64,000 nucleotides of DNA from Ricordea florida (taxonomy: Eukaryota > Cnidaria > Anthozoa > Corallimorpharia > Ricordeidae). The stretch covers positions 38,756,538-38,820,537 of the forward strand of contig OX453273.1 of the NCBI GenBank assembly GCA_949710005.1. Direction: 5' to 3'. Below, in pieces: positions 1 through 64,000 of the stretch (position 1 is the stretch's first letter; the number at the start of each line of letters is the position of its first letter). Under the pieces are notes generated by a model, which was not told where the DNA came from, made no database searches, and worked only from the letters and a program-made list of their open reading frames with translations. A program made the translations under genes and the position numbers.

Positions 1-1381
1 ATTTTACCTTTTGTGCTATTCTCTTTTATTCCCTACTTGACATGATTGTGCTTGCTATGAAGACAATATTTACAAGTTCTAATACTAAAGAGAGCTCTTT
101 ATCAGAAAGCACAAATGAAACTAGGAGAGAGAAGTCCAATTTGGATTAAAACATTGTGACATAAAATCATCACTAAAATATTTCACATAAACCCCCCGTT
201 TTCCCCAATTTGTTCTTGGTATGGCCCTCCTACCAAAGCAGTTTCTTGCATGGGCCCCACCCCCAAATCCCAACAGGTCCCCTTCCTACATAAAAAGGAT
301 AAAGGTAAAATCTTTATTTAGACAATATTTCCTTCAAGAATTTACAATATTGAATTAAAAGAATAAATGGTCCCAAAGCAAATAACAAACAGTTCATCAA
401 ATGAGTTTATAAGGTAAGATTTACCACCAGAGGATTCAATGGGTGCTGACATTTTGAGAGTTAAGCTTTGTCACAGCAAGACCTCAGCTGTCCTTACATA
501 ATAGTGATAAACTTTATTAAGTCATTTAATAAACCATTTTATGTGTGTTTCAATTTCCCACTACGCAGCACAAGTTTCTAAGCCAGTAGCAAATATATAA
601 GCCAGTAGCAAATAATGGATTTCCGATTTCTAAAATAATTTGAATGAATTTTGCCATTTGATGTGCTGGCAATAGCCACTGCTGCTGTCTGATTGTCAAA
701 AGAGCTCCTTTGATAGATGGAGTAAGGGAATAATTTCCCTCAATTGCAATTCAAAAACAAACAGGAAGTGAGGGAGCCACAGTTTCATATGTTCATGAAT
801 CTTTCATGAATTTGACTTACAACTTATTAAATCTTGTGTCTTTTTGATGTTTTTGTCCCTTCTTCCTTGAGTGATTTCATTTCAAGGTTATGTTTACAAA
901 ACACCCCATTTAAAGAACTGCTTAAAGTATTGTACAGAAAGGGGCATTTACTCAAAGACATATACTCATTAGAATAAGATCAAAACAAAGGCAAATAGAA
1001 CCAGATCACCTGCTCCCCAGTGACGTAGGCCTGTCAACCCCAATTAACACTAAATTGGGGAGGGGGCTTTGTTTTCAATTTCTGGGGTCTTATGGGGTCT
1101 TTGTTTTCAAGACACCCTTGTTTGAATCCCCAGGTGTTTACAGGAGGCCATCAATAGCTTGTTGTTCCATAATGAATCCACCGTAATTTTTCCACCTCGG
1201 CGACCAATTTGGGCGTCAGATGTATTTCACTTAGTGCATTAATGGATCAAACTGAAAGAACTTGCATCCATGCATGATAAACGTTTTAGGGTTCATTTTT
1301 TCCAAATTCCACTGACTCCTTACTTTCTTCATAGCTTTTTTGTAGACTGTCACGAAACGATTGGATACCAACTGCAGAGAA
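1..1381. other. Gene-free left edge, probable 3' flank of PIGBOS1
   Basis: I see no convincing coding exon here. The stretch lies downstream of the minus-strand PIGBOS1 stop codon, so part of it is probably its 3' UTR; minus-strand polyadenylation hexamers (TTTATT on the plus strand) occur near 311 and 511. A short direct duplication of about 15 bp (GCCAGTAGCAAATA) lies near 582-617. Nothing else stands out. Confidence 0.4.
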
Positions 1382-1672
1382 TCATTTCGCTGATGTATCT
1401 AGTTCCTTGTCTTTGACCTTGATGAGAAGAGCTCCAGACATCGTATTTTTCTCCATTTTTTTAGCTGGTTTCTCTGACTTCTCTCTACTAGTCTCTGACT
1501 TCTCTCTACTAGTCGCAGTAGACTTCGTTTCTTGATTCGCTTTGCCTCCGTTGCGCTCACCAAAATACCTTTCAAGTAAAGGCTTGTAAATGTAAACTCC
1601 ACTGGTAACCCCGATCAAAGTTACAATGAATAACTGATGTAGTGGGATTCTGTTGAAAATTCCAAACACCAT
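1382..1672 (-). CDS. PIGBOS1: PIGBOS1-like mitochondrial outer-membrane microprotein
   Basis: A single-exon open frame of 96 residues. The first ATG is at 1672; the open frame extends 13 codons further upstream but begins with TTG, so I use the ATG. Residues 8-36 (IPLHQLFIVTLIGVTSGVYI, then KPLLERYFG) match the conserved core of human PIGBOS1: a short membrane helix, then GVYI, an aromatic or polar residue, a proline and an ExY motif. Human PIGBOS1 sits in the mitochondrial outer membrane and contacts the ER protein CLCC1 to tune the unfolded protein response. This protein is longer than the 54-residue human one because of a charged tail holding a direct repeat (TSREKSE twice). It is head-to-head with PIGB, the arrangement that gives the human gene its name. 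The identification rests on the motif and the synteny together. Confidence 0.85.
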   Translation of the reverse strand: MVFGIFNRIPLHQLFIVTLIGVTSGVYIYKPLLERYFGERNGGKANQETKSTATSREKSETSREKSEKPAKKMEKNTMSGALLIKVKDKELDTSAK

Positions 1673-2018
1673 TTTCTGTGGGACAGTAATTTCGATCAGG
1701 AATTTGGCCAACTATTACGTTTGCGGTAGAGTGAGGCGAGTATAAGGTATTTTTTTAGGATGGGGTGGGAGGATTGATGTTTAAGGAAAAAAAATCCTGC
1801 AGATAGACTCGATGTGAAAAAATATAGAACAGGAACATAAAATCATTGTATATACGCCAACAATTTTTTTTTTTAAAAATAGAGCACATTGGTATGAGAA
1901 AACAGTCATATCCAAACCATATAACCCAGCCCTCCCCCGCTAAAAATCGAATGATCAGCCCCTAACGTTGGAACGCCTTGTAGATTCTATTGCTCGTGGA
2001 GATCGAATGATATAGATC
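1673..2018. promoter_or_regulatory. Bidirectional promoter region PIGBOS1/PIGB
   Basis: The 346 bp between the divergent start codons must hold both promoters and 5' UTRs. I see no TATA box in a convincing position; the region contains A/T runs and a C-rich stretch near 1925-1940. The promoter call is inferred from the head-to-head layout. Confidence 0.5.
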
Positions 2019-5000
2019 ATGAAAAGAAATAACTCTAAAGTGAGAAAGTGGGAAAATTTTCAACAAACTGCAGAAAGCAATCAATCCCCTAAACCTAGCC
2101 ATATAACTGGTTCTTACGAAGGAAGAGATAACGCGCACTTCACAGAAAGTACGCTATTTTGTTACCTCCTCCTTTTCAGGATTGTAAACGCTTTAATCAT
2201 TAGGACATTTTTCGTCCCTGATGAATTTTGGCAAGGCCCTGAAGTCGCCCACAGAATTGTTTACGGCTACGGTTATTTAACTTGGGAATGGCATGAAGGA
2301 ATCAGAGGTTGGACGCCGCCATTAATTTACGCCGCAATCTATACAATCTTGTCTCTCTTCCGAATGGACAATGCTACAACTCTTATCTACGCTCCTAGGC
2401 TAGAACAAGCTTGCTTGGCGGCATTTGGGGACTTATTCCTGTATAAACTTGCTGTCAAGAGATTTAATCACAATGTTGGCAAATGGTCACTTTTATGCTA
2501 TCTTCTCTCGTGGTTTGTGTTTTTCAGTGTAACGAGAACTTTGACAAATTCTTTGGAAACAGTGTTTTCTACGATTGGATTGTATTTCTGGCCTTTTGGA
2601 GTCACTGAGAAATCTGATGATATACAGATGTTAAAATCCCTTGGTTTTGCTGCTGTTTCTTGTATCATGAGACCAACAGCAGCCATCATTTGGATTACTT
2701 TGTGTGGACTGCATTTTTTCTTGTCATCTAACAAATTGGCATTCGTGAAGTGTATTGCACTGGTTGGAGTTCTTGCCATGGTGTGGTCTTTCGTTGTCGA
2801 CAGCTGGTTGTATGGAAGACCGACATTTGTGCAACTCAACTTTCTTCATTTTAATGTAGTAAAAAATATAGGAACGTTTTATGGAAGTCACCCATGGCAC
2901 TGGTGAGCAAATTAGAACAGCAAAATTCAATTTTAATACCAACTAAGCTCACACACACACAACAAGAAAATAACCACCAACATAAAATAAAGAAAAAAAT
3001 ACTTAATTATTGAACAAATTGCAAACATTATAAGGACTGCACAGAAAAAGAGCTGAATTTTTTTTGCTTATCATGTTTCCATTTATTCCTCTCTTTTCTC
3101 TTTTGTTCATTCACTTTTTCATTTTCTTTGCTCTTGGTAGGTTTTATGAGGCCATATAAAATTGCATTGACACGAGATTATTTAGCTTTGGATAGACTAA
3201 GCTTTAAATGCGGGGGTAGTTTCCAAAGAAACTGGTGCTGCATCAGTGAGGAATTGAAACACAAGAAATTGGGATAATCAAACAAGTTGATAAAGTAATT
3301 TATATCACCCTAAGGTAAAAAAGGGGGTGCTTACGGTGGTATAACTTACTTTATCAACTTGTTTGATTATCCCAGTTTCTTAAGCTGGAAATGGATTACA
3401 TCTCACGAAAAGAATCAAAGTCTTATTTCCTCTTTAATATGCTTAACTGAAACTTGCTACAAGTAAATGTCCTTTTATCAAAAACCTGATTATCTTAAGT
3501 TTTTATTTTATAGGTATTTTACTCAAGGTTTTCCCATCATGATGTTTACACATCTCATTCCATTTGCTGGTGGCATTATAAAAGCTCTTCCAAGAGAAAA
3601 ATCTTTAGCATGTCTTATCTTGTGGACCATACTTGTATACAGGTCAGTGAGTGTTATTAACCAGTAAGTTTCAATTGTTTCATTCAGGTAATTTGTGTTG
3701 ACAACTTATTTGACTGAATTAAGTTTTGATTTATAGAGTTCCTTTTAGAGTAAGAAGTTAAGACAGTGTAAAAAAATTGTGTAAGTAATGTTTTACAACA
3801 ATTATCACAGAGTGCCATACAATTGGTGGGTTTCCTGTGGCATACTAATTAAAGGCTTTGTATAGGAGTGTACAACAAAGTTCAGATGTTTGGGGAGATG
3901 GCTGCAAAATATGAAATTGTTAGGTAGTTCAAGTATACTTAAGGGACGTGTTCATCCATTTAACCATTATTTTTTGAGGATCATAATGCTCTCCTTCTAA
4001 GCCAATATTTGAATTACCATACAGCACAACTCCCCATTAACAGTTTCATGGTAATACTGTTTATTAAATACCTGGTTCTGCCAGTAGGCAAGATTAAGCT
4101 AATCCAGAGTTCTGATTGGCTACCCGAGTGGCCCACTTAAGACTTCCCACTTAATCCACGAAACAAAACAGGAACGAAATGGCCAATAATAAATCCTTTA
4201 TTGACCAAGCTTGTTCGATAAAGATAGGTGGGCCTTGGTCAGTAAAGGATATATATCAATAAAATAGAAGACTAGGTTATTCTTTTCACACATACTAAAT
4301 GAATTTATATTTTACATTACAGTTTTCTTGGGCATAAGGAATTCAGATTCATTTTTCCTGTGATCCCATTGGCTATGTGCTATTGTGGACTCTTTCTGAG
4401 TCATCTCTCTGGGTACCCCCTTGAGAAGACCCCTGCAACCATTCATGACAATAACACTGATGTTGCTCAATCTGGATGGAAATCTAGGCTGATAGTTATC
4501 TTCCTTGCAATAACAAATATTCCAATAGCGCTGTACACAACCACAATCCACCAAAGAGGGACAATAGATGTCATGGACTACATTCACCATGAAAGCTCCC
4601 AAGTGAAAAGTGATAAAGACATATCAGTGTTGTTTTTGATGCCTTGCCATTCCACACCATTTTACAGGTTTGAATTTTACAATGGTTAACTCTCATTTTT
4701 CCATTTCTGTAAGTTACCATAACTATGAAATAGCAAACCTGAGTCTTTGAGGTTTAACCTTTTTAACCTCTTTGTCAAGATACTAATCTTATCATAGTCT
4801 CATTGATTTTATACAGTACTAATTCGAAGAGTTTGTCACTATCAACAGTTACCAAATTACACCCAATGGTCCCCAGACGTTCCATGCTCTATTAGTTAAG
4901 AGAATGTGTTATATTACTAAAAACTGTGGAATGGGCGCAAATTTATATATCGTTTCCATACCAACTTTTTGTTGTTGCCCCATCCTTTTCTGTCAAAGAA

Positions 5001-7085
5001 TTCCAACAATTTGACCACAGTGGCTGTGTTCACAATGGCGCACTTGACCAAGACAGGGTGGGTATACGTATTTCTCTTTTGGTCCTTTATCTTAAACTTG
5101 TACCTCGTGTCTTGGTCATGTGCACCATATTGAACCTGTAAAAGCTGAAAACTTGTTTTCGTCGAACTCCTAGTCACATTACCCTCACATGTTGACACTT
5201 AGAACAATCAAAGAAAGTAAGTGTGGCTGTCTAAGTGTGGCTGTCAAACAAAGTGGGAGGGGTAGCGATGTGAAAATTTTTGCCCATTCCATGGTTTGGT
5301 GATTTTCGCAGTATATCAACAAAGTTTACTATATCGACATATTTCAATTAGCAATATTTATTTCTAAATATTTATGTCATTCATTAGGAAAAATTAGACA
5401 CTGTGTGGTTCCTGTTCAGACTCACCAGTTTAACCTTCTAGACTAACCCTCCTTACTCTGTCTTGTAAATAAATGCAATAATTGAACTTTCCAATTATTG
5501 GAAAGTTCTCAAACTGAGTCAGTCTTTGGAGTGTGGCCAGCAGCAGGTAGTAATTAACCATAACATCATGTGATTTTAATTAAGTTGCAAGGAAATTAAA
5601 ACAAAACATTTTTGTAGAAAAAAAAATTTATTGGAAATCACACTACATTTTCATCAAAGCCATTAATGACTAAAATTGTTGTTTAGAGTTAAATTTAGCA
5701 TGTTCCATTCAGTACATGAAATGCTCATCTGTACTAATAATGATAATAATAATAATAATGGTGGTAATGTTAATGCTAATAACAATTTACAACATATACA
5801 AGGTACCGGTATTTAAAATATATAAGTCAGTTTCCAAGAGTTGTCATTTAGTAATCAAACACAACATTTTATTTTTTGAACAGTTTTGTACACAGAAACA
5901 TCTCTATGAAGCTTCTTGAATGTCCTCCAAGTGATGAAGATAATTATGTTGATGAAGCTGATGTGTTTTTCCAAAACCCTTCAGCTTGGCTTGCAACAAC
6001 ATTTGGAAATGTCTCAGAATCTAATGAACAAGTTCATCTCCCTTCTCATATGGTACTCTACGATGTTCTGTTACCAGTGAGTGATGATCCTTTCTCACTG
6101 TTCATTTATTATACTGCTTCCAAGTTGCTGAGCATTATACATGTCTGAATAACTGACTGTAATGCTTCTTGGTATTTTGATGAAGGAGTGTCTCATGATT
6201 GACTGAAATGTGGCTGTAGTGTTAATGTGGTATTATTTTAGTCTTACCTCTGTTCAGAAATGCTGAACACATTTTTGTTTTTTTTTTGCCATCCAGTACT
6301 AACAGAAGTGTAGTAGTTAGCTTGTCATTCTTCCAAGTAGGAGGTTCAGAGGTTGAGTGCCAGTGATTACACTGTGTTGTTTTCTTAGACAAGAAACTTA
6401 ACTACTCATTGTCTCTGTCTACCCAGGCATGTAAATGGCCACCAGCAATATAATGCAGGCATTGGACTAACATCCCATCCAAGGGATTGGGGGACAGCGA
6501 CAATACTCCCAGATACTTTGTGCTACTAAAACTGGGATAAGCTCTGCTTGCATGGACTTAACAGACTGTGTGCACCTTTACTTACCTACCTTACCAAATA
6601 AGGTTTCTGGGTCTACCTTGTTCACAGGCTCACTGTTCTTCAATCACGAAAGAGTCCCTGGGAATCCATTAAATCTGTTTTTTTTTTCCATCATTAGAGC
6701 ATTTCAAGTTTCTTGGAAGATTTCCTATACAATGAGGTAAGACATGCTTTCATGATCAGCACTTACAGGGAAACTGGAAGTGCATCTAGTTTCAAGCAAA
6801 GTTTAAGACAAAAAGGAGCATTTGCATTTGCATTTGTTGTTAGGTCTTGTTTTCACAGTCCATCCAAGTTTTTGAGATGGTTAGTGCCGTAAGTGGGTCA
6901 TTGGTTGTTGGTAATTAATGGAATTTAGCATGTGTAATTCCCTTTAGGAACATTTTACATAAAAGTGTCAACTTACAGTCATTTATTGTCTGTTAAATTT
7001 CTTTCAGTGTGCAAGATATTTTCATACACATTTCCCAACTGAAGAACGTATAGGAAGAAATGTCTTGGTTTACTGCAAGTCATAA
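2019..7085 (+). CDS. PIGB: GPI mannosyltransferase 3 (PIG-B), six exons, complete
   Basis: Exons: 2019-2902, 3514-3642, 4323-4667, 5884-6076, 6698-6736 and 7008-7085. All junctions are GT-AG and the phases fit, giving 555 residues; the human protein has 554. PIG-B is an ER multi-pass glycosyltransferase of family GT22. It adds the third mannose, from dolichol-phosphate-mannose, to the GPI-anchor precursor. Supporting motifs are FFVPDEFWQ (about residues 64-72) in the first luminal loop, where the acidic residues are thought catalytic, YGYLTWEW, the GSHPWHWYF stretch that spans the exon 1/2 junction, HKEFRFIFP at the start of exon 3, and LMPCHSTP at the end of exon 3. Several hydrophobic helices follow exon 1. 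An AATAAA signal lies at 7166, 80 bp past the stop. Intron 4 holds a SINE and intron 1 an inverted repeat. The gene looks intact. Confidence 0.96.
3263..3382. repeat. Inverted Penelope-like terminal fragment in PIGB intron 1
   Basis: A palindrome with arms of about 40 bp (AAATTGGGATAATCAAACAA on the left, its complement on the right near 3355-3375). The right arm carries CTTACGGTGGTATAACTTAC, which also appears at 44250 downstream of a hammerhead-like sequence. It is therefore probably two head-to-head ends of the same retroelement family. Confidence 0.55.
5037..5125. repeat. Imperfect hairpin in PIGB intron 3
   Basis: The arms GCGCACTTGACCAAGACA and TGTCTTGGTCATGTGCA are inverted copies about 50 bp apart. 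This is probably a small foldback element. The rest of intron 3 (4668-5883) shows only an ATA/ATG-rich microsatellite near 5735-5765. Confidence 0.45.
6300..6545 (+). repeat. SINE-like repeat in PIGB intron 4
   Basis: The sequence has the look of a tRNA-derived SINE: an RNA polymerase III B-box-like GGTTCAGAGGTTGAGTGCC near 6343, then ATTGGACTAACATCCCATCC and ACTGGGATAAGCTCTG, a body I recognise as common in coral genomes. The family name and exact ends are uncertain. Confidence 0.5.
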
Positions 7086-7657
7086 TGAACAAATTATATT
7101 GAATCCCATGAGACAATAGATGTAAACATGTTTGTTGTATATAATTTTTTTAAGTTTCATTTTGTAATAAAAAGTATTTACAATTTTAATGGTTCAGCTT
7201 TGGGTATATAACGACATGAAGTAAATGTGAAGCCCTATAATGAGTATATAACAAGTGAGAAAGTGGTACTATTAAATATTAAAACAGGGCTGGAAATAAT
7301 GGCCAGTCAACGGATAATGTCTGGTTAAAATTGGATATTGACCAGACAAATCCTTGGATCGCCAGACATCTTGTCTGGAGCTCACTGACTCCTGAGAAAT
7401 TTTAATTTTTAACTATTTGACAATACAAAGAATAAGGTTGTCTTTAATGGATTCTAAATGGAAGAAAGAAAGGGAGCACAACAATTGTATTTGGGAATAA
7501 GACACCATGCATTTAACAGGGTTCATACAAAAAATTGCAACCATTTTTCAAGGACTTTTCAAGGACTTTTCAAGGATCAAATGTGATTTTCAAGGACCCC
7601 AAACAGGAATGTAATTTTAGGGATGGCAAATACAAATAGACATACGCATATTCCAAA

Positions 7658-8202
7658 CTAACAGGTTTTCAAGGCCACAGGTTTTTGCTCCATCTCATTC
7701 TCTACGTTGTTCAGTACACTGGTCTTTTCTTTGGCAGTTCTCCTGAGAGAATTTGACTGTGTCATGAAACCTTTAATTCCAGTTGATTCAGCCTTTTTGG
7801 CTAAATTATCCGCTGACCTAACTAAAGAATCAATGTCTTCAGTCAATCTCCTCTTCTTTTCTTTCAGTTCCTCAATTTCATGCAACAAAGACTTCCTCTT
7901 TCGATTTCCTTCTTCTGATTTCTTGTTTTGTCTTTGTTGATCCAGATACCTTTCATACCATTTTCTAGCTGAAGCACATGAGGTAAGCAACGACTGAGTG
8001 ATTGGTACATCCACTGGCAAAATGCCACCAACTGTATCAATATGATCACACACAATTTGTTGGGCCACAAGTGATTCATTTGACTGATTCTCAACCTCAA
8101 ACTCCTTATTTGCTGACCTCTCTCAACCGAAGCTTGACCATGATAAAGGACTAAAAGTAGCTGTACCACTTTAAACAACTTCTGGTATGACTCAGTGTTC
8201 AT
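7658..8202 (-). pseudogene. C-terminal transposase remnant with coiled coil, frameshifted
   Basis: Read from 8202 downwards, the frame gives LLLVLYHGQASVERG. That resembles the conserved C-terminal dimerisation motif of hAT-type transposases, which usually continues VERGFS. Here the frame breaks just after VERG, and the downstream part (8068-7658) resumes in another frame with VAQQIVCDHID and a long charged coiled coil (EIEELKEKKRRLTEDIDSL). It belongs to the element at 7517-9027. The protein is not translatable as one piece. Confidence 0.6.
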
Positions 8203-8369
8203 TTAAGTGCCGAACAGTTCATCCAATCTGTCAGTACTGAGTTTGAAGTTAGAGACCTTCTCAGAACCAAAAGCTGGGAAGTGGTCCGGAAACCTGGTGT
8301 ACTCCTGAATGAGGGAATGCTCATCATGGTATCTTTGTTAGTGCTCCCAGTATCAACATTTTCGCCATT

Positions 8370-8678
8370 TTAAGTTGCCAAAGAAGTGCTCATCTGACCT
8401 TCAGATCCTTTTCCTTTGAAATATACAGTAGTTGCTTCCCCAGTCGTGCCTCCATCCAACTTTATGTTCGCCTGATGTTTGCTTTCCGCCATGTGTGAGC
8501 ATAATGCAATCTCACCCATCCTTGTTAAGTCGATAGCTTTGTTGCACATAACGCAAAATGCTTTATGTAAATCATCTTTTACTTGCCTGACCCATTTATA
8601 TTCTGTCTTTGATAACCAACGAGTATCAACACAAAACTTGCCTGGCATTATTTGCTGCGGAAGAGCCCACCAAAGCAC
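8370..8678 (-). pseudogene. BED-like zinc finger fragment of the same transposon
   Basis: The frame contains WLSKTEYKWVRQVKDDLHKA followed by FCVMCNKAIDL and, after 11 residues, H and H spaced as in HMAESKH. This C2H2 arrangement is typical of the BED-type DNA-binding finger at the start of many hAT transposases. It is separated from the C-terminal remnant by a deletion that removes the catalytic core. Confidence 0.55.
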
Positions 8679-9492
8679 AAATGATAGAATGACTCAAAAA
8701 ATACATGTGACATGCACACGACCATAAAATTACATACACAACCGCTGGTCAATTTTGTTTTGGCTCGCATTTGGACTCGCACTTGACTTGCTGTTATCCT
8801 TAGTTAGCTTATTTTGCTGTGTTCCAAGTTCCTTGACATCAGAAAAAGAACAATAATGCAATGCACCTTTGCTTTCGACTCCACCGCATTCGAAGGTTGA
8901 GAAAATTCAAGGACTTTTCAAGGACTTGTAAAGAAATTCAAGGACTTTTCAAGGATAAATTGAGTTCAAGGACTTTTCAAGGACTCCCCCTAAAATTCAA
9001 GGACTTTTCAAGACTGTGCGAACCCTGTTTAATACAATTACAGTAAGTAAAAATTATTTTTTTCAAATTAATCAAGAGATTGATTGAGCCCTTCGGCTCT
9101 CATATATTCTGCACAGTTTACTTGAAGTTCAGTTGTAGGAATGATGTGGCGATTGCCAAAATGTAATTTTTCAATTATAAGTGATTTTGCCAGATGTAAA
9201 GTAAAACAGACAATTGTGGTTGTATCTTGCACAACTGTTCTGCATACTGAATGCAGAGCTGCTTCTGCAATACTGAGAGTAGTAGAACTACTGACCTGTA
9301 CTTTTTGTTGCCAAACTAACTTGGATTCAGTTGTTTTTTAGTTACAAAAGGATTACTGTGCAGTCTGGGTTCACTATCGCAAGAATTACAACTGTTAAAA
9401 TTTGACCAGCCAAAAACAGGTGGTGTCCAAGCAAAAACATGTTTGACTGGACAACATGACTGGTGCCTGCCCATTGGTTATTTGCAGTCCTG

Positions 9493-10812
9493 TTAAGTCT
9501 CTAGAACTTTGTTCTTCCTAAACCATGTTTACCTTTGGAGCCATCTAATCAAATTTTGAATTCTAGTCATCTAAACCAAGTCCCCTTTATAATGAAAGCT
9601 AACCATCTCATAAACATACCTTGAAGTTTTCCAAGGTATAATCAGCCAACTGGACTATTTTAAGCATCAGGGAAATGTAACATTTAAGGAACTGGCACAG
9701 CATGCAAAGCTTAAGTTGAAGCAATTGGTCACCAAGCCATGGTTGTTCTAAGTGTGGAAAGGACTATTTCATTTGATAAAAGGATAAGATTTTACACTGA
9801 ATTAACCAGATAATGTAGCCGACCCACCCCTTGAAGAAATAGGACTATATTACAGGCCATTTTTTGATGGTGAATGTTATGGTGTTTTTTTTTTTATGCC
9901 TATAATATCCTGATTGTGTGAGAACAGTAGCTTAGCATGCTTGGGAATGACTTGTTAGATGACTAGACATAAAGGATGAAGACAACCAATCAAGATGGTT
10001 TGAATATATATAAATGTGAAACATGTTATCTTCTACTTTCTCAATGCAAGCAAAATTTCTTATAATAGAAATTAACAGAGCACAAGGCAAACAAAACACC
10101 TGCTGCAGGAGTGGGAAGGCAGGTGCAATAGCCTTAGCCACTTTCCCCTCCTTAACTAAGTAAACAGAGAACTGTGAACAATCTGGTAATTAACTGAGTG
10201 GTCCCAAGTCCTCTCAACAACACACCTTAGAGGAATGGCTAATTAAGCTGAACTTTTGTTTGATGACCAATAAAATATCCAACAAATATGCTTTAGGATG
10301 TGGGTTGAACCAAAATGTTGTTTAATAGATCTACAGCTTTTCAATTTCTAGATTTTAATAAAAGCCCATACTTAAGTATGCTTTCTTAAAAGAACATTTT
10401 CAGACTATTGTCAACAATTCAGCTACAGTATGCATAAGGAGGTATGAGGTTTCCTCAAAATCTAGCCATTATTTCTTTATGATTCAATTATTGTAAAAAA
10501 AGAAAAAAAAACATTCATAATCTGCAGCTTGCTTCAAAGCATCTGAACTAAATAAAGTTAAAAAACAACTAATAAAAATTCTCAAAGATAAAATACTGCA
10601 TAAGCATGAAAAGTCAAACTGAAAGGCATTTAGACTGTCAGCATCTATATCCTTGTCAGTAAGCATATTAGAAGATGCCAATTTTGAATTGTCCATCTTG
10701 AATATAACCACAAGTCTTTTGCACTGATTGTCTATTCAGTATGGTGCATCCACATTACAATGCATCCAGCTATTTAGGTCTGTCTGTGGTTCATAGATTT
10801 TCTTCTTAAAGT
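9493..10812. other. Intergenic, no gene seen
   Basis: I find no exon that resembles a known protein. A partial copy of the palindromic MITE family (see 18138-18283) lies near 10410-10475 (CTACAGTATGCATAAGG). The part closest to 10812 is probably the 3' UTR of the CKS gene. Confidence 0.4.
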
Positions 10813-13800
10813 TCATCTCACTTTTCTCCTGAACAAAAGGATATGAGGCTCTGGAAAAGATATTTAGTATTGAAAGTTTACATATACATCTAAAAAGCTT
10901 CGCACTTATTTTTAGAATACACAATCGAGAACTGACCCGTCTTAAGGCGATTCCGTTTTGGAAAAAATTTCATTTATTTAGCAGGGGAGAAATTGGAGTA
11001 TCAGAAAAGGGCCCTTGGACACGAATGTGAAACAGGAACAAATCTCGCAGTGCTCGACCTTAGCGGTAGTCCACTAGTCCTGGACTAGTGCAAAATGCTT
11101 CTGGACGAGTAGAAACTTAGAACCACTAGTCACAGGACCAGTAACTACTTTGTAGTTTGTAATGTTTAAAAATTAATACAAGGTGAAAACAAAATATACG
11201 TATTGTAAACGCTGTTTCGATGCGTTCCTCGCAATGTTCCGACTACCACAGATTTACTTAGGGCTAGTAAATTTTCAGTTCAACTAGTCCAAGGACCAGT
11301 GATTTAAAAAGTTAAGGTCGAGCACTGTCTCGAAGGGTAAAACAGCACTGCTACAGCATTCACGGTGAAATATGGGGTGGTATGGAGTTCAAATGACTAC
11401 TGATAGCTACTATGGAATCTACAATCCTCGAATTCGCCAATAACTTTGGGACACTTTGCAAAAAGAGTTAACTCAAAGGCAGTATCTCTCCCCTCTCCCA
11501 CAGTGGCTATCAACATTGTTAGGGGATAAGGGAGCGGATAAAATAACAGCAAAAGACGGCGAACAATTTTTTCCGGGCTTATTCTTTTAATACACTTTAC
11601 ATATCTGCATCCGAGGCGGGTCATTCCTTTAGTGTCCCAGATAATTTTGGCGAGGATTTTAGCTTTCGCTGAAAATAACACTGACGGAGCCAGCAAGAGG
11701 GTGGCGATCTCTGGGCTAGGAAAACCTATGTTAACCATGATGAGCTGCACGGCTCCCTTGTTTGATACAAGTACAACGCGGTTCACCACCTTTTAAAGCA
11801 AACAGTTAAAACTTTAAACAGTACAAGTGACGATAAACTGAAAATCTCACCAGGATTGTGCCGCATGTAATTTACCCATCCTTCGGACTGTTGTACTCCC
11901 AATCCCCGCCATTCTGATTCAGACATTAACTTGCTTGGCGCCTTCTTGGCAATTTCTTTGGGTAAAATAACATGCCTAACCAAACCAGAAGGCAAAGAAA
12001 AATTAAAGCAATAAATGTGAGTAGCAGTCACGCAGCAAAAAAAAAAACTACAAAAGATACAGACACTCCCAAACTAGTGTGCACATTATGTAAGATTCAA
12101 AACGATATGTTTCTTCGCTACCAACTCTACCGCAAACTTGACTTGTTTGAAGCTGGTTAATTATAATAACTATAAAGTAAAAGCTAATAGAGTTGTGCAT
12201 TAGATATCAGAAGAGGTAAGTCGTTTTGAAGCATCCGTTAATCATATACATGATCGTAAACACATGTTATCAAACCTGTATTCAAATCCTAAGTCATCAG
12301 TGTACTTTGTTGAGTAGTATATATCTCTGGCAGACATTTTGTGGGGCAAATCCTTCGGCAAGTGTGAAGAAACTATTGAAAACGGACCTTATATTTCTAC
12401 AGGTCAGAGACCAACTTGAACTAAATGTGCCGGATATAACCGTTAAGAATTTCGAAAGAGTACAAATGTACCTCAGTAAAATTTAATTGGTCGAGAGCAA
12501 AACAAAGACGGATTTCTATTGGCTGGGTTTTCGTTATTGGCCTCAGCTTTCCAAACAAGTCTGCTCTGAGCTGGGAGATCTGGCGCGAGCTAAACAACTG
12601 CAGCTCTAGGCCTCCCACGCAGAACCCACGCAGGCCCTTTTGGGCTTGTCACGCAATCCTCCCTCACAAACGGCGTTCATAGGGGAGGATTGCGTGATGA
12701 GCCCTAACTGCGTGGGAAGCTATTCTAGGCCTAGCCTGCGTAGCAAGCCTTTCCCTGTGGTTTTTGAGCCGTTTTAAAAGCGTCAACGCGTGCTACCCAG
12801 GCTATTCTAGGCTCTATGCAACAATTAGCAAAGACCAACAGAATCTAGATTCACACAAACCCAATAATACACAGGCAAGGTTTCCATGGTACGCAAGACA
12901 ATAACGTTAACTGTAGAAACGCCCAACAATTTGATGGTCGGTTACACCTTCGGGTACGGCAGAGTCGGGGGGGGGGATGGGGGGCCTAAGCCCCCTTCCC
13001 CCCCCCCTTTTAACGACGATGCCATTTTTGTCATTTTACACTTATCCAGGTTGTCTTTTTTTAGAAATATCTCATGGAGAATGCTGAAAATATATTTTGT
13101 AACGTTTTGTTAGTTTCACAAGAGTATGTATATTAGGTTGCGCAATACTGCTGAAGTATTTAAGGGTGCTTGTAAGGTGTTCCAAGGGGCTAGTACACTA
13201 TTTAAGGTTTGTTAAGTTATGCAAGAACCATTCGAGGCATCTCTTTCAACCCTAATTTTTTATTTTATTTACTGTTGTAATTTTCTCTGAGTTTGTAAAA
13301 CTATATTGCTGTTTTTTGTAACGCTTTACGCTCACTGCATCAGTAAACGCGATGCCCGCTCCTATTCTGTGTTTTGTGATTATTTAGATTAGTTACAAAA
13401 TATTTTATAATCGTTTCAGTGTGATTAGAATATAAATACCATTTCCGAACCTCTACATTCTAGACTCATTTTAGCCCGAGCTGCTAGGGTCAGGAGATGT
13501 TCCCGCTGCAGTATTCATTTTTCCCCTAAGTTGCCCCGTTCCCAATTTGAGAAGGTTTGTATCAAAATCCAATAGTTCTTTTTTCAGTCGAAGGAAGTGT
13601 ACTCTTTCCTAGTAATTAAAAATCGACTAAATTTGTTCCTATGCGTTATCCTCTCGATTCTCAGAGGCGATTGGCCAAGTTCAGTAACACAGCGTACTTT
13701 GTTTAGCAGAAAAGAAAATTCGAATTATTTGAATAAAATAACCACAGCAAAAATAGGATAATTAATGCACAATCTAAAAAAGAATTTCGTAAACAAACTG

Positions 13801-14581
13801 AACCTCCTGAAAAGGAGTTCGTTCTTGAGCAGAAACGCCCTATTGGACTTGTACTTCAAGATAATATTATTACAGTTCTATATGGACTAGTCGTTTGGGG
13901 CGGCTGCCCTAATAATGCAGAGCTTCTACATTCTCTGGAAGTACTTCACCGTAGGGCAGCCAGAATTATATACAACTTACCCCGAGATATGCCTACCGCG
14001 GAAGTTTACTGACATTCGAACTGGAATACTTTAACCCTCTATTATAAACTTCGATTAATCAAACTACTCCATAGCGTGTTTATAGGTGAAGCACCTACGG
14101 CTCTTTCCGGTACTTGACAAATAAACCCAGCACTGCATAAAACTTGAGAAGGAGTAATAACATAATCGTCCCGCGTTTTAACTCGCAGTCAGTCTAAAAA
14201 CCTCAATTAGCTATAGAGGCGCTATTCTTTGGAACACTGTCTCGAGTCATTTTACAGACCAGTTTACTGTTTTTTATCGCAAAGTGAAGAAGGACTCTTA
14301 TTTTAAGGAACTTGATTTTAGTGCACAGTCGGTCCAGTCGCTGCCCAGGCACTACCAGGATTTTAAATGCTTTTAACTATAGTCAATTTACTTAGAGGTA
14401 ACTAATGTAAATTCATTTTATTTTTTGGTTAAAATTTTACTGTATATTTTTAGAGTTTCAATTGTAGTTGTATTTTGTAAGTGATGTTATTCTTATTTTT
14501 ATACAGTTTTATCCATTTGTAATCATTTTAACACGACCCCACAAGCTTCGAGCTTTAAACTATATCGTGTTTAAATAAAGG

Positions 14582-14612
<31 letters not shown>

Positions 14613-14614
14613 TG

Positions 14615-14645
<31 letters not shown>

Positions 14646-17600
14646 TGCCAAATAGCATTTGATAAAAAAAGATTTTAAAAGTAACGTTAATTATCTATCT
14701 ATTCACCCCCCCCCCCCCCCCACACACTAAGTCTACTTAGTGGGGGGGTTAATAGGCCATCGGACCAGCGGATCCTGACAGTATTTTTGCCCGGATTTCG
14801 AATTCAAAGCGAAATATAACGGATTTGCAGGGGATTGTGGTTTTCATCGATTTTTGGGCCTGGATTTTGGATTTTGCTTGTGACAAAGGTTCGCATCGTG
14901 GATCTCGGCGATTGTCAGAAATGTTTGACGTTGACAGCGTGCCGTTTTGTCTTCGAGCTGTTTATTCTGGGTCATACTGGCTGCGTTTGGGACTTAACTT
15001 ATTTGGCGTTGTCCTTGTCCAGTTTTTCACCGATTTTGCAAGTAATCCGAAAGATTACCTCGAACTTTGATCTTTGACCAAGAAGGGTGTGATGCTTTTT
15101 TGATATTCCGATTGGTTGCCGTGAAAATCTATTTTGAAGTTGGCGAATTGAATATTTGCCGATCTTCGTCACATGAGAGCCCGTAAAAGGAGAAGTATTT
15201 GGAATAAAAAAAAGCTTCACACATATATACTTTTTTATGGTTACAATATAAGCGGCACGCATACGAATGAATCTTCGGAAGACACCCCTGAAGGTCTACA
15301 GTAACCTTAAGAGGGAAAAGCCTTTCATAAAGCAAAGCGTGACCTCTAATAGCATATTTGAAAAAATAAAATCAGTACTGCAGGTCTCAGCTTCGCACTA
15401 CACGAGGACAATATTTAGAACATACTTAGCTTGGGGGAAACAAATTGAAAATAGATAGTTGATAAATGCTTTTGCCGGTATTCGTTAATGTCATCGTAGT
15501 ATTTCTCTGAGTAATAAATCTGCTTAACTGACATTTTTCCTTTTGTTTTTCTGTCCAAGAAAAGCCCGTGTAAAGTGCTATGTCGTGCTGCAAATCTCTG
15601 GTTTTCAAGGTTGGCGCGCCACTCTCTGATTGGTCAGAATGGTGGAAACCCATAATCCCAACATTCCATGCAAATAGCGGACGGCTAGGCGGCTTTTCCT
15701 TTTGCGTTCTAAGAGATTTGAACTTTCCAATGTTCTACCGCGGAGGATAAATATTTGAGTGAATGATGACCATCAGAAGGGGTTTGTTGTATTATGGAGT
15801 GTGAATAAGGCAAGGATCGTAAACTGGCGAAGATTGAATTTGGCAAGTTATCAGCGGACATTCAATGGAACTTGTTTATATCAACCCTAGCAAGTTATAG
15901 ACTTGTTTAAGACTTTTTAAGACCATTTCCGTCAGTAATGCTTATGTGCGAAGGCAGCAAGGACGTGCAAGAGCTCGGTAAGGGAAAGCTTGTGGTGGAA
16001 TCAAGTTATCCATGGAGAGGTTCTTGTAGATAGTGCCAAACATGTTATTAAACAATTACAGGTGGACCTCTATTAAGCGTTCTTACTCAGGACTTTCAAA
16101 ACTGGTCTCTATTACAGGTTGGAAAATGGTGGGGTTGTGGGATGTGGCTTAAGATGACAACGTCAAAGTGTAATAAAGGTATGTTGAAGCCACAAGTATA
16201 TGCGCACCAAGACGACTGTGAAAGAAGGTTGTATACCTTGATGTTCATCCCAGGGGGGTACTTTAGGAACTTCTGGGTGGGGATGTGCCGCTGGAACCCT
16301 GTAATCCTTGAATTTTGCTACCCGTGAATTTTGGTACCCTATACTAGAGTAAGCCCCCCAAATCATTCCTATCCTAGAGTAGCTGTTTTCCAGAAACTGA
16401 AGTCAGTAGCACAGTATATAGCCCACATATATCCCCCCCAGGATATTCATGATGTGCAAACCCAGAGCTCATCTGCCAGCTGTCCATGGCTGCTGGCTTT
16501 TGAGCTCAATTTTTTTTTTTTTTTTGGTAGCAGCAGGGTCTTATCCCATCTAGCTGCCACTAGCACCTTTGAGAGCATATGTGTGGCTTTAACATACCTT
16601 TACTTCACTTTGACATTCTTAATAGAGGTTAGCTTTTTCATGATGTCTAATATTGATTTAGGTGGAGTCCAAGATGAAAGAAAATGATATGATTTTACTC
16701 ATCACAGGGAGACCCCTTAGTGCTTAAAGGGTTAACAGAGATACTGTACTTAACTGACAAGTAATTTAGGACTTTTGTAATTGGCTGCTTGATAGAGTGT
16801 GGCCACTTATTACCGATAATACAGATCCACCTGCGTTGAACGAGGTTGAACATGATAGCAAGAATTACCAAGGCCCAGATGGCTAGAGTTATGTATCACC
16901 CTATACTTCAGTATGCATGCTCTAGTTGAATTGTTTAGGGCAATGCACTTGTAGATATTTCTTGTTTTCAAAGGACATAACAGAATGGCTACAGCAAGCG
17001 TGATAAAGTATGAGGTAATATGGAAACCTAGTTGCCAAGGTTTGTGTTGTCTGCCAAAACCAAAGGCTATGACATATCACAAACCAAGGCTTTTTACAGG
17101 TATGTTTACTATTGTCTGTAGGCATGACATATTTTACATGTATGAAAACAATTTTCTGCAGGTATGACACTACCAACCAGTGCAAGCCAGAATTAGCTGG
17201 GCGCTCCTAGCCAACTGGAAATGAGATAATGATACCAGTATATAACAAAATTGTTTTCCTGAATTTGATTATGGCTCAGACAAAAAATTGATAAGGAAAC
17301 ACTGTTTCTCCCATGTTCAAACTGTGTCCTATCTTACTATCGTAAGTTATCACGTCGAACAGTTATCTGCAATGAACTGTAGGTCTCGCAATAAGCAAAC
17401 AACAAAAGCTGTAATCATGGGCAACTTTAATTTCCAGCAGCAGCAATTTTGTAGTTACTTGGATATATCTGTCCGTTGTCGTCTGAATAGCAAAATATGA
17501 GGTTCTGGTGAGAAAAAAATGGGAATTATTATTATGGTGATCATGACACAAGAGTAAGGTAATTTGTGAAGGAAGTGTAAAATTCTGTCAGATTATTTGA

Positions 17601-19175
17601 ATGGAAAACCATAGCAAAATAGGGCAATTAATGCAAAACAATATTTTATGAAAATAGATTTTTGGGAAGTCTTATAAACTGTCATGTCTTCGTTGAAGAG
17701 GTATATAAAATCACTAAAAATGAATGTTCATTGTCTGTCAAAAAATAAAGTGGTTCAGCTTGCATAAGTTTTATAATTTATGTTGTTAATAATAATAATG
17801 ATGATGATAATAAAAATAATAATACTCCTGATGTTCTTTTTACTTTATATCTGGCATTCAGATGTAGATATACTGCCCATAATAATAATAATAACCTTTA
17901 TTTGAAAGTGAACTGTACCTAGGACTGTACTAATTGGGGACCCTGTAAAGCACAAATGAAACCTAATCAAATCATATTAAATCAAATGAAATGTTGGTTT
18001 TGTGGAGAGGGGAAAACCAGAGTACCCAGAGAAACTGGAAACAAACTCAGCCCACTTATGATGGGGTGGCCAGGAATCTAACCCAGGCCACATTTTTGGA
18101 AAGCGAGCGCCCTCACCACTGTGCCAACACTGCGGAATGATTTCCGCACAGGTCCCTCTTCATTATGCATGCTGAAGCTGTCTTATCTGGTGTAATGCAC
18201 GTGCAAATATTTCTTGTGTTCGAAGAACAAAATAGTACAGTTACAGAATGCATAATGAAATAGGGACCTGTGCGGAAATCTTACCAGCTAGACTTCCGTA
18301 TCACCTTATACTTTATCATGTATGCCGTAGCTGCATTGTTTTAGGCAATGCACTTTGAAACGTTTTTTGTTTCTGAGGAAAGGAAGAGTAAAGCTACAGC
18401 AGGCATGATGAAAGATGGGGTGATACGAAAATCTATCCGTTTTAATGAGATTAGAACGGGAAATCCTTCGAGCTGTACAATTAAGGTTTTACTGCAGAGA
18501 TGCTTAGACTACTGAAGAAAAAATAAAGAAAGCTTATTTTTTGGCCATAAAAGCAACACGATTTTCTTTTACAAGCAAGGTACCTGGCTCGTGTTTCATA
18601 TAATGAACCCATCCCTGGGATTGTTGTACGCCAAGGTCACGCCATTCACCTTCAGTCATAAGCTGCTTTTTTGGGACCAGTTTTGCTATTTCTTTTGGTA
18701 GTATAACATGCCTGAAGCAAAAAAGATAAGAATTAAATCAATTTACATAAAAGCGAAACAACAGAAATAACGTAACAAGGGGCCGGACGTGGAAACAAGT
18801 TATTATTAAGTACAAATGAGCTCTCACATCAATCCGCCATGTCGCAATACAACCTTGAATACTACAAAGTACAATTTTCTTCCTTCGAAAGGCCCGCTTT
18901 TAAGATTTACTTTAATACTCTTTTCTTTTTACCTTGATGAAATTATTTTTTAAAGAGGGAATAGCCTTTCACAAAACAAAGCTTCACAGTTAATAGCGTA
19001 TTTTAAAAACCAAATGCAGTGCTTGTCTCGGCGTCGCACAACACGAGGACAATATTTAGAACATAGTTATGAAAATGAAAACAAATGGGAAATAAGGAGT
19101 TGGTATATACTTTTACCTGTATTCATAAATGTCATCGTAGTATTTCTCTGAGTAATAAATATGCTTAACTGACAT
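10813..19175 (-). CDS. CKS1: Cyclin-dependent kinases regulatory subunit, duplicated exons
   Basis: CKS proteins bind CDKs and dock phosphorylated substrates. Five exon-like pieces lie on this strand. Exon 1B (19117-19175) starts [20 protein letters not shown]. Exon 2B (18584-18711) carries [16 protein letters not shown] and [17 protein letters not shown] second exon 1 (15476-15534) and second exon 2 (11851-11975; [16 protein letters not shown]) lie downstream, followed by the only exon 3 seen (10813-10850; [12 protein letters not shown], then stop). Exon 1 (59 nt) and both exon 2 versions (128 and 125 nt) join in phase, so 1B-2B-3 gives 74 residues, the normal family length. Exon 1A ends in a GC donor (CCG|GCAAAA). 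Either one gene uses alternative exon 2 copies with a shared exon 3, or 1B-2B has lost its own last exon. The gene is head-to-head with PARP16. Whether the symbol should be CKS1 or CKS2 cannot be told. Confidence 0.85.
11048..11327. mobile_element. MITE with CAGTGCTCGACCTTA inverted repeats
   Basis: The ends CAGTGCTCGACCTTA and TAAGGTCGAGCACTG are perfect inverted repeats, and TCTCG stands directly outside both. Several CTAGTCC/GGACTAG palindromes lie inside. It is non-coding and sits in the CKS gene between exons 3 and 2A. Confidence 0.7.
11328..11850. other. CKS intron segment, no recognised content
   Basis: An open frame of about 130 codons (minus strand, 11397-11789) is present, but it resembles no family I know, starts at a non-ATG codon and lies inside the intron. 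I see no other feature. Confidence 0.35.
12606..12735. repeat. Foldback MITE
   Basis: The arms GCCTCCCACGCAG and CTGCGTGGGAAGC, plus an inner pair around CACGCAATCCTCCC and GGGGAGGATTGCGTG, form a long hairpin. It is non-coding. Confidence 0.6.
12736..13700. other. Intronic or intergenic, low-complexity runs only
   Basis: A G-run followed by a C-run lies at about 12966-13008. I see no exon, RNA gene or clear repeat in the rest. Confidence 0.35.
13740..14644 (+). mobile_element. 5'-truncated L2/CR1-like LINE 3' end with (TATG)n tail
   Basis: Broken reading frames give [32 protein letters not shown] and [16 protein letters not shown], the C-terminal region of reverse transcriptases of cnidarian L2/CR1-like retrotransposons. 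Stops interrupt the frame (for example after PTAEVY). The copy ends in AATAAAGGA and about fifteen TATG units at 14583-14643, which serves as its 3' tail. The insertion has stretched the CKS intron in the left-hand duplicate. Confidence 0.75.
14646..15470. other. Spacer, no gene seen
   Basis: It begins with a C-run and matching G-run hairpin (14706-14751). Two overlapping open frames at 14825-15077 do not resemble any known protein. From about 15300 the sequence becomes similar to 18955 onwards, which marks the left copy of the tandem duplication. Confidence 0.35.
15535..15793. promoter_or_regulatory. Left copy of the CKS/PARP16 bidirectional promoter
   Basis: This matches the right-hand promoter at 19176-19450 with scattered differences. 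The block TTGGCGCGC (15611-15619), eleven bases, then TTGGTCAG (inverted CCAAT) is kept almost unchanged. TTGGCGCG fits an E2F site and ATTGG an NF-Y site, a usual pair in cell-cycle promoters. Site function is inferred. Confidence 0.5.
15794..15980 (+). pseudogene. Dead copy of PARP16 exon 1
   Basis: The sequence aligns with PARP16 exon 1 (19451-19630) over its length, including the ATG, the segment encoding SADIQW and the final CAAGAG before the donor. Codon 5 is TAA (ATG GAG TGT GAA TAA), several further differences occur, and the donor is shifted by one base (CTCG|GTAAGG). It is a pseudo-exon produced by the tandem duplication. Confidence 0.85.
16240..16420. repeat. Dispersed repeat with GGGGGTACTTTAGGAA
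   Basis: The stretch CCAGGGGGGTACTTTAGGAA and the following GGATGTGCCGCTGGAACCCT is of a form I associate with high-copy coral repeats. No ends or coding content are visible. The rest of 16000-16860 shows nothing further. Confidence 0.35.
16877..17035. mobile_element. Palindromic MITE, TATCACC subfamily, copy 1
   Basis: The left half ATGTATCACCCTATACTTCA and TATGCATGC is mirrored by the right half (AAGTATGAGGTAATATGG), with the central GGGCAATGCACTTG core shared by all copies. See the finding on this family. Confidence 0.6.
17880..18134 (-). repeat. tRNA-derived SINE with (ATT)n tail
   Basis: Read on the minus strand from 18134, GTTGGCACAGTGGTGAGGG resembles a polymerase III A box and GGGTTAGATTCC a B box. 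The body continues to a tail of ATT repeats at 17880. This is a common cnidarian SINE layout. The 17036-17880 stretch before it shows only an AAT/ATG microsatellite near 17790-17825. Confidence 0.65.
18138..18283. mobile_element. Palindromic MITE, GATTTCCGCACAGGTCCC subfamily
   Basis: The arms GATTTCCGCACAGGTCCCT and AGGGACCTGTGCGGAAATC are perfect inverted repeats. Inner arms around TTCATTATGCATGC also pair, so the whole 146 bp can fold on itself. Confidence 0.8.
18287..18440. mobile_element. Palindromic MITE, TATCACC subfamily, copy 2
   Basis: It directly follows the previous copy. The arms GACTTCCGTATCACC and GGTGATACGAAAATC pair imperfectly. The centre (GGCAATGCACTTTG) is shared with the other copies. 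Confidence 0.65.
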
Positions 19176-19450
19176 TTTTCTATTTGGTTCCCTGCCGCTC
19201 TAAGAAAAGCCAGTGAAAGTGCTGTTTCGTGTTGCAAATCTCTGGTTTTCAAGATTGGCGCGCTACTCTCTGATTGGTCAGAATGTTGCGCGAAACCCAT
19301 AATCCCAATATGCTCTTCGTCAGAATTCCAAAATGGCGGACGGTTACGTGGCTTTTTCTTTCGATCCAAAAGATTTGAACTTTCCAATGTTCTGCCTTGG
19401 GAAACAAATATTTGATTGAATACGGACCGTTAGAAGGTGCTTGTTGTATT
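19176..19450. promoter_or_regulatory. Bidirectional CKS/PARP16 promoter with E2F- and NF-Y-like sites
   Basis: The 275 bp lie between the divergent start codons. TTGGCGCGC at 19255-19263 fits an E2F site, and GATTGGTCAG at 19272-19281 is an inverted CCAAT box. AAAATGGCGG near 19331 resembles a YY1 site. The first two are retained in the duplicated copy at 15611-15635 while bases between and around them have changed, which suggests they mattered when the copies were both in use. Confidence 0.6.
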
Positions 19451-22400
19451 ATGGAATGTGAAAGAGTCAAGGATCGTGTACTGGCAAAGCTTGAATTTGA
19501 CATGTTATCAGCTGACATTCAGTGGAGTCTGTTTATATCAGCCCTTGAAAGCTACAGGCATGATAGTGTTTTAAGGCCATTTCCGTCGGCATTCCTTAAT
19601 GGCGATGGTAGCAAGGACGTGCAAGAGTTGGTAAGAGAAAGCTTTTGGTGGAATCAAGTCATAAAGTGAGAGGTTGACTTGTAGATAAAGTAATGAGGTC
19701 GAGAGTGACAGCGAGAATTATCAAGGGAGACCGAGAGGTGGCTAGATATCCGTTTTACCCCATGCTTCATTATGAATGATTTAGTTGAATTGTTTAGGGT
19801 CATGGGCAAGATTTCCGCACAGGTCCCTACTTCATTATGCATGCAGCAGATGAATTGTTCGGGGTAATGCACATGTAAACATTTCTTGTTATTGCAGAAT
19901 GAAACAGTACAGCTACAGCATGCATAAAGAAGAATGGTGCGATGAGGAAATCTAGCCACTATTGTCTCAGTCTGTGGGAATGATGCAACCAAACAGTGCC
20001 AGCAAGAATTAGCTGGGTGCTTCTAGCCAATCAGAAATTAGATGGTGATGCCAATGTTTGTTTACCAGAATTTGATATGACTTGGCCACCATTATTAATC
20101 TTTTTTCCCCACAGTTGCAAGTTTCCAGCGTAATTCCAGGATTTGGTCATCTTTTGAAAGGTGAACAAGTTATTTCTCAAGAAGCATGGGAATTACTAGA
20201 TTGGGCATTGGACAAGACATTCACTTTAAAAACAGTTGACAAGTCAAAGGTAGTTATAATTATTGGTTTTATACAATTTTAAAAATGTTCTTTAGTCAAA
20301 CGAAAACTGAATTTTGCAAAATATACCACTATACATCAGAGTTATCAAAGAACAAAAAATACAAATTGTTACCCCTTTTGATTGTCTTTTATCGAGCCGG
20401 AATACAGGTGAACTCTTACATTTGAAGACCATGATTTCAGAATAAGGTGAAAAGATATATTGTTCAGTCATGATTACATAAACTGATGCAAATATAAGTG
20501 GAAGTTTTAGAGAATTTCAGAGATAAAGTAAATCTGAGCTACATGTATAAAACTCCCTTGAATGTTTAAACCAAGTAATGTTAACACAAAGTAGCCATAT
20601 TGGGTTGTGAAATGACTACATATATATTATTGTGTCAATAAACAACAAATCATGAAGATATCAGTTTTGCCATTGCACCTTTGCATACTTCAAGTGACTT
20701 GATGTTTGGAGGTTTCATGAAAACATGATATTTTCAACCATCACTCAAAACCATGTGCAATGAATACTAACTTACAAAACTTGGATCTTCTCCTATGTAT
20801 GTAACTGTTTCATGTAAACAGGTGTTATGTCCAGTTATGGCTTGTAGACAGCTAAATTTAATGATTTTAATTTAATGTCACTTGTACCTCAGTTTTCAGA
20901 ATTGCAACAAAAGACTGGCCAAGCAAGTTACAACTCATCATTACCTGATTTTATTTTTGAAGTAGAATACAAAGACTCCATTGCACACAATTCAACATTT
21001 AATGAACTCTCTCAGACTCATGATGTCTGGTATGCATATCATGGAAGCAGGGTTGACAACTTTCATTCTATTTTACACAATGGGCTCCATTCACATTTAA
21101 ACAAGGTGAGAACTATTGATCAGAAATCCTTTAATGTTATATTAGAGAGTGCTAATAATTTTGGAGTGTGAATGTACATATAAACAAGTGTAAATTATGT
21201 GAAAATGTACTGCACTGCAGTATTTCTCAGTTGTTTCACTTTAAATACAGCAGACAGTATATAGCCAGAGTTGTGAATTTGTTTCTCTTTTAAATGTCAT
21301 AATTATTAGAAAAAAATTTTTCATCTGAAAGTAATATGAGTAGATAATCCAAGGATTTCAGATGCAGTTTGGAACAATTACCGTAAAGACTTCTGTATAA
21401 GCTGCACCTTTTTGCTTAACTTTTTAGCCAAAAATTGCAGGTGCAGTTTATACATGAGACCATTGTTTTCAGATGGAGTAATCTGGCTTGTGGGGGTCAA
21501 AAATTGAACTGAAAACCTTCAGGAAATAAAGATTGAAAATGTTGAAGGCTGTAGTTGATCATTGCTTTTGGTAGAAGTGGTGGCTTCAAAAGGAACCGTT
21601 TGTTTGGATGTTGGCTGGACAGCTCAGCTTTACTGTCAGAGGTCGTATTCATAAGGTCGAGACTGACAAGACCTGCAGATGGATCAGTGACGCCTGGGAT
21701 GACATTCCATTCGTAAGTGTTGCATCACCAATACATTGAATGGCACAGAAGATGAAGAAACCTGGGAAGAGGAATCTGATGACCAGCAGAAATTGAACCT
21801 GAATGCTTTGAGAACATTTTTGGTGAAAACGACAGCGACAACTTTAATAAGCAACTACGACAGCAGTTGAACATTGAACATAAAGTGGTGTCCAGACTTC
21901 CCTTGTTAAATGATTGCGTGGTTACCAAGCAAACATATTGCATTGTTCCTCTGCGCTTTATTTTCGTGCATATTCCATCGTTTTCATTTCAATTGTGGGC
22001 TTTAGCAATGAAGACAAGTTTATTGTGAATGTCTGCGAGCAAACAACCAACTTTTTTACAAGAGTGATTTTTTGGGAGTTCTTACTTTTTTTCCAAAATC
22101 ATGCTTGAAAGTTGGGGTGTGGCTTATACACAAGTGTGGCTTATACACGAGTCTTTACGGTACTCAAAATATTTTTTTTAGTCTGTTAATACACACCCAT
22201 AGCATATACTACCCATAACCACCCAACCTACAGGCTTTTGCAATTATTGCACAAGTCTTTTGGGTGTGTTTAGTCTGTTGTCTTTAAAATTAAAATTAAG
22301 AGTGCTTATTTATTGTTATTGCTGGAAAATATTTGATTGTTACTATGTTATGTGCAAAAAATTGATTTCGAATTACTGCACTTAATTCCAACGTTTTTGC

Positions 22401-23843
22401 ACTCAATTTCAACTTACTGCTCTGTTTGGGTTTAAGTGATGTATTTTGGGCCAGTTAGGTAATTAAAATTTTTGCATGGATATATAATTGGTATATAACA
22501 AGCCAGCTTCCCAGCTGCAATAATGTAGAGTGAAAACAAACTTTGACTGGTATCAGAGTCTCTTGTTCTGGATTATTTGACTCTGTTCTTCCTATCGGCT
22601 CATGGATCTACAACACTTTGACAATGTTATGACGCAATTTATCATCAATAAGAGGACAGACGCATAAAAAACGGACATCAATTTGTTAATTTACAGACTT
22701 CATTTTTTGGTGAGGGGACTTACCTCTCCAGTGACCTTACTGTATGCATGATGTACAGTAATTTTGGCCAAGGATGGAAGCACAGTATGATCGGAGATAA
22801 ACTTAGTTGTGTAGCAGTGTGTGAAGTATTGGATCATCCCGATGTGAAGTGTACAGTGAAGTCAAGTTCCTGCAGTGAAAGGCAACATCGTTCCCGAGTT
22901 AAAGCAAGAAACAGTGAAGGAGGTGATGTTCCAGAGAGATATTATGTAGTCACCAACAACCAAGTGGTGCGAGTGAAATATGTGTTGGTATATGCAGAAA
23001 AGAAAAATGCTGCCAGGTTTGTACAATAATTTTTTTTAAGTGTTAAACTAGACTAGGAGATTATTATTAATCATTGTCGATTTATATGATTTATTCATTA
23101 TAATTACTCTAAAATGATTATCAAATATATTGTTATTATCAACAATATTATCATTATTATTATTATTAATAATAATTACTCATTTATTTTGTAATTAATA
23201 CTAGTAACTCTCCTCTGTTTCCTCAAGTCAGAAATAGGATGCTTATTGTATAAATGCATTACCATTAACCATTAACTGTGGCTAACAAGACTTAAGATCT
23301 AAATTTCCCTTGCAACTAAAGGGCACCTAGTCACAAACACCTGTTAAGTGAGTTTCCCCAGAAATTTTTATTTGCTGTCTTAGAATAGTGAGTACCTCTC
23401 CATTTGTTTGATTTAGAGGTTCATGTTCTAATTATTGGCAAAACAATAGAAACTCGAAAGTGTGTTTTAGTAATTTTTATTATCAATTCTGCTGATGACC
23501 CTGGGTTTTACTCCTCATTTCGGTTAATTTTAAAGTTGGATGAAGGACGTCTATTGGCCATTTTATACTTCACAACAACAAAGTGATTGAATCTATCATC
23601 TTTGAATTTTCAAGTATGCTCTTAAAGTTACATAAGATTGACTTTTTTCACTTTTTATAGGTGTAATAGATTGATTGTTTTATTTGTTTGTCCCATTCCA
23701 GGGCCCAAGTGCAAAACTGGTTGTTCTTCAGATATCCATTAGCCACAATAATAGTAGCATACATCCTGTTTTTATTTTTTGCTGGTATTTCTAGATCCCA
23801 CCTTTTCCAGAAAATGTACAGGAGATATTTTGACTACAGCTAG
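19451..23843 (+). CDS. PARP16: Tail-anchored ER mono-ADP-ribosyltransferase PARP16, complete
   Basis: Exons: 19451-19630, 20115-20249, 20893-21105, 22697-23016 and 23702-23843. All junctions are GT-AG and in phase, giving 329 residues (human 323). PARP16 mono-ADP-ribosylates proteins at the ER, including the stress sensors PERK and IRE1. The N-terminal helical domain carries [12 protein letters not shown]. The catalytic domain has the NAD-binding histidine in [11 protein letters not shown] (about residue 155), the tyrosine in [11 protein letters not shown] (about 185), then [16 protein letters not shown] and [13 protein letters not shown]; no glutamate of the H-Y-E triad is seen, as expected for a mono-transferase. 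The last exon encodes a single hydrophobic anchor (about 291-312) and a basic tail. The start is the ATG at 19451; an upstream in-frame extension has no ATG. Intron 3 contains a pogo-like transposon remnant. The start codon and promoter also exist as a dead duplicate at 15.8 kb. Confidence 0.96.
19740..19975. mobile_element. Chimeric pair of palindromic MITEs in PARP16 intron 1
   Basis: A left half of the TATCACC subfamily (CTAGATATCCGTTTTACCCC) stops at about 19803. There a GATTTCCGCACAGGTCCC left half begins; its right part ends in TGGTGCGATGAGGAAATC, typical of the first subfamily. The copy is a recombinant or a nested insertion. Confidence 0.55.
21379..22162 (+). mobile_element. Non-autonomous pogo-like Tc1/mariner element in PARP16 intron 3
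   Basis: The ends TACCGTAAAGAC and GTCTTTACGGTA are perfect inverted repeats including the TA target. The inner part (about 21640-21760) encodes, across breaks, [13 protein letters not shown] followed by an ALDGTEDE-like stretch. Those two motifs are the conserved C-terminal end of pogo/Tigger transposases. The catalytic domain is missing. Confidence 0.7.
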
Positions 23844-24397
23844 CACTAGCTCAGTATTTTTAGAATTTTGAAATTAGTAAATCTCTGACTTTCCAATACA
23901 ATATTAGTTCATTGTCATATCAAGAGGTGATGAATGAATTGAGAAATTTGTAAATATATTTAGGAAATACCAATGGATTCCAGTCAGTAAAAACAAGTAC
24001 TTCAAAGGTTTTTGGGTTAAAGGGTAATTTTACCTTTAACTTTACATTCCTTTAAAGTTATATAGCAGTGGTAAGTAAGGTGTCAACGTTTTTAACTCTT
24101 TTTTTGTGGGGCGGGGGGAGGGGCTGGCAGTGGACTTGGTTGGTTTTTTCATTAAATATATCTACTTCAAACATTAAATGATTATTCCAATTATAATTAA
24201 GTACACTTGCACAGTGTTTGGCAAGGATCCTAAATATAAAGAAACTTGGTCTGGCCAAGCTGTCAGTCATTTTATTCACGACACTGGGCTGTCCAAAGCC
24301 AAAGAGGAGAAGGAACTATTCTTTTCTCAAGCAGGGTTCTTGTATGATAATATTGATGTACAGCAGTAACACCCAGCTTTGTGTGGAAAGAAAATCT
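23844..24397. other. PARP16 3' flank, no further gene recognised
   Basis: An open frame at 24178-24369 (plus) has an exon-like composition (FGKDPKYKETWSGQAVSHF) but no splice context or family I recognise. The G-rich run near 24108-24125 is low complexity. Confidence 0.35.
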
Positions 24398-24776
24398 TGA
24401 TAATATAAATTAGTTCTATGGTCTCACGACAGAGTCACTTGGGTGGCAATTGCAATGTGTCGACTGCTTACTGCTAGTCTTGTTCAGGCAATGGGGTCGA
24501 CTGTTTCCGGTGCAGCATTATATATGTTGGTCTGCTGTGAATGGTGTATCTCCAGCCGGCCATTGTTTTCGTTCACCATGTTTTCCTTCAGCGTCCTCCG
24601 GCTTGCCGAATGCTTGTTTTGATGTTTTCTGATTGTCAGCATCCACGCTTCCATATTGCTGCACCGGGAACAGTCAACCCCATTGTCCGAAAAAGGCAAG
24701 CAGTAAGCAGTCGAAACGTCGCGACCACCACCCAAGTGACTCCATCGTGAGACCATAGAACTAATTTATATTATCA
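24398..24776. mobile_element. Long-inverted-repeat element, 379 bp
   Basis: The outer arms TGATAATATAAATTAGTTCT and its exact complement bound the element. Inner arms continue the match (GGTCTCACGA, TCACTTGGGTGG, GTCGACTGCTTACTGC, CAATGGGGTCGACTG and GTGCAGCA on the left), so each arm is well over 100 bp. It is non-coding. Confidence 0.75.
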
Positions 24777-25280
24777 TTGAAGTTGCCACAATGAATAATA
24801 ATCTTTTCCATAACAAAGAAAATATACTTTGTATTTTTTTTAGTTTGATAGAGGAGATATATGGCCTTATACCGGGAAAGCATAGCAAACTGCAGTTTAT
24901 TCCTTTGATGAAACAGCTTTGTGAGCTTTGGTAATCCTAGGGTAAATATTGTGAATCTCAAGGCCCCAAATACTCAGCAGGTAGTAAATTAAATGTTATA
25001 AGTTTGAAATCCCTGGAAAAGGACAATGAATAGCCCCTTTGGCTTGATTATTTCTGCTGACTGCAAAAAATTCAATTTTGCCAGCCTAATATTTGTTGCA
25101 TGTTAGAGGCTGACTACTTTCTTTTGATTTTTTTTTTTTTTTTGGGGGGGGGGAGGGAGGGGGGCAATATGTTGGGGCACAGTGTCATGATTGAAAAAAT
25201 CCCTGAGACCAAAGTCACACAACCTCCTTACTGAAAAATCAAAATAAATGACATGCTGCTAAGTGACATAAAGTGATTAC

Positions 25281-25464
25281 GGGTTAGAGACTGAAATGAG
25301 TGGTTTGTTTAGAAATACACGCACGCGCTGGCTGTAAAATGAACGAGAAATTGTCAATACTGCACGAAGCGAAGCTGAGTGCAGTATTGACAATTTCGAG
25401 TTCATTTTACAACCAGCAAGTGCGTGTTTTTGTAAACAAACCACGAATTTCAAGTCTCTAACCC
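25281..25464. mobile_element. Foldback MITE, 184 bp
   Basis: An almost continuous hairpin: the left arm starts GGGTTAGAGACTGAAATGAG and ends TTGTCAATACTGCA. A 15-base loop follows, then the mirrored arm ending CAAGTCTCTAACCC. A few mismatches only. Confidence 0.8.
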
Positions 25465-26387
25465 TTTTAATATTCAATCTGAGTTCAATGAAATACAAAA
25501 CTTGCCATTTTGATGCCAGCCGTTGTGTGATGGCATGATGTATTGTCATTAGTGCACGGTTACTAGGTGATGACGTGACGTATCACAAAATCACGTGATT
25601 GAGTTAAGCCAATCACGCGCATGGATTTAGTACATTGAATGAAGATTAAATATTAATACTGAATACATGGCACCAGTGTTTGTACAGTGAGGGAATAAGA
25701 TAAGTAAAGTCTGGTAGGAATTTTCAGCTATCAAATGCAAGACAGCGTGAAAAGCCCTTTTCTTTCTTGGCAATTGACGTTATAGCAACAAGTTTTGTAG
25801 ACTTCACAACATCAACAGTCTTGTTCATGAGTCTCACGCACATTTTTGACCCATTTGGAACATTACTGGTTACGTAGGGTGAAAGCGGATAAGTCATTTT
25901 CATACTTATAATTACTGTTAACAGACCTCTTTCATAATGGCGGACAAACAAAAAATTCTTTTGTTGTCGTGGTAATGAGCATTTCTGGCCTGTCCAGGAT
26001 GTGAAAATTCAATATAATTTTTGTTTCAAAATTAGGCTAGTGAGTCTAATTAACATACATACGAAAGGATAAGAAATTGGCCGCCATTCATGAAAGTGCA
26101 ATATAGTGATTGTCAATTTGACATCAAAAGTAGGATCATTATGCCTTTGGTTTAGTATTGTTACGAGTGGTGATTGGCTAAAGAAACTAGAAGTAAAAAG
26201 ACGATTATTTTGGCAATTTTTGGAGATTTTGACTTTTTTCTTATGTACATTAATCAGGTCAAGTGGCCGGTTGATTCACTTAAAAATAAGACGGTGAGTT
26301 TCGGGTAAAATCGGGTTCTGTAGATAGACTGTAGATATCTTTTTCTGTTGTTGAATATAGAATAGGAAATCAAAAATAACGAGTGGA

Positions 26388-26950
26388 CGAACCGTACCGG
26401 ACTTTCCGATGGAAATGTTCCGAGGAACGGAACGTCTTGAACGGTAGTTCTGTTTTTCCAATCGGAATATCCCAAACGGAATTTCGTGTTCCATTTCTTT
26501 TACAGTCATGTATGATACGTGTTGATGTCAGTTCCAGGTTCCTCGTGCAAACGGAAGTGGGTTTTGCAAATGGTAAGGGGCTATCCCTAACACTCAGAAT
26601 TTCCCAATTTTGAATTTTGTTTACCATTTGCAAAAACCGCACACTGATCGGTTTTCCCATGTAAATGGCAGGGTCGTAACGAGGTATATTTTTTCGTAGC
26701 TGGTCCCATTTTTTTACCCAGAATTTTGATCCCTGATCCCAAAAGCGATCAGAATTCTGATCCCTGATCCCGATCCTCGTTGTTATCTAGGACAGCCTGA
26801 TCCCTGATTCCATGAAAAACACCGCTGATCCCGATCCCACGGGCTGTGATCCCAGATCCCGGGCTGTGATCCCTGATCCCACCCCTTTGCAGGCCTTTGA
26901 TCCCTGATCCCATATACCTCGTTACGACCCTGAAATGGTAAACAACCCAT
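26388..26950. repeat. Repeat family A, copy 1, interrupted by a MITE
   Basis: The stretch from about GACTTTCCGATGGAAATG through GTTCCATTTC to GGTTTTCCCATGTAAATGG matches 52538-52856 with many substitutions. The copy is split by the element at 26669-26932; the uninterrupted copy at 52 kb shows the original junction (AAATGGTAAAC). Confidence 0.65.
26669..26932. mobile_element. MITE with 20-bp inverted repeats and GATCCC minisatellite
   Basis: The ends CAGGGTCGTAACGAGGTATA and its perfect complement bound 264 bp. AAATGG occurs on both sides (26663-26668 and 26933-26938) and only once at the homologous empty site near 52840, which supports a 6-bp target duplication. The interior is a degenerate tandem array of GATCCCTGATCCC. 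Confidence 0.85.
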
Positions 26951-27412
26951 GACCCCGTCGAATTGCGCTTACAACTGAAAGATAATGTCAATTTCTTCAA
27001 ATGGGTCCTTGTTAAAATTGGTTAATGCGCGTGGTTAATTTTTGCGAGAACTTTTTACCGGCCGACTTTAAATTTTGCGCCGATTTCTTGGAAATCGCTA
27101 AAATCGCGGAATTTACTGAGTTCCTCGAAAATGAGTGACAATGAGATACCAAACTAAAGTACCACGTATTGCCGCTTAAAACGTCCCAAAACTTTGACTT
27201 AGAATTTCTATTACACAGCTTGACGTTCGATTTGATGTAACCCTAAACATGTGCTTAGAAATATTCCCTTTGAAAGTGATTGGTACATCTATAACTTTAA
27301 TGGGAAGGTGAAAAGATAAGTTACTGAAATGATAACGTTTTTCGTTTCTAAATTCTAATTTTAATTTATAGTTTTCTAATGATTTGCTATTTTAATAGAC
27401 GGAAATGAAGTA

Positions 27413-27583
27413 CAGTGAAACCCCGCTATCTCTTGAGAGAGAAATAGGAAAAGTGGTTCGAGATAGCGGATGTTCAAGATAAACGATGGTTAATGACTGA
27501 AAAAACAATCGAGGAAAATGAGTTTGATTTCGAGATATCGGGGAGTTCGAGATAACCGAGTTCCAAATAGCGAGGTTCGACTG
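27413..27583. mobile_element. Tigger/pogo-type MITE with TA duplication
   Basis: The ends CAGTGAAACCCCGCTAT and ATAGCGAGGTTCGACTG are inverted repeats flanked by TA on both sides. CAGTG(A/G)AACC(T/C)CG ends are typical of Tigger-like elements. It is non-coding. Confidence 0.7.
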
Positions 27584-27892
27584 TATCGTGTTCTTTACTG
27601 CTGAAAATTCACACCAAACACGTGTACAATTTTTTTGACATGCAAGTGGTATAATTATTCCTTTATAAAGAGCTCATTTCGGCTCATCGTGTTTACTTCA
27701 GCCGCTGTTTCCAGTTCAAAGAAGCAAACTTTATTTATTCTTTTGCAACCATCTGTCATTTCATACTTTGTTAATTACAAAGATAATATGCAATTCAAAG
27801 TTACGATTTTTATTTTTATTTTCGATGCATAACTAAATATAGCTTCACTAAATCATAACATGACGTTTTCCTCCAAAAATCATCTCTAAAAC

Positions 27893-28274
27893 CAGGGACA
27901 CCCAACGTCAATTTTCGGAAAATATCTGTTCGGAAGACGATTGAGATCTACTGGAATTTTCGGAACATTTTGTTAAAAAAATTTCTTGCTTGTTTGCCTC
28001 TCCCAGGATTTTCGAACATCTAAAAAATAGTATTATTGCCCATTTTTAACGGATTTTTAACGTAAAAAGGTCACCTAGAATTTTCGGGAGCCTTTTTTCT
28101 AGCTGAAATTTTCGAAAAGGTAAGTTTTGATCGCTATAATTTTCGGATCAAAAGACTTTCAGCTAGGAAATTAAATCCGAACAGATTAAAAAATTTTAGG
28201 GGATAAAAATATGCTTATATCCACCTCTGCTATGTTTAAGTGGTTTTGAACTATATTCTCGTTGGGTGCCCCTG
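27893..28274. mobile_element. MITE with CAGGGACACCCAACG ends and TAAAAC duplication
   Basis: The ends CAGGGACACCCAACG and CGTTGGGTGCCCCTG match at 14 of 15 positions, and TAAAAC stands directly outside both (27887-27892 and 28275-28280). The interior is rich in ATTTTCGGA motifs in both orientations and does not code. Confidence 0.8.
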
Positions 28275-28746
28275 TAAAACGGGCGACAAGTAGCAGTGAA
28301 GACGTAAATTACAGCCTGGCGAAAACCTTCCGCATCATTAGCACTAGAATCTTGGGGATTAGAGTGTTTCGTTTAAAAAAAAAGCATATTTTCAAGGAAT
28401 GTACATAAGGAAACGGAGGAATTAGAATGTGTGAAATAGCACGAAAGGATCGGCTTCAACTGATAAACTGCGTTTACAATTAAAACATTGGGTAACCGAT
28501 TGATTGGATGCTATCTGAAGAGGGATAAATAATTGGTACTGCTTCGGCAGTGAGCAAGTGGTCTCTTCTAGCCCCAAATTTGCCAAGGCATTCTGTCAAA
28601 TCTGCATTTTTCATCTGTGCTGGCGCGCATTTACAACCATCAGTGATTTAGGCTCATTTTTGGCATTCCAGCATTTATCGATACTCTTGAAGTATAACAA
28701 AGTGAGATTTAACCAACAAACTCCTTTTTTTGCTTATTCATTCACT

Positions 28747-29941
28747 TCAACCAGATGTTTCTTCACTGTCAATGTTTTGCAGTGCCCTACCTTCTTTACC
28801 AAGAAGGTAACGCGCCACGCATTCAGACACATTAAGACCCAGTCTCTCTTCTAACCAGAGCCAGGCTCCCGCGGGATTACACTCCAAAAATATCACCTCC
28901 TCACCGCGTTCCAAAAAGTCGTACGCAGCAAAAACCAGTCCAGCTCGTTCATGGAATTCAAGTAGACGGCGTTTGAAAGATTCGGAAATCTGGCAAAAAA
29001 TAAAAAATAAAATAACATTGTCTCAGTTGAGTAAAATATCTGTTTTGTAAAGCGCCATTTCAAAAATTGAACTTATTTTTGCGCGTGTTCACAGTTTTCG
29101 GTAGCAGAAATTTCTGCAAAACACTGCAGCTCATAAAATAAAATAGTTTTACCTCCGCTTCGGTGTAAAGTTCGTCAACATCTTGACACCGTCTCCAGTC
29201 CAATCGATCTTTCTCCTTGTCGAGCTTCTGCGATGCAATCCTGACAACAAAAACCTCACGACCAACCACAGTGATTCGTAAGTCAGATTGTCTTTGAACC
29301 AGCTCCTGATAAATTGCTGGACACTGCCCGACATTTGAACGCGATTGCAGCGGGAATTCCCGAGTGATTTCCGTTGTGTATAACAGCTTGTCGGGTGGCA
29401 GATAGAGCGGCGTCAAACTCTTAAATATCACACGGCCATGTTGTGTTTCGTCAAATATTCTCTCCACCGCTGTAGGGTTATTTGTAATTGTTGTTGTTGG
29501 TATCGTGAGACCAATTTGCTGCGCAAGCCACAACTGGTGCGGTTTACTTCTAATCCGATCCAAAGGACCAATTGGGTTCAGCCATCGCGCGTGAGAAAGA
29601 AACGACTCCAATGAACGAATAACTGATTTCCACTCATTTAAAATGAAATCTTTGGCGATCAGTGTTTGAAGATCATCGTCCGCTGAAAGTGTCGCCGGTT
29701 TCCAGCGATACCAAACAGATCTGATGCACTGCGCAGAGAATCGTTCGCCGTCCACAATGAGAGTGCAGGACAGATCCCGTTGGTTACTTGAAGTTTCTGT
29801 CTTCAGCTCGATGAAATGAGTCTCGCACAGAGGGTTAAAAAGAACCACCCTAGCTTCACTGTCTAATGTTTGAATATGCTGTTTAACCGGAATTATATGT
29901 GGGTCTTCCACACTACCTACACAAAGAATAATGTTCGCCAT
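28747..29941 (-). CDS. ATP-grasp ligase resembling MvdC/MvdD RiPP ligases
   Basis: Two exons: 29153-29941 and 28747-28989, joined in phase 0 across a short GT-AG intron, 343 residues. The ATG at 29941 starts [10 protein letters not shown]; the frame continues upstream only to a TTG. Residues 1-100 look like the pre-ATP-grasp fold (including [11 protein letters not shown]). The middle contains [20 protein letters not shown] and [11 protein letters not shown]. The ATP-grasp part has [27 protein letters not shown] and, in exon 2, [10 protein letters not shown] and [15 protein letters not shown], the metal-binding E-x-N end of the family. This order is that of bacterial ligases that close omega-ester or amide bonds in peptides such as microviridins. 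The substrate in an animal is unknown. Introns rule out bacterial contamination. Other RimK-like ligases are the main alternative. Confidence 0.8.
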
Positions 29942-30381
29942 TCTGTGTATCTCACCCAGCAAAGATGCGAACGGAAATATTATTCTCCCGAGTTGGAGAA
30001 TGGCCTTCTTTGGACTGTGACGTCATGCATGCAGCCCGACGCGTTCTTGGAAAGAACCTAGCTACTGAAGAAAGGTCACTGAATCACCTTACTAGACTGA
30101 ACAAAATAAAGGCTAGTTTCTATTGTCCCTTTATTCTCTAGTATATGTTGTTCACCGCTAATCCGGAGTTTCACGTGAGTATTGTTTCTATTGAAACCAA
30201 AAGAGGATTAAGACTTCCGGAAAATTAAAAGGCCTTAGACCATTTCGTTTTCATTCATCGCGTCTGTCTTTTATTCAAATCTGGTTAGCGCTGGTCAGTA
30301 TTAGGAACAGAAAGTCGGGTGAAAATAAAGCGAAAACATTTAAACACATTAAGAGTCCATAAAGTATTGTTAAGTTAGGTT

Positions 30382-30876
30382 TGTAATAGACCTTATCAGA
30401 AGCCCATCACCCGGAGCCTCCATACACACTATATCCTTGAGTCAACCTTTGCTCGTATCTTTTTATTTTTAGAACAGTCTCAAGAGAATATTTCGTGAGA
30501 CGCTATCACTCAGGGTTTGTGACTGCATGTGACGTAAAAGAACAACTTTGTTCTGATTGGACGGTACAATGCATTCGCGGGAATTCGAACGACTAAAAAT
30601 AGAAAGATACGGGCAAAGGTTGTCTGCTAGGGTTTATAAGGGACATGGAGGCTCCGGGTGATGGGCTCCTGACCTTATTCGCTTGTACATCTCGTTTTCC
30701 CAATACAGATCATGCGATGATACTCAGGAGATTTGATCCTTTGTCTTGTTCATTAAAAAGAGTGCATGCAATGAATATGTCTGTCTGAACAACACAGAGG
30801 ACCAAGTCTCCTGAGTATCATCTCGTAATCTGTATTGGGAAAACGAGATGTACAAGCGAATAAGGTCTATTACAAT
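30382..30876. mobile_element. MITE with TGTAATAGACCTTAT ends, interrupted by another MITE
   Basis: The right end GAATAAGGTCTATTACA mirrors the left end, but the left arm is split after TAGACCTTAT and continues at 30679 as TCGCTTGTACATCTCG. The arms then match for about 60 bp (ATCTCGTTTTCCCAATACAG). The split is caused by the element at 30397-30671. Confidence 0.75.
30397..30671. mobile_element. Nested hAT-like MITE with ACCTTAT duplication
   Basis: The ends CAGAAGCCCATCACCCGG and CCGGGTGATGGGCTCCTG match at all but one base. ACCTTAT lies on both sides (30390-30396 and 30672-30678) and restores the outer element's arm when one copy is removed. It is non-coding. Confidence 0.8.
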
Positions 30877-31358
30877 GTTTTGTTTCCTTTCTTTGTAGCG
30901 TCAGCTGTGAGGAAAATAATATCAGATCTAATTAAAAAGGTTTGTTTAGGTATTTGTAACATCTCTGATACATTCCCATATGGACAATAAAGTTTGATTT
31001 TATGAATACTTTAAAAGTGAAATTGTCATTTCATTCCAAAAACCATGCAAATTAAAATTTGTTATGACCATTTAACAACTTGCCTTATCAATGGCTCGGA
31101 CTTAGAACTCTTTGTCAGTCAGAAAATGAAAGAGAAATTCCACGAAATAGGGAAACACGTACTTGGCCAATGACATATTCAACGTCACACCAGTGTTACA
31201 GTCGTTACAGCCGAGACAAGATTGAAAGAACGAGATTTCCAGGAAAATATGGAACTCGATTTCGACCCCCCTAGGCTGAAGATTCGACTGCCAATTGTCT
31301 TAGAATTTCTTTCCCTCGCACAGTCTTCATCAAACAAAAAACAAGCTTTTCAGTGGCC

Positions 31359-32196
31359 ATGTCGAACATTTATGGAGTAGTCCTTGCGCTATGTATCCTA
31401 CTTGTTTTCGTCGTGTTTATTTGCAAGTCAACATGGAAAAGGTTGATATATTTTGCTCTTAACTGGCTGATAAGCAAGTTTTACAAACGGATCACATCAA
31501 AGGAAGATCGACCAGGTTTGTAAATGTCTCTCAATGACTTGGTAATTTTATATTGTCTCATTGTGTTTCCGTCGATTTTTTAAAACTACAGCTGTGTTTA
31601 CAAACCATCTCCAAACATTTCCTTGGCTAATCCGACTGGAAACAAACTGGAAAGAAATCCGTGAGGAAATATTGCATTTCATTGAAGATGGTCCCGGATT
31701 GTACAACGTTCATACGACAGGAGGAGAAGAACTGAACAAGAAAAGTAATTGGAAACTGGCGATGGTTTTTGCTTATGGCAAACCAGTAGACCAATTTAGC
31801 CATTTCTTCCCCAAGACATTATCCATACTGACAAAGCTTCCACAAGTTCAGAACACTGCTTTCTCGCTGTTAAGGGCTGGGGGAACCATACCACCCCACC
31901 AGGGGTCCACAGCGTCGATCCTTCGTTATCATTTGGCTTTGATCGTTCCGGATCAAGGCGAAAACTCTTGGCTGACTGTAGCGGGCGTGAAGATACCGTG
32001 GAGGGAAGGGGAGGGGATTTTGTTCGATGACACATTCGAGCACTCTGCTCGTAATGGAGCAGATCGAGACCGTATTGTACTGATTGTCGATATTTTCAGG
32101 CCCAGTCTTGGAGTTTTTGATCATTTTGTGCAGAAATTAGAAACGTGGAAACGTACTAAGGATTTCTTTAATGGTAAGCAAGTTAAAAAGTCTTGA
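31359..32196 (+). CDS. Membrane-anchored aspartyl/asparaginyl beta-hydroxylase-like dioxygenase
   Basis: Two exons: 31359-31515 and 31592-32196, GT-AG, phase 1, 253 residues. The first exon encodes a short N-terminus and one hydrophobic helix (about residues 6-22, VVLALCILLVFVVFI) followed by basic residues, so the enzyme is likely a type II membrane protein with a luminal catalytic domain. The second exon shows the aspartyl-hydroxylase fold: FSLLRAGGTIPPHQG (iron-binding His), ILRYHLALIVP, WREGEGILFDDTFEHSARN (second His) and DRIVLIVDIFRP (2-oxoglutarate-binding Arg region). It lacks the long TPR region of ASPH and is closer in layout to the short ASPHD type. The substrate is unknown. It lies 1.4 kb from the divergent ATP-grasp gene. 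Confidence 0.88.
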
Positions 32197-32212
32197 GTGT
32201 AAAACTGAAGGG

Positions 32213-32355
32213 CTAGATTTTCATATCAGCCCATACTTCATTATTCGTTATGTAGCTAAATTGTTTAGGGTAATGCACTTGCAAACATTTCTTGTTTTCG
32301 AAGAACGAAACAACGGCTAATAATGCAGTATGAGATGATATGGAAATCTCGCTGT
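32213..32355. mobile_element. Palindromic MITE, TATCACC subfamily, copy 3
   Basis: The left arm CTAGATTTTCATATCAGCCC with TACTTCATTATTCG and the right arm CAGTATGAGATGATATGGAAATC pair imperfectly. The centre is GTTTAGGGTAATGCACTTGC. It abuts the dioxygenase stop codon, so it may be transcribed in its 3' UTR. Confidence 0.7.
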
Positions 32356-32520
32356 CTTCGCTCGTTTAGTATAACTTTAAAAGCCGGACAATTTCAGAAT
32401 CCGAAACTTCTTAAGATTGTTAAGTAGTTCTCAGAGTACCATCAATAAAATAAACTTATAAACCTCGTCTTTAATCTTTCACAGTGTATCAAATTATCAG
32501 TGAATTAAACTGAGAAAGGA

Positions 32521-32656
32521 GGTTCTGTCCTCGCTACCGGTACACAAGGGAATAGCCATTGTATCAGTCTCTTTGTTTAGGAGACATTGTTTAGCTGTAG
32601 TGTTTTGTTTGATCTATTGTATCAGCTCTTGTGTACCGGTACACGAGGACAGAACC
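32521..32656. mobile_element. MITE with GGTTCTGTCCTCG ends and 9-bp duplication, copy 1
   Basis: The ends GGTTCTGTCCTCG and CGAGGACAGAACC are perfect inverted repeats; GAGAAAGGA stands on both sides (32512-32520 and 32657-32665). A second copy lies at 43109-43249. Confidence 0.85.
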
Positions 32657-33646
32657 GAGAAAGGACGACAACACAAGTTCAAATATGCATTTATTGCAGT
32701 TATTACTCTGTCAATTCTGCTATTCGGACTGTGAAGCATCGTGTTGAAGCGCTAATCTACAAGGCATTTTTGTGTCAGTCTATTTTTTAAAAATGAGGAA
32801 ACATGTTTTTCATATTGCCCAATGGGTGATGCATTTTAACCCATATCAAAGCTCTAATGTTGAAAATTTGCAGCGTTCCGAAAATGAAATGACAAATGCG
32901 CGATAAATTGCGGCCCAGGGGGTCAGAGGTGTTTTGCTTGGAATTGACGGAACCATTTTCATTGTTGGATAGCTCACGTACAGTTTCTTGAATCTCGTGT
33001 ATTTTGACTTTATTCACAGCAAGCACGTATTGTCTTGTTTACAGCTACGGCACGTTTGCGTCGTGCGTTCTCCTCCTCTATGGAACTTGAAAAAATCGGT
33101 TATTTCATGTAGTTGTTTTTCACTTCAGTTATGACCCGAGTAATTAACGTACTATGAAATAGCAAATCTGTGGAAAGCTTTGTTAATTGTTTTTAAAAAA
33201 GTATGTTCTTCCAGTATCTTATCTTTTCATTTTCCAGTCGTTAAAGTTTATATCTATTCGCTTTTTTTGTTGAAGGATTTTATAAGCACATACGGGTTAC
33301 ATAAAAAATTCAAGCTCGTCCAGTGTTAAAGCGTCACTAGACAAACTCAAAGTTCTGCTTTAAAATTGTTTGATTCGTTAGGTGCGAAGTTACCGTTGTT
33401 GAAATACAATCGGTAACAAGAAATCATGGCGAGCCCGACAGTCGGCCGAGCGATATAAGTGACTTTCTCTGAGTGACTTGTTGAGTACCGTACCGATTCA
33501 TCACAGAAATTTCGGGTGTTACTAAAACAAGTAACATACTTTATACTCTAGCTAGAGACCACATAGTTTGTATCCATCACAATGCAAGTAGAAAACAAGC
33601 AGTTACTACGTTTAACAGCGCTTTTTATTTCAGCTCAGATGAATAA

Positions 33647-33865
33647 CATAACAGCTTTAACCGCTCATCCCTTGGTATTGAGACGATTTTCTACCAGTCC
33701 CAGTCACTAAAGGAATTCTGGTTCATCCCAAACGTGTACGAAGCAGTCGGCAACTGGGAACCTGGATCCTTCATTGGCTCAGCCAATGTGAATGCAGCGG
33801 GCATAATACGCATTTCAGCTGCACAGGTCAAAGGAACTGAAAACAGAAGTAAAGATCAAATTTAA
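33647..33865 (+). other. Unrecognised open frame, possible exon relic
   Basis: A frame of about 72 codons encodes LKEFWFIPNVYEAVGNWEPG and GSANVNAAGIIRISAAQ. A good acceptor-like stretch (TTTTTATTTCAG) precedes it but does not join the frame. I recognise no family. The surrounding 32.7-36.2 kb has no convincing gene. Confidence 0.25.
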
Positions 33866-34076
33866 GATCTTGCCTCCTCGTTCAAATCGTGGAGAAATAT
33901 GTTAATTTCTGAGCATTGTATATTTTTTCCTGTTTTCTTTAACCAATCCAAGCAAGCCACTAAGTGATGGTTTTCGGGTAATTTTTACGAAAATCAATTG
34001 CTTTCTTCGCTTCTCGTATTGATTGACATCTAATTCCATTTGAGCTGCATGATTTTCATTCAAAGTCGTTTTGTCT

Positions 34077-34445
34077 AGATTTCCATATCACCAAATACTT
34101 CATTACGCTTGCTGCAACCGGTACTGTTTTGTTCTTCTAAAACAACGATTTTTTCTGCTGCTGCATACGAAATAATGCAGGAGCCAATAGGTCAAAGGAA
34201 ACACGAGTGATTGAGTGAGTGAAGGAGCCAATCAGCGCGTACCTATTATTTAGCCAATTACAATGCACAATACAATTAAAAGTAATGAAATCGAGGAAAG
34301 GTGATACGTATGGCAAAAAGGTCCGAATAAACTTAATAAACGCTGTAGCCACATGCATGCAATGCTAGCCTATTTTTTGTAAGTATTATCCAAGACGATA
34401 CAGTTGCAACATGCATAATGAAGTATGGCGATGTACAGAAATCGA
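34077..34445. mobile_element. Palindromic MITE, TATCACC subfamily, with insert
   Basis: The left half (TCTAGATTTCCATATCACC, 34077-34140) and right half (ACATGCATAATGAAGTATGG, 34375-34445) are separated by about 235 bp of unrelated sequence. The insert has no visible ends that I can define. Confidence 0.55.
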
Positions 34446-36789
34446 GGCTCCCTCTTTGTCAAGAAACATGTTTCACTGCATTGCCCCATTATCTGTACCC
34501 GAGTCTGGCGTTTCTTTTTGCCTAAAAATAAAATCGCTTTTTTTGTGTGATTCATCTGTGCTCCTCCTCGGTGCACACTATCACAGAAACAAACAGATGT
34601 TTCATTTGCAGATGATGGCAGAAATCTTCTCCCACTCTGATGTTAGCTGGCCTAAAACTTGTTTTACAAAGAACCGCTTAAGCGAGGTTTAGACCAAACT
34701 CAATAAAACTGTTGTCTAACTGAATTCAATTTGTGCTTCTCCAACTTAAGATTTTTACAGATCTCGTTTATAAGAACTCCAGAATTGATAGCCATTACCT
34801 GTACACTAGCAGTTAATTAGTTTCAACACAATAACTGCAACTGAATTAGTCAGTTTCGATCCTTTCCATGCAGTTTCTATTAAACCGCAGATTTACTTGA
34901 GGTTTGTGAAAATAATCAGACCAAACCTTTCGCAATTAGCATACTTCGTCAAGTTATGCTTGCTGTAGCGTTACTGTTTCGTCCTCGTAAAAAATAACCA
35001 AAAAAATTACGTGCGTTACTCTAAAGGATTCAGATACACAAGCCTCTTTAATTAACGAAGTCTCCAATTTGACCTTTTTACAGATGCTTGCGTTGCATAT
35101 TTCTTACCTTTCACATTCTGCTTGCGCTCGGCAGTGTTCTCTGGGCGGCTATTCAAAACCTTTACCTACGAAAACAACGTAATTAACTTCAAAAGCTTGT
35201 CGTTGAAAAGGCATTAAAAGAAGACCGAAAGCAGAAGAAAGTTAACCGAGCGAGGTAACCGCCTTTCTTTGCTTACCTCACTTTTTCCAGACATTTTCGT
35301 TGTCTCAGCAGACCAGTAAGAGTTCTGTGATGTTTGCTTGATCGATTGTTGATTCCACGACCTCAAACCAGCTTAAGTTTGCACATCGCTGCGATCTGAT
35401 TGGTTAGCAAGACTAGTGGCTTATCCCTCATTGGTCGAGCAAATGCGCTCGATTTCACGTGGTTGTCAGGTGACCTTTGATGTAGACAAACTATGACATG
35501 GCCGTTCCATCCGTCTCAGCAAGCGTTGCAAGCATTTTCCAAGAAAACACTCACAATAATAACGATATGACGTCGCTTGTGATTCTCTCGTGACTACAGC
35601 TAGATTTGACATGTTTTCAAACAATTCAGCATGAGGAACGGAAGAAGTTCCGTCGTAAAAATCATCGGATGTAAAATTTGGGCACTGAGTAGGTTTTCTT
35701 ATTCCATTTTGGCAGTGGGTGCTAATTACTGGGATTTGTTCGTTAGTTGTCGTTAATTGTGGAGAACAACTTAAATTTGCACTTTAAAAAGCTGAAAGAT
35801 TGGTGGATCGTGCCTAGCTGATTGCATATACCAGCGGAGTGAGTATAAGTAAAAAGATAAAATACTATCTTAAATTGCACTGATACTGATGATGCGACAA
35901 TGATGTCATAATTTCAATATCAGTCAAACACTGCTGAATTGTTATGATAGAATTTTATTTTTCAAAGTAATTAGGAAGTCGTTGTCATGACTAAAATAAA
36001 ACTTATAAAACACTCTTTGGCTGAGTCGCATATTTATTTCATCATTACAATAAACTAATTAGCTCGAAAGTCTCATTAGTTAACTTACTCTTACACCTGT
36101 CAATCAAAACCGTTTCTTTTAATAGCATGTAAAAGATAAATTCTGCATGGCATAAATCTTTTTGTATCTTTTCCAAGATCCGCAACAACTGTCTCATTTG
36201 GTTGGCAGATTATTAAAAAAGAAACGAATTATTTAATCTGCGCTCACATTATAAGATGTTGAAGACCATGTGTGTGCTGAGTTGTTTTCCGTGAAAAGTG
36301 AATGCAGCTTTTTCCCTGTAAAACAGCATAGGTATAAAGTAAAGATTAGTTAAGACAGTGAACAATTTGTATTTTAATTGCCTTAAGACTACCTTCATAT
36401 TTGGCTTTATTTTGTTTTTGATCATGAGCTGATATTGTATGACGCAAACAGGCAGAGGAGACAAGAAAGTAAAATACTCAGTTGGTTACAAGGAGGTAAG
36501 TTTGCGATTGTCTTACATGAATTACATATATGTTTTTGTTGTTGTTGTTGTTGTTGTTGCGGTCTTTAGAGGGGAAGCTATCTGTCTCGCAGCCAACTAT
36601 CTCGCTTATCGTGACGAAACCTCAGTCAACATCATCATCAACAATTCTTTTCAGAACTTCTTACACCCGGACGATCGCAAACTCCACAAAAATTTTTTCA
36701 TTCATCTTAAACTCGTAAAAAATCCATTGTTTATTAACCCAGGGTCACAAAATTAAAGCAAGGCAGTTCAGTTACAACTCCAGCTCATG
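34446..36789. other. Gene-poor stretch left of the 6-kb transposon
   Basis: No exon I can support. There is a partial MITE near 34935-34995, a GTT microsatellite at about 36535-36560, and scattered GC-richer patches near 35400-35480. Open frames here are short and unlike any family. Confidence 0.4.
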
Positions 36790-36817
36790 GCCAGAAATTT
36801 CGGACATTTGAGCCCGC
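36790..36817 (+). repeat. Left terminal inverted repeat (28 bp)
   Basis: It is identical to the reverse complement of 42836-42863. Key bases are GCCAGAAATTTCGG at the outer end and GAGCCCGC at the inner end. Confidence 0.8.
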
Positions 36818-36855
36818 GCATTAAGCAGCGGGTGACTCTATGCTAATGAAGCAAC

Positions 36856-37760
36856 ATGGCGTCTTCAAGAAAACTCCTTACGGTTGATTATAAACAACTA
36901 CATTCCTTTTCCTCTGTGGTTTTATATGACACAACAACTCGCTCGAAAGATAGAGGAAGATTTTATGATGTGGAGAGAATTATCACCCGGCGAAAATGTG
37001 GTTCGGTAAGTCTTGTAATGTTTCTTATTCGTCATGTATTATCTCTCGAGGCGACGGCTTGTACTTTCCGTAAGCTGAAGTTTTCTGAGTATTGAATTAT
37101 GTGTATTGCGATTCTAGGGTTATGAATACTTGTTGAAGTGGAGAGGATGGTCACTAGAAGCTTGCAGCTGGGAGCCAGCTGAAAATCTTACTCCGGATTT
37201 ACTAAGGTGGATTGAGAGATTAGCGATCTGCATTGTTATTTGTCCCGCCTTTTACAAACTATTTGCTTGAAAATGAAATTTTAAGAAAATGGAGTATCAC
37301 GGATTTAAGCAACTTTTACTGACTTTTCAGGTCTTTCTTGAGGCCAATTCAAATCAGTGATGAAAGGCTTATTGAAGGAAGTCGGCGATTTGCTGCTGGG
37401 GTGTTAACTGGGCTGAAAAGTTCCTCTCTTTCACCATTTTACATTGACATGAATCTCGATATTTGGCGCTTTATTTCTTATAACAAATGTACTCCTTCAG
37501 AACATCGAGGTCATTTTTTATGTTACAAAGATGACTTTACAAAGTTTAAGTACCTTTCTCAACACTGGTGGTACTTTTTGAACGAACATGGAGAGGGATT
37601 TGCTGTTGACTTCCCTATTAAAATAAAGCCAGTGTTGTCATGGTCCCCAGCTCATTATTTTAACAAAGATGGGCTACTTTGCAAGGCCCCTAGGTTCCCC
37701 CTAGAGAAGTTGTGCATTGAAATTGCAAAGAAGCCATGTAACTTAGAAAATGTGTTGTAG
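36856..37760 (+). CDS. Chromodomain protein carried by the transposon
   Basis: Three exons: 36856-37005, 37118-37206 and 37331-37760, GT-AG and in phase, 222 residues. A chromodomain spans about residues 36-80: RFYDVERIITRRKCGS, then GYEYLLKWRGWSLEACSWEP and AENLTP. The aromatic residues expected to form the methyl-lysine cage (Tyr in FYDVE, two Trp in KWRGW) are present. The C-terminal 140 residues (for example DIWRFISYNK, LSQHWWYFLNEHGEGFAVDF) resemble nothing I know. The gene starts just inside the left inverted repeat and points towards the transposase gene, so it probably belongs to the element. A role in steering insertion to methylated histones is a guess based on chromoviruses. Alternative: a host gene captured between two repeat copies. 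Confidence 0.8.
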
Positions 37761-37892
37761 AAGATTTGCTTTCTACAATATTATTTGGTAACTAAAACTT
37801 TTGAAGGAGTGATTGCAGAATATCTTGCAACCCCTGACAAACCAGTTTGCATGTGGTACAACTCTTTGTAGAATGAGGTATAAAACAATATA

Positions 37893-37972
37893 CACTTAAT
37901 GTATGGTCCTAAGGGAAACAGTTAGTTTTGTTTTCCCTCTAACTAGTTCCCCAAGGGACCATACATTAAGTG
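37893..37972. repeat. Hairpin repeat between the convergent genes
   Basis: The arms CACTTAATGTATGGTCC and GGGACCATACATTAAGTG enclose about 45 bp. It looks like a small MITE and lies in the probable overlapping 3' regions of the two transposon genes. Confidence 0.65.
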
Positions 37973-38221
37973 CTTTGTTATATATTTAGATTTTCTCTTC
38001 AACAATCACGGCAAAACAAACAACTGAGAGGTCAACAACTGCTGAATTGTATCCTGGTCAGGATACATTTGTATTTGATCAGGGGCACATTGCCAAGAAT
38101 CAACTAATCACAGTGAAAAGAAATTATTACAAAGTGTCTGCTTGAAACTATCAATTTCTTTAATGTCAAATCCGTAACTCCCTCACATCAGTGATTTCCT
38201 TTGTGTTCTATTTGTGACTTA

Positions 38222-41200
38222 TTAATCAGCTTGAGAGGCTAACTCTAAAGCATTTTCAAGTAGTTCTTGCAATCTTTTTACATTTCTAAGCCGCGTTCTA
38301 ATTCCCATCTCTGCAAGTTGAGCTTTAATATTTTCTGGAGTCATGTTAGCTACATCATACTCATTAGTACTATCACGATTGGCTGAACTGGATAAATCTT
38401 TAATGGCTGCTCTTTGACAGGCACGTTTTTCTTTTATGGTGGTTTCCCAGTACTCTGCATTCCTTTTCTTGTAGTTTCTTGGGGTTCGCTCACATTCGCT
38501 CAGTAGCTCAAGTCTTTTACTAACCAAAAGAACATCTTTTGCAGCATCCCACTTGTTAGACTTTTGAAGATGTATTCTTCTGCAATCATCATTATTTTTT
38601 TCCACCCCTGTTTAGAGAATTGATCTTTTATAAGTTTTTTAAACATATTAGTTTTAACATAAAATACATTTAAAACTATTATATAATAAACCATTGACAT
38701 TAATACTGTTATTGTTACAAGAGATGGTCTGAGTAGGCAGTAGAACATGGTGTTATTTTTAGAATGTTCTTTTATTGAACTCCAGTTAAATCAGAGCTTC
38801 TTAGCGACTAATGAAAAAAAAAACTCACTCTTTTCGTTGGAAAAGGACAATAAGATATCAAAAGTTTATTGAAAAACAGTTCAAAATTGCACAGTTTTGT
38901 ACATCATTAGGTAGTCTACATTAACTTGCCTTACCCTGCCCTGTAAATTTCTTGATCCCTTGAAGTTTTGCTAGAAATCTTGGCACATGAAACACCATTG
39001 CATGCATGTATGGAGTGACATTTGCCTTGGCATAACCAATGCTTATTCCTGCAAGAGATGTAAAAAGGGATACCCATGCCTTTGCCTGACAAGGATATAG
39101 GGAGGGAAATTAATCATGTCAGTAGCTTGTTATGAGTATACATTACAGCTTTTGTAATTAATGATTGTTTCCATAATAATTCCCCTTACCCATTTAAGTT
39201 TTTAGAATGTGCCAAGGTATAGTTACACTTGGGCAGTTTATTTACCTTTTGAAAGTAGTCTTCAGCATAATCATCAGTGGGATTTTGTTCATCAAACATC
39301 TTGTAGAGCTCATCAAAGTCCTGTTCAGAGTAACATTACATTGCAATAAACATTTTGTTCTTAAAAGAAAAACTTGTACACATACATCTGTATAATAGTG
39401 CAAAATGCTGTTACCTTCCAGATTTTTATCACAACATCTCTGGTTTCTGGTTTTAATACACCGTGTAACTTTGGTGGCAATTCTCTCAGAAGTATCTTCT
39501 TGTCAGAACCCATCAAACTTGTGAAATCAAAACAACCACTGCCCTTTCCATCTGCATTTTTCTTTTCCCATATATTAAATGACACACCACAGTTGTTAAA
39601 AGCAGCTTTGAGAGAGTCAGTATGTTGGCTTGTTTTCTGGCTAGGGGGCTTGTTAAAATTTTCCTTCTTATCCCAGGCCATGGCTTCTTCTACTAAGTTG
39701 TTAGTCAAAACATCTGTGTAAAATAACATTTTTTATACAACCTGTTAGTTATCTCTCTAACCTTTTAAGAGTATTTATTCCTTAATTTAGAAGACAAATG
39801 TTTTCTCTTTTAGGTCCCCAAGGAAAATACCAAGACAGTTCATTATTTAATTGCATCTTACACATACCAGTCACTCTCAGCATCAAATGTAGCTCATCAA
39901 GGACAACATTTTCTAAGGGAATTTCAAGCAAGGGCTTATGGACACAGGAGAACTTATGATCCTTCGCATGGTCCTTCATGGTTTGAAGAGTTCTTACAAG
40001 GGGTTCTTCCCAGTAATAATCTGTGGCTTTGGACATGTCATGCCTATAATGTTAAAAATAAATACTGGGATCAGATAACACAGTGAGGTTATTTTTTAAC
40101 TGAGCAATTCATGCAGGCATACTGTTAGAAGGTGTAAATTTTTACCTGTCTCTTGTGAATTGTACACCAAAGGCATGAATAATCAGAGGTGGCACTTTTC
40201 ATACCGAGTATGAGAAGAAGGAACTGCAAAACAAACAATGATTTTAATGACATTACAAACTCAACACTGCTGTATTTTGTTTTGTTATTATAGCTGCTGG
40301 GATTTTGAAATGGTCAATAGTTTTGTAGTTGTACAAACATTTAATGCAGTAAATAATTTACCTTATAGTCCCCACCCAGAAACATTTCAACTGGTATCTC
40401 TCTCCCATCAACTGTGACCTTCCCTTCCTTCACAATCTTGTTGACAGCATTAAACAGGTCAGCACATGAGGTCTTCAGAAGATCATAACTTTCATGACCC
40501 TTAATTACAGCAACTGTATGATTTCCTTATAAAAAATAAAATAAATAAATAAATAAATGAAACAAAAGTAAATTCACTGGGTTTAATTGTTATTCCCTAC
40601 ACAATGTTTTACCTTTTGATGACATTACATCATCATTCTCCACAACTGAGTAGGACATAATCACAAAACTTGTCAGCCTAGACATTCTTGCACCATCTCC
40701 ACTGATCTTTACTTTAAGTTTGGCATCTGATTCATTTTGGATTTTCTGCAGATGTTTTAAGAACACAGGCAAACAACAGTTGTATGTTAACCATCATCAT
40801 TATCATAATCATCATCATCATTATCATTATTTTTGTTGTTGCTATGACCTTGATTGTACCAGTTAAGGGACTGGCGTGGTTTACAGATCACTAATAATAC
40901 TGACCAGTTTTCGTATTGTGTTTTGAAGTTCCCTCTCAAAGTCAAGTTGAGCTCCTTCTGCTGTTCCGGGGGTTCTTGCTATGTGGATCAGCTCATTCAG
41001 GTGGTTCTTACTTTGTCTCACTAGGTAAGATCGAGGTAGACCATCCCCACTAGATGCTAAAGTGAGCTCATGGTATGCTGCTTCTCCTATGCAGAATTTG
41101 TCTGTTAGGTAAACAATTTCTTTAATTTTATCTTGGTCTTCTTTGCATAATTCCTCGAACGACTTTGTTCCTTGTCCTTGACCTTGGTAAGTGATGCTGT

Positions 41201-42062
41201 GAGTCTTACCACTGTCGTCCTGGCATTCCATGAATGTTATCTTAAGACCAAAAGTCTCTGCGAACCATAAAGCTCTTTCCTGCTTAACCTTTTCTAAATC
41301 AGCGTACAGTTCCTCCACTCTCTCTTCTGCTTCACTTTGTAATTCACGGGCCTCATGTAAGTCTTTCCAAAGCTGATCTATTATCCCTTGAAGACCTTGA
41401 GTTTCAAATTGCAAATATTCATTTTTCTCTTGCAATATTTTGCTTTGTTCTATTTGGTCTTTTAATTCCTTCTCAGCCTCAACAATATTTCGCACTTCCC
41501 CCTTACGTATGGCTATCTTTCTGACCTTGTAAGTCTCATGTAAGTCTTTCCAAAGCTGATCTATTATCCCTTGAAGACCTTGAGTTTCAAATTGCAAATA
41601 TTCATTTTTCTCTTGCAATATTTTGCTTTGTTCTATTTGGTCTTTTAATTCCTTCTCAGCCTCAACAATATTTCGCACTTCCCCCTTACGTATGGCTATC
41701 TTTCTGACCTTGTTTCCAAATGTCACATAGTGTCTACCGTTCTTTGCGACAAACTGGCTCTTAACGGTAGACGCAAGCCTCCTGAAATGATTTTCGATTC
41801 TTTCGCAGTCTCTTCTCAGTAAAATCCCAAACTTTTCGCCGATCAGTGCATTAGCGATATCGATAAACTTCAAGTCTGGAAAAACGTTCTGCTCCTTAAA
41901 CTCGTACCAGCTTCTTAGACATTTATTGGTTACGTGGATTGTTAGAAGAATCTCATCACTGTTGATACCCTGTTTTGCTATATATTGTAGACTATGATTT
42001 GAATCAATTCCGACGCAGTTGAAATACCTCTCGCGATCGTAAGAGCTAAGTACACCAGACAT
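38222..42062 (-). CDS. Nine-exon DDE-transposase-like protein with RAG1-like zinc motif
   Basis: Exons from 5': 40905-42062, 40613-40745, 40362-40525, 40148-40225 (approximate), 39868-40043, 39415-39713, 39246-39320, 38935-39085, 38222-38607; about 873 codons. The first exon encodes a DNA-binding-like N-terminus and a coiled coil with a duplicated 61-residue unit. Catalytic-domain motifs in order: [12 protein letters not shown] (first Asp), [25 protein letters not shown] (C-x2-C), [14 protein letters not shown] (second Asp), [15 protein letters not shown] (H-x4-H-V-P), [14 protein letters not shown] (Glu). The same order of Asp, C-x2-C, Asp, H-x4-H-V-P and Glu occurs in RAG1/Transib, though related insertion-domain transposases share parts of it. 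The tail has a SAP-like helix pair ([15 protein letters not shown]). Exon 4 ends AAGAGACAG and joins exon 5 out of frame; loss of one GA unit would explain it, so this copy may be dead. Confidence 0.75.
41352..41713 (-). repeat. Exact tandem duplication of a 183-bp coding unit
   Basis: The segment encoding [20 protein letters not shown] to QLWKDLHE occurs twice with period 183 bp (61 codons). I see no base difference over about 179 bp. It keeps the frame and lengthens the coiled coil. Identity at every silent position means a very recent event or an assembly artefact. Confidence 0.9.
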
Positions 42063-42835
42063 TGCGAATTTGTGGCTACTAAAGAAACTGTTTTAAACGC
42101 CAGCAAAAATGTGCAAGAAACTGTAAACATGGAATTTAATTCTCGCGCGTAATTCCCGCGGAATGCTCCTGCGCGGAGGCGTGCGACTGCTTTAGAGAAC
42201 TATCGCAGGTTTAACTTTAAACTGCTGTCTTAGAAAACTGCAGGCTCGAAAAGTCTGGGTTTTGCTGAAAATGTTGATACCAAATATGCAGGGTGTTCGT
42301 GCGAGAACACGGCGCAAAGAGGGAGAACTCGTTGCTTTCTTTATCATGGAGCGGAACTGGAATTGCGTGACATGTCGACTTTTCTTCCCGGGACTTATTT
42401 CATTGTGTACGGTTTTTAACAGCCGAAAGGAAAGGTAAATTTACAAGCCGAAGGTCAGACTTCTTATTTTCCAAATAGGGTTTTATCTTTACTTTATGAT
42501 TCGATTTTGGCAAATTATGAAGCGTCATTTGCTTTTTTGCTATTTCCTGTCAAATATGTCATCTTCGGTTCTTTTGTCAGTGATTTGTAAGGCCTTGACT
42601 GGATCTGAAGTTGCAAATTGACATCGTTCCGAGGGAAAGGTATGGAATTGGTTTTCGTATAATTTTTTTTCACTTAAATGGAGCTGAAATGTCGTTGAAT
42701 AATGTTCGATTTTGGCAAACTGAAAAACCACAGTAATTGGTTTTGTATTTTCCGTAATTCCATCGCTTCTCATATAAACCTTTGTAATTTTCGTACGCCA
42801 TTTTTAAAACGATTGGGAAAAGCCACTGCTGTCAT

Positions 42836-42863
42836 GCGGGCTCAAATGTCCGAAATTTCTGGC
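42836..42863 (-). repeat. Right terminal inverted repeat (28 bp)
   Basis: It is the exact reverse complement of 36790-36817. The 770 bp between it and the transposase ATG contain no gene and presumably the promoter. Confidence 0.8.
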
Positions 42864-43108
42864 TAAGTAACTTGCGGCAAGTAAACTATGCTTGGTGATT
42901 ACCGTCATAATTAAATTTTTGATTTCGTAACGTGTTATTGCATTTTGTATTACAATGAGTTTTTTATCCGTTTGAATTTTATGTTGGTTTTATCAATTTT
43001 ATGACAGAATTCAGAAATTTTCGTCCAGTCAAATTTTCGGATAACCCCAAATTGTCAACCTAATTAGGGGTGCACGGGACTGTCTTATTGGAAGTCACCT
43101 TAGTAAAC

Positions 43109-43249
43109 GGTTCTGTCCTCGTATACCGGTATATACACGAGGGAATAACCATTATATTCTCTTTGTTTAGGAGACCGCATTGGTTAGCTGTAATGTATTG
43201 TTTGGGCTATTGTATCAGCTCTTGTGTGCCGGTAGACGAGGACAGAACC
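43109..43249. mobile_element. MITE with GGTTCTGTCCTCG ends, copy 2
   Basis: It has the same ends and interior (CTCTTTGTTTAGGAGAC) as 32521-32656. The flanks (TTAGTAAAC and AAGAAAACC) are only loosely similar, so the duplication has decayed. Confidence 0.8.
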
Positions 43250-43395
43250 AAGAAAACCAGTATTACAGCGGCTTAGGTTTTTATAAATACCTCTTACTAA
43301 CCAAGTTCGAGTTCCGTACTTTAAGTTACGGACCGAGAAAACGAGGTTTGTAAGATATTTATTACATCAGTCTCAAAACAGACTTTTGAATTTTG

Positions 43396-43424
43396 CGGGC
43401 CGTACAGTGAAGTACGGCCCGCTA
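43396..43424. repeat. Short perfect hairpin upstream of the FAD oxidase gene
   Basis: GCGGGCCGTAC and GTACGGCCCGC pair around a five-base loop. It could be a MITE remnant or a regulatory stem; nothing decides. Confidence 0.5.
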
Positions 43425-43552
43425 AATTGAGCAATCACAGCGCGCGTTCTAACTGAGAGATACAATAATGGTCTATAATAGCGCCATAAATCTTTGCTTG
43501 TTTGTCGGATTCCTTTCTTATGTTTATTTGTTTTTGTTTTTTTTTCCATAGG

Positions 43553-46500
43553 ATGAGCAAACCTAAAATGGAAGCTGATCACGCCATCAACACTCTGAGT
43601 GAAGAATTCAATCTTTTGGTGATTTCAGATGGAGAGAAGGAATTCAAAGACACCATTGATCATTTGTTCAACGGAAATAACTCGAACAGACCGAGAGCGA
43701 TTGTGAGACCCAGAGACTCGGGGGAAGTTAGTCATGTGCTCAAGGTAGCTGCAGTGAATCACGGGAAAGTATCTGTACTGGGTGGAGGACACGATCCAAA
43801 AGGTGAGTTTATAGGTGAGATAAGAGATCTCATTTGTCTAAAATATTTGGCAAACTATATTTGAATATAGTTTGGCTAACAAGATATTATGTTCAACTTT
43901 GTCAAATACTTAACTGAGATCAAGGAATCTGCTACAGGAGAAATGACCACCTTCAATAGCTCTCTGTATTTTGTCAGCGATTAACAGAAGGGCATGGTTT
44001 TGTAGAGTAACTGGCACGAAAACCAAACTGCTCTCAGAAAATTATATTATTGGCTCATCTAAATATTTAGAACTTTCAGTTATTATTTTGTTTGATAAAC
44101 TCATATTTATTCACTTCCATTCACACATTGCTATGGTTCCACCAATAGCATGGCTCCAAACTTCTCTATATAAATTGTACGTAACCCACAATCCTCTCAT
44201 TCGCTCCGACGAAGGGCTAACGCTCGAAACGTCAGCACCTCCCATTCACCTTACGGTGGTATAACTTACTTAATCAACTCGTTTGATTTATCCAATTTCT
44301 CATATTTTGTTAGCCACCTAACCACCCTTCCTCCCCATACTATGGTAAATGAAATTGTTATTAATTGTTATCACAGCGATGTTGTCGCTAATTCTTTTCT
44401 TTACAGGTCTGAGTGTAATCCGTGATGGCCTTGTTCTCGACATGTCAGCAATGAAAAACATTGACATCGATGTTGAAGCCGCGACAGCCTGGGTCGAGGC
44501 TGGTGTCACCGTTCAACAACTCGATGACGCCACATGCCCTCTGGGCCTTGCTGCGGTAAATGGTTCGTGCTCCGATGTGGGAGTGATTGGTTTGATTTTA
44601 GGTGGCGGATTCGGTTTCCTCAGTCGCACCCAAGGAATGGCCGTGGATAATTGTCTGCAAATGGAGATTGTCACTGTGGATGGTCAGCGGATTGTAACCT
44701 CTTCACAACAACATGCGCAGCTCTTTTGGGCGTTACGAGGTGCCGGTCACGTGGGATTTGGCGTTGTTACGAAGGCGCAAATAAAATTGCATACGCTGCA
44801 AGATAAGTACATCGGAGGTAACACGAAAGACTTTGTGAGAAGTATGTAACCTGAAGTCTCCATCTCCCTCATTTCGCATTGGCCCATAAATTAACTGGAT
44901 TGTCTAAGTCAGAATACAGCTCCTGCTACATAATGGCCACTTACATCTAGACCTCTTCCAAACGGGTTACTTTCCAAAGAGAACGGTTCTGCGACCGAGG
45001 GGATTTGACTGAACGCACACAAACAAAAACGCTGTTTATCAAACTAGATGAGGGACCCCCTCAGGGGCGTCCTTGTTCCCTACCAAAATTGCCCTGTTCC
45101 TATGTTCTCGCAGCCTTTCCTTATTTGTTCCCCATAACATATCTGCTTGCCTCGTATCCACCACGCTCAAATTCCCCCACCCCTTCTATAGAGTTTTGAA
45201 CAGTTTTCGTTCCCGTGTTCCTTAAGACAGGAGCCATGTTTCCTTGTTCCTCAAAACCCCTGGGGGACCCTCAGACGAAAAGACAACTTGTACCACCGTA
45301 ATGAACGTAAACTGATGCTTTGAGCATTAGCCCTCTGTCAGAGCGTAGCCCTTCGCTCTTGTGACCACAACGTCACTGATAAGCAGCTGTAGTTTTTCCA
45401 GCGAACAATGCAGAAGTGACGTAAGAATATCCTACATTAAACTGATGAGCAGCGAATCCTGCTTGAATAAGACTTCATGATCAGGTTATGGAGTTTTGAA
45501 TCCGCACAATACGGGAAACTGTCTTCACTAAAGCCCGCCCACGTTAAGTAGGAAATTAGGGGAAGGAATGGTGAGCGAAGCAAGCTTAACGCACGGGAAG
45601 GTTGCTTGTGCCGAATAGACCCTTTGCAGGATTAGGTCACGTGCTTGGATACCACTTAGCAACGCCATGCTGGGACGCAAGCGTTCCAGCCGCCATTTTG
45701 AAAATTATAGGGTGGCGAAGCGACTTTCTGGGTTTGCTGTCAACATACAAGCGATCTATTTATGCTGGAGTTCATGTTCAACGGTTTTTTCAAAACTTTT
45801 GTATTTTTTTGTGAAGTAACTATAAAACGTTTGTGAATTTTGGAGAATACGGAACCACCGTGACTACCTTTTGGATTCAGGGCGAGCAACGGAGGTAAAC
45901 AACCGTAAAATATATTCGTTGTTGTTTGTGCTTTGTTTTGTCATTTTTGCCTCGAAAAGGATTCGTATGCTCACATTTAAAATTCGCCGCAACTCTGAGG
46001 AGTTATATCAACAATTATGGAAACTATAGTTACTGAAATGTGTAGCAAGCTTGTGATCGTTCTCATCGAAGTCATTGACTAATTTTACACAGTTTGCAGT
46101 CATCTCCCTGAATAGTTTTGGTTGTTTTCCTATTTTGACTCGCAGTTGAAGGTAGTCCGAGTTGCCAAGAGCCCAATAAAAAAGCAAAGGGGGGGAACTA
46201 TCATTGCTGTGTCCCGCAGTGTACCGGAGACAGCCGCTATGACAGCTCGCTGTCATTTCACCGAATGCCCAATGAAGAGCAAATTCGAAAGCAATGGATC
46301 GCTAAAATCAGAAGGGATGTTGGTCCATATTTCAAGGTTAGTGGGTTTTTTTGGAAGAATATAATTCCACTGATTGATTTCCTATTTGTCTTTCATTCTT
46401 TTTATCTACATGGATACAATGTTTTAACACCTACTCTGTTATGAACAAGATAACTTCCAAGACAAGGGTTTGCAGTAAACATTTCAAGGACGAGGACTTC

Positions 46501-49500
46501 AATGCTCCCGATAATGCAGGCAGGCGTCTACTCAAAAAAGGAACTGTCCCCACCGTTTTTAGCTGGGCAACGGCTTCAAACAGCAGGCGCAAGATAATCA
46601 GACATGTTGAAAGGTGTGTAAGAAAATCAACAATTATTTATGTGGGGCAAGCTATACCAAATCAATGATCAAATCATCGTAGCCCTGTACTTTACCAATT
46701 GTTGTCATTCCTATTTTGCTGGTATTTTTATTTTTGGATGCACCTGATCTGACCCAACAATACTTTGAATTTTTTTACCTTTTTCTTGACAGTGCCTGTC
46801 AAACAGATGAGAGTGATAACAGTGATGATGCTCCAAGTGCAACTGAAGAATTCACTGATTCCCAAGCAATGGTAGAAGAGCTTGAGAAGACAAAAGCGCT
46901 ACTTCATGCTACACAAGCTGAGCTGGAGGATCTTAAAAGAGAATCACAGACAGCCTCTAAAGAAGCTAATACTGCTCTTGCCCACCTACAAGAAGAGTTT
47001 CGAAGACAAAAGGAAGAAGCTGCATCTGAACTTAAGATTTACAAGTTTGGCATTGAGAGACTCTCAACAGATGATGATGCAATCAAGTTTTACACAGGGT
47101 TCTGTTCATATAAGCATTTCTTACTTTTCTATAATTTGATAAGACCTACAGCAGAGAAAATGACATATTGTTATGCAACTGGTGTCCTAGAAAACCGCCC
47201 ACATGTCCGAGCTATGCAACTGATAGATGAATTATTTATGTTCCTTGTTAGATTTAAACTAGGGCTTTTTCAGCAAGATCTTGCACACCGTTTCAATTTA
47301 CATATCTCATCTGTTAGCAGAAAAATTACTACTTGGGCTAATTATTTATATTTTTTCTTGTGTTCTCAACCTATTTGGCCTTCCAGGGCTGATGTTTGTG
47401 CCAAGATGCCAGGAGAATTTAAGAAGCTCTATCCAACTACACGTGTTATCCTTGATTGCACAGAATTTTTTGTTGAGACACCATCATCTCTTCTGTTGCA
47501 GTCTCAACTGTACTCTTCCTACAAGAGTAACACCACTCTCAAGGGCTTAATAGGCATTTCACCACATGGTGCCATCACTTTTGTTTCTTCTTTGTATACA
47601 GGGGCAATTTCAGATAAAGAAATTACAAGATGTTCAGGTATACTTGATTTACTTGAGGCTGGGGATTCTGTGATGGCAGATAAGGGTTTTGATATTGAAG
47701 ATCTTCTTAGCGAAAAGGAAGTAGACCTTAACATTCCTCCTTTTTTGGAGAGTAGAACCCAGTTTTCAGCAGCTGAGGTTCAGAAGACAAAAATGATTGC
47801 AAAAGTCAGGATTCATGTTGAGAGGGCCATTAAGAGGATAAAAGAATTTCACATTTTCGATTCTGATGTTCCCTTGTCTATGTTAGGCTCAATTAATCAG
47901 GTATATACAGTGGCATGCTTATTAACAAATTTTCAAGGGCCCCTAATTTTAAATGGAGACAACTTTTAAATGGAGGTACAGTTATATAATGAGGTTGTTC
48001 ACTAGTAGGTTTAATAAAGTTTTTGACATGCTTTTTCTTGTGCTGTATTTTTCCTTATTACATATTACATTGATCCCAGGAAATAGTTGAAAAAGAACAT
48101 GTCCACCTTATCTTTGCTGTCTTGGAAAAAAATTTTATCAAAGAAGATTCGTTGGCAAAAATACTTAGTGTCATTCATATAACAAAAAAAGTCACACCAT
48201 TCTAACCCTGTCAGTGCCAACTGGCACTGCACCTGTAAATAGTATTCATGATTTCTTTTCAGTGTTATCTCATCGGACACTGGGTCAATTGCAAGATATC
48301 TGACATTTTTGAAATCTGTCTCCCCCTCTTGTACAACTTTGATTTCGCACAAACCAAATGGGTTACGCCCTTCATTTGCTGCTTTGATGTCATAGACCTT
48401 GCGGTCAGGACTACATCCCAACCATGGGCACTTTGGATTAATGACTAATCCACATGGGAATACATTGACCATCCCAGCTTTAGCGACATTAGCATACACT
48501 GTAGCTGCATGTGGCTCCATTTCAATTCCTCTCTTCATAGCTGCTGTAACAACACGACGTGAAGGATTTATTTGCCTCACCAGGTTTTCAAAATTTGTTA
48601 CACGTTTTGCACAAGAACCAAACTTGCTGGCAGTAATTCGCTTTGAACGAAGAAGCTGCCAAAGATTACTTGCACCCTGTGTCACTGTCCTCGCTTCCAA
48701 GTCAATTGCAACTTCTCGAGTAACAGCTAAAGCTACAAGTGCAGCGGCTCTCTCCTGAGTTAAACAAACTAGAACATTGTTCATTATTCGTTCTCCAGCA
48801 CCCTCCAATGGTAACTTTGGGAAATCATAGGCAAGGAAGTCATTTATGACGTATTCTTGTGAGAGCTTTTGCTGGTATGACAGAGGACTACCTTTAGGAG
48901 CATTGCCAAATTTTGTTGGCTGTAATATTAAATTAGGTCTTTGCTCTGCTGTGGGTGCAATATCAGCTATCAAGGGCAATGGGTCCAAGCCAGTAAAATC
49001 ACTCTTGCAAAGGATTCCATAAAAAGAAGATGGTGAGTACAAAGTACTTTTGATGAACTTGTTGTAGTTGGCACCCATTTTTGGCTTTTTTACCAGTACC
49101 GACTGAATCTCTTTTGTTCCAATGCGTTTTTCTCTTGGTACACTCCAGTGCTGTGGCATACTGGTGCAAGTTAGATCATCTGGTAGAGATGTAAGTCCAA
49201 ACATTTTACAATGAGCCATATAGAAAAGCAGGCCTATTACATGATGGCAATAGCCACTTGCACCTGCAACACAGGAACATTTTCGAGTGATGCCCTTGTC
49301 CTCCAACTTTACAAATATTTCCAAAAGATGCGGGGGCTCACTTTTTCTCATGGATCGGAAACATTTACCGGAAACTTTTACTTTATCTGGCAGGTAAGTC
49401 ACTGAAAGACATGAAAGATTGTTCATCAAAGGGTACGAAATACTGTGTGGCATATAGATGCACAACAATCACATTTCAGAGTAAATAGTTACTGGATAAT

Positions 49501-52098
49501 TATTATTATATCCATTTCGTAGGACATAAAATAAATGTGAAAATAAAACACGCACTCACGTGACGAAATATTGCTCACCTTGAATATTGTGGAGATATCC
49601 AGGTTCAGCAAAGAATTTGTAGGCTTTGCTTGTGCTTGTGCAACCAGAAGAGATTTTCGCGTAGCTCTCTACTTCGGCAAACGTCAGGGTAGGAAAGAGG
49701 TGGATATCTTGCGTCGGATTACCGGTAGAACTTCGTTCTTTATACAACAAAAAATATTAGAAACAACGCGGTTTTTCTGAGTACTCTATGGTAACAACAA
49801 ACCAGTTGTCACAGAAGACAACCACTCTTCGCGAGTAAACTAAATGGAAATCTGTCAGAGGTACCGTATCTTATATTGAGCGAATGAAAGTTCAAATCTT
49901 TTCCGAGGCAAAACAAAGGACTAACAACGAATATTTCAGTTACGGTTGCTTACCTTCGTTGCTCGCCATGAGGCCAAAAGGTCGTCACGATGGAATAGGT
50001 TCCGTATTCTGTCAAAATATGCGAGTGTTCCTTCCAAAATTCGAACAAGTATAATAGTTATATCATTTACAAAACTAAAAGTTTGAAGATGAACTCTTTT
50101 AGATCGCTCGTGTCGCTTAACCACACTATAATTCTAAATATGGCGGCTTGAACGCTTGCGTCCCAGCATGGCGTTGCTAGGTGGTATCCAAGCACGTGAC
50201 CTAATCCTGCAAATGGTCTATTGCAAAAATAAATAGGAACCGCAAAAAATCCAGTTATTCCCTGGGCACTGCAAAGGCGCAAATGCTGACGCGGCTTAGA
50301 TTCGAGAACAGAAGGTTTTGTCGCAGTCTGACCTTGAAATTACTCAGTTCTGCTTTTGAAACTACTTTCCGTCATAACGCAAAGTCGCCGCTTCACAATT
50401 GGACATGAGAAAAAGGCACACTTACTCCGCGTCGCCCCTAATACTATTTGCTTTCTTCATCTAGGTCGCTTCTGCTATTTACCTATGAGTTCATCACGCC
50501 TCAAGACTTTCTTGGAAGAAATGAACGCGTTCTGTAAGGAGGCAGAAGACGAAATCACCTTCAATATTTACCTAATAACTAACATCCCCGGGGTTGCGGT
50601 GGATTACTTCTACGACGGTCCCCCCGAAGAAGCCGAAAGAAATTTACTTCCCTTCCTTCGTGGTCTGACTGAAAAATTCGGTCCACCGGAGGGACACTCC
50701 TCTGTGGACGGCTCGTTTCGAGAGGAGACCACATCGTATGTGAAATATCAGCAAAGGTTCGGTGTGGAGCCGGAAAAAACCCGAAAGTTGTGGAAATCGG
50801 CATTTCTTGATGACTTAACTGTAGAGGTAAGGCAACTAGTTGCTAGCTGTACGTTCTATATTTTCAGCACGATTTGCTTTATTACGTGAAACCGCGTATT
50901 ATATCATAGATACTGAGATTTCCTCACGAAAAAAAGAGTACGTTAAAATGATACGTAAAATGCATTAGCCAATAGGAAACGCGAACAATGAAAACTCACG
51001 AGTGAAAAAACGTCGTTCGTCCAATCACAAACGCGAACGACGAAAACTCACTTGTGAACACAGTCAGGTTTTTTTTTCAGCTGAAAAATGTTTATAAAAG
51101 TTGTGAACGTATAAACTGACGTTTTATTTCTTGTGTTACTTCATTAAATATTTGATTTTGAAAGAGAAACTGATGTTTTAGTTATTCTAGTTTTACACGC
51201 ATACATTGCAGTTGAATGGGTTCGCTAAACACGCGCGTAAGATTGACAAAATTTGGCTTTTCAAAAATCTCAGTATCTATAAAATAAACGAATTACACCA
51301 TGGAAAATGCTTTGTACGATTTTTTATTCACTCGTTGAGTTGTATCAGAAAACTCACTCGATCGTACGCGCGCATTTTCCATGGAGTAATCTCTAAATAC
51401 AGGAGCCCAATGGGTTCCTGCTAAATACTAGTATTCCATTCCAGGTTGGGGGGGGGGGGGGTGAACCATTTGTCCCAAAATTCTCGCAATTTGCCCAAAT
51501 GTTTACGAAACAGTCGAAGAAAAAACGAACGTGATATGATGCACTAACACAGGCCCACATATGAAGTGAAAATATCCTTACATATGAAACTATCATATAA
51601 GCTCGTAAAACATGTTTAAAGATAAAGAAAAACTCCTTAAAAATTGGCTTTGCCCAAAGTTCTCTTGATGACCAAAAAATCTAAGTTGCCCAAATTTGGG
51701 GGGGGGGGGGGACTACAGTCAATAGGTAGAAAGCTTTTCATTGTAGAGGCGTGTGGCGTATTGTATATACAGTACTGCCTGTAATCTTGAGGGCGGTCGA
51801 AGTCGGAAGAGCGAATGGTTATCTTCTCGTCACGTTTAGCGCCTGGACGAGTCAAAGGCTCATGAAAATCAATCTCCAAGTTGGCCATTATTCTAACTGG
51901 AAACATTCAAACAACTTTTGATTTTAGTAAGACCGCTAATCGTCCTGTTAAGCTACAAAATCACCACAAACTCTGGCACCGCTAACACACACGTTCAGAG
52001 TGAACTTTGATCAGTAAACTTCGGTGACGACAATTGTCGTCTGCATATCGGTGCTTCCGAGTTCTATCCGACTAATTACGAACAATATCTACGCCTGA

Positions 52099-52146
<48 letters not shown>

Positions 52147-52190
52147 TCATATATATATGCATATATATATATATATATATATATATGCAC

Positions 52191-52264
<74 letters not shown>

Positions 52265-53284
52265 CCCACAAAAACTCGCAAATACGCTTTGCGTATCCAC
52301 GAGTTAAAAATGGTATCACACATGTGTTAATATAAATGGTATCACACGTGTGTGATTTACCGGTAACTGAGTCGGGGGTAGTGGTTTTTTTATCGATTTG
52401 CTATCACGTGGTACTAGGTACACCACAATTTTGTTTTCGTTGGGAGGCTGTACTATCTGTCCTGGTTTAGTGAAGAATGAGGCAACGATAAAATAAAAGA
52501 ATCACCACGATTGGTAACTATTGGTGGTTTACCATTAAAACGTTTCCGGAAATTCCGGTTGGAAGGTAAATGGAACACAGGTTTCTGGACGTTCCGGTGA
52601 AAATTTTCGAGAGCAACGGAAAGTCTGGAAAGGTAGCCCTGTTTTTGGAATGTTCCAAACGATATTTTGTGTTCCACTTCCTTTAAAGTCATATGGAGTA
52701 CCTTTAGATGCCAGTTCTAGATTTTCTGTGCAAACAAGAGTGGGGTTTTCAAATGGCAAACGACAATCCCTAACAGAATTTCCCAATCTCGAATTTTGTT
52801 TACAATTTGCTGAAACCGTATATTGACCGGTTTTCCTTTATAAATGGTAAACTACCGCTCTCTTTTCTTTGTGCCCAAGGTTATTCAAGTTATTATGGAC
52901 AGCCTAGAGTCAGCCCCAGTCACCTCAAACCATCACACCATTGGCTTGGAACTTTTGGGCGGGGAAATTAACCGCAAAGCGCGTGACTCGTGCGCATACG
53001 CGCACAGAGACGGTCTATATTTGTTCAGTGTGCAGGCCATGTGAAAACCTGAAGACGAGGCTGGAGGCATAGCGCATGCCTGCGGGCAGTGGGCGGAGTT
53101 GACCGCTCAATCACTCCTGCCTTACTCGCTGGGTTCCTATCAGAATTATGCCGATTGTGGAGAGAAGAGTGCAAATCAGCGACTGAAGAACTACTTCAGT
53201 GAAGGCAACATTCAGCAACTGAAAGAACTCAAAAGAAAGTTTGATCCACGAGGTGTTTTGAGCAAAGAACATTTTGAACTCTAA
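43553..53284 (+). CDS. Berberine-bridge-like FAD oxidoreductase with an in-frame stop
   Basis: Exons: 43553-43802, 44407-44817, 50465-50826 and 52880-53284, GT-AG, phases fitting; 475 codons if read to the end. The PCMH-type FAD domain shows [12 protein letters not shown] with the His (residue 80) that binds FAD covalently, and [20 protein letters not shown] with the Cys (about 138) of the second bond, so both attachment residues are kept. The C-terminal berberine-bridge domain ends [11 protein letters not shown] and [15 protein letters not shown]. Codon 396 is TGA (53042-53044) where the frame otherwise runs on, apparently a Trp codon changed to stop; the product would lose the last 80 residues. 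Such enzymes oxidise alcohols, sugars or alkaloids with oxygen. A G precedes the ATG after an AG, so a 5' UTR exon may exist. Intron 2 holds an ISL2EU transposon. It may be a pseudogene. Confidence 0.82.
43855..44040 (-). mobile_element. LINE reverse-transcriptase fragment in intron 1
   Basis: The minus strand reads [20 protein letters not shown] then [16 protein letters not shown], which matches the reverse-transcriptase palm of L2-like LINEs (usual form FLDLSKAFDTVNH). A stop interrupts it (LDLS, then stop). It is an antisense relic. Confidence 0.7.
44200..44300 (+). ncRNA. Hammerhead-ribozyme-like sequence and Penelope-like end
   Basis: CCGACGA (44206-44212), a small stem GGGC-TAAC-GCTC and GAAA (44226-44229), followed by CGTC, has the core layout of type I hammerheads (CUGANGA, stem II, GAAA) reported in Penelope-like elements. 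U4 of the core is C here, which would weaken or kill cleavage. CTTACGGTGGTATAACTTAC and a TCAACT/GTTTGATTTATCC stretch follow, the same end as at 3263-3382. Confidence 0.5.
44990..45290. repeat. TTGTTCC-rich low-complexity repeat
   Basis: Imperfect inverted ends (GGGACCCCCTCAGGGG and CCCCTGGGGGACCCTC) enclose degenerate TTCC/GTTCC repeats. It is comparable in style to the GATCCC element at 26669. Confidence 0.4.
45312..45345 (-). ncRNA. Second, decayed hammerhead-like copy
   Basis: The minus strand reads CGCTCTGACAGAGGGCTAAT followed by GCTCAAAGC, clearly related to the sequence at 44204 but with the GAAA box changed. CCACCGTAATGAACG beside it corresponds to the CTTACGGTGG end of the same family. 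Confidence 0.4.
46146..47969 (+). CDS. ISL2EU transposase: THAP finger plus HARBI-like DDE domain
   Basis: Exons seen: about 46146-46336, 46450-46613 and 46793-47969; an upstream start exon is not identified. The THAP domain is split over the first two: [12 protein letters not shown], then [12 protein letters not shown] (C2CH zinc ligands) and GTVPTVF. The last exon has a coiled coil ([20 protein letters not shown]), a helical region ([15 protein letters not shown]) and the catalytic residues in [22 protein letters not shown] and [13 protein letters not shown], the DDE order of the HARBI/DDE_4 group. The THAP finger should bind the element ends. No stop interrupts it. Confidence 0.85.
48065..49750 (-). 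CDS. SWIM-finger/YqaJ-like nuclease of the ISL2EU element
   Basis: Exons seen: from about 49750 to 49579, and 48065-49401, joined G|TG in phase; the start codon lies upstream in an exon I cannot place. The SWIM finger reads [18 protein letters not shown]. The nuclease part has [36 protein letters not shown] and [10 protein letters not shown], the D-ExK residues of YqaJ/lambda-exonuclease-like folds, then [13 protein letters not shown]. Such proteins accompany the transposase in ISL2EU elements, where their task is not settled. Confidence 0.85.
50827..52537. other. FAD oxidase intron 3 with hairpins and microsatellites
   Basis: Direct repeats around AACGCGAACRAYGAAAACTCAC occur at 50970-51055. 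A foldback with ATTACACCATGGAAAATGC and GCATTTTCCATGGAGTAAT spans 51292-51390. G-runs lie at 51448-51460 and 51699-51712, and a TA microsatellite of about 160 bp with GTGCATATAT/ATATGCACTC palindromes at 52098-52262. No exon is seen. Confidence 0.5.
52538..52856. repeat. Repeat family A, copy 2 (uninterrupted)
   Basis: It aligns with 26388-26950 minus the inserted MITE. It ends about 25 bp before the acceptor of the last FAD oxidase exon, so the insertion came very close to the splice signal. Confidence 0.65.
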
Positions 53285-53949
53285 GCACTGACAATTGTTA
53301 TGTTTGTTTGTGGTCTTAACATATATTTCTTACAACAGCCATTTGCAATTAATATCAATAAATAATGCACACAAAATGTTAAGAATGTTGATAACTAACT
53401 GGGGATCTCGAAGTGTAAAGGTAACGTCAAATGTTGTGCCAAAAATTTACAACTTTTAAGAAAAAAAATACTAGAAAAGGTCCTCACGAACTGGAGAAAC
53501 ATGTTTCACACAATTTCTCACGCAATTTATGCCCTCAGCACTTAAACTGGCTCATATTTTTGGAATAAACGAACATTAGTTAAAGCGAACAGAAGCACAA
53601 AAAATGACCGACAGTAAAGGATTTTTTGACCGTTATAAGAGCTGCAAGACCATATGTCAACCTGTGCCATAAAATTAAAATATCGAGTCGCAAATAATTA
53701 AAATAATGGATGGAAGAGATCTCCTAAGGGGCCAGTCACCCAGATATACAAGAAAATTTGACACCAGGTTTTGAATTATCTCTATGAACTTTTCATGGGG
53801 CACACAAGATTTAGTTATTACAAACATTAAATAGATTGTTTACTAGTGACACCCCTTTCAATACTACTATCTGCATTGTTTAATGCAAATATCAGTGGAG
53901 TCAACAAATTCACTACTGCAAGTTTCAATGTTTTCACTCAGCAAATGTT
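53285..53949. other. Convergent intergenic spacer
   Basis: The spacer separates the ends of the FAD oxidase and ARMC6 genes. AATAAA-like signals occur near 53357 (plus). No other feature. Confidence 0.4.
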
Positions 53950-56900
53950 TTAGTGATGGACTTTTCCCTGCCCTGTACCAGTCCAGAGTTCTCGTAGCTC
54001 CACAGCACACCTAAGATCTCTCAATGCTGCCTTGGCCAAGTCAGCACAATCTGGAAACCTGTCCTGAGCCTTTCTTATAAGACTCTCACCTCCTGCATCC
54101 AGTATGATTTCACGATGAGCTGGATTCCTTGAAACTAGATTACGCAGTGCCAAGCATCCTTGTTTCTAGAATGATATAACAGAGAGAAACATTTATTGCA
54201 TACATAAAATTGGTAAGCTGTGATGTGTGACAGTGCAATACCTTTCATTAAGTCCAATTTAAAAACTGCACTACCAACTTACTCCCCCTTGAGTAAACTC
54301 GAAAGCTATTTAGATTACCTCACAGATAAACACCATATTCATGCATGCTAACACAAATACAGAGCAATAGAGCTATTGTCCTTGAGGATAACATAGCAAA
54401 AATTCAAATCTTTCTCATCATTGTCACAGCATACATTATGGCCATCCTTTGGAAAGCTACTGCACAGTATTGCGCTGTACAGTGGTACTGTTATTTTTAC
54501 TTCACAGTATGGTTCTAACTTTTTAATCTGTGAATCACACCATATAGTGTGATCATTCTTTGGAAATCTACCGACCAGAACTGTACTGTGGTATTGTTGG
54601 TCTTATTACGCAGTCTGGTTTTAACTTTTTCACCAGTGGATGAAGATAGGCCATGTGACAATTCTTTAGAAAGATGCAAATGAATATATGAAAGACCATA
54701 TATTTGAACTGCGGATTAATATGTAATGACATTAGTTGATCATTGCAGTTATGCACACAACTTAAGCAGCTGTGAAACTAATGTCATTACATATTAATCC
54801 GCAGTTCAAATATATGGTCTTTCATATATTCATTTGCATCATTCTTCTTCATCTACGGGTATATTACGAACTTACGATATGATCAGCTCACAGTTGGCTT
54901 GATAGCTCAGTTGGTAGAGCACTGCTCCGGTATCGCAGAGGTCATGGGTTCGAATGCACACAACTTAAGCAGCTGTGAAACTAAAGCCTGAAAAACAAAA
55001 AAAAACTCAGACCTGAACGGGATTCGAACCCATGACCTCTGCAATACCGGAGCAGTGCTCTACCAACTGAACTATCAACGGGTATATTACGAACTCACAA
55101 TATGATCAGCTCACATGTTGGTTTGATAGCTCAGTTGGTAGAGCACTGCTCCGGTATCGCAGAAGTCATGGGTTCGAATCCCGTTCAGGTCTGAGTTTTT
55201 TTCAGGCTTTAGTTTCACAGCTGCTTAAGTTGTGTGCATAACTGCGATGATCAACTAATGTCATTTAGCAATTAATGAATGAGGCTGAGTAGGATATGAA
55301 GAATTAAGCGGATCGAGGAAGGTGTTATCCACCGAGGCCATAGGCCGAGGTGGATAACACCCTTTCGAGATCCGCTTAATTCTTCATATCCTACGAAAGC
55401 CGAATTCATTAATTGCTTTATTATTTATCAAAATATTTTCAAACACTTAAAGGAGAAAATGAGCTTCATTTTCACAAATTTCACACCCACCAGCAATATA
55501 ACAAAACAACAAAATAACACAAGCTCGTCCCCAGGTCTTCTCGGTTAACGGTGCATTAACCTGCGAAAACGCTGCATTTTTGACGTCATTTCCTCGTTTA
55601 AGTCAAAATTCTTCCAAATTTGGTCATCAGTAACTGGTTATGGTGAATTAAACGTGTGCTTTTAGCCAATCAGAATCGGGGAAATATTTTGAATGAATAA
55701 TAATACATATTAATCTGCAGTTCAAATATATGGTCTTTCATATATTCATTTGCATCATTCTTCTTCATCTACGGGTATATTACGAACTCACAATATGATC
55801 AGCTCCCAGTTGGCTTGATAGCTCAGTTGGTAGAGCACTGCTCCGGTATCGCAGAGGTCATGGGTTAGAATCCCGTTCAGGTCTGAGTTTTTTTTTTGTT
55901 TTTCAGGCTTTAGTTTCACAGCTGCTTAAGTTGTGTGCATAACTGCGATGATCAACTAATGTCATTACATATTAATCTGCAGTTCAAATATATGGTCTTT
56001 CATATATTCATTTGCATCATTCTTCTTCATCTACGGGTATATTACGAACTCACAATATGATCAGCTCCCAGTTGGCTTGATAGCTCAGTTGGTAGAGCAC
56101 TGCTCCCGTATCGCAGAGGTCATGGGTTAGAATCCCGTTCAGGTCTGAGTTTTTTTTTGTTTTTCAGGCTTTAGTTTCACAGCTGCTTAAGTTGTGTGCA
56201 TAACTGCGATGATCAACTAATGTCATTACATTCTTTGGAAAGCTACTTAATGGTACTGTACTGTATTTTACTAATAGATATTGATTTAACAAACTTTTTC
56301 AATAACGTCATTAATGTAATATATTCCAAATGTTGTTATTGTCAGTAATTTGGTATTAATGAGCGTAATAGTTATATGTAATTTAAATTACGTTCTATCT
56401 ACACAACTCGCCTCGACTAGCCTATGCTATTTGCAAGTTGTGTATGTATGTAATGACAGTGATATAGTTTAATAAAATTGATGTTGTAAGTTGCAGATCC
56501 AATGTGAGGGTTTTTCGGAATCAAATTTAACAATATATAAATTCAAACCGAGAGCTTATCCAACCCAGTTACTTCTACCTTGAATCCTCTCACGGTCATT
56601 GTCTGGCCCATCATACAATGCTCTTCCCCCCATCAACAGACTGCTTAGACTCAAACCACACACCTCTCTCATTGTGTTTGCCACTCATGCATGAAGTATA
56701 GAAACAACATTTGCACCAAAAAAGAACCTGCTGTGATTTCCAGTTGTCAAACCCAAGTGGAAGAGCTTGGTACATCATACATTTACCAGAACCTGTAGAT
56801 AAGCTCACAAACTTTTCTTCACGTTCAACTTTGACAATTTTTCAAACTGCTAGCTTTTGGGAAGCACTGGTCAGCTCAGGGATATTAAATGTTGCAGATG

Positions 56901-59900
56901 CAAAATGAAAACTTTCCTCAAGCGCTATTAAAGATCTTGATCTGGGAGTTTGCCACACAAGCACACAATTGATTGCAGACTATGACTAGACATGTCATCA
57001 ATGCAGAAACTGGCACTACATGGTCCTCACAAACAGAAAAAAGACTGTGAGTGGCTGAAACCTGGAAAAGGATGTTGTTTGAATGTGAGCAGCAGTTAGT
57101 GTGGGAAGAAGCGTTGAGTGACTAGACAACAGTTGCAAAGGAGACTAGCATCCAGCCTGTAAAATTCCTCCTACACTTCATCCTACCTTAATTTTAGGGC
57201 TTCATTCCGTATATATGGTGGCCCACCATTGTCCCACATTTTTTAAACCTGAAAACAGATTTATCAACTTCTGTTTTATTTATTGAAACAGTCAATTCTA
57301 TCCACTTTTTATTTCAAATTTACACTTATTTTTCATTATGTTTTTCATTCTTGATTGCTTTTTGAAAAGCCACATTAATTTCAAATGGCAATGTAATTCC
57401 AAATTCAATTTTGTTTTTGTTTTTTAGATTAAAAAAAATATTGAACGGAATAGCGCTACCTCTCTACGTGGTAGGATCTGGGACTCACACATGCAGTCTG
57501 CTGGCATTGAACTGCATGCAGGTGTGAATCCCAGGTCCTACTGCGTGGAGTGATAATGCTGGGACGTTTACGTTTTTTTATGTGATAGCACTGGTCCGTT
57601 CAGTATTTTTTTTAATCTCAAAAACAAAAACAAAAGAGCAAAATTTAATTTGGAATTACATTGCTACTTGAAATTAATCTGGCTTTTCAAAAAACAATCA
57701 AGAATGAAAAACATAATGGGAAATAAGTGTAAATTTGAAATAAAAAGTGGTAGAATTGACTATTTCAATAAAAAAAATGAAGTTGATTTCTGTTTTGAGG
57801 TTAAAAGCAGAAACCATAAATATCAGTCACAAAATCAATTTTTGATCTAAAAAGAACTAACGACCGCCCAGTTAGCTCAGTTGGTAGAACACTGGACTAT
57901 GGTGTGGGAAGTTGTTGGAGAAAGTGATGCTTTTGCAATGACATGAGGGTCTCAACGGGGCAGTGGCTAATTTACAGCTAACGGTTAATATTTTGGCTTT
58001 ATTACAGCTAAAAGTTTATTTATTTGTGTTATGGTTAACAGAAGACTTAGGAATTAATTTCCACTCTTTTAAAAAGTTAATGTTAATAATTAATTTCATT
58101 GTTTGAAGAAGTTAAAAATTAATTACCATGGCTAGCATTTTTTTATGGTTAACATTTTTTTTATGGCTAATGGTTAACATTTTTCAATTTTTATGCCTAA
58201 TAGCTACATTTTTGGCCTGTGGCTAATGGTTAACCCCATTGATACACACTGACTTTCTAGTCTTCTAGGATAAGGATGATAAAACCGTAAGTCCCATCTC
58301 ACGTGTGATGATTAGGGTACGTAGTTCCTCGTGTTGTGGTCTGGCCCTTGTAAATATAATTTCGTGTGTCTACCGTAGTGGTTACTGTTATAGCGCATTT
58401 GATTATATACATATAGATTTTAATAAATTTATTCAAATTCATTCAACTTAGCTCAGACAAACCTGGACTCCTATTATCTCAGTGTGAAGCTGCATGGCTT
58501 TCAAAATCGCATCAACTCCTCCAGCAGCCACAATAGCAGAACAGTTTGTTGTGTTTCTAAGTGCAATGGAGCCCAGTGCTCCACAGCCTTGCTCTGCCAC
58601 CATTGGTTGTTTGGCATGAGTAGTCATAGCAGCCACAATCAGCTCCAAGCCTCCAGCATCAACAATAGAAGTTTTAACATCATCATTTCCAGCTATCGAC
58701 CTCAAAAGAGTGCAGACTTGCTTAGCAATACTCTGAAAAATAGGAAAAATTGATTCAAGCATCAAACCAAGTGAGAAGTTTACAATCTAGGTCAAGTAAC
58801 CTATTGGCTATCCCAAAATATGATATTGCATGAATTGCTAGCATGAAATTTACTGTGGAATTTACTTATAAGGCAATTGATTTTTTTAGACTCTATCAAA
58901 TCTCTTTTACTAATACACCTTTCAAAGCAAGCTTTTTATGCATGAATTATTTTCATATGTTTGTGTCATATGTCTTATGTATAATCAAATTCTTTCTAAA
59001 TTTTTTTAGTGATTGTCAATAATTATTAATTTTTGCTTTTCTGACATTTGATTTCCAATCTGTTTCGTAAATCACCATTGGGCATTTGGATTTTGGTGCT
59101 ACATGTTATGGTTTTGAGTTTCAAAGGAGACACATCCAGGAGACAGCCATCTTGCTTTGAGAACTGAGAGCATGTTTTTTATTTCTAACGTGATTGAAAT
59201 ATGACATCACTAAATGTAACCGGAAGTCAACAAGGATTAGAGTGGAAGTCTGAGCCAACATGTAACACTATATAAATTACTTACCATCATTACTTGATCA
59301 CATTACCGGTAAGTACTAAATGAATGTTTTTGCTTAGCTAGAGAACCATCAAACTTTGTCTGCATGATTGCACAACTGGTTGCAATGCAAACATAACATG
59401 TAACTCAAGGATATTAGATTGCTCTAAAAAATGATATTACCTGATCCAATACTGGGAAATACTGGTGGCACTTACAGGACCCAAAATGGAAAAACCTAAT
59501 TAAGAAATTCTAGTAATTACCCCTTGGACTCTTTTAGTTGTGTAATGAAAAGTGGTTAGCATATACCAACTCAGCCACCTCAAGTGGCATTTTGAGCAAT
59601 CTGATTGGCTCACCACTTCAGGATATTCAGCACCCACCTCCAAGGGGATGAATAGTGCAAATGATTCTGGGAAATCCTTGTGCAAGTGAGTTTTGTTCAA
59701 AGGAAAAAAATGGCATAGACGAAAAAAATGTGAATGAGAGTATTTCAAGTTTTGTCCAGAACGTGAGTGCTGAACAGCAAAACTCCCTAAATGGCTAAAA
59801 TTCTGGATAAAATTCAAATAGAAACCATTGCAATATTTCACCAAAACAGCAATAAAGCAATTATTCTCTTCCATGTTGGTGAATAGTAGCTTCAGGAATA

Positions 59901-61660
59901 GTTACCTTGGGAATAATTATTTTCTATTATTTTATTGTTAATTACCGTCCACACCAAAACATAAGTTATTACTGTATGGCAAGCACCCGCAAAATTTAAA
60001 AGTCAGATCTTGATCTTAGGAGTGAAAAGGATATGTCCAACATGAATAGTATACATTACCTGATTTTTGATATGGTCCTGCAACAGTTTTAGCACCATTT
60101 TCAGCCCACCTAAGTCTACTATGTCTTTACAGTACTCATTTCTTACAGCCAGGCGACTCATAGTCCCACATAACTCACTGACAACTTCCTCTTCTTGAGA
60201 ACTCTCCATAATTTCCAGGATCAGAGCAAATGCATTCTCAGTCACAATCAATTTTGCATGTTCATGCGCCTTTCCAAATGGTACACTCATGTCATCATCG
60301 AATGTAAGCACACGCAGAGCTATGCATGTTTCCTTTATAACCTTGGGAGATTCTTTGTGTGTTTTTAAAGTTGCAATCAAGCTAGGTATAATGCCATTAT
60401 GAACAAAAGTCTGACGGTTTGATTCACTCTTAATGCAAGCAAATCTCACTGCCACAATTGTCTTTTCTATTAACAACTCATCTCCGCTAAAATCCTTAAC
60501 ACAGCTACAGAGAAATGAAATTATTTTTGAATCAGCCACATTTCCTTGTCCATTAAGGAAAGAAGACAGGGCGTCCAGGCTTGCAGCAAGGCCACATTTG
60601 TCCTTCAACAAGAAACAGTGATTGCAGCTTGAGAACAGTACATTTACAGCATGCTTGCTTGCTGCAAATTTCCTATTGGTTTCACTCCTACTGCACTCAA
60701 GCGACAGATCTTTTAATCCTTCTAGGAGAGCTTCTGACTCATCCTGTTGTACTGATGATCTTATCTTGTCCAAAGCAGCTAGTTGGGTAAAAAAAAAACA
60801 ACAAAACACTTACAATAATCATTATTCTCTGCAAAGCAGCGCGAAAAATATTGGCAAGATTTCCGCACCGGTCCCTACTTCATTATGCATGCACCAAATG
60901 AATTGTTCACATGTAAACATTTTTTGTTATTGCAGAATGAAACAATATGGCTACAGAATGCATAATACAGTAAAGTAGGGACCTGTGCGGAAATCATTCA
61001 ATATTTCCAAAGCCATTATTACATTCCGAGATTGAAAAGAATTACATAGAGTAATAAAGTGATGCTAAATCAATTTAACAGGCCCAGCTAGGGGTTTTGG
61101 AACCCTCTTGATTCAGGTATATGGTATTTTTTGTCACAATTCGGGTATAAAGTATCTTGTTTTTCCTGGATTTTATGTACAGTGGAACGTAGAATTAACG
61201 AACCTCTATATAAAAAAGTCCTTGGTTTAACGAACGATTTTCATCACCCCGGCCAAACTTATAGTAAAATGTATGGGACAGAAGCTCTACATACTATTAA
61301 ACGAACCTCCATTTAACGAAATCCTCGTTATAACAAATACAATCCAGAGACTCACGAGAAATATACCTTGATATATAAACGAATGCATGTCAACAATGTG
61401 ATGAATGCAGAACAGACGAACTAGACGGATATAGGTAAAAAGGCTATCTGTATACCTTTGACAGGGCTGTTGTGCTTCAATTTACCAGTCTCCGGATCCT
61501 TCTCATATGAAGTGATCAGGTTAGAGAGATCGACGCCCTGCGATCGAAATTGATCCACGGCATCTTGAACAGCTTCGCATAAATCCATGTCAAATTCTTC
61601 CAAGTTTTCTTCAACTACATTATCAAATGTCTCTTGTGTAATTTGCTTTAACGTTGTCAT
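53950..61660 (-). CDS. ARMC6: Armadillo repeat-containing protein 6, complete
   Basis: Exons from 5': 61456-61660, 60060-60778, 58463-58732 and 53950-54165, GT-AG, in phase, 469 residues. The start [20 protein letters not shown] and the phrase [13 protein letters not shown] match the conserved ARMC6 N-terminus. Armadillo-type helices follow, for example [40 protein letters not shown] and [20 protein letters not shown]. The end [15 protein letters not shown] to [17 protein letters not shown] is the family's C-terminal signature. ARMC6 is a conserved protein of unclear function, presumably a protein-binding scaffold. The last intron is 4.3 kb and full of tRNA-like repeats and foldbacks. It is head-to-head with the PTTG1IP-like gene. 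Confidence 0.95.
54674..54840. repeat. Foldback of the tRNA-like repeat unit
   Basis: The arms GATGCAAATGAATATATGAA (left) and its complement (right) pair over about 65 bp; the loop carries TTAAGCAGCTGTGAAAC. The same flanks accompany every tRNA-like copy downstream, so this is part of one composite repeat. Confidence 0.75.
54896..54955 (+). tRNA. tRNA-Thr(GGT)-like copy 1, 3'-truncated
   Basis: It has the acceptor 5' strand, D arm, anticodon arm and the start of the T arm, then breaks after GGGTTCGAAT into ACACAACTTAAGC. Not functional. Confidence 0.5.
55008..55082 (-). tRNA. tRNA-Thr(GGT)-like copy 2
   Basis: The minus strand reads TTGATAGTTCAGTTGGTAGA through the CCGGTAT loop to GGGTTCGAATCCC and TTCAGGTCT. 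Position 41 differs from the other copies (GTATTGCAG). It is likely a repeat-borne tRNA relic. Confidence 0.5.
55120..55192 (+). tRNA. tRNA-Thr(GGT)-like copy 3, full 73 nt
   Basis: It folds as a cloverleaf: 7-bp acceptor with G-U pairs, D stem GCTC/GAGC, anticodon arm CTGCT-CCGGTAT-CGCAG, 5-base variable loop and a perfect T stem (TGGG/CCCG region). The anticodon would be GGT (Thr). The invariant U33 is C and the last stem pair is mismatched, so function is doubtful. T-runs follow directly. Confidence 0.55.
55268..55416. mobile_element. Foldback MITE, 149 bp
   Basis: The arms start GCAATTAATGAATGAGGCTG and contain GGATATGAAGAATTAAGCGG and GGTGTTATCCACC; the mirrored arm ends AATTCATTAATTGC. 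The loop is GAGGCCATAGGCCGAG. Confidence 0.8.
55812..55884 (+). tRNA. tRNA-Thr(GGT)-like copy 4
   Basis: As copy 3 but with GGGTTAGAATCCC in the T arm (C56 lost), which would impair folding and the B box. It is part of a tandem unit of about 260 bp (about 55705-55965). Confidence 0.5.
56074..56146 (+). tRNA. tRNA-Thr(GGT)-like copy 5
   Basis: The second tandem unit. It carries CTCCCGTATCGC in the anticodon arm, so the anticodon would change, and the same GGGTTAGAATCCC. A decayed copy. Confidence 0.45.
56611..56870 (-). pseudogene. Helicase (RecQ-type) relic
   Basis: The minus strand reads [20 protein letters not shown] and PLGFDNW. The Walker A motif (TGSGK) and following MxYQALPL are those of RecQ-like DEAD/H helicases. 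No further helicase motif is found and stops precede it, so it is a fragment, perhaps from a mobile element. Confidence 0.5.
57246..57802. mobile_element. Long foldback element, about 200-bp arms
   Basis: The left arm (57246-57450, for example CATTATGTTTTTCATTCTTG) and right arm (57590-57802, its complement) pair with scattered mismatches. The spacer contains a second hairpin (GTAGGATCTGGGACTCACAC and its mate, 57471-57541). Confidence 0.75.
57866..57910 (+). repeat. Truncated tRNA-like 5' half
   Basis: CGCCCAGTTAGCTCAGTTGG then TAGAACACTGGACTATGGTG resembles a tRNA D arm and anticodon arm; the 3' half is absent. From 57960 to 58230 a degenerate GGTTAACATTTTT/GGCTAATGGTTAAC repeat follows. 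Confidence 0.45.
60853..61006. mobile_element. Palindromic MITE, GATTTCCGCAC subfamily, in ARMC6 intron 1
   Basis: The arms GATTTCCGCACCGGTCCCTA and TAGGGACCTGTGCGGAAATC differ by one base. The inner ATTATGCATGC and TTGTTATTGCAGAATGAAAC are as at 19.8 kb. Confidence 0.8.
61178..61345. mobile_element. Tigger-like MITE relic in ARMC6 intron 1
   Basis: TACAGTGGAACGTAGAATTAACGAA at the left has the CAGTG(G)AAC form. The right part (CCATTTAACGAAATCC) is only weakly mirrored. Motif TTAACGAAC recurs inside. Confidence 0.4.
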
Positions 61661-61879
61661 TGTGACGAGCTTGGACGTGAACTGTGGAGCTTCCCAACTA
61701 CCGATACAACAGTAGAGCTACTAACAAAAGTACTGTACTCTTCCGGCATCTGAATATTATTAGTAACGTACGCTGGCCACCTCAGTCGTCACGTGTCAGA
61801 ATTGTTTGGTCTGGCAGGGCTGCAATCGTGTTATTCAGAGAGTTGAAACAAGAGAACGCACAGTATTTACAGAGCCACT
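61661..61879. promoter_or_regulatory. Bidirectional promoter ARMC6/PTTG1IP-like
   Basis: The start codons are 219 bp apart and divergent. CACGTG (in CGTCACGTGTCAG, near 61792) is an E-box. No TATA box is obvious. Confidence 0.5.
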
Positions 61880-62240
61880 ATGAAGGTGTTAACGCTATCT
61901 GTTTTTGTGGCTATAACTGCGTGCTGTTCTGGTTTGCCAAATAACTCCTCAACTAATATAACAGTGTCGCCATTTTCCGCTACGTCAACCGTTATATCAA
62001 GCACTGTGGTACAAACAACACCGATTTCTAGCAAACCTCCCAGCACAGCTTCCACTACGAGTGCTCCTACAACGAAAATATTATGTTCACAGAGAAACGC
62101 TTCATGTGGTGAATGTGTCAAAGACATACGTTGCTTCTGGTGCGGTACCGACAACACTTGTAGAGAGTACCCACGGAGCAAGATTATTCCTCGGGATTGC
62201 AAGAAGAATAACTGGTATTGGAAACAGTGTTTCGCAGCAG
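61880..62240 (+). CDS. PTTG1IP: PTTG1IP-like membrane protein, first exon only
   Basis: The exon runs from the ATG at 61880 to a GT donor at 62241 (GCAGCAG|GTATGG), 120 codons plus one base. The protein begins with a signal peptide (MKVLTLSVFVAITACCSG), then a Ser/Thr/Pro-rich stretch to about residue 64, probably O-glycosylated. A PSI domain with eight cysteines (69, 76, 79, 85, 88, 94, 107 and 117) follows; NASCGECVKDIRCFWCGTDN matches pituitary tumor-transforming gene 1-interacting protein. The transmembrane and cytoplasmic exons expected next are not found before 64000, so the gene is cut by the window edge. Other PSI-domain proteins are possible but less likely. Confidence 0.8.
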
Positions 62241-64000
62241 GTATGGCACGCTTTTGAATAGAAAATTTCCGATCAGAAAATACAGAAAGTAAAACGAATC
62301 CTTAGGAGCAGTACCATATTTGAATGCTGTGCCTCGAAACTTTGCAACACTCTACTTCAAGTTATATAACAGTCAACTGCAGCCAATTTTTAAAACAAAC
62401 TTAAAACCTTTCTTTCCAGTGATCATTCGTCTAAGTCTTAGGTAGGGAGTTTTTAAAATATGTTACGTTATTTTCTTCACTTTTACTGTTACGCGTTACT
62501 GGTCTTAAACGTGTCATCAAAACCTTTCTTTTACAATTTGTTGCGTTTATAAAGTACAGAGAAACGTCATTATGTAGGTTGTAGGTATTTTGTCTAGGCT
62601 TAGGCGAGTGCAAACATTTCTTGCTTTCAACAGTACTACAGTGCGCATAGTGAAGTATGTGGTTATTCGTAGATATGGCTGTTCCTGTTTTGCTGGCGTT
62701 GCATGTTCCAGAATTGTTAATTACATTTGCGTGTATTTGCATGTGAAATACCACACTTATGCTATCATTCTCCTCAACAGTACTGAACTAGTACTGTGCT
62801 GGAGCACACTCGACGGAACGGAAGTGTGTATTTTTACTTTAACCCTTGAACCAGACTGGTTTGGGGTCAGGAAGGGGAGGGTGGGGGTATGAACGTACAG
62901 TATCTTTCACACACACATTAATTAATCAATTTGCCTGTACACAATATCCAGAAAATATACAGCATATTTTTTGGTGAGAAGACCACGGGAAACCATTAGG
63001 CATTATGGCGAGGCCACCTCAAATAATTTGTAATACATTAAATTTTACAAATAAGTAAAAATATGCAGATAATAGGTTTATCAAATGGATCCATAGCTGT
63101 AGCACAGGAGTATGAAACCCTAAAGAACAATTGTGAGGCGTGCCCCTTGTCTTTTGAAACATTACTTAGTCTTTTTCTTGTTTGTCCCTTACCTCAGGTG
63201 CCTCAAAAACTGCAGCCCTTAATGATTTAATTAAGATCATCTTTACCAGTATAAAGGTGCAAACTCATGGCTGGTATGAGTAAAATTTGTGTTTACCAAA
63301 ATGAAGCTTGCCAACCTCAAGGTTTCACAATTCTTTGAAGCACAGAAATACTTTAAAATCTTGTTTACCAGTGACATACAAATTTATGGCATGTCTTGCT
63401 CCAAATTACCAAAACAAAGGTTGTCAATCTCATGCTCTCTTGATTCTTTGAAGCAAGGTGTATTTCATGTAATGGAACAAATAACTAACTAAAGTTCATG
63501 AAGTTGGCAACTATGCAATAGTTGTTGCCCATGGAACACCAAAGGTGGTTGATGGTTCAATTAGTGGAAAAAGAAATTTTCTTGTTTCCAGATATTTTGG
63601 CAGTAGTTTGCAGTCTTCTCCAGAAGCTCTGGCAACCATTGAAAACCACCTGCTAGTTGTCACGAACATGACAGCTACTAATTTAAAAATATAAGATAAA
63701 GAAAGTAGAAGCGACTAAATAAAGGTACCCACCTTATGGCCAAAATTCCCTCCCTGGACTCTCAAAATGCACTAAAATGCACTTTTCATCATCTCCCAAA
63801 TTAGAATTTCCAAACCCCTTCTCATCATGATGGGGGTAACCCTTCTCCCACAACTACCCCAACACATGGCTGCGTCAAGTAAAAGGTGTACTGCCCCTTT
63901 TAAATAAACCCACTGCCGTCTACTTGCATTTTCTCTCCTTCTTCTTAAAATTTTGTGGAGAATGTACCCTGTAGTTTGTCCAGTTATGATAAATGATTGA
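62241..64000. other. Presumed first intron of the PTTG1IP-like gene
   Basis: A half copy of the palindromic MITE lies at about 62600-62690 (GTGCAAACATTTCTTGC, CGCATAGTGAAGTATG). I found no second exon. Open frames at 62590-62892 and 63289-63492 do not resemble known proteins. Confidence 0.4.

Follow-up and report, generated by a model that had tools for sequence, protein, structure and literature searches.

A probably inactivated copy of a two-gene DNA transposon family in Ricordea florida, encoding a predicted RAG1/CMCT-type transposase and a chromodomain partner

RAG1-RAG2 is a well-known instance in which an enzyme derived from a transposase is partnered by a histone reader, whose purpose is an old question; RAG2 is a cleavage cofactor as well as a reader of a histone mark. 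Transib and RAGL elements have ends resembling the RSS heptamer (CACWRTG), EnSpm/CACTA elements have CACTA/CACTG-like ends, and Chapaev and Chapaev3 produce target duplications of 4 or 3 bp. In chromoviral integrases and Polintons a chromodomain is fused to the DDE integrase. According to the available part of PMC7204232, the RAG2L partner gene of RAGL transposons is convergent and carries a PHD. The available part of PMC12730594 assigns EnSpm/CACTA, Mirage, Chapaev, Transib, Plavaka, ESTA and Lanisha to the CMCT clade, with target duplications of 2-5 bp and C(2)C and H(3-4)H motifs between the second D and the E; Lanisha was put forward as a superfamily in a 2020 Repbase report.

The window, i.e. 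the whole stretch of 64,000 nucleotides analysed here, contains two 28-nt inverted arms (36790-36817 and 42836-42863) that are 100% complementary and have 6,018 nt between them. Scanning the window for the 28-mer, allowing as many as 3 mismatches, returned two matches, both being the arms of the element, and none in 100 shuffles. In the genome (537.8 Mb, up to 3 mismatches) the 28-mer occurred 190 times (107 + 83) whereas the same sequence read backwards occurred 0 times; with CATG included, 53 exact genomic matches were obtained. Alignment of copies adds 4 bp to each end: CATG at the left end, which now starts at 36786, and, at the right end, which reaches 42867, a decayed CATA/CATG (CTTA in the window copy, CATA in L001, L004, L006 and L007). 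The true ends of the element are CATGGCCAGAAAT. These termini are of the 5'-CA..TG-3' kind (CATGG...CCATG), and ends of the type CATG-GCCAGAAATC are common to divergent families. The exact 28-bp inverted repeats described in an earlier note as flanking both genes were thus confirmed, as were the arms of its 6.07-kb unit, whereas the real ends lie 4 bp further out (Table 1).

Table 1. Coordinates of the element and its predicted genes in the window
Feature	Position	Strand	Evidence
Whole element, 6,082 bp, CATG to decayed CATG	36786..42867	.	Copy comparison; empty sites of related insertions
Left terminal inverted repeat, CATG + 28 bp	36786..36817	+	Arm match, copy comparison
Right terminal inverted repeat, 28 bp + decayed CATA	42836..42867	-	Arm match, copy comparison
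Chromodomain gene, exon 1	36856..37005	+	
Chromodomain gene, exon 2	37118..37206	+	
Chromodomain gene, exon 3, C-terminal domain	37331..37760	+	88 genomic matches to C-terminal domain
Chromodomain, mainly residues 37-82, split by intron 1	36964..37206	+	Pfam PF00385, E 1e-14
Transposase exon 1, N-terminal part, coiled-coil-like by eye	40905..42062	-	Sister-copy comparison
183-bp in-frame tandem duplication within transposase exon 1	41352..41713	-	Without counterpart in L051
Transposase exon 2, SGDG = first acidic residue at 40695-40697	40613..40745	-	
Transposase exon 3, GGD = second acidic residue at 40368-40370	40362..40525	-	
Transposase exon 4, CxxC at 40164-40175, 2-bp deletion at 40149/40150	40146..40223	-	
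Transposase exon 5	39868..40043	-	
Transposase exon 6	39415..39713	-	
Transposase exon 7	39246..39320	-	
Transposase exon 8, with HxxxxH	38935..39085	-	
Transposase exon 9, catalytic E at 38600-38602	38225..38607	-	

Between the arms, one multi-exon gene points inwards from each side, as had been noticed before: a chromodomain gene with 3 exons (+ strand, product of 222 aa) and a transposase gene with 9 exons and GT/AG borders (- strand). Transposase sequence was present within about 1.5 kb at 26 of 30 partner-gene loci, in convergent orientation in 25 of the 26, and 4 of the 30 had none nearby. Genome-wide, among the matches listed, a partner lay within 6 kb in 50 of 81 transposase clusters, always in convergent orientation (50/50). 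Among the same matches, 31 of the 81 clusters were without a partner match within 6 kb; 11 of these belong to a divergent clade B, and the remaining 20 are for the most part incomplete or stop-bearing, although one of them (C15:5226756) has an open frame of 884 codons and is likewise without a partner match. A search of viral contigs gave 24 pattern matches and 0 confirmed relatives.

Empty sites were identified for three related insertions and show that the units had moved in whole. As none of the three sites carries CATG, this tetranucleotide is part of the element and its interpretation as a duplicated target site is ruled out. Many copies with the same ends are short (about 0.93 kb, L012-L020) and leave no room for both genes, which might point to two host genes that happen to lie between copies of an unrelated repeat. 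This explanation is extremely improbable, since both genes recur convergently between ends of this kind in families that share 28-70% identity in the partner protein, and since empty sites exist; a host-gene or chance origin is ruled out by the end counts (190 versus 0) together with the linkage counts. Both genes and the ends form a two-gene, intron-containing DNA transposon family, as the earlier note had proposed, and the further copies with both genes that it had named as support were found, as were empty sites.

In 35 insertions the target duplication amounts to 0-1 bp. A 1-bp duplication was observed in 17 of the 35 (9.1 expected, nominal P 0.003), 2 bp in 5 (expected 3.6) and 3 bp in 2 (expected 1.1), and duplications of 4, 5 or 8 bp in none. 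This rules out AT, 4 bp or 5 bp as the duplicated target, and the fixed-length duplication anticipated earlier was not borne out. Apart from being rich in A+T, the flanks of these insertions revealed no clear motif for the site. A near-absent target duplication is unusual for a DDE enzyme of the RAG1/CMCT type and bears on the evolution of strand-transfer spacing.

The transposase displays, in order, SGDG, GGD(19)CxxC, HxxxxH and GQGVEKNN, and these motifs (SGDG, GGD, CxxC, HxxxxH and the E) are collinear with RAG1, to which the second-D, CxxC, HxxxxH and E regions can be aligned; the motifs were matched by RAG1 residue numbers. In a profile search of the PDB, RAG1 ranked top (E 0.0039; 4 of the 9 sequences listed), and with a clade-B row added its best E-value was 0.00029 (12 of 16 listed). 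Comparison with the genome's own RAG1L by hhalign gave a score of 53.9 (E 9.6e-6, probability 82.6%), while 22 reversed or shuffled controls scored at most 26.4. The available part of PMC12730594 reports that the relation of ESTA was likewise recognised via RAG1 profiles. With the Pfam RAG1 model (PF12940) the sole matching relative was L036 (E 0.0011, 17.6 bits versus a cut-off of 25), and neither the window transposase nor clade B matched. A genome-wide search with this model (E 0.1) returned RAGL genes and the weak matches L101 and L102, and did not return the chromodomain-partner family. No Pfam match to the RAG1 RING or N-terminal zinc region was detected in the N-terminal part of the window protein or in L056, L057 and L058, which were scanned from the first Met, the other rows being partial. 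A weak DUF1280 match (E 0.011) appeared in one of six proteins, and the C-terminus encoded by exon 9 is SAP-like in relatives. The motifs and profiles indicate a remotely similar transposase of the RAG1/CMCT type (CACTA-Mirage-Chapaev-Transib-RAG1), for which an RNase-H fold, a CCHH zinc site and RAG1-type catalysis would be expected, a more specific assignment than the DDE-like enzyme of the earlier note, whose DDE motifs are present.

A sister copy, L051, is 99.1% identical to the window copy over 3.9 kb, and relative to it the window transposase frame is broken by a 2-bp deletion in exon 4; given the splice sites in Table 1, the product would end after residue 512. The window copy is therefore probably dead and looks like a recently inactivated, non-autonomous member of the family, at variance with the autonomy first attributed to it, and being broken it says by itself nothing on activity. 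In three family pairs the dN/dS of the transposase was 0.09-0.13, and the partner gave 0.09 in the sole pair not fully saturated; purifying selection acts on both genes.

By eye, an aromatic cage Y/W/W can be seen in the window chromodomain at positions presumably equivalent to those of HP1/Polycomb, from which they were assigned. Of 24 partner sequences tried, 22 yielded a chromodomain, and nearly all of these show aromatic residues in a cage-like arrangement (in L049 the first cage position is Cys, by eye); Pfam Chromo was present in 8 of 8 typed relatives (E 1e-9 to 5e-16). Binding of methylated histone tails by the partner would be expected from these features. Four weak PDB matches to its C-terminal domain (three designed helical proteins and one Cas9 fragment) were judged to be chance. 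In clade B, 10 of 11 loci have their own partner, which combines the same C-terminal domain with a different N-terminal reader, perhaps chromo-barrel-like; no Pfam match passed for this reader, and there were only weak matches to the chromo barrel of ARID4A (E 0.24), to MBT (E 0.16) and to SAWADEE (E 0.18). Colicin matches to the clade-B partner (E 0.045-0.19) fell largely within the C-terminal domain and were judged to be chance.

We consider it quite probable that the window holds an inactivated copy of a cut-and-paste family in which a RAG1/CMCT-type transposase would be tethered to marked chromatin by a chromodomain partner. The transposase would recognise the element's ends and then excise it, and a near-blunt attack would insert it with the 0-1 bp duplication. 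The C-terminal domain of the partner would most likely hold the transposase, and the partner would in this way anchor the transposition complex on marked chromatin, in the manner of the RAG2 PHD finger with RAG1; we infer both the protein-protein contact and the role of the chromodomain in target choice. It is possible, if somewhat doubtful, that the partner is rather a cofactor or regulator (a stabiliser, an end-binding protein or a defence against host silencing) whose chromodomain does not choose sites, as might be suspected from the cofactor role of RAG2, from the C-terminal domain kept in clade B beside a different N-terminus and from the lack of a clear motif in the insertion flanks. However, the retention of the reader in 22 of 24 sequences, nearly always with the cage-like pattern, suggests that mark reading matters.

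The order of catalytic motifs, the CA...TG termini and, judging from the available part of PMC7204232 on RAGL, the convergent two-gene layout would also fit an ordinary member of Transib, RAGL or Chapaev whose features have decayed. Such an origin is unlikely: duplications of 3, 4 or 5 bp did not exceed chance, neither RSS-like ends nor a kelch-PHD partner were found, and the genome holds separate RAGL pairs (RAG1L plus, by eye, a kelch-PHD RAG2L) that are only remotely similar to the chromodomain-partner transposase. The chances seem evenly balanced that the family is a second RAG-like system: a RAG1-type lineage that, separately from RAG2, acquired a convergent partner in which an exchangeable Royal-family reader (a chromodomain in clade A, chromo-barrel- or Tudor-like in clade B) sits on a common transposase-holding domain, and that inserts with a 0-1 bp duplication. 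If true, combining a RAG1-type enzyme with a chromatin reader encoded by a gene of its own would be a solution reached more than once, rather than a chance feature of the RAG lineage.

Among known systems, chromoviral integrases and Polintons share the coupling of chromodomain and DDE enzyme, but here the chromodomain is a separate gene. Unlike EnSpm/CACTA, the family has no CACTA/CACTG-like ends, and the duplications of Chapaev and Chapaev3 were not above chance in the 35 insertions. Coral CMITEs are described, in the available part of PMC2872659, as related to piggyBac-like elements and hence are not this family. From what is available of PMC4482050, PIF/Harbinger and NuwaI (PHIS) are likewise two-gene DNA transposons with a transposase and an accessory protein but differ by a Myb/SANT accessory, another transposase and 3-bp target duplications, and Spy (also PHIS) shares the lack of target duplication but has another transposase and targets AAATTT, a motif absent in the 35 insertions. 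With the CMCT clade the family shares D...D...E with C(2)C + H(3-4)H and 5'-CA..TG-3' termini, whereas its duplication is shorter, and no chromodomain partner is described for the clade in the available part of PMC12730594. A literature search, with Repbase outside its scope, found no printed description of the chromodomain-partner family. RAGL and RAG1-RAG2 (ProtoRAG, TransibSU) have in common with it the RAG1-type DDE core with CxxC and HxxxxH and, according to the available part of PMC7204232, a convergent second gene with a histone-reader module. They differ in that the partner here consists of a chromodomain and an unrelated C-terminal domain without kelch or PHD, that no RING match was obtained in the transposase, that the ends are CATGGCCAG and not RSS-like (CACWRTG-like ends were not found among CATGGCCAGAAAT and its variants), and that the 5-bp duplication of Transib and RAGL occurred in 0 of 35 insertions. 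The family combines a RAG-like layout with another reader and has many apparently intact copies within a single genome; it offers a natural comparison to RAG1-RAG2 and a system in which insertion guided by a reader can be tested.

The two arms of a 28-bp perfect inverted repeat that the earlier note had described are present at both positions, and by a test on the window they would not be expected by chance. Allowing up to 3 mismatches, a search of the window's own genome (48 contigs, 537.8 Mb) for the 28-mer gave 190 matches, whereas the reversed 28-mer gave none in the same genome at the same threshold. In the loci cut around the best 20 of the 190 matches (loci of this genome carry L-numbers), the four bases just outside the repeat are CATG, except at the right end in the window's subfamily, where they are CATA; the window itself has CTTA there. 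With CATG included, the 28-mer has 53 exact matches genome-wide. As CATG or CATA adjoins the repeat in the copies and CATG is included in the 53 exact matches, the element is placed at 36786-42867 (6,082 bp).

Features of the two-gene element in the window
Feature	Position	Strand	Basis
Left arm, 28-bp perfect inverted repeat	36790-36817		sequence comparison
Partner gene exon 1	36856-37005	+	
Partner gene exon 2	37118-37206	+	
Partner gene exon 3	37331-37760	+	
Transposase gene, nine exons	42062 to 38225	-	
Right arm, 28-bp perfect inverted repeat	42836-42863		sequence comparison

Terminal sequences are common to families that lie far apart in protein. The ends are CATGGCCAGAAATCCGTGACAG in the L057 family, CATGGCCAGAAATCGAGGACA in L059 and CATTACCAG/CATTGCCAG in L058, and among the 8 ends of L056 and L060-L065 that were read, 7 are CATGGGGAGAAATCC, the exception being the left end of L056 (AACTGGGG). 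In one stretch of 0.7 Mb (G000:C15:16805198-17521405), the CATGGCCAGAAATCGCGG end is present ten times, always on the plus strand, as if one segment had been multiplied in tandem. Elsewhere in the window, at 54668-56265, direct and inverted repeats lie clustered together with a motif resembling a tRNA promoter (TAGCTCAGTTGGTAGAGC), perhaps as a SINE array.

The plus-strand gene, here called the partner, encodes 222 aa with a Pfam chromodomain at residues 37-82 (E 1e-14); the best PDB match of this protein is chromobox protein 1 (E 2e-9), and its conserved C-terminal domain (C-domain) has no match in Pfam. The transposase gene contains in exon 1 a 183-bp in-frame tandem duplication (41352-41713) that is absent from a sister copy on another contig (L051), and in exon 4, with L051 as reference, a 2-bp deletion at 40149/40150. 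The resulting frameshift stops the window transposase after residue 512, downstream of the second acidic residue and CxxC and upstream of HxxxxH and E. In L051, 99.1% identical to the window over 3.9 kb, transposase exons 2-9 are open across 487 codons. Given this deletion relative to so similar a copy, the window copy is young and probably dead, an assembly error being another possible source of the deletion; against the earlier note's likely reading of an autonomous element, this copy looks non-autonomous. Similarity of the sister locus (L022/L051, G000:C1:37996619) to the window stops within partner exon 3, so that neither its left end nor its first partner exons could be located; partner exon 3 sits there in an open frame given as 3,462 codons.

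Copies with the same ends and both genes, for which the earlier note had proposed to search, were found. Genome-wide, the C-domain is matched 88 times. From the best of these matches 30 loci were cut (L028 and L047 being the same place and L021 the window), and 26 of them contain transposase sequence within about 1.5 kb of the partner; none was seen within that distance in L030, L031, L032 and L046. The two genes are convergent in 25 of the 26, the exception (L027) being a short fragment. Genome-wide, at least 98 transposase matches form at least 81 clusters, at least 50 of which lie within 6 kb of a partner match, convergent in 50 of 50. Viewed from the partner, no transposase match was scored within 6 kb of 36 of the 86 clusters, including L052 and L054, where transposase exons are present on direct reading. 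Since only 88 of 478 transposase candidates were scored, these linkage counts are lower bounds. Among the 31 unlinked transposase clusters, 11 belong to a divergent group, clade B, and most of the remaining 20 are incomplete or contain stops; one of these 20, C15:5226756, has an 884-codon open frame and no partner match within 6 kb.

A script joining exons at GT/AG borders was tried on 24 sequences, which represent 22 places, and recovered the chromodomain in 22 of the 24 (there was no model for L030, and that for L050 was poor), a count biased towards finding the domain because the script picks the splice most like the window's chromodomain. Pfam Chromo was matched by all 8 family representatives typed. 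By eye, position 1 of the chromodomain cage is almost always Y or F (C in L049), position 2 is W, and position 3 is Y or W. Between families, transposase dN/dS was 0.13 (L056/L057), 0.09 (L035/L036) and 0.13 (L049/L050) at dS of 1.0-2.3, and that of the partner C-domain was 0.09 (L035/L036) at a dS of 2.5, near saturation. Six other partner pairs were saturated (pN/pS 0.19-0.41), as was the transposase pair L057/L058 (pN/pS 0.48). Within families, three comparisons gave dN/dS of 0.5-1.2 from few changes, and in a fourth the ratio had no differences for its denominator. Low values between families and higher ones within them are the pattern of genes under selection during transposition. As the L057 family has 11 partner matches of identical score and nine transposase matches in 895-codon open frames without stops, its activity looks recent.

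The eleven unlinked clusters of clade B group at 32-35% identity. In the clade-B locus L123, there is an adjoining convergent ORF, which has no match in Pfam or PDB. By hhalign its C-terminal part can be aligned to the profile of the partner C-domain, with a score of 29.8, an E of 0.0005 and a probability of only 31.5%; controls for this ORF (reversed sequence, 60 shuffles, 20 other ORFs) scored at most 21.6. A genome search for the clade-B partner gave 47 matches, and tables compared by eye place a convergent one beside 10 of the 11 clusters, the exception being C8:8290458. A fuller clade-B partner (L124) begins LYEVEVVEVD...VKIHYKGFGVETDEW, and to the eye its N-terminus resembles a Tudor or chromo-barrel domain, with weak matches to the ARID4A chromo barrel (E 0.24) and MBT (E 0.16). 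Clade-B loci noted were L123, L124 and L126 (G000:C16:12515789, C8:22557884); by eye, the C-terminus of the clade-B transposase seems to be a stretch resembling a zinc knuckle.

Empty sites were found, but with a target duplication of 0-1 bp and not of the fixed length that the earlier note had expected. The L057 insertion site is uninterrupted in each of the 40 places scored out of 2,932 candidates, and three such sites read directly contain no CATG and, within a T run, one T fewer than both flanks summed. The L082/L083 empty site has 219 bases against 220 joined flank bases (eight best of 40 places), a 1-bp duplication, and the L094/L095 site is an exact join (0 bp), judged from relatives that share about 83-90% identity with the flanks. 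In 17 of 35 insertions with both flanks read (L053, L054, L056, L078/L079, L109/L110 and L113/L114 were left out, one end being off pattern or place), the base just left of the element is identical to the base just right of it, against 9.1 expected (nominal P 0.003 for this one of six lengths). Among the same 35, 2 bp are duplicated in 5 (expected 3.6), 3 bp in 2 (expected 1.1), and 4, 5 or 8 bp in none. It is from these joins and flank comparisons that the value of 0-1 bp derives. The host of the L057 insertion, and probably of that in L094, is a high-copy element (L066-L077) that, by eye, contains a coding stretch resembling an integrase.

A PDB search with a single transposase sequence, listed to E 10, returned amphioxus RAG1L, the RAG1-like protein (E 0.01), and a second sequence at E 1.3. 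With a profile of 12 relatives, RAG1 came first (E 0.0039), and RAG1 or RAG1L accounted for 4 of 9 sequences at E of 10 or less; adding one clade-B sequence gave 12 of 16 at E of 1 or less (best E 0.00029). The Pfam RAG1 model matched one of six relatives, under the cut-off (E 0.0011), and neither the window protein nor clade B; searched genome-wide at E 0.1, it returned three RAG-like (RAGL) loci and two weak loci and not the window's transposase family. Aligned by hhalign with the genome's own RAG1L, the family scored 53.9 (E 9.6e-6, probability 82.6%, 251 columns), and 2 reversed and 20 column-shuffled controls scored at most 26.4. In the alignments, the CxxC, HxxxxH and E motifs of the family fall on those of RAG1, and its second D and CxxC are 19 residues apart, as in RAG1. 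In three long relatives the C-terminus is SAP-like (Pfam, below cut-off). Of the RAGL loci, L098 and L099 (G000:C15:3041933, C5:18269945) score similarly and L100 is decayed; L098 holds a 969-codon RAG1L with, by eye, a RING-like N-terminus and a zinc-knuckle-like end, and a convergent RAG2L that by eye is kelch-PHD-like. For each of two corals, PMC7204232 reported one RAGL pair.

Judging from homology and the junctions, the transposase most likely pairs and cuts the CATG ends and joins them to target DNA nearly without a stagger. From domain content and linkage, the partner would most likely bridge transposase and chromatin, with its C-domain holding the former and its reader a histone mark. 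No description of a RAG1-type transposase paired with a chromodomain partner was found in searches of the open-licence PMC literature, which fall short of proof of novelty, as Repbase may list such elements that have no paper. The C(2)C and H(3-4)H between the second D and E, given in PMC12730594 as the mark of the CACTA-Mirage-Chapaev-Transib-RAG1 (CMCT) clade, are also present in the window's transposase family. Target duplications are stated there as 2-5 bp for CMCT, and for RAG/Transib as 5 bp (PMC7204232), whereas the window family has 0-1 bp. The role proposed for the partner is modelled on the RAG1-RAG2 pair, in which RAG2 serves RAG1.
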